Below are positions 1-12,217 of a stretch of DNA of 12,217 nt, piece by piece. Where the stretch lies: positions 1 to 12,217 of the forward strand of contig BNWE01000039.1 of NCBI GenBank assembly GCA_025998595.1. Reading direction: 5' to 3'. The first letter of the stretch is position 1. The number at the start of each line of letters is the position of its first letter. The translations under genes and the position numbers were made by a program. Source of the DNA: Alphaproteobacteria bacterium. Its GTDB lineage: Bacteria > Pseudomonadota > Alphaproteobacteria > UBA3830. Below the pieces are notes generated by a model that saw only the letters and a program-made list of their open reading frames with translations, was not told the DNA's origin and ran no database searches.

Positions 1-323
1 AACGTCTCTATTGCGATGGACAATTGAAAACACTATGTCACTAATAGTATCTGCAAACAAAATATCTGCAATTGATAATTCAACTCCAAATGATAGCCGA
101 ATTCGAGAGATTATGCGTGTCGCTGTCAGTGAGTCCAATCCAAGAGAATTTATCTTTGAGTTCTCATTAATTTTGCCGATATTTTGTACAACAGAGGATA
201 TCATTTTCATAATTTTTGTTAGATTATCATCTTCAGATGATATACAAATATCCATGTCTTTCTTAGCGCGATTAAAATCACATTCGTATAGTATTTTCAA
301 TTGTCCATCGCAATAGAGACGTT
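1..323. repeat. 30-base perfect inverted repeat, arms 1-30 and 294-323
   Basis: Bases 1-30 are the exact reverse complement of 294-323. After one mismatch, a further five bases also match. Both arms lie in the acyl-AMP ligase/carrier gene, one at the ligase-carrier linker and one just after the carrier domain. That one arm begins at the very first base of the window suggests a contig edge or a fold-back chimera. A genuine repeat is also possible. Confidence 0.85.
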
Positions 324-1953
324 TGCATTCGTGACGCTGTAACTTTCCCACACTTGTTCTTGGTATGGCATTCGTTTCCAATATAAGCACCACCTTAGTC
401 AATATACCAATTGATTTCAGTATTCTATTTCGTATGATGTTTGCTATTTTATCACCTTCATCATTCGTAATATCCTGGCGTGCTTCAATGGCTATCCCAA
501 GACGCTCATCACCATCAACTAAAAACGAGAATCCCACAAGGTTTTGGGACAGTTTCTCGTCCACATCCACCAAACAGGCTTCGATGTCGTTGTAGTGATA
601 GTTTGCTCCATTTATGATTATGAAATCTTTTAGGCGACCGCTCACAAATAGATTGTTGTTTTCATCGAAAAATCCAAGATCTCCACTGCAAAAATACGTC
701 TTATCGTCACCATCTATTTTTCCTCGAAATACATCATTTAATTCTTCGTTCATGTATCCATCTGCTATAGCCGGAGAGTTTATGTAAATTTCTCCAACTT
801 CGTATGGTGCGCATTGTTTTTTGGTGAATATATCCACTGTTTTCACTGTGCATCCTATAACTGGCTTTCCACAGCTTTGAACCCCCTTCGAAGAAAAATT
901 GTAGTTATTATTATCCATTGAACGTGGACTCGCAGAAGACGGCAGCTCTACTGTAATACCGCCAGTTGCAGCCGATACGCACTCACTCATTCCATAGAAA
1001 TTACGAAGAGTAGTTTCTGAAAAACCATAGTTTCTATATATATTCAAAAAGTTCTTTATAGTCGAATCTTTTATGATTTGAGATCCATTATACGCAACCT
1101 TCCAGCTGGATAAATCAACGCCTTCTAGATCTTTTTCGTTTGCATATTCGATACACAAATCATAGGTAGAATTGGGACCTCCACTGAATGTGCCGCCATA
1201 TTTACTCATGGTTTTTATCCAACTGAGCGGAGACCTAGCGAAAGTTTCCGGCAGCATTACTACGCCGGTTGCTCCAAAAAATACTCCTTGTGTAGACAAA
1301 ATATGCAGTCCAGACGCATGATGTAACGGAAGCCAACTTGCGATTACGGAATCGCCGGAGAGGCACATACAGTCCTGCATTATTTTTGAATGTTGACACA
1401 GGCAACCATGCGAAAATTTTATTCCCTTTGGTACTCCGGTAGATCCAGATGTATAGAGTAGGTTCGCGATATCTTCTTGAGATATTTTGGGGCAAAGATA
1501 ACCGTCATCGCCAGGATGAAAATCGTCAACATGAACGATTTTTAATTGTCGCACCATCGATTCCGAAGAATTTCTAATGAAATCGCCAACATGCTTGGTT
1601 GTTATAATTGTAGATGCCCCAGAATCAGCAATAATGCCGGATAATTTTTTTAAAAATGTCGGATTATTCAACTCCGGTTTCGTTGGAATACAACAAACTC
1701 CACACATAAGACATCCAAAAAACATCTTCACTAGACTCAAATCAGAATCCACTAATAAAATTGCATTTTCTTTTTGTTTTAAATCGTTTTTATGTAAAAA
1801 ATACGAAAACGAAGAAACTTCTCGAAACAAATTTCCATACGAAATGCGTTCTGTTTCGTTTGCGTATTCATCCAATCCTATGTAGGCGATTTTGTTGCTT
1901 TTCTTTATTGCCCAGGTTTCCAAAAAATTCAAAATAGTCTTACTGTTATCCAT
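1..1953 (-). CDS. Fatty acyl-AMP ligase fused to acyl carrier protein domain (3' end off the window)
   Basis: The frame is open for 651 codons from ATG at 1953 to the left edge. Residues 1-560 form an adenylate-forming enzyme: the P-loop-like motif LLYTSGSTGVPKG is at 165-177, SGGPNSTYDLC near 257-267, YGMSE at 320-324, SGDLG at 423-427, GRLKDFIIINGANYHYNDIE at 439-458, and IPRTSVGK with the A10 lysine at K537. The SGGPN..YDLC block and the A8 form are typical of fatty acyl-AMP ligases, which activate a fatty acid as its adenylate and pass it to a carrier protein instead of CoA. Residues 575-645 look like that carrier: GLDSL with phosphopantetheine serine S608. This is a lipid-starter loading unit; partner NRPS or PKS genes would lie beyond the left edge. 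An adjacent ATG at 1956 is also in frame, but 1953 sits better behind the GGAGA ribosome site. Oddity: the usual HDMG of motif A4 reads HASG (211-215 region). The protein may continue into further domains. Confidence 0.87.
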   Translation of the reverse strand, partial: MDNSKTILNFLETWAIKKSNKIAYIGLDEYANETERISYGNLFREVSSFSYFLHKNDLKQKENAILLVDSDLSLVKMFFGCLMCGVCCIPTKPELNNPTFLKKLSGIIADSGASTIITTKHVGDFIRNSSESMVRQLKIVHVDDFHPGDDGYLCPKISQEDIANLLYTSGSTGVPKGIKFSHGCLCQHSKIMQDCMCLSGDSVIASWLPLHHASGLHILSTQGVFFGATGVVMLPETFARSPLSWIKTMSKYGGTFSGGPNSTYDLCIEYANEKDLEGVDLSSWKVAYNGSQIIKDSTIKNFLNIYRNYGFSETTLRNFYGMSECVSAATGGITVELPSSASPRSMDNNNYNFSSKGVQSCGKPVIGCTVKTVDIFTKKQCAPYEVGEIYINSPAIADGYMNEELNDVFRGKIDGDDKTYFCSGDLGFFDENNNLFVSGRLKDFIIINGANYHYNDIEACLVDVDEKLSQNLVGFSFLVDGDERLGIAIEARQDITNDEGDKIANIIRNRILKSIGILTKVVLILETNAIPRTSVGKLQRHECKRLYCDGQLKILYECDFNRAKKDMDICISSEDDNLTKIMKMISSVVQNIGKINENSKINSLGLDSLTATRIISRIRLSFGVELSIADILFADTISDIVFSIVHRNRDV

Positions 1954-2056
1954 CATAATTCTCCATCGTTATCACACTAACAGAATGACTTCCATACTTC
2001 TTCTTAAAAGATAATCGTAGTGGGAAGTGCCAAAGTTAAAAAACGTTCGACGGCTA

Positions 2057-2085
2057 ATTATGGCATTTTTTATCGCGCACTACAA
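2057..2085 (-). promoter_or_regulatory. Candidate sigma70 promoter for the acyl-AMP ligase gene
   Basis: On the minus strand a TTGTAG -35 (2080-2085) is followed after 17 bases by a CATAAT -10 (2057-2062), about 100 bases before the start codon. The -10 matches consensus at 5 of 6 positions and the -35 at only 3 of 6. This is a pattern-based guess. Confidence 0.3.
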
Positions 2086-2164
2086 TATAAAATAATTGGG
2101 AGAATTTTTGTTATAATTAATATCTGTTCCATTCATGGTCGCTTATGCAAGCCACCCAAACAAT

Positions 2165-2261
2165 TATAGTGGAGCCACTTTGAGTGAGTAACAAGAAAAT
2201 GCTAATATTTTCGACGATCAAAATCTTTCTCTTGTTACTGCGCAAAAGCAGCTCCGCTATA
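2165..2261. repeat. Long imperfect inverted repeat (32-base arms), MITE-like or large hairpin
   Basis: Arms 2165-2196 and 2230-2261 have equal length and pair at about 24 of 32 positions. The paired blocks are TATAG, GGAGC, CTTT and GTAACAAGA, separated by small mismatches and one six-base internal loop; the spacer is 33 bases. It lies in the roughly 480-base gene-free region 1954-2435 between the secreted-protein gene and the acyl-AMP ligase gene. No coding potential is seen. It could be a small non-autonomous element or a structured part of an RNA. Confidence 0.6.
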
Positions 2262-2294
2262 GCTCATTGAAATGTTTTTTTTGTTTTCCAATGC

Positions 2295-2361
2295 TTTTTG
2301 CGATATATCCGTGGTCACAGATAGCAAAACGCTTTGCTCCGATCGCAAAAAACCGGAGCAA
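2295..2361. other. Nested, mutually exclusive hairpins in the non-coding region
   Basis: TTTTTGCGAT (2295-2304) pairs perfectly with 2342-2351, enclosing a small hairpin AGCAAA/TTTGCT (2323-2328 with 2333-2338). An alternative 8-base perfect stem, TTGCTCCG (2334-2341) with CGGAGCAA (2354-2361), would break the first structure. On either strand this resembles a switch-like or terminator-like fold, but there is no clear U-tract directly after the stem. The rest of 1954-2435 shows only AT-rich DNA, a possible promoter and the inverted repeat at 2165-2261. Confidence 0.35.
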
Positions 2362-2435
2362 TAGTGTTTATTATGTAATGTCACATTTTAAATCTGGCCA
2401 TTTTATTTCGCTTACGAGATCGTGAGCTATACAAC

Positions 2436-3134
2436 TCATTTTTTGATCAAATCATATCCACTTTGCGCGACTTCCAGGAGTGCTTTTCGGATTTTCGAGA
2501 TATCTCTTTTTGCCTCCTCGTCATTATTTGCAGCCAGTCCAACCAATACCACGTCAACTTCCGCTAGACGACCTTCTGCTATCATTTTTTCAGTCTTCTT
2601 ACCACGAAGTTCTATCATCGCTTTATCCAATCGCGATACCTCACCAAGGTGTGAAAGTGTATTAAAGTGGAATGCAATTCCTATCGGTTTTGGAAATTCA
2701 AAATCTATTGTTTTACAATTCCATTGGGAGTACATATGATATAGCCCATTTTTGAGCTTGACTATTTGAGCTTTAACATCGGTTTCCATTTTTTGATCGC
2801 AGATTTTTTTTGCCACAGCAAGCAGATAGTTAAGCTTCATCTTAGCTTTAAAGAAATCCCCCTTTTCAATCAAGTCGTTGTGATCCAATGCATCATAATA
2901 TATCTTAACAATTTCAAAAAAATATTCATTATTTTTCAATAGATAGTGTTTATGATCCATTCCAATTATAGTCTTAACTTTAACGGACGAACCTTTAATG
3001 CTATCTAACAACTTTATAAGTATACGATTTCCCATTCCATCCATTCCATTGGGAACTTCGAACGTTTCCATAGCATCCAACGATGTCGCGCCTGCTAACA
3101 AACCAATTGCAACAGCAATTTTCTTTATATCCAT
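2436..3134 (-). CDS. Putative secreted protein of unknown function
   Basis: This gene encodes 232 residues and I do not recognise a family. The N-terminus MDIKKIAVAIGLLAGATSLDA has a short basic start, a hydrophobic core and a plausible signal peptidase I site after about residue 21 (LDA before METF), so export to the periplasm or beyond is likely. The mature part is mixed charged and looks mostly helical: several Lys/Glu-rich stretches (about residues 85-125) and a C-terminal helix-prone tail with many Lys, Glu and Ala. It has two Cys, one in KKICDQ and one in WNCKT, and no transmembrane helix beyond the signal. The start is supported by GGAG six bases upstream. The gene stands alone, with its own promoter and about 190 bases after gap, so it is probably a separate transcription unit. 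A signal-bearing orphan in a symbiont-like genome could be a host-interaction protein, but nothing here shows that. Confidence 0.75.
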   Translation of the reverse strand: MDIKKIAVAIGLLAGATSLDAMETFEVPNGMDGMGNRILIKLLDSIKGSSVKVKTIIGMDHKHYLLKNNEYFFEIVKIYYDALDHNDLIEKGDFFKAKMKLNYLLAVAKKICDQKMETDVKAQIVKLKNGLYHMYSQWNCKTIDFEFPKPIGIAFHFNTLSHLGEVSRLDKAMIELRGKKTEKMIAEGRLAEVDVVLVGLAANNDEEAKRDISKIRKALLEVAQSGYDLIKK

Positions 3135-3146
3135 AACTTACTCCAT

Positions 3147-3191
3147 TTAAACAATTAACCAACCAGACGCCACCAGCAAAACCCTCGCCAA
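3147..3191 (-). other. Possible 14-codon leader ORF before the secreted-protein gene
   Basis: On the minus strand a GGAGG (3200-3204) stands eight bases before a TTG that opens a 14-codon frame ending in TAA at 3147, two bases before the GGAG of the main gene. The peptide would be hydrophobic (MARVLLVASGWLIV). The strong ribosome site is real in the sequence; whether it is used is unknown. Such an arrangement could couple or tune translation of the downstream gene. Confidence 0.2.
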
Positions 3192-3217
3192 TATAAAAAC
3201 CTCCGATAAGGTTATAT

Positions 3218-3248
3218 ATTATATATAGCAAGAAATGCGAAATGACAA
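3218..3248 (-). promoter_or_regulatory. Candidate sigma70 promoter for the secreted-protein gene
   Basis: On the minus strand TTGTCA (3243-3248) is followed by a perfect TATAAT (3218-3223) with a 19-base gap; an overlapping TATATA gives a 17-base gap. Transcription would start near 3210, leaving a leader of about 75 bases. The box quality is good, so independent expression of the gene from gap is plausible. Confidence 0.5.
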
Positions 3249-3324
3249 TAGCCTTTTTGAATTTTTTTATATTTTTTACTCTGCGACGTCAAGATATTGT
3301 TTTTTACAGAGTTTACTTTTGTTT

Positions 3325-4323
3325 CTATAGAAAACACCGAGCAACATCCAGCATGCGGTTGGAAAATCCCCATTCGTTGTCGTACCAGGCAACCATATGC
3401 GCCATATTGCCAGCGATGACCTTTGTGAGTTGTGTGTCAATTATGGAACTCAGTGGATTATGGTTAAAATCCGACGATACCAGACTTTCATCGGTATAAC
3501 CCAAAACTCCCTTTAGTGGCCCATTCGAATATCTCACAACAGCTGCATTTAGGTCTTCTGCCGTTGTCCTCAGGGATGTTTGAAACGTAAAATCGACCAT
3601 CGAAACATTTGCTGTTGGAACTCGTATGGACAATCCGGACAGTCTTCCGGTTAACTCGGGAAAGATCTGTTCTATGGCTTTGGTTGCCCCAGTCGACGTA
3701 GGAATCATATTTAAAGCCGCCGCTCTGGCTCGCCGCATATCCAAATGTCCCGCATCTATAAGCCTCTGGTCTCCAGTGTAGGAATGAACCGTTGTGGCAA
3801 AACCACTCATAATGCCGATTTCTCCATGAATTGCTCTCACTAGAGGCGCCAAACAATTGGTTGTGCACGAAGCGTTCGAAATAACAAAGTCATTTGCTTT
3901 ATCGATGGAATCGTCGTTGACTCCGTATACAACCGTGCGGTCGACGTCATTTGACGGACACGAAATCAGCACTCTTTTCGCTCCCGCCTTAAGATGTGCT
4001 TGACATTGTGCTTTTGTCTTGAAAACTCCGGTGCATTCCAAGAGCAAATCTATGCCAAATTCGTTCCATGGAAGATTCTCCGGAGATTTTTCCGAAACAT
4101 ACGTTATCCTTTTTCCGTTTATCGAGAACAAAGTATTTGATATTTTCTGAACGTCACAAGAAAACGGTCCATGAACGGAATCGTATTTCAGCAGATGTAA
4201 CGCTGAATCTATATCTAACAAATCATTGATTGTTACAATCTCAAAATCATATTTGTTAGATTCGAAAAATGCTCTCAGCACTAATCGCCCGATTCTTCCA
4301 AAACCGTTTATGGCCACTTTCAT
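3325..4323 (-). CDS. gap: Type I glyceraldehyde-3-phosphate dehydrogenase
   Basis: This cytoplasmic glycolytic enzyme oxidises glyceraldehyde 3-phosphate with NAD and phosphate to 1,3-bisphosphoglycerate. The 332-residue length is normal for the family. The Rossmann fold starts with INGFGRIGR (5-13), and D34 fits adenine-ribose recognition by NAD. The catalytic cysteine C153 is in SNASCTTNCLAP and its partner H180 is in VHSYTGDQR; RRARAAALNMIPTSTGATKA (197-216) and WYDNEWGFSNR (313-323) are conserved blocks. The ATG at 4323 is chosen because it begins the Rossmann motif and has GGAG eight bases upstream; a TTG at 4344 in the same frame would overlap the tkt stop and adds only seven poor residues. 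It follows tkt by 17 bases, so the two are very likely one transcript. In a reduced genome this pair could link the pentose phosphate pathway to lower glycolysis; no pgk is seen downstream in this window. Confidence 0.97.
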   Translation of the reverse strand: MKVAINGFGRIGRLVLRAFFESNKYDFEIVTINDLLDIDSALHLLKYDSVHGPFSCDVQKISNTLFSINGKRITYVSEKSPENLPWNEFGIDLLLECTGVFKTKAQCQAHLKAGAKRVLISCPSNDVDRTVVYGVNDDSIDKANDFVISNASCTTNCLAPLVRAIHGEIGIMSGFATTVHSYTGDQRLIDAGHLDMRRARAAALNMIPTSTGATKAIEQIFPELTGRLSGLSIRVPTANVSMVDFTFQTSLRTTAEDLNAAVVRYSNGPLKGVLGYTDESLVSSDFNHNPLSSIIDTQLTKVIAGNMAHMVAWYDNEWGFSNRMLDVARCFL

Positions 4324-4340
4324 TTGTTTGTCTCCGTTGT

Positions 4341-6281
4341 TCAATCGATTCTTTTTACTATAGCACTAAAGATTTTCTGGGAAGTTAATCCAAAATATTT
4401 ATATACATCCGAAGATGGAGCGGATTTCCCAAAATCATTCACTCCAAAGAACATTCCATCAGGTCCCAGATATTTTTCCCAACCAAATCCATTAGACGCT
4501 TCAATGCCTATGCGCAAATAGTCTCCAAGCACATGTTGTCTATATTCATCCGATTGCTTGTCAAACAATTTCCAGCAGGGCATGCTAACAACATTGGTCG
4601 CTATACTCATGTCGTTCAGCATTTTCTTTACATCGAGGGCAATTCCCACTTCCGATCCGGTTGCGATTATGGTTACCTTCTTAAGCGCCTCCATATTGTC
4701 CTCGTGCAAGAGATATCCGCCACTGGAACACAGGTTTTCCCGACCGGAGAAGCGAGCGCTTAGAACCCCCTGCCTTGTGAGAAGAATGGCTGATGGATGC
4801 TGACTTTTCAGTGCATACTCCAAACATTCCAAGGTTTCTAGAGCGTCAGCTGGACGAAATACATTCAAATTCGGAATGGCTCGAAGCGACGCAATCTGTT
4901 CCACCGGCTGGTGCGTTGGTCCATCCTCCCCTACCCCTATGGAATCATGGCTGAAAATGAAAATAGACGGAATCCCCATGAGAGCCGCCATCCGCATATC
5001 AGCACGCATGTAATCGCTGAAAGCAAGAAATGTTCCGCCGATGGCCTTTACTTTTCCGCCGGATACAATGCCATTTATAATGGCTCCCATTGCGTGTTCT
5101 CGAACTCCATAGTGAATGTAATTTCCGGAGAAATCCGCTTTTTCCACGGCTTTCATACCATCCGCTAGGCATCCGGTGGAAGTTCCAAGATCACAGGAGC
5201 CGGAAACCAACATGTCTGTTTCGGACGTCACATGCGACAGAATTTCCGCCGCGCTTGTTCTGGTAGCGGCAAACGGTCTGGATACGAAATATTCTTTTTT
5301 TATTTTTCTGAACGCCTTTCTTAAATTTTCATTGAAATCGAACTCCAGATATCCATATTTCTCGGTTTGAGTTTTAACCCATTCTTCATAGATTTCCCGA
5401 TGACGTACACCAATCACCCGCCATGTCTTTTCTATATATTCGGGAATTTCAAATGGACCGTATGTCCAGTGCAGAGTCTTCATGGCATCTTCTATTTCCT
5501 GCTGATCAAGAGCTCCGGAATGAGCCTTCGATGTACCAGCTCGGGATGTTCCAAATCCGATTTGAGTTTTGCAGGCAATTATGGACGGACGCGGATCCTG
5601 CTTCGCTGCGGCAATTGCTTTGGCAATGTCATCTTCGTCATGGCCATCTGCGGACGATACGTGCCATCCGTAGGATTCGTAGCGCTTGAGAGTATCTTCG
5701 CTGGTGGAAACGTCCACTTTGCCATCAATTGTTATGCCGTTATCGTCCCAAAGCACTATCAAATGACCAAGTGACAGATGCCCGGCAATAGCGCAGGCTT
5801 CGTGGGTAATTCCCTCCATTAGATCTCCGTCACCGGCACACACATAGGTGAAGTGATTTATACATTCGTTGCCAAGTCTAGCGTTTAGTAGTCGCTCTTC
5901 AATGGCGATTCCAACTGCGTTTGCTAATCCCTGTCCCAGAAGACCAGTGCTAACTTCAATTCCGCAGTCTAGATTATATTCCGGATGACCGGATGTGAGC
6001 GATCCAAGCTTTCGAAAATCCTTCAGCTCGTCCAATGTCATTTTTTCGTAGCCAGTCAGATAAAGAAGAGCGTACAAAACCGGAGAGCCATGCCCTCCGG
6101 AAAATACCAATCGATCTCGATTCGGCCATCGTGGATCTTTCGGATTAAATACAAGAAAATTTTTGAATAAAACAGTCAGACAATCCGCCATTCCAAGTGC
6201 CATTCCCAAATGACCGCTATTTGCATTTCCAACTTCATGAATTGATAAAAAACGGACCGCATTGGCTAGACTTCTGAACAT
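4341..6281 (-). CDS. tkt: Transketolase
   Basis: This thiamine-diphosphate enzyme of the non-oxidative pentose phosphate pathway moves two-carbon ketol units between sugar phosphates in the cytoplasm. At 646 residues it is close to the usual 650-670. The ThDP-binding site GDG (151-153) leads to N181 in the classic GDG...N pattern; H64 in GGHGS and H24 in NSGHLG are conserved active-site histidines. The pyrimidine domain carries the catalytic glutamate in YGVREHAMGAI (E395), followed by the family block GEDGPTHQPVEQ (451-462) and TGSEV in the C-terminal domain. The usual SGHPG proline is leucine here (SGHLG), as in some diverged transketolases. The start at 6281 is supported by AGGA about seven bases upstream. 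It leads the tkt-gap operon; no convincing promoter was found in the 118 bases before it, so it may also receive read-through from tatD. Confidence 0.96.
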   Translation of the reverse strand: MFRSLANAVRFLSIHEVGNANSGHLGMALGMADCLTVLFKNFLVFNPKDPRWPNRDRLVFSGGHGSPVLYALLYLTGYEKMTLDELKDFRKLGSLTSGHPEYNLDCGIEVSTGLLGQGLANAVGIAIEERLLNARLGNECINHFTYVCAGDGDLMEGITHEACAIAGHLSLGHLIVLWDDNGITIDGKVDVSTSEDTLKRYESYGWHVSSADGHDEDDIAKAIAAAKQDPRPSIIACKTQIGFGTSRAGTSKAHSGALDQQEIEDAMKTLHWTYGPFEIPEYIEKTWRVIGVRHREIYEEWVKTQTEKYGYLEFDFNENLRKAFRKIKKEYFVSRPFAATRTSAAEILSHVTSETDMLVSGSCDLGTSTGCLADGMKAVEKADFSGNYIHYGVREHAMGAIINGIVSGGKVKAIGGTFLAFSDYMRADMRMAALMGIPSIFIFSHDSIGVGEDGPTHQPVEQIASLRAIPNLNVFRPADALETLECLEYALKSQHPSAILLTRQGVLSARFSGRENLCSSGGYLLHEDNMEALKKVTIIATGSEVGIALDVKKMLNDMSIATNVVSMPCWKLFDKQSDEYRQHVLGDYLRIGIEASNGFGWEKYLGPDGMFFGVNDFGKSAPSSDVYKYFGLTSQKIFSAIVKRID

Positions 6282-6390
6282 TGTTCCATCCTAAAAGATA
6301 AAAGCAAAAAACACCATAACTAATGAGTAACAACCATCTCGTGGCGACATGTTAAAACAAAACACCATCTATTAGCAAGTGATTGCACCG

Positions 6391-6414
6391 CAGGCATTTT
6401 TAAAATAATGCCTG
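6391..6414 (-). terminator. Hairpin at the 3' end of tatD (terminator-like, no U-tract)
   Basis: A perfect 8-base stem, CAGGCATT (6391-6398) with AATGCCTG (6407-6414), has an 8-base loop that contains the tatD stop codon. No run of T follows on the minus strand, so it may slow RNA decay or weakly stop transcription rather than act as a strong intrinsic terminator. Confidence 0.35.
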
Positions 6415-7653
6415 TGCATTATGCACTTTAGCTCTGGAATACAACTTAAAGAAGTTTTTTGATGTTCGGGAAGCAACTTCCTCTTCCGTCACGCCCAGAA
6501 GCTCGGCGATTTTCTTGGCAGTGTGCACTACGAACGCCGGCTCGTTTACCTTTCCCCGAAATGGAGCTGGAGCCAGAAATGGCGCATCTGTTTCCACTAG
6601 TAATCTATCCAGTGGAATGCTTTTGACTATTTCCTGAAGTGCAGTATTGCTCTTAAATGTAATCACTCCGGAAATCGATATGTAAAATCCTAAATCAAGC
6701 GCCTGAAATGCAAATTCTTTACTGCCGCTAAAGCAGTGTATGACTCCGGTAACTCCTGGATGGTTCCTAAGAATAGCAATGGTATCAGACTCCGCCTCTC
6801 TAGAATGTATACAGACCGCCAACGTGACGTTGGATCCGTTTTCTGCTTGGTTGCCTTCTGAAAGGTATGCGAGCATTGTCTTCGATGCCGGAGTGGAATT
6901 GAAGTTATTCTGGATCCCTACGTTGGTGCTTGCAGCACATGCGTTTTCTCTTGCTGAAACAGCTTCAGCATTGCAAGTACATCTCGCATACCCCTCCGCT
7001 GGAGGCAAAGCAGAAAGCGAGTCCAGCGTCACGCTGGTGCTTGCAGCACACGCGTTTTCTCTTGCTGAAGCAGCTTCAGCATTGCAAGTACATCTCGCAT
7101 ACCCATCCGCTGGAGGCAAAGCAGAAAGCGAGTCCAGCGTCACGCTGGTGCTTGCAGCACATGCGTTTTCTCTTGACGAAGCAGCTTCAGCATTGCAAGT
7201 ACATCTCGCATACGTTTCGGAAGGTGGCGAAGCCATTTTTGGATCCAACGTCACGTTGGCAAGTTGTAGTTCGAATAATTCCTTCTGTTCCTTTGCGCTT
7301 TCCTTTGTGTAGTAGTAGTCAAGGCCGATTTCGCCAATTCCCACGCATTTCGTGTTATTACAGTGAGCGTTGATGATGCGAGAAATTTCGTCTAGCGAAT
7401 ATTGCTGATAATGTTTCTGTGCCTCCAATGGATGAACGCCAATGGTGTGAAACACGTTATCATGAGATGCTGAAATCGCCTGCATTTCCTCAATATCAGA
7501 AAGCTCTGTGCCGATATTCAAGATGTATTCCACATTGGCATTTTTTGCGCGTTCCACAATTGCACCAATGGAATAGTCATCTGAAGAAGACGCCTCAGCT
7601 ATTTTCGAGAATTTCTTCAGATTTAAATGGCAGTGCGAATCAACGTAAGACAT
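6400..7653 (-). CDS. tatD: TatD-family metal-dependent DNase/hydrolase with a large in-frame repeat insertion
   Basis: TatD proteins are cytoplasmic TIM-barrel metallohydrolases with 3'-5' exonuclease activity in known members. All expected metal ligands are visible: H7 and H9 (DSHCHLN), E108 (GEIGLDYYY), H283 (CIHSREAESD), H306 (VIHCFSG) and D356 (ETDAPFL). The protein is 417 residues against about 260-270 for the family. The excess is residues about 133-279, a Cys/Ala-rich block of 37-residue repeats (ARCTCNAEA..., ENACAAS...VTLDSLSALPPA) between the helix ending ELQLA and the strand VCIHS. The insert replaces the usual short KELxLP loop, and the barrel resumes in frame, so the enzyme may still fold with a surface protrusion. 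The start at 7653 is four bases after the metG stop, with AGGA upstream; the longer frame to 7710 lies inside metG and precedes the conserved MSYVDSHCHLN. It is the second gene of a metG-tatD operon. Confidence 0.93.
   Translation of the reverse strand: MSYVDSHCHLNLKKFSKIAEASSSDDYSIGAIVERAKNANVEYILNIGTELSDIEEMQAISASHDNVFHTIGVHPLEAQKHYQQYSLDEISRIINAHCNNTKCVGIGEIGLDYYYTKESAKEQKELFELQLANVTLDPKMASPPSETYARCTCNAEAASSRENACAASTSVTLDSLSALPPADGYARCTCNAEAASARENACAASTSVTLDSLSALPPAEGYARCTCNAEAVSARENACAASTNVGIQNNFNSTPASKTMLAYLSEGNQAENGSNVTLAVCIHSREAESDTIAILRNHPGVTGVIHCFSGSKEFAFQALDLGFYISISGVITFKSNTALQEIVKSIPLDRLLVETDAPFLAPAPFRGKVNEPAFVVHTAKKIAELLGVTEEEVASRTSKNFFKLYSRAKVHNAQALF
6818..7260. mobile_element. 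Palindromic repeat element inserted in frame in tatD, with 20-base perfect terminal inverted repeats
   Basis: Bases 6818-6837 (GCCAACGTGACGTTGGATCC) are the exact reverse complement of 7241-7260. Each end also contains its own small palindrome (CCAACGT-G-ACGTTGG). Inside, 6818-6924 is one inverted repeat unit and 6925-7257 holds three direct 111-base units. On the plus strand the left end reads NVTLDP and the right end GSNVTLA, and the minus strand reads the same two peptides, so insertion in either orientation yields similar termini. No open reading frame for a transposase is present; the element would be non-autonomous. It behaves like the Rickettsia palindromic elements known to insert in genes, but the sequence is not one I recognise. 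No target-site duplication was apparent. Confidence 0.85.
6925..7257. repeat. Three direct tandem copies of a 111-base unit
   Basis: Copies are 6925-7035, 7036-7146 and 7147-7257. The first two differ at only 3 of 111 positions; the third matches them over the first 67 bases with a few changes and then diverges to the TIR-type end. As 111 is 37 codons, changes in copy number keep the tatD frame. Each unit holds several small palindromes, such as CCAGCGT-C-ACGCTGG (7023-7037), GCTGAAGC-A-GCTTCAGC (7064-7080) and CCTCC-GCT-GGAGG (6993-7005). The high identity suggests recent amplification or gene conversion. Confidence 0.95.
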
Positions 7654-7657
7654 TGTC

Positions 7658-9148
7658 TTAGTTATCCTTTGGAAACAGAGTAAATGGTTCTCGGAAATCC
7701 TGATCAACAAAATCAGCCTTCATTTCACTGAATAATTTCCCCTCAACATTTATGAAATCAAAAATTTTTCTTGACGTGTCCGGCATAAACGGAGCCAATC
7801 CAAATCCAATAGCCCGAATGCTCTCACAGAGCGCCGTCAGAACCTTATGGAGCTTATTCTCGTCACTTTTGGCCAATTCCCACGGCCTCATGTCATTGAC
7901 GAATTTATTCGATTCGGCTACCAGCTCCCAGACTATGCCGAGAGAAGCGTGCAGCTCCTGCTTTTCCATTAGTGGACGAATCCTATCGATTAGAGTTCTG
8001 GAACTGTCGAACAATTTCTTTTCGGTATCGGAGAAATCATAGTCGACCACAAGGCGTCCACCTATTTTCTGTATGAACGCCAGAACGCGCTGCACTAGAT
8101 TTCCCAAATCATTAGCTAAATCGAACGACACTCGCTTTTTTATGGCTGCTCTGGAAAAATCGCCATCTTCTCCGAATTTTACTTCGCGAAACAGGAAGTA
8201 TCTCACCTGATCCAGTCCGTATGTTTCTATGATTTCATGCGGATCAACGACGTTCCCAACGGATTTGGACATTTTTTGTCCTTCACTGGTCCACCATCCA
8301 TGGGCGTAGATTCTCTTTGGAAGTGGCAATCCAGCGGACATTAGAAACGCCGGCCAATAAACCGCATGAAAGCGCAGTATCTCCTTGCCGACCACATGAA
8401 CGCAGTTCTTCATCATTTCCGAGACATTTTCTGCACTTGCTGGATTCGGAAATCCAAGTGATGTTATGTAATTGGTAAGAGCGTCAATCCACACGTACAT
8501 CACATGCCCATTGAGATTCGGTATTGGAATTCCCCAGGAAAATCGACTGCGAGATATAGACAGATCCTTTAGACCGCCTTTTACGAAGCTAATGACCTCA
8601 TTTCTGCGGGAGATTGGCAATATAAAATCCGGATTTTTTTCATACAACTCCAGCAGCCTATCCTGATAATCGGACAATTTGAAAAAATACGATTCTTCCT
8701 CCATCCATTCCACAGGAGCACCACTTGGAGCTTTTCCATCAACCACATCGGATTCGGTAACATATTCCTCATCGCGAGCGGAATACCAGCCCGCATAGTT
8801 GCTGACATATATATCTTTTTCTATCATTTTCCACAGAGCCTGACATGCTTTTTCGTGTCTTTTTTCCGTAGTGCGAATGAAGTCATCGTAGGACATATTT
8901 ATTTTATCGGACATATCCCTGAATTTTTGCGACATTGCATTACTAAACTCCACGATGTCGATGCCAGCACTTTCGGCAGATCTCGCTACTTTTACGCCGT
9001 GTTCATCTGTTCCAGTGGAAAAATGTACATCCAATCCGTCCAATCGACCAAATCTGGCCAGGATGTCTGCGGCAATACTGGCGTATGCATGCCCAATATG
9101 CGGATCTCCATTTATGTAATATATGGGAGTTGTGACACAAAGTTTCAT
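7658..9148 (-). CDS. metG: Methionyl-tRNA synthetase
   Basis: This class I cytoplasmic synthetase charges tRNA-Met with methionine. The 496 residues include the HIGH motif (17-20, in DPHIGHAY), the KMSKS loop (292-296, GQKMSKSVGN), the methionine-pocket region GTDEHG (46-51) and YVWIDALTNY (218-227), and a helical anticodon-binding domain with WELAK near 430-440. The connective domain around GWYSARDEEYVTESD (120-134) has no CxxC pairs, so this is the form without a zinc knuckle, and there is no C-terminal tRNA-binding extension; both fit alphaproteobacterial enzymes of about 500-520 residues. The ATG at 9148 has AAGGA eight bases upstream. It overlaps nothing and precedes tatD by four bases. 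The 109 bases upstream abut an IS remnant; a weak TTGAAC box is present there, but no firm promoter can be called. Confidence 0.97.
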   Translation of the reverse strand: MKLCVTTPIYYINGDPHIGHAYASIAADILARFGRLDGLDVHFSTGTDEHGVKVARSAESAGIDIVEFSNAMSQKFRDMSDKINMSYDDFIRTTEKRHEKACQALWKMIEKDIYVSNYAGWYSARDEEYVTESDVVDGKAPSGAPVEWMEEESYFFKLSDYQDRLLELYEKNPDFILPISRRNEVISFVKGGLKDLSISRSRFSWGIPIPNLNGHVMYVWIDALTNYITSLGFPNPASAENVSEMMKNCVHVVGKEILRFHAVYWPAFLMSAGLPLPKRIYAHGWWTSEGQKMSKSVGNVVDPHEIIETYGLDQVRYFLFREVKFGEDGDFSRAAIKKRVSFDLANDLGNLVQRVLAFIQKIGGRLVVDYDFSDTEKKLFDSSRTLIDRIRPLMEKQELHASLGIVWELVAESNKFVNDMRPWELAKSDENKLHKVLTALCESIRAIGFGLAPFMPDTSRKIFDFINVEGKLFSEMKADFVDQDFREPFTLFPKDN

Positions 9149-9257
9149 AAAATAATTCCTTTCATAAGCGACTGCCGACGTATACGACAGCGTTATTTTA
9201 CATTGTTCAAATTGAAATTGATAGTAATTTCTTACGGTAATGCGGTGAGCATGTTTT

Positions 9258-9440
9258 TCATGGAGCGTTCATCTGGTCGAAAGTGATGGCGCCGTTGATA
9301 AAGAAAACGATGAGATGAACGTAGAGTTTTTGTCTAATTTTCGATATTAAACGCCACATATTTTTAGTTCTAAATTTCTGTATGTTGAATCTTTCAGTAA
9401 GTTGTCCAATGACAGCTTCGATCAATCTTCTAACGTTCAT
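9258..9440 (-). pseudogene. IS982-family transposase, C-terminal fragment
   Basis: The 60-residue frame contains RRLIEAVIGQLTERFNIQK, then MWRLISKIRQKLYVHLIVFFIN, which closely resembles the end of IS982-type DDE transposases (typical RRxIETVxSQLTERFxIxx...LWHL..R..RKLLAHTL..FIN). This is from memory of the family, not a search. The glutamate in LIEAV would be the last catalytic acidic residue. Everything upstream is missing: in frame, a stop occurs at 9459-9461, just after the stop of the Rel gene at 9462. The ATG at 9440 is therefore only an internal methionine. No terminal inverted repeats of the IS were identified. It is a dead remnant between metG and the Rel gene, evidence of past IS activity and decay. 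Confidence 0.8.
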
Positions 9441-9461
9441 GATCAGTCCTAAACAGAGCTA

Positions 9462-11549
9462 CTAGAGCCGTCTGACAGATCTCACATTAGCGCAGGTTCT
9501 AAGAGCTGCTTGTACTTCTCCGAGATGTATCACATCATTTACTTTTATATCCACAAGTAAATCGAAGAAATCAATAGATCTGTGATCTACTTTTATGTTT
9601 GTTATGCTGGCTCCGCTGGAACTAATGACGTTGGTGATAATGGCAAAGCTTTCTGTCTGATTTATTATAACTATGCGCAGTCTCGAGACAAACGTCGATT
9701 CCGTTTCATCGTCTTTATTCCATTTGGCTCTGACGAAAACATTTTTTCCTCTTCCAAGATGGGCGCAGCTGGTGATATGTACCACAACTCCCTTCTGGGG
9801 AACCAAAATACCTATTATTTTATCGCCAAGTATCGGATGGCAGCATTCGGAAAAGTGTACCGCTATACCCGGAGTGAAATCCATTAGGCAAATGGCGTCT
9901 TCCATGACGGCTCTATTGTCATCTTCTCCACTGGAAACCATTGTTCTAACACTATTTAGCGATATTGTTCCTCGGCCTACGTTGTAGTAGAATTTTCCAA
10001 TGCTACTACAGGAAAAACTTTTATAATCTATGATATATTCCGAAAATTCTGTTTTTGCTGATGAAAATACATTTTTCACCAATTGCAGACCAAGGTTAAT
10101 AAACTCTTCTTTTTCCTGAGCTTTCACAAATTTTCGTATGCATGATTTGGCTTTTCCAGTAATGACGAATCTTTCCCATGAACTTTCCGGATGCTGATAG
10201 GGAGATGTTATGATGTCCACCTGATCGCCGTTTCTGAGAACGGTCTTCAGCGGAACTATTTTCCCATTTATGCGAACTCCAATACATGTGTTTCCAATGG
10301 ATGTGTGTATTTCATAGGCGAAATCCACAACTGTTGCTCCACGCGGAAGTGTTATGAGATCTCCGGCTGGAGTAAAGCAGAATACCTCGTTATCGAACAT
10401 TTCCAGTTTCGAATGATCCATTACCTCTTCCGGAGTTCCAGAATTCTGCAGTATCGTCAGCAAGCTCTTGATCCAATTGTATTTTTTTGGCTCTTCTCCG
10501 CTTTGAATAACGTTCCCATCCTTGTAGGACCAGTGGGCGGCAATACCTTCATCGGCAACTCTATGCATTTCTTCCGTACGAATTTGAATCTCAATTCCCT
10601 GTTTGAGGGGGCCGATAACGGTGGTATGGAGCGAGCGATAGTTATTTAATTTCGGAATACTTATGTAATCCTTAAAACGTCCTGGCATTATCTGGAAATG
10701 CGTATGTATCACACCAAGAGACAAATAACATTGCTCAATCGTCTTCACTACCACCCTAAAGGCGATAATATCGTTAATTTGCTCGAGAGCGACATTTCTC
10801 CGCTGCATTTTCTTCCAGATGGAATAGGCTTTTTTTTCGCGGCCATTGACGACGGCCTCTATTCCAGCCACTCTTAGGACGCGATTAAGCTCGGCAATTG
10901 TATTTTGTACGAAATTATCATCTTTGCTTCTTATTTGCTCCAATCTCACGGAAATAGTACTGTATTCATTTGGATGAAGATGATAGAAGGCAATATCTTC
11001 TATTTCATCCTTAATGATATTCATTCCTATTCTTTCGGCCAGAGGCGCGTAGATTTCAATTGTTTCCAATGCGATTCTTTTTCTTTTTTCTATGGACGCA
11101 ATATAGTTTATAGTTCTCATATTGTGTAGACGATCGACCAGTTTTACGATGAGCACTCTTATGTCCTGGGACGTTGCCAGCAGAAATTTACGGAAATTCT
11201 CTGCCTGATGCGCCTTAGAAGAGGTGTAATTTACCTTCGATAACTTCGTGACGCCTTCCACAAGAAACGCAACTTCCGATCCGAAAATTTCTTCCAATTC
11301 TTCGAAGGTTACGCTGGTGTCCTCTAGAACGTCGTGAAGTAATCCGGTAATTACCGATGGAACATCCAGACGCAGTTCAGCCAGCAGTCTGGCAACCTCC
11401 ACCGGATGATAAAAATACGGAGAACCAGAAGCGCGCTTCTGGGTTCCGTGAGCCTCCATCGCAAACATGTAGGCTTTTCTGAGCATATCGACATTTACGT
11501 CAGGATCGTACGTTTTTACTAAATTTATCAACTCAGCTGAAGTAATCAA
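9462..11549 (-). CDS. spoT: Bifunctional (p)ppGpp synthetase/hydrolase (RelA/SpoT family)
   Basis: This cytoplasmic enzyme makes and degrades the stringent-response alarmone. The 695 residues hold all domains in order. The HD hydrolase has H48 (YFYHPVEVA), HD at 72-73 (LLHDVLEDT) and D139 (KLVDRLHNMR). The synthetase has GREKKAYSIWKKM (236-248), RFKD (291-294) and EIQIRTEEMH (320-329), and is followed by a TGS domain at about 388-450. A conserved Cys-Cys-His zinc-finger-like block (HFSECCHPILGD) and a C-terminal ACT domain at about 625-695 complete it. RFKD is the R-x-K-D form of bifunctional Rel/SpoT enzymes, not the E-x-D-D form of hydrolase-dead RelA, and the hydrolase residues are intact. 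The start is TTG at 11549; it places the usual N-terminal LINLVKTYDPDVNVDMLRKAYMFAMEAHG correctly, but the ribosome site (GGGA, ten bases away) is weak. Low translation may be intended. A copy of the palindromic repeat lies just upstream. Confidence 0.96.
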   Translation of the reverse strand: MITSAELINLVKTYDPDVNVDMLRKAYMFAMEAHGTQKRASGSPYFYHPVEVARLLAELRLDVPSVITGLLHDVLEDTSVTFEELEEIFGSEVAFLVEGVTKLSKVNYTSSKAHQAENFRKFLLATSQDIRVLIVKLVDRLHNMRTINYIASIEKRKRIALETIEIYAPLAERIGMNIIKDEIEDIAFYHLHPNEYSTISVRLEQIRSKDDNFVQNTIAELNRVLRVAGIEAVVNGREKKAYSIWKKMQRRNVALEQINDIIAFRVVVKTIEQCYLSLGVIHTHFQIMPGRFKDYISIPKLNNYRSLHTTVIGPLKQGIEIQIRTEEMHRVADEGIAAHWSYKDGNVIQSGEEPKKYNWIKSLLTILQNSGTPEEVMDHSKLEMFDNEVFCFTPAGDLITLPRGATVVDFAYEIHTSIGNTCIGVRINGKIVPLKTVLRNGDQVDIITSPYQHPESSWERFVITGKAKSCIRKFVKAQEKEEFINLGLQLVKNVFSSAKTEFSEYIIDYKSFSCSSIGKFYYNVGRGTISLNSVRTMVSSGEDDNRAVMEDAICLMDFTPGIAVHFSECCHPILGDKIIGILVPQKGVVVHITSCAHLGRGKNVFVRAKWNKDDETESTFVSRLRIVIINQTESFAIITNVISSSGASITNIKVDHRSIDFFDLLVDIKVNDVIHLGEVQAALRTCANVRSVRRL

Positions 11550-11572
11550 AACACAAAAATCCCAAAATTATC

Positions 11573-11679
11573 CCAGCGATGCTTGCAGCACTAACGTGGC
11601 GCTGGCTCCGTTACTAATTCAGCATTGCCAATACATACCGCATACGATGTAACCATAAACGGACCCAACGTCACCTTGG
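11573..11679. repeat. Diverged single copy of the tatD-insert repeat unit
   Basis: GCTTGCAGCAC (11581-11591) is identical to the unit start in tatD. The stretch 11618-11646 matches 25 of 29 bases of the unit's middle (TTCAGCATTGC... CGCATACG), and 11661-11679 matches 17 of 19 bases of its end (GGACCCAACGTCACCTTGG). It is about ten bases shorter, in the same orientation as the tatD units, and begins 24 bases upstream of the Rel start codon. It shows that the family is dispersed and not confined to a gene. Confidence 0.8.
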
Positions 11680-11745
11680 TGTAGCGCGCACCCAACATAC
11701 TATATCTTAACATTTTACACGATTTTCGTTAATTTTCTACACCAA
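11676..11745. repeat. 9-base perfect inverted repeat around an AT-rich loop
   Basis: TTGGTGTAG (11676-11684) pairs with CTACACCAA (11737-11745) across 52 bases. The left arm overlaps the end of the 111-base unit copy. Both arms are followed by related AACG-type sequence, which suggests a second, further degraded element end. The remaining part of the gene-free stretch 11550-11947 holds a CCAACGTTGG palindrome (11775-11784) that resembles the element's terminal repeat, a TTATCAAC/GTTGATAA pair and no gene that I can support. Confidence 0.4.
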
Positions 11746-11947
11746 ACGTTTTTTAACAAAAATTAATTCTCGTGCCAACGTTGGAGCAAATAATTATCAA
11801 CTTCTCAGCTTGACTGTGTACCGATGCATGACGCATAACGGCTGCTCCAAAAAAAATTTATTTTCGCCGTTGATAACCTTTTCTTAAATATTTGCATGTT
11901 ACAACTGCCATCGATACGTAAGACAGGTTCAAGAGTGGAGTTTTGAT

Positions 11948-12181
11948 ATGACGGATTTTTTGATTTCTGAGCATGAGATAATATCGGCAAGAGCTAACGC
12001 AAACGATTTTAATCCCTCTCCTTTACCAAAGAAAAAGCGTGCCACCCATGAAAAATCTTCGGTGCAATCTCCATTTTTAAGCGTGATTATCGCTAACTCC
12101 GCTCAAAATTATGTAGCCTATTGTGTTTTTTGTTCATTTTTTAGCATTTTCTGCAAAAGCATAGACTCCCTAATTAGGTAG
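11948..12181 (+). CDS. Small hypothetical protein (77 aa), possibly a truncated gene
   Basis: The frame begins at an ATG with a good GGAG seven bases upstream, the main argument that it is real. The N-terminal half is polar and basic (PLPKKKRATHEKSS, residues 26-39); the C-terminal half is hydrophobic and Cys-containing (VAYCVFCSFFSIFCK, about 55-70) and could be a membrane segment or simply AT-rich non-coding DNA read through. I recognise no family. It is the only plus-strand candidate here, and its stop codon falls inside a 26-base palindrome at 12161-12186, so an original gene may have been cut at that point. Codon content offers no clear support. Confidence 0.3.
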   Translation: MTDFLISEHEIISARANANDFNPSPLPKKKRATHEKSSVQSPFLSVIIANSAQNYVAYCVFCSFFSIFCKSIDSLIR

Positions 12182-12186
12182 TCTAT
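12161..12186. repeat. 26-base near-perfect palindrome
   Basis: ATAGACT, then C-CCTAATTAGG-T, then AGTCTAT: 24 of 26 bases are self-complementary, with a perfect 10-base core. There is no T-tract on either side, so an intrinsic terminator is unlikely. It could be an operator for a dimeric protein or the end of an IS element. Confidence 0.5.
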
Positions 12187-12217
12187 CCTCAAACAAAAAA
12201 GGTTGAAGTTTCAGGAA

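Follow-up and report, generated by a model that had tools for sequence, protein, structure and literature searches.

A palindromic repeat with a unit of about 111 bp is dispersed in Holosporaceae-like alphaproteobacterial genomes related to Holospora, and several of its units lie in frame inside a tatD gene in the 12,217-nucleotide stretch of DNA analysed here (the window). We take it to be a small non-autonomous mobile repeat whose in-frame copies are tolerated in genes, which has spread in Holosporaceae-like bacteria, and whose array in TatD has grown by duplication; we put the probability of this reading at roughly 0.88. It draws on the dispersal of the repeat among unrelated genes, on insert-free sites in relatives, on the keeping of the reading frame, and on covariation in the hairpins of the unit.

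Structure of the insertion in tatD

The tatD gene (6400..7653, minus strand) is a stop-free frame of 417 codons whose 417-residue product matches Pfam TatD_DNase (E 4.6e-75) in two separate stretches. The element array (6818..7260, minus strand, 443 bp) occupies codons 132-279 in frame and without a stop, its outermost bases being base 1 of codon 132 and base 2 of codon 279. At its ends stand the perfect 20-bp inverted repeats that the initial annotation had described, with arms at 6818..6837 and 7241..7260 that are 100% complementary. The same annotation had taken the block for a single 443-base unit with 20-base ends; it is indeed palindromic, but it is built as an array of units of about 111 bp. 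Inside it are three tandem 111-bp units and one partial inverted unit. Tandem units 1 (6928..7037), 2 (7039..7148) and 3 (7150..7259), all on the plus strand, follow a 111-bp period, and the partial unit (6819..6899, minus strand) corresponds to positions 30-110 of the profile model in inverted orientation. Units 2 and 3 share 108/111 and 88/111 bases with unit 1, with identities of about 96% and 80%; unit 3 differs from unit 2, as from unit 1, at 23/111 positions. Because the partial inverted unit closes the block, the 20-base inverted repeat consists of the ends of opposed units.

The palindromes within the array tell the units apart. The two terminal palindromes, CCAACGTGACGTTGG at 6819..6833 and CCAACGTCACGTTGG at 7245..7259, have the form CCAACGTsACGTTGG, and those between units, CCAGCGTCACGCTGG at both 7023..7037 and 7134..7148, have the form CCAGCGTsACGCTGG, with both arms altered together. 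The first hairpin of unit 3, GTGCTTGCAGCAC at 7148..7160, carries the covarying stem of the family, GTGnn/nnCAC. The 443-bp block is a nested, tandemly amplified composite of a repeat of about 111 bp and not a simple inverted-repeat transposon. Since units 1 and 2 differ at 3/111 positions and might be miscounted in a short-read assembly, it could be asked whether the whole block is an assembly artefact of the window; this is scarcely credible, as the TatD protein P0001, from a separate record, has an insert at the same site and the repeat is widespread in the related genome G014. The exact number of tandem units in the window could nevertheless be wrong.

A second, degenerate copy of the unit lies between genes at 11581..11679 (plus strand), upstream of spoT. 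In SpoT, G014 is 91% identical to the window, and genomes G017, G018 and G020 are 88% identical. The unit is absent from the orthologous place in G014, where the intervening sequence has been replaced and the borders are not clean. G017, which is nearly free of the element, has one weak unit (L171:3749-3835) 167 bases upstream of spoT.

Other features of the window were also observed. Positions 1-323 form a 323-base block with 36-base inverted ends that are 97% complementary; because it lies right at the beginning of the window, another repeat may mark the end of the contig. The fetched stretches of G014 and G020 yielded no DNA similar to it. Positions 324-2430, about 2.1 kb without a convincing open reading frame (ORF), show weak collinear tblastx similarity (E 8.6e-6) to a locus of genome G031 (L167, itself fetched with a Y1 transposase query), and are possibly a decayed insertion sequence. 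A 232-residue ORF at 2436-3134 has a signal-like N-terminus and no Pfam match.

TatD relatives, age of the insertion and predicted structure

In alignments of 12 and 25 TatD proteins, residues H7, H9, E108, H283, H306 and D356, which we take from family knowledge and from the list in the initial annotation to be the TatD metal ligands, all occupy columns with no variation or with conservation of 90% or more, so the claim that all six ligands are kept holds. The barrel fold together with these six ligands places the protein in the TatD family. Of 7,999 matches, the 120 best served for comparison with relatives, and both anchor motifs were found in 118 of these. Between the anchors there are 33-37 residues in 117 of the 118 and 95 in P0001 (FACS189472_01940), as compared with 173 in the window. 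P0001 is thus alone among the 118 measured relatives in having an insert, which occupies the same site and is shorter. The initial annotation had proposed aligning the protein with homologues; P0001 apart, the insert has no counterpart in the relatives, and the barrel matches on both sides. In the 25-protein alignment the stretch numbers 148 residues for the window and 70 for P0001, with 9 for all the other 23. An addition of about 147 residues had been claimed; the insert is in frame, but its 148 residues replace about nine host residues, and the net gain over relatives is 139. The element block raises the length of TatD by about half.

P0001 and the window TatD are 81% identical. The first and last parts of the P0001 insert match those of the window and the two extra tandem units are missing, and therefore the insertion, common to the FACS189472 lineage, seems from this comparison to predate the tandem growth in the lineage of the window. 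The nearest named relatives among the matches listed are from Holosporaceae bacteria or an unplaced alphaproteobacterium. When 5.8 billion proteins were searched with the TatD insert (7,993 candidates), it was found in at least two, both from FACS189472. A BioA-like protein of FACS189472 also bears the element; it is short and scores below the NCBIfam cut-off for bioA. A search of the same 5.8 billion proteins with the insert of MnmA, one of the G014 hosts described below, returned at least one protein, MnmA itself. The second module of the P0001 insert, an HPEERSDVG-like peptide, was not found as a DNA repeat in 475 kb of G014 or 657 kb of G020 by a search with guessed codon patterns, which may be wrong.

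The tatD query matched 45 of the 49 genomes of one order. In G014 the match lay solely within the insert, and in the other 44 it lay in TatD on one or both sides of the insert; among the 49 genomes, no TatD match entered the insert beyond a few end residues. One weak insert-like stretch, with three stops, lies elsewhere in genome G038. The TatD gene was not found in G014, the nearest element-rich genome, which therefore offers no view of the TatD site.

An AlphaFold2 model built from the 25-sequence alignment has pLDDT of at least 90 in 189/417 residues, a level reached by most of the host portion. In the model, insert residues 133-278 lie between a helix (117-132) and a strand (279-285), and pLDDT falls below 50 at residues 151-158 and 160-274 of the insert and also in a host loop (361-371). 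The top Foldseek matches are TatD structures, 6l25_A first (TM 0.87 by target) and 1yix_A among them. The simplest reading of the model, with its barrel kept and its insert at low confidence, is that the insert would be an unstructured surface excursion, which agrees with the surface position that the initial annotation had suggested.

Dispersal of the repeat among genomes

Exact CCARCGTSACGYTGG sites number 81 in G014 and one to four in seven of the 48 other genomes of the order, and a control with the reversed pattern found none in any of the 49. Among 385 genomes drawn from the class, 52 have at least one site, and only G014 (81) and G161 (63) have more than three; the reversed control gave a single site each in four genomes. 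When the 385 genomes were searched with a 113-base unit query, with at most two candidates scored per genome, a long match was found only in G014 and matches over 20 bases in two others. A profile built from one unit gave 111 matches, merged into 89 places, in 40 stretches of G014 (459,336 bases) that had been chosen for holding matches, and the same profile gave two matches in 657 kb of G020. A distant-mode search of a plasmid collection gave no matches. The claim of a mobile palindromic repeat is supported by this dispersal in a related genome and by the in-frame copies in other genes described below.

In G161, the palindrome-pattern sites inspected (10 listed among the 63, and 9 in 32 kb) are CCAGCGTsACGCTGG, and some are chained with GCAACGTCACGTTGC. 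The end hairpin is shared with the repeat and the unit is not: within the 32 kb examined there is no full unit, and hairpin chains are found instead.

Copies within genes and the keeping of the reading frame

Of the 89 places in G014, 39 lie wholly within 32 ORFs of at least 288 aa. The in-ORF share is 44%, as against 58% for random windows; long ORFs therefore contain somewhat fewer copies than chance would give, yet are by no means free of them. Of the 32 host ORFs, 30 match Pfam at E 1e-3, although one of these (L141) is below the curated cut-off and a few, for example L127:3-7613 and L125, match at one end only. The hosts include DNA polymerase I (polA), MutS, NAD-dependent DNA ligase (ligA), formate-tetrahydrofolate ligase, MurJ, a PP-loop protein taken as TilS, MnmA, TruB, MreC, RecO, Kdo transferase, a mevalonate diphosphate decarboxylase-like protein and an integrase. 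Three of the G020 orthologues are, per NCBIfam, FolC, an MtaB-type methylthiotransferase and HscB. Where solved homologues of MutS, formate-tetrahydrofolate ligase and a thiamine diphosphate enzyme were aligned with the host proteins, both flanks align and the insert is skipped; for TruB the alignment with the solved homologue gaps at the insert.

This distribution bears on a reading in which certain TatD proteins have inherited the insert vertically as a normal additional domain or long linker. The insert is open, is flanked by a helix and a strand, and occurs in two related proteins, as a domain might. The short spacing between anchors in 117 of 118 relatives and the presence of the same sequence in dozens of unrelated genes both argue against it, and leave it with next to no probability. 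As a TatD domain passed down by inheritance, the insert is ruled out by its multi-gene distribution.

The frame of the copies was examined in two ways. The unit consensus has exactly one stop-free frame per orientation, and 39 of 50 in-gene profile matches lie in that frame (21/26 in sense and 18/24 in antisense orientation). These 50 include overlapping matches on both strands at the same place and, because genes were defined as open ORFs, closed frames were hardly able to appear, so the result is partly by construction and the comparison with G020 is the better test. In that comparison, which set the G014 stretches against 2,051 ORFs taken from 657 kb of G020, 14 genes have sense homology to G020 on both sides of the element. 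The frame is open and in frame across the element in 13 of these 14. The one broken frame (L151:1249-1866, on an element-rich contig of G014) has three stops in the element region and no NCBIfam match. The 14 leave out opposite-strand matches, two rows of 32% identity in a glycosyltransferase ORF (L129), and L145 4236-4483, which was taken for an antisense frame and whose G014 frame has stops outside the element; if this last row were counted as a gene, the tally would be 13/15.

The 13 genes hold 17 sites, and at 15 of these G014 has a net gain of 13-73 residues, including gains of the length of a single unit in mreC (36) and mnmA (37). The sites without a net gain are in MurJ (-1) and at the first of three in TilS (-6), where G020 has other sequence. 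Some host residues have been replaced and not merely displaced, as with the nine in TatD. None of the 13 G020 orthologues contains a match to the unit profile.

Outside long ORFs, near-complete matches have an open plus frame in 18/19 and an open minus frame in 10/19, and the remaining frames have about 1.6 stops each on average. When the consensus was shuffled, 17% of the shuffles had a stop-free frame on both strands; the openness of the unit is therefore no proof of adaptation.

At L128:8395-9981 in G014, a single open frame leads from DapF through the element into RNase HI, and residues 348 to 433 contain no ATG. Unless another start codon is used, dapF and rnhA may have been fused by the element in this genome. 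The stretches fetched from G020 included no counterpart.

Covariation and folding of the hairpins

Covariation was measured in 21 aligned copies, which are the 22 that passed the filter less the window copy at 6925-7037. The end stems GTGnn/nnCAC and CCARCG/CGYTGG are paired in 93.3% and 93.7% of alignment cells, and a middle stem in 73.8%. At the best pairs, both sides have changed in 10/21 and 9/21 sequences. Over the three stems together, 85.2% of cells are paired and 33 cells are changed on both sides, as against 14.9 in shuffles, and both values are above all 500 shuffles. The covariation score is 0.291, as against 0.170 for shuffled alignments (reached by 0/500) and at most 0.090 for slid controls. 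The number of pairs with a both-sided change (7 vs 6.3) is not above shuffles (223/500), and the number of further pair types (25 vs 21.9) is borderline (30/500). As the covariation tool cautions, related sequences can beat shuffles without structure. RNAalifold applied to the 21 copies returned only the two end hairpins. Copies in genes, 16 of them with two from the window, pair as well (74/80 and 89/96 for the two stems) as the five outside genes (24/25 and 29/30). On the evidence of the aligned copies, it is by compensatory changes that the end hairpins appear to be held.

As RNA, the TatD array folds as a long palindrome (-188.3 kcal/mol, z -8.3). A single unit folds with z -2.1, and 4/200 shuffles fold equally well. 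Strong hairpins in the message would suit a mechanism that removes the insert before or during protein synthesis, whether an intron, an intein or translational bypass, as with the byps of yeast mitochondria. A segment that is removed could hold stops and be of any length, yet 13 of the 14 genes compared are in frame and free of stops; moreover, the TatD of the window has no Pfam match besides TatD_DNase, and an Rfam search of the window at the gathering score gave no matches. Removal of the insert is consequently considered most improbable.

Proposed mobilization and retention of copies

The ends of the unit are informative about how it might move. A left half site like CCARCGTGACG (at most three mismatches) precedes the first hairpin in 11 of 40 near-full-length matches, two of the 11 being the window's own tandem units. 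Inspection of flanks and of the spoT site recognised no target duplication, the relatives being too diverged at the DNA level. A frequent foot, GGAT/GGGT/GAGT, stands before the last hairpin of the unit. No mobilising gene was found: a Y1 transposase match above the cut-off is present in 5 of the 15 genomes searched, including one in G014, which is richest in copies, where it is a 44-residue fragment in an assembly of many contigs.

One possible source of such a repeat is a classical MITE, which is what remains of a DDE transposon, has terminal inverted repeats and target duplications, and depends for its movement on a transposase encoded elsewhere in the genome. The perfect 20-bp inverted repeats of the TatD array and the half site in 11/40 copies would fit such an origin, but the other 29/40 near-full-length matches have no half site, which gives most single copies two different ends, and target duplications were not recognised in the inspected flanks or at the spoT site of the window and G014. 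An origin as a MITE is therefore thought unlikely. A single-strand element of REP/BIME-like type or derived from IS200/IS605, whose hairpins a Y1 transposase of the RAYT type would recognise, would fit the compensatory changes in the end hairpins, the asymmetric ends, the frequent foot, the lack of a recognised target duplication and the Y1 matches. Against this, the Y1 match in G014 is a fragment, and the foot is not the canonical REP foot, which is GTAG/GGAG. We regard this affiliation as a tentative possibility, with the balance somewhat against it.

Our preferred reading, a tolerated non-autonomous mobile repeat, would work as follows. A unit whose length of about 111 bp is divisible by three, and which has a hairpin at each end, would spread through the host genome and those of close relatives, mobilised in trans through its end hairpins as single strands. 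Because the hairpins are conserved, the ends are unlike and no target duplication was recognised, we infer recognition of single strands in preference to a DDE transposase. Copies that enter an open frame at a tolerant loop would be kept and would most probably be read into protein as a disordered segment at the surface of a host protein that probably works otherwise, as the keeping of the frame and the conserved host residues suggest. Wrong-frame insertions in needed genes would be lost, with purifying selection acting as the filter. In TatD, an older insertion common to the FACS189472 lineage would have been followed by tandem duplication in the lineage of the window.

A more far-reaching account is that the repeat is adapted to genes: its length is divisible by three, it is readable without stops in both orientations, and compensatory changes preserve its end hairpins even within essential genes. 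It would move by its hairpins as a single strand and would have invaded dozens of housekeeping enzymes of a Holosporaceae-like lineage, perhaps fusing dapF and rnhA, independently of the elements of Rickettsia and Wolbachia. This account is given slightly less than an even chance.

Relation to known repeat families

Rickettsia palindromic elements (RPE; Ogata 2000) are described, in passages of PMC2229807, PMC10969869 and PMC3767692, as dispersed palindromic repeats of 100-150 bp found in frame in conserved genes at solvent-exposed sites, with an insertion site common to orthologues and without destruction of the genes. The repeat studied here resembles them in being a dispersed 111-bp unit with inverted repeats that is in frame and stop-free in 13/14 genes and in TatD. 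A section of PMC3767692 describes inserts at the same site in Rickettsia orthologues that are extended past typical elements, and the extension of the TatD array parallels these. The two differ in that the host is Holosporaceae-like and not Rickettsia, that there are two small covarying end hairpins in place of the one long stem-loop of RPE, and that growth to three tandem units has occurred within one gene. In addition, the ATGAC motif reported for RPE-4/6/7 is absent from the unit consensus. In-frame palindromic insertions are likewise known from Wolbachia (WPE; Ogata 2005), in addA, addB and priA, as cited in PMC4224334, a passage of which mentions premature stops only in addA of six strains; Wolbachia is another host lineage.

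Several other families share single traits with the repeat. ERIC and the 107-bp Correia/NEMIS elements are presented in part of PMC2229807 as MITEs with terminal inverted repeats and target duplications and, like the present repeat, as short sequences that carry open frames and can join genes in frame; most single copies here differ from them in having unlike ends and no recognised target duplication. Inverted repeats within protein-coding genes are also reported, in PMC6649704, for mitochondria of Nematomorpha, but those are animal organelle genes. The likeness to REP/BIME elements lies in small hairpins arrayed with a short conserved foot, and hairpin chains are also seen in G161. REP elements are extragenic, whereas many copies of the present repeat are intragenic, and a complete Y1 gene was not found in G014.

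The initial annotation had inferred a family comparable to, yet different from, the elements of Rickettsia, and this is supported. To judge by its host and anatomy, the repeat would seem to form a family of its own among Holosporaceae-like bacteria, distinct from RPE and WPE. No report of such elements in Holosporales was found in the open-licence literature. Protein-coding palindromic repeats were earlier described for Rickettsia and then for Wolbachia, and here they apparently occur in another alphaproteobacterial line. An abundant family alongside close relatives that are almost free of the element makes two old questions testable: whether such repeats are selfish DNA that selection filters or instead supply proteins with new segments, and what enzyme is responsible for their movement. 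For annotation, the finding is a warning that extra segments of about 37 residues, or multiples of that length, in the proteins of these genomes can be repeats and not domains.
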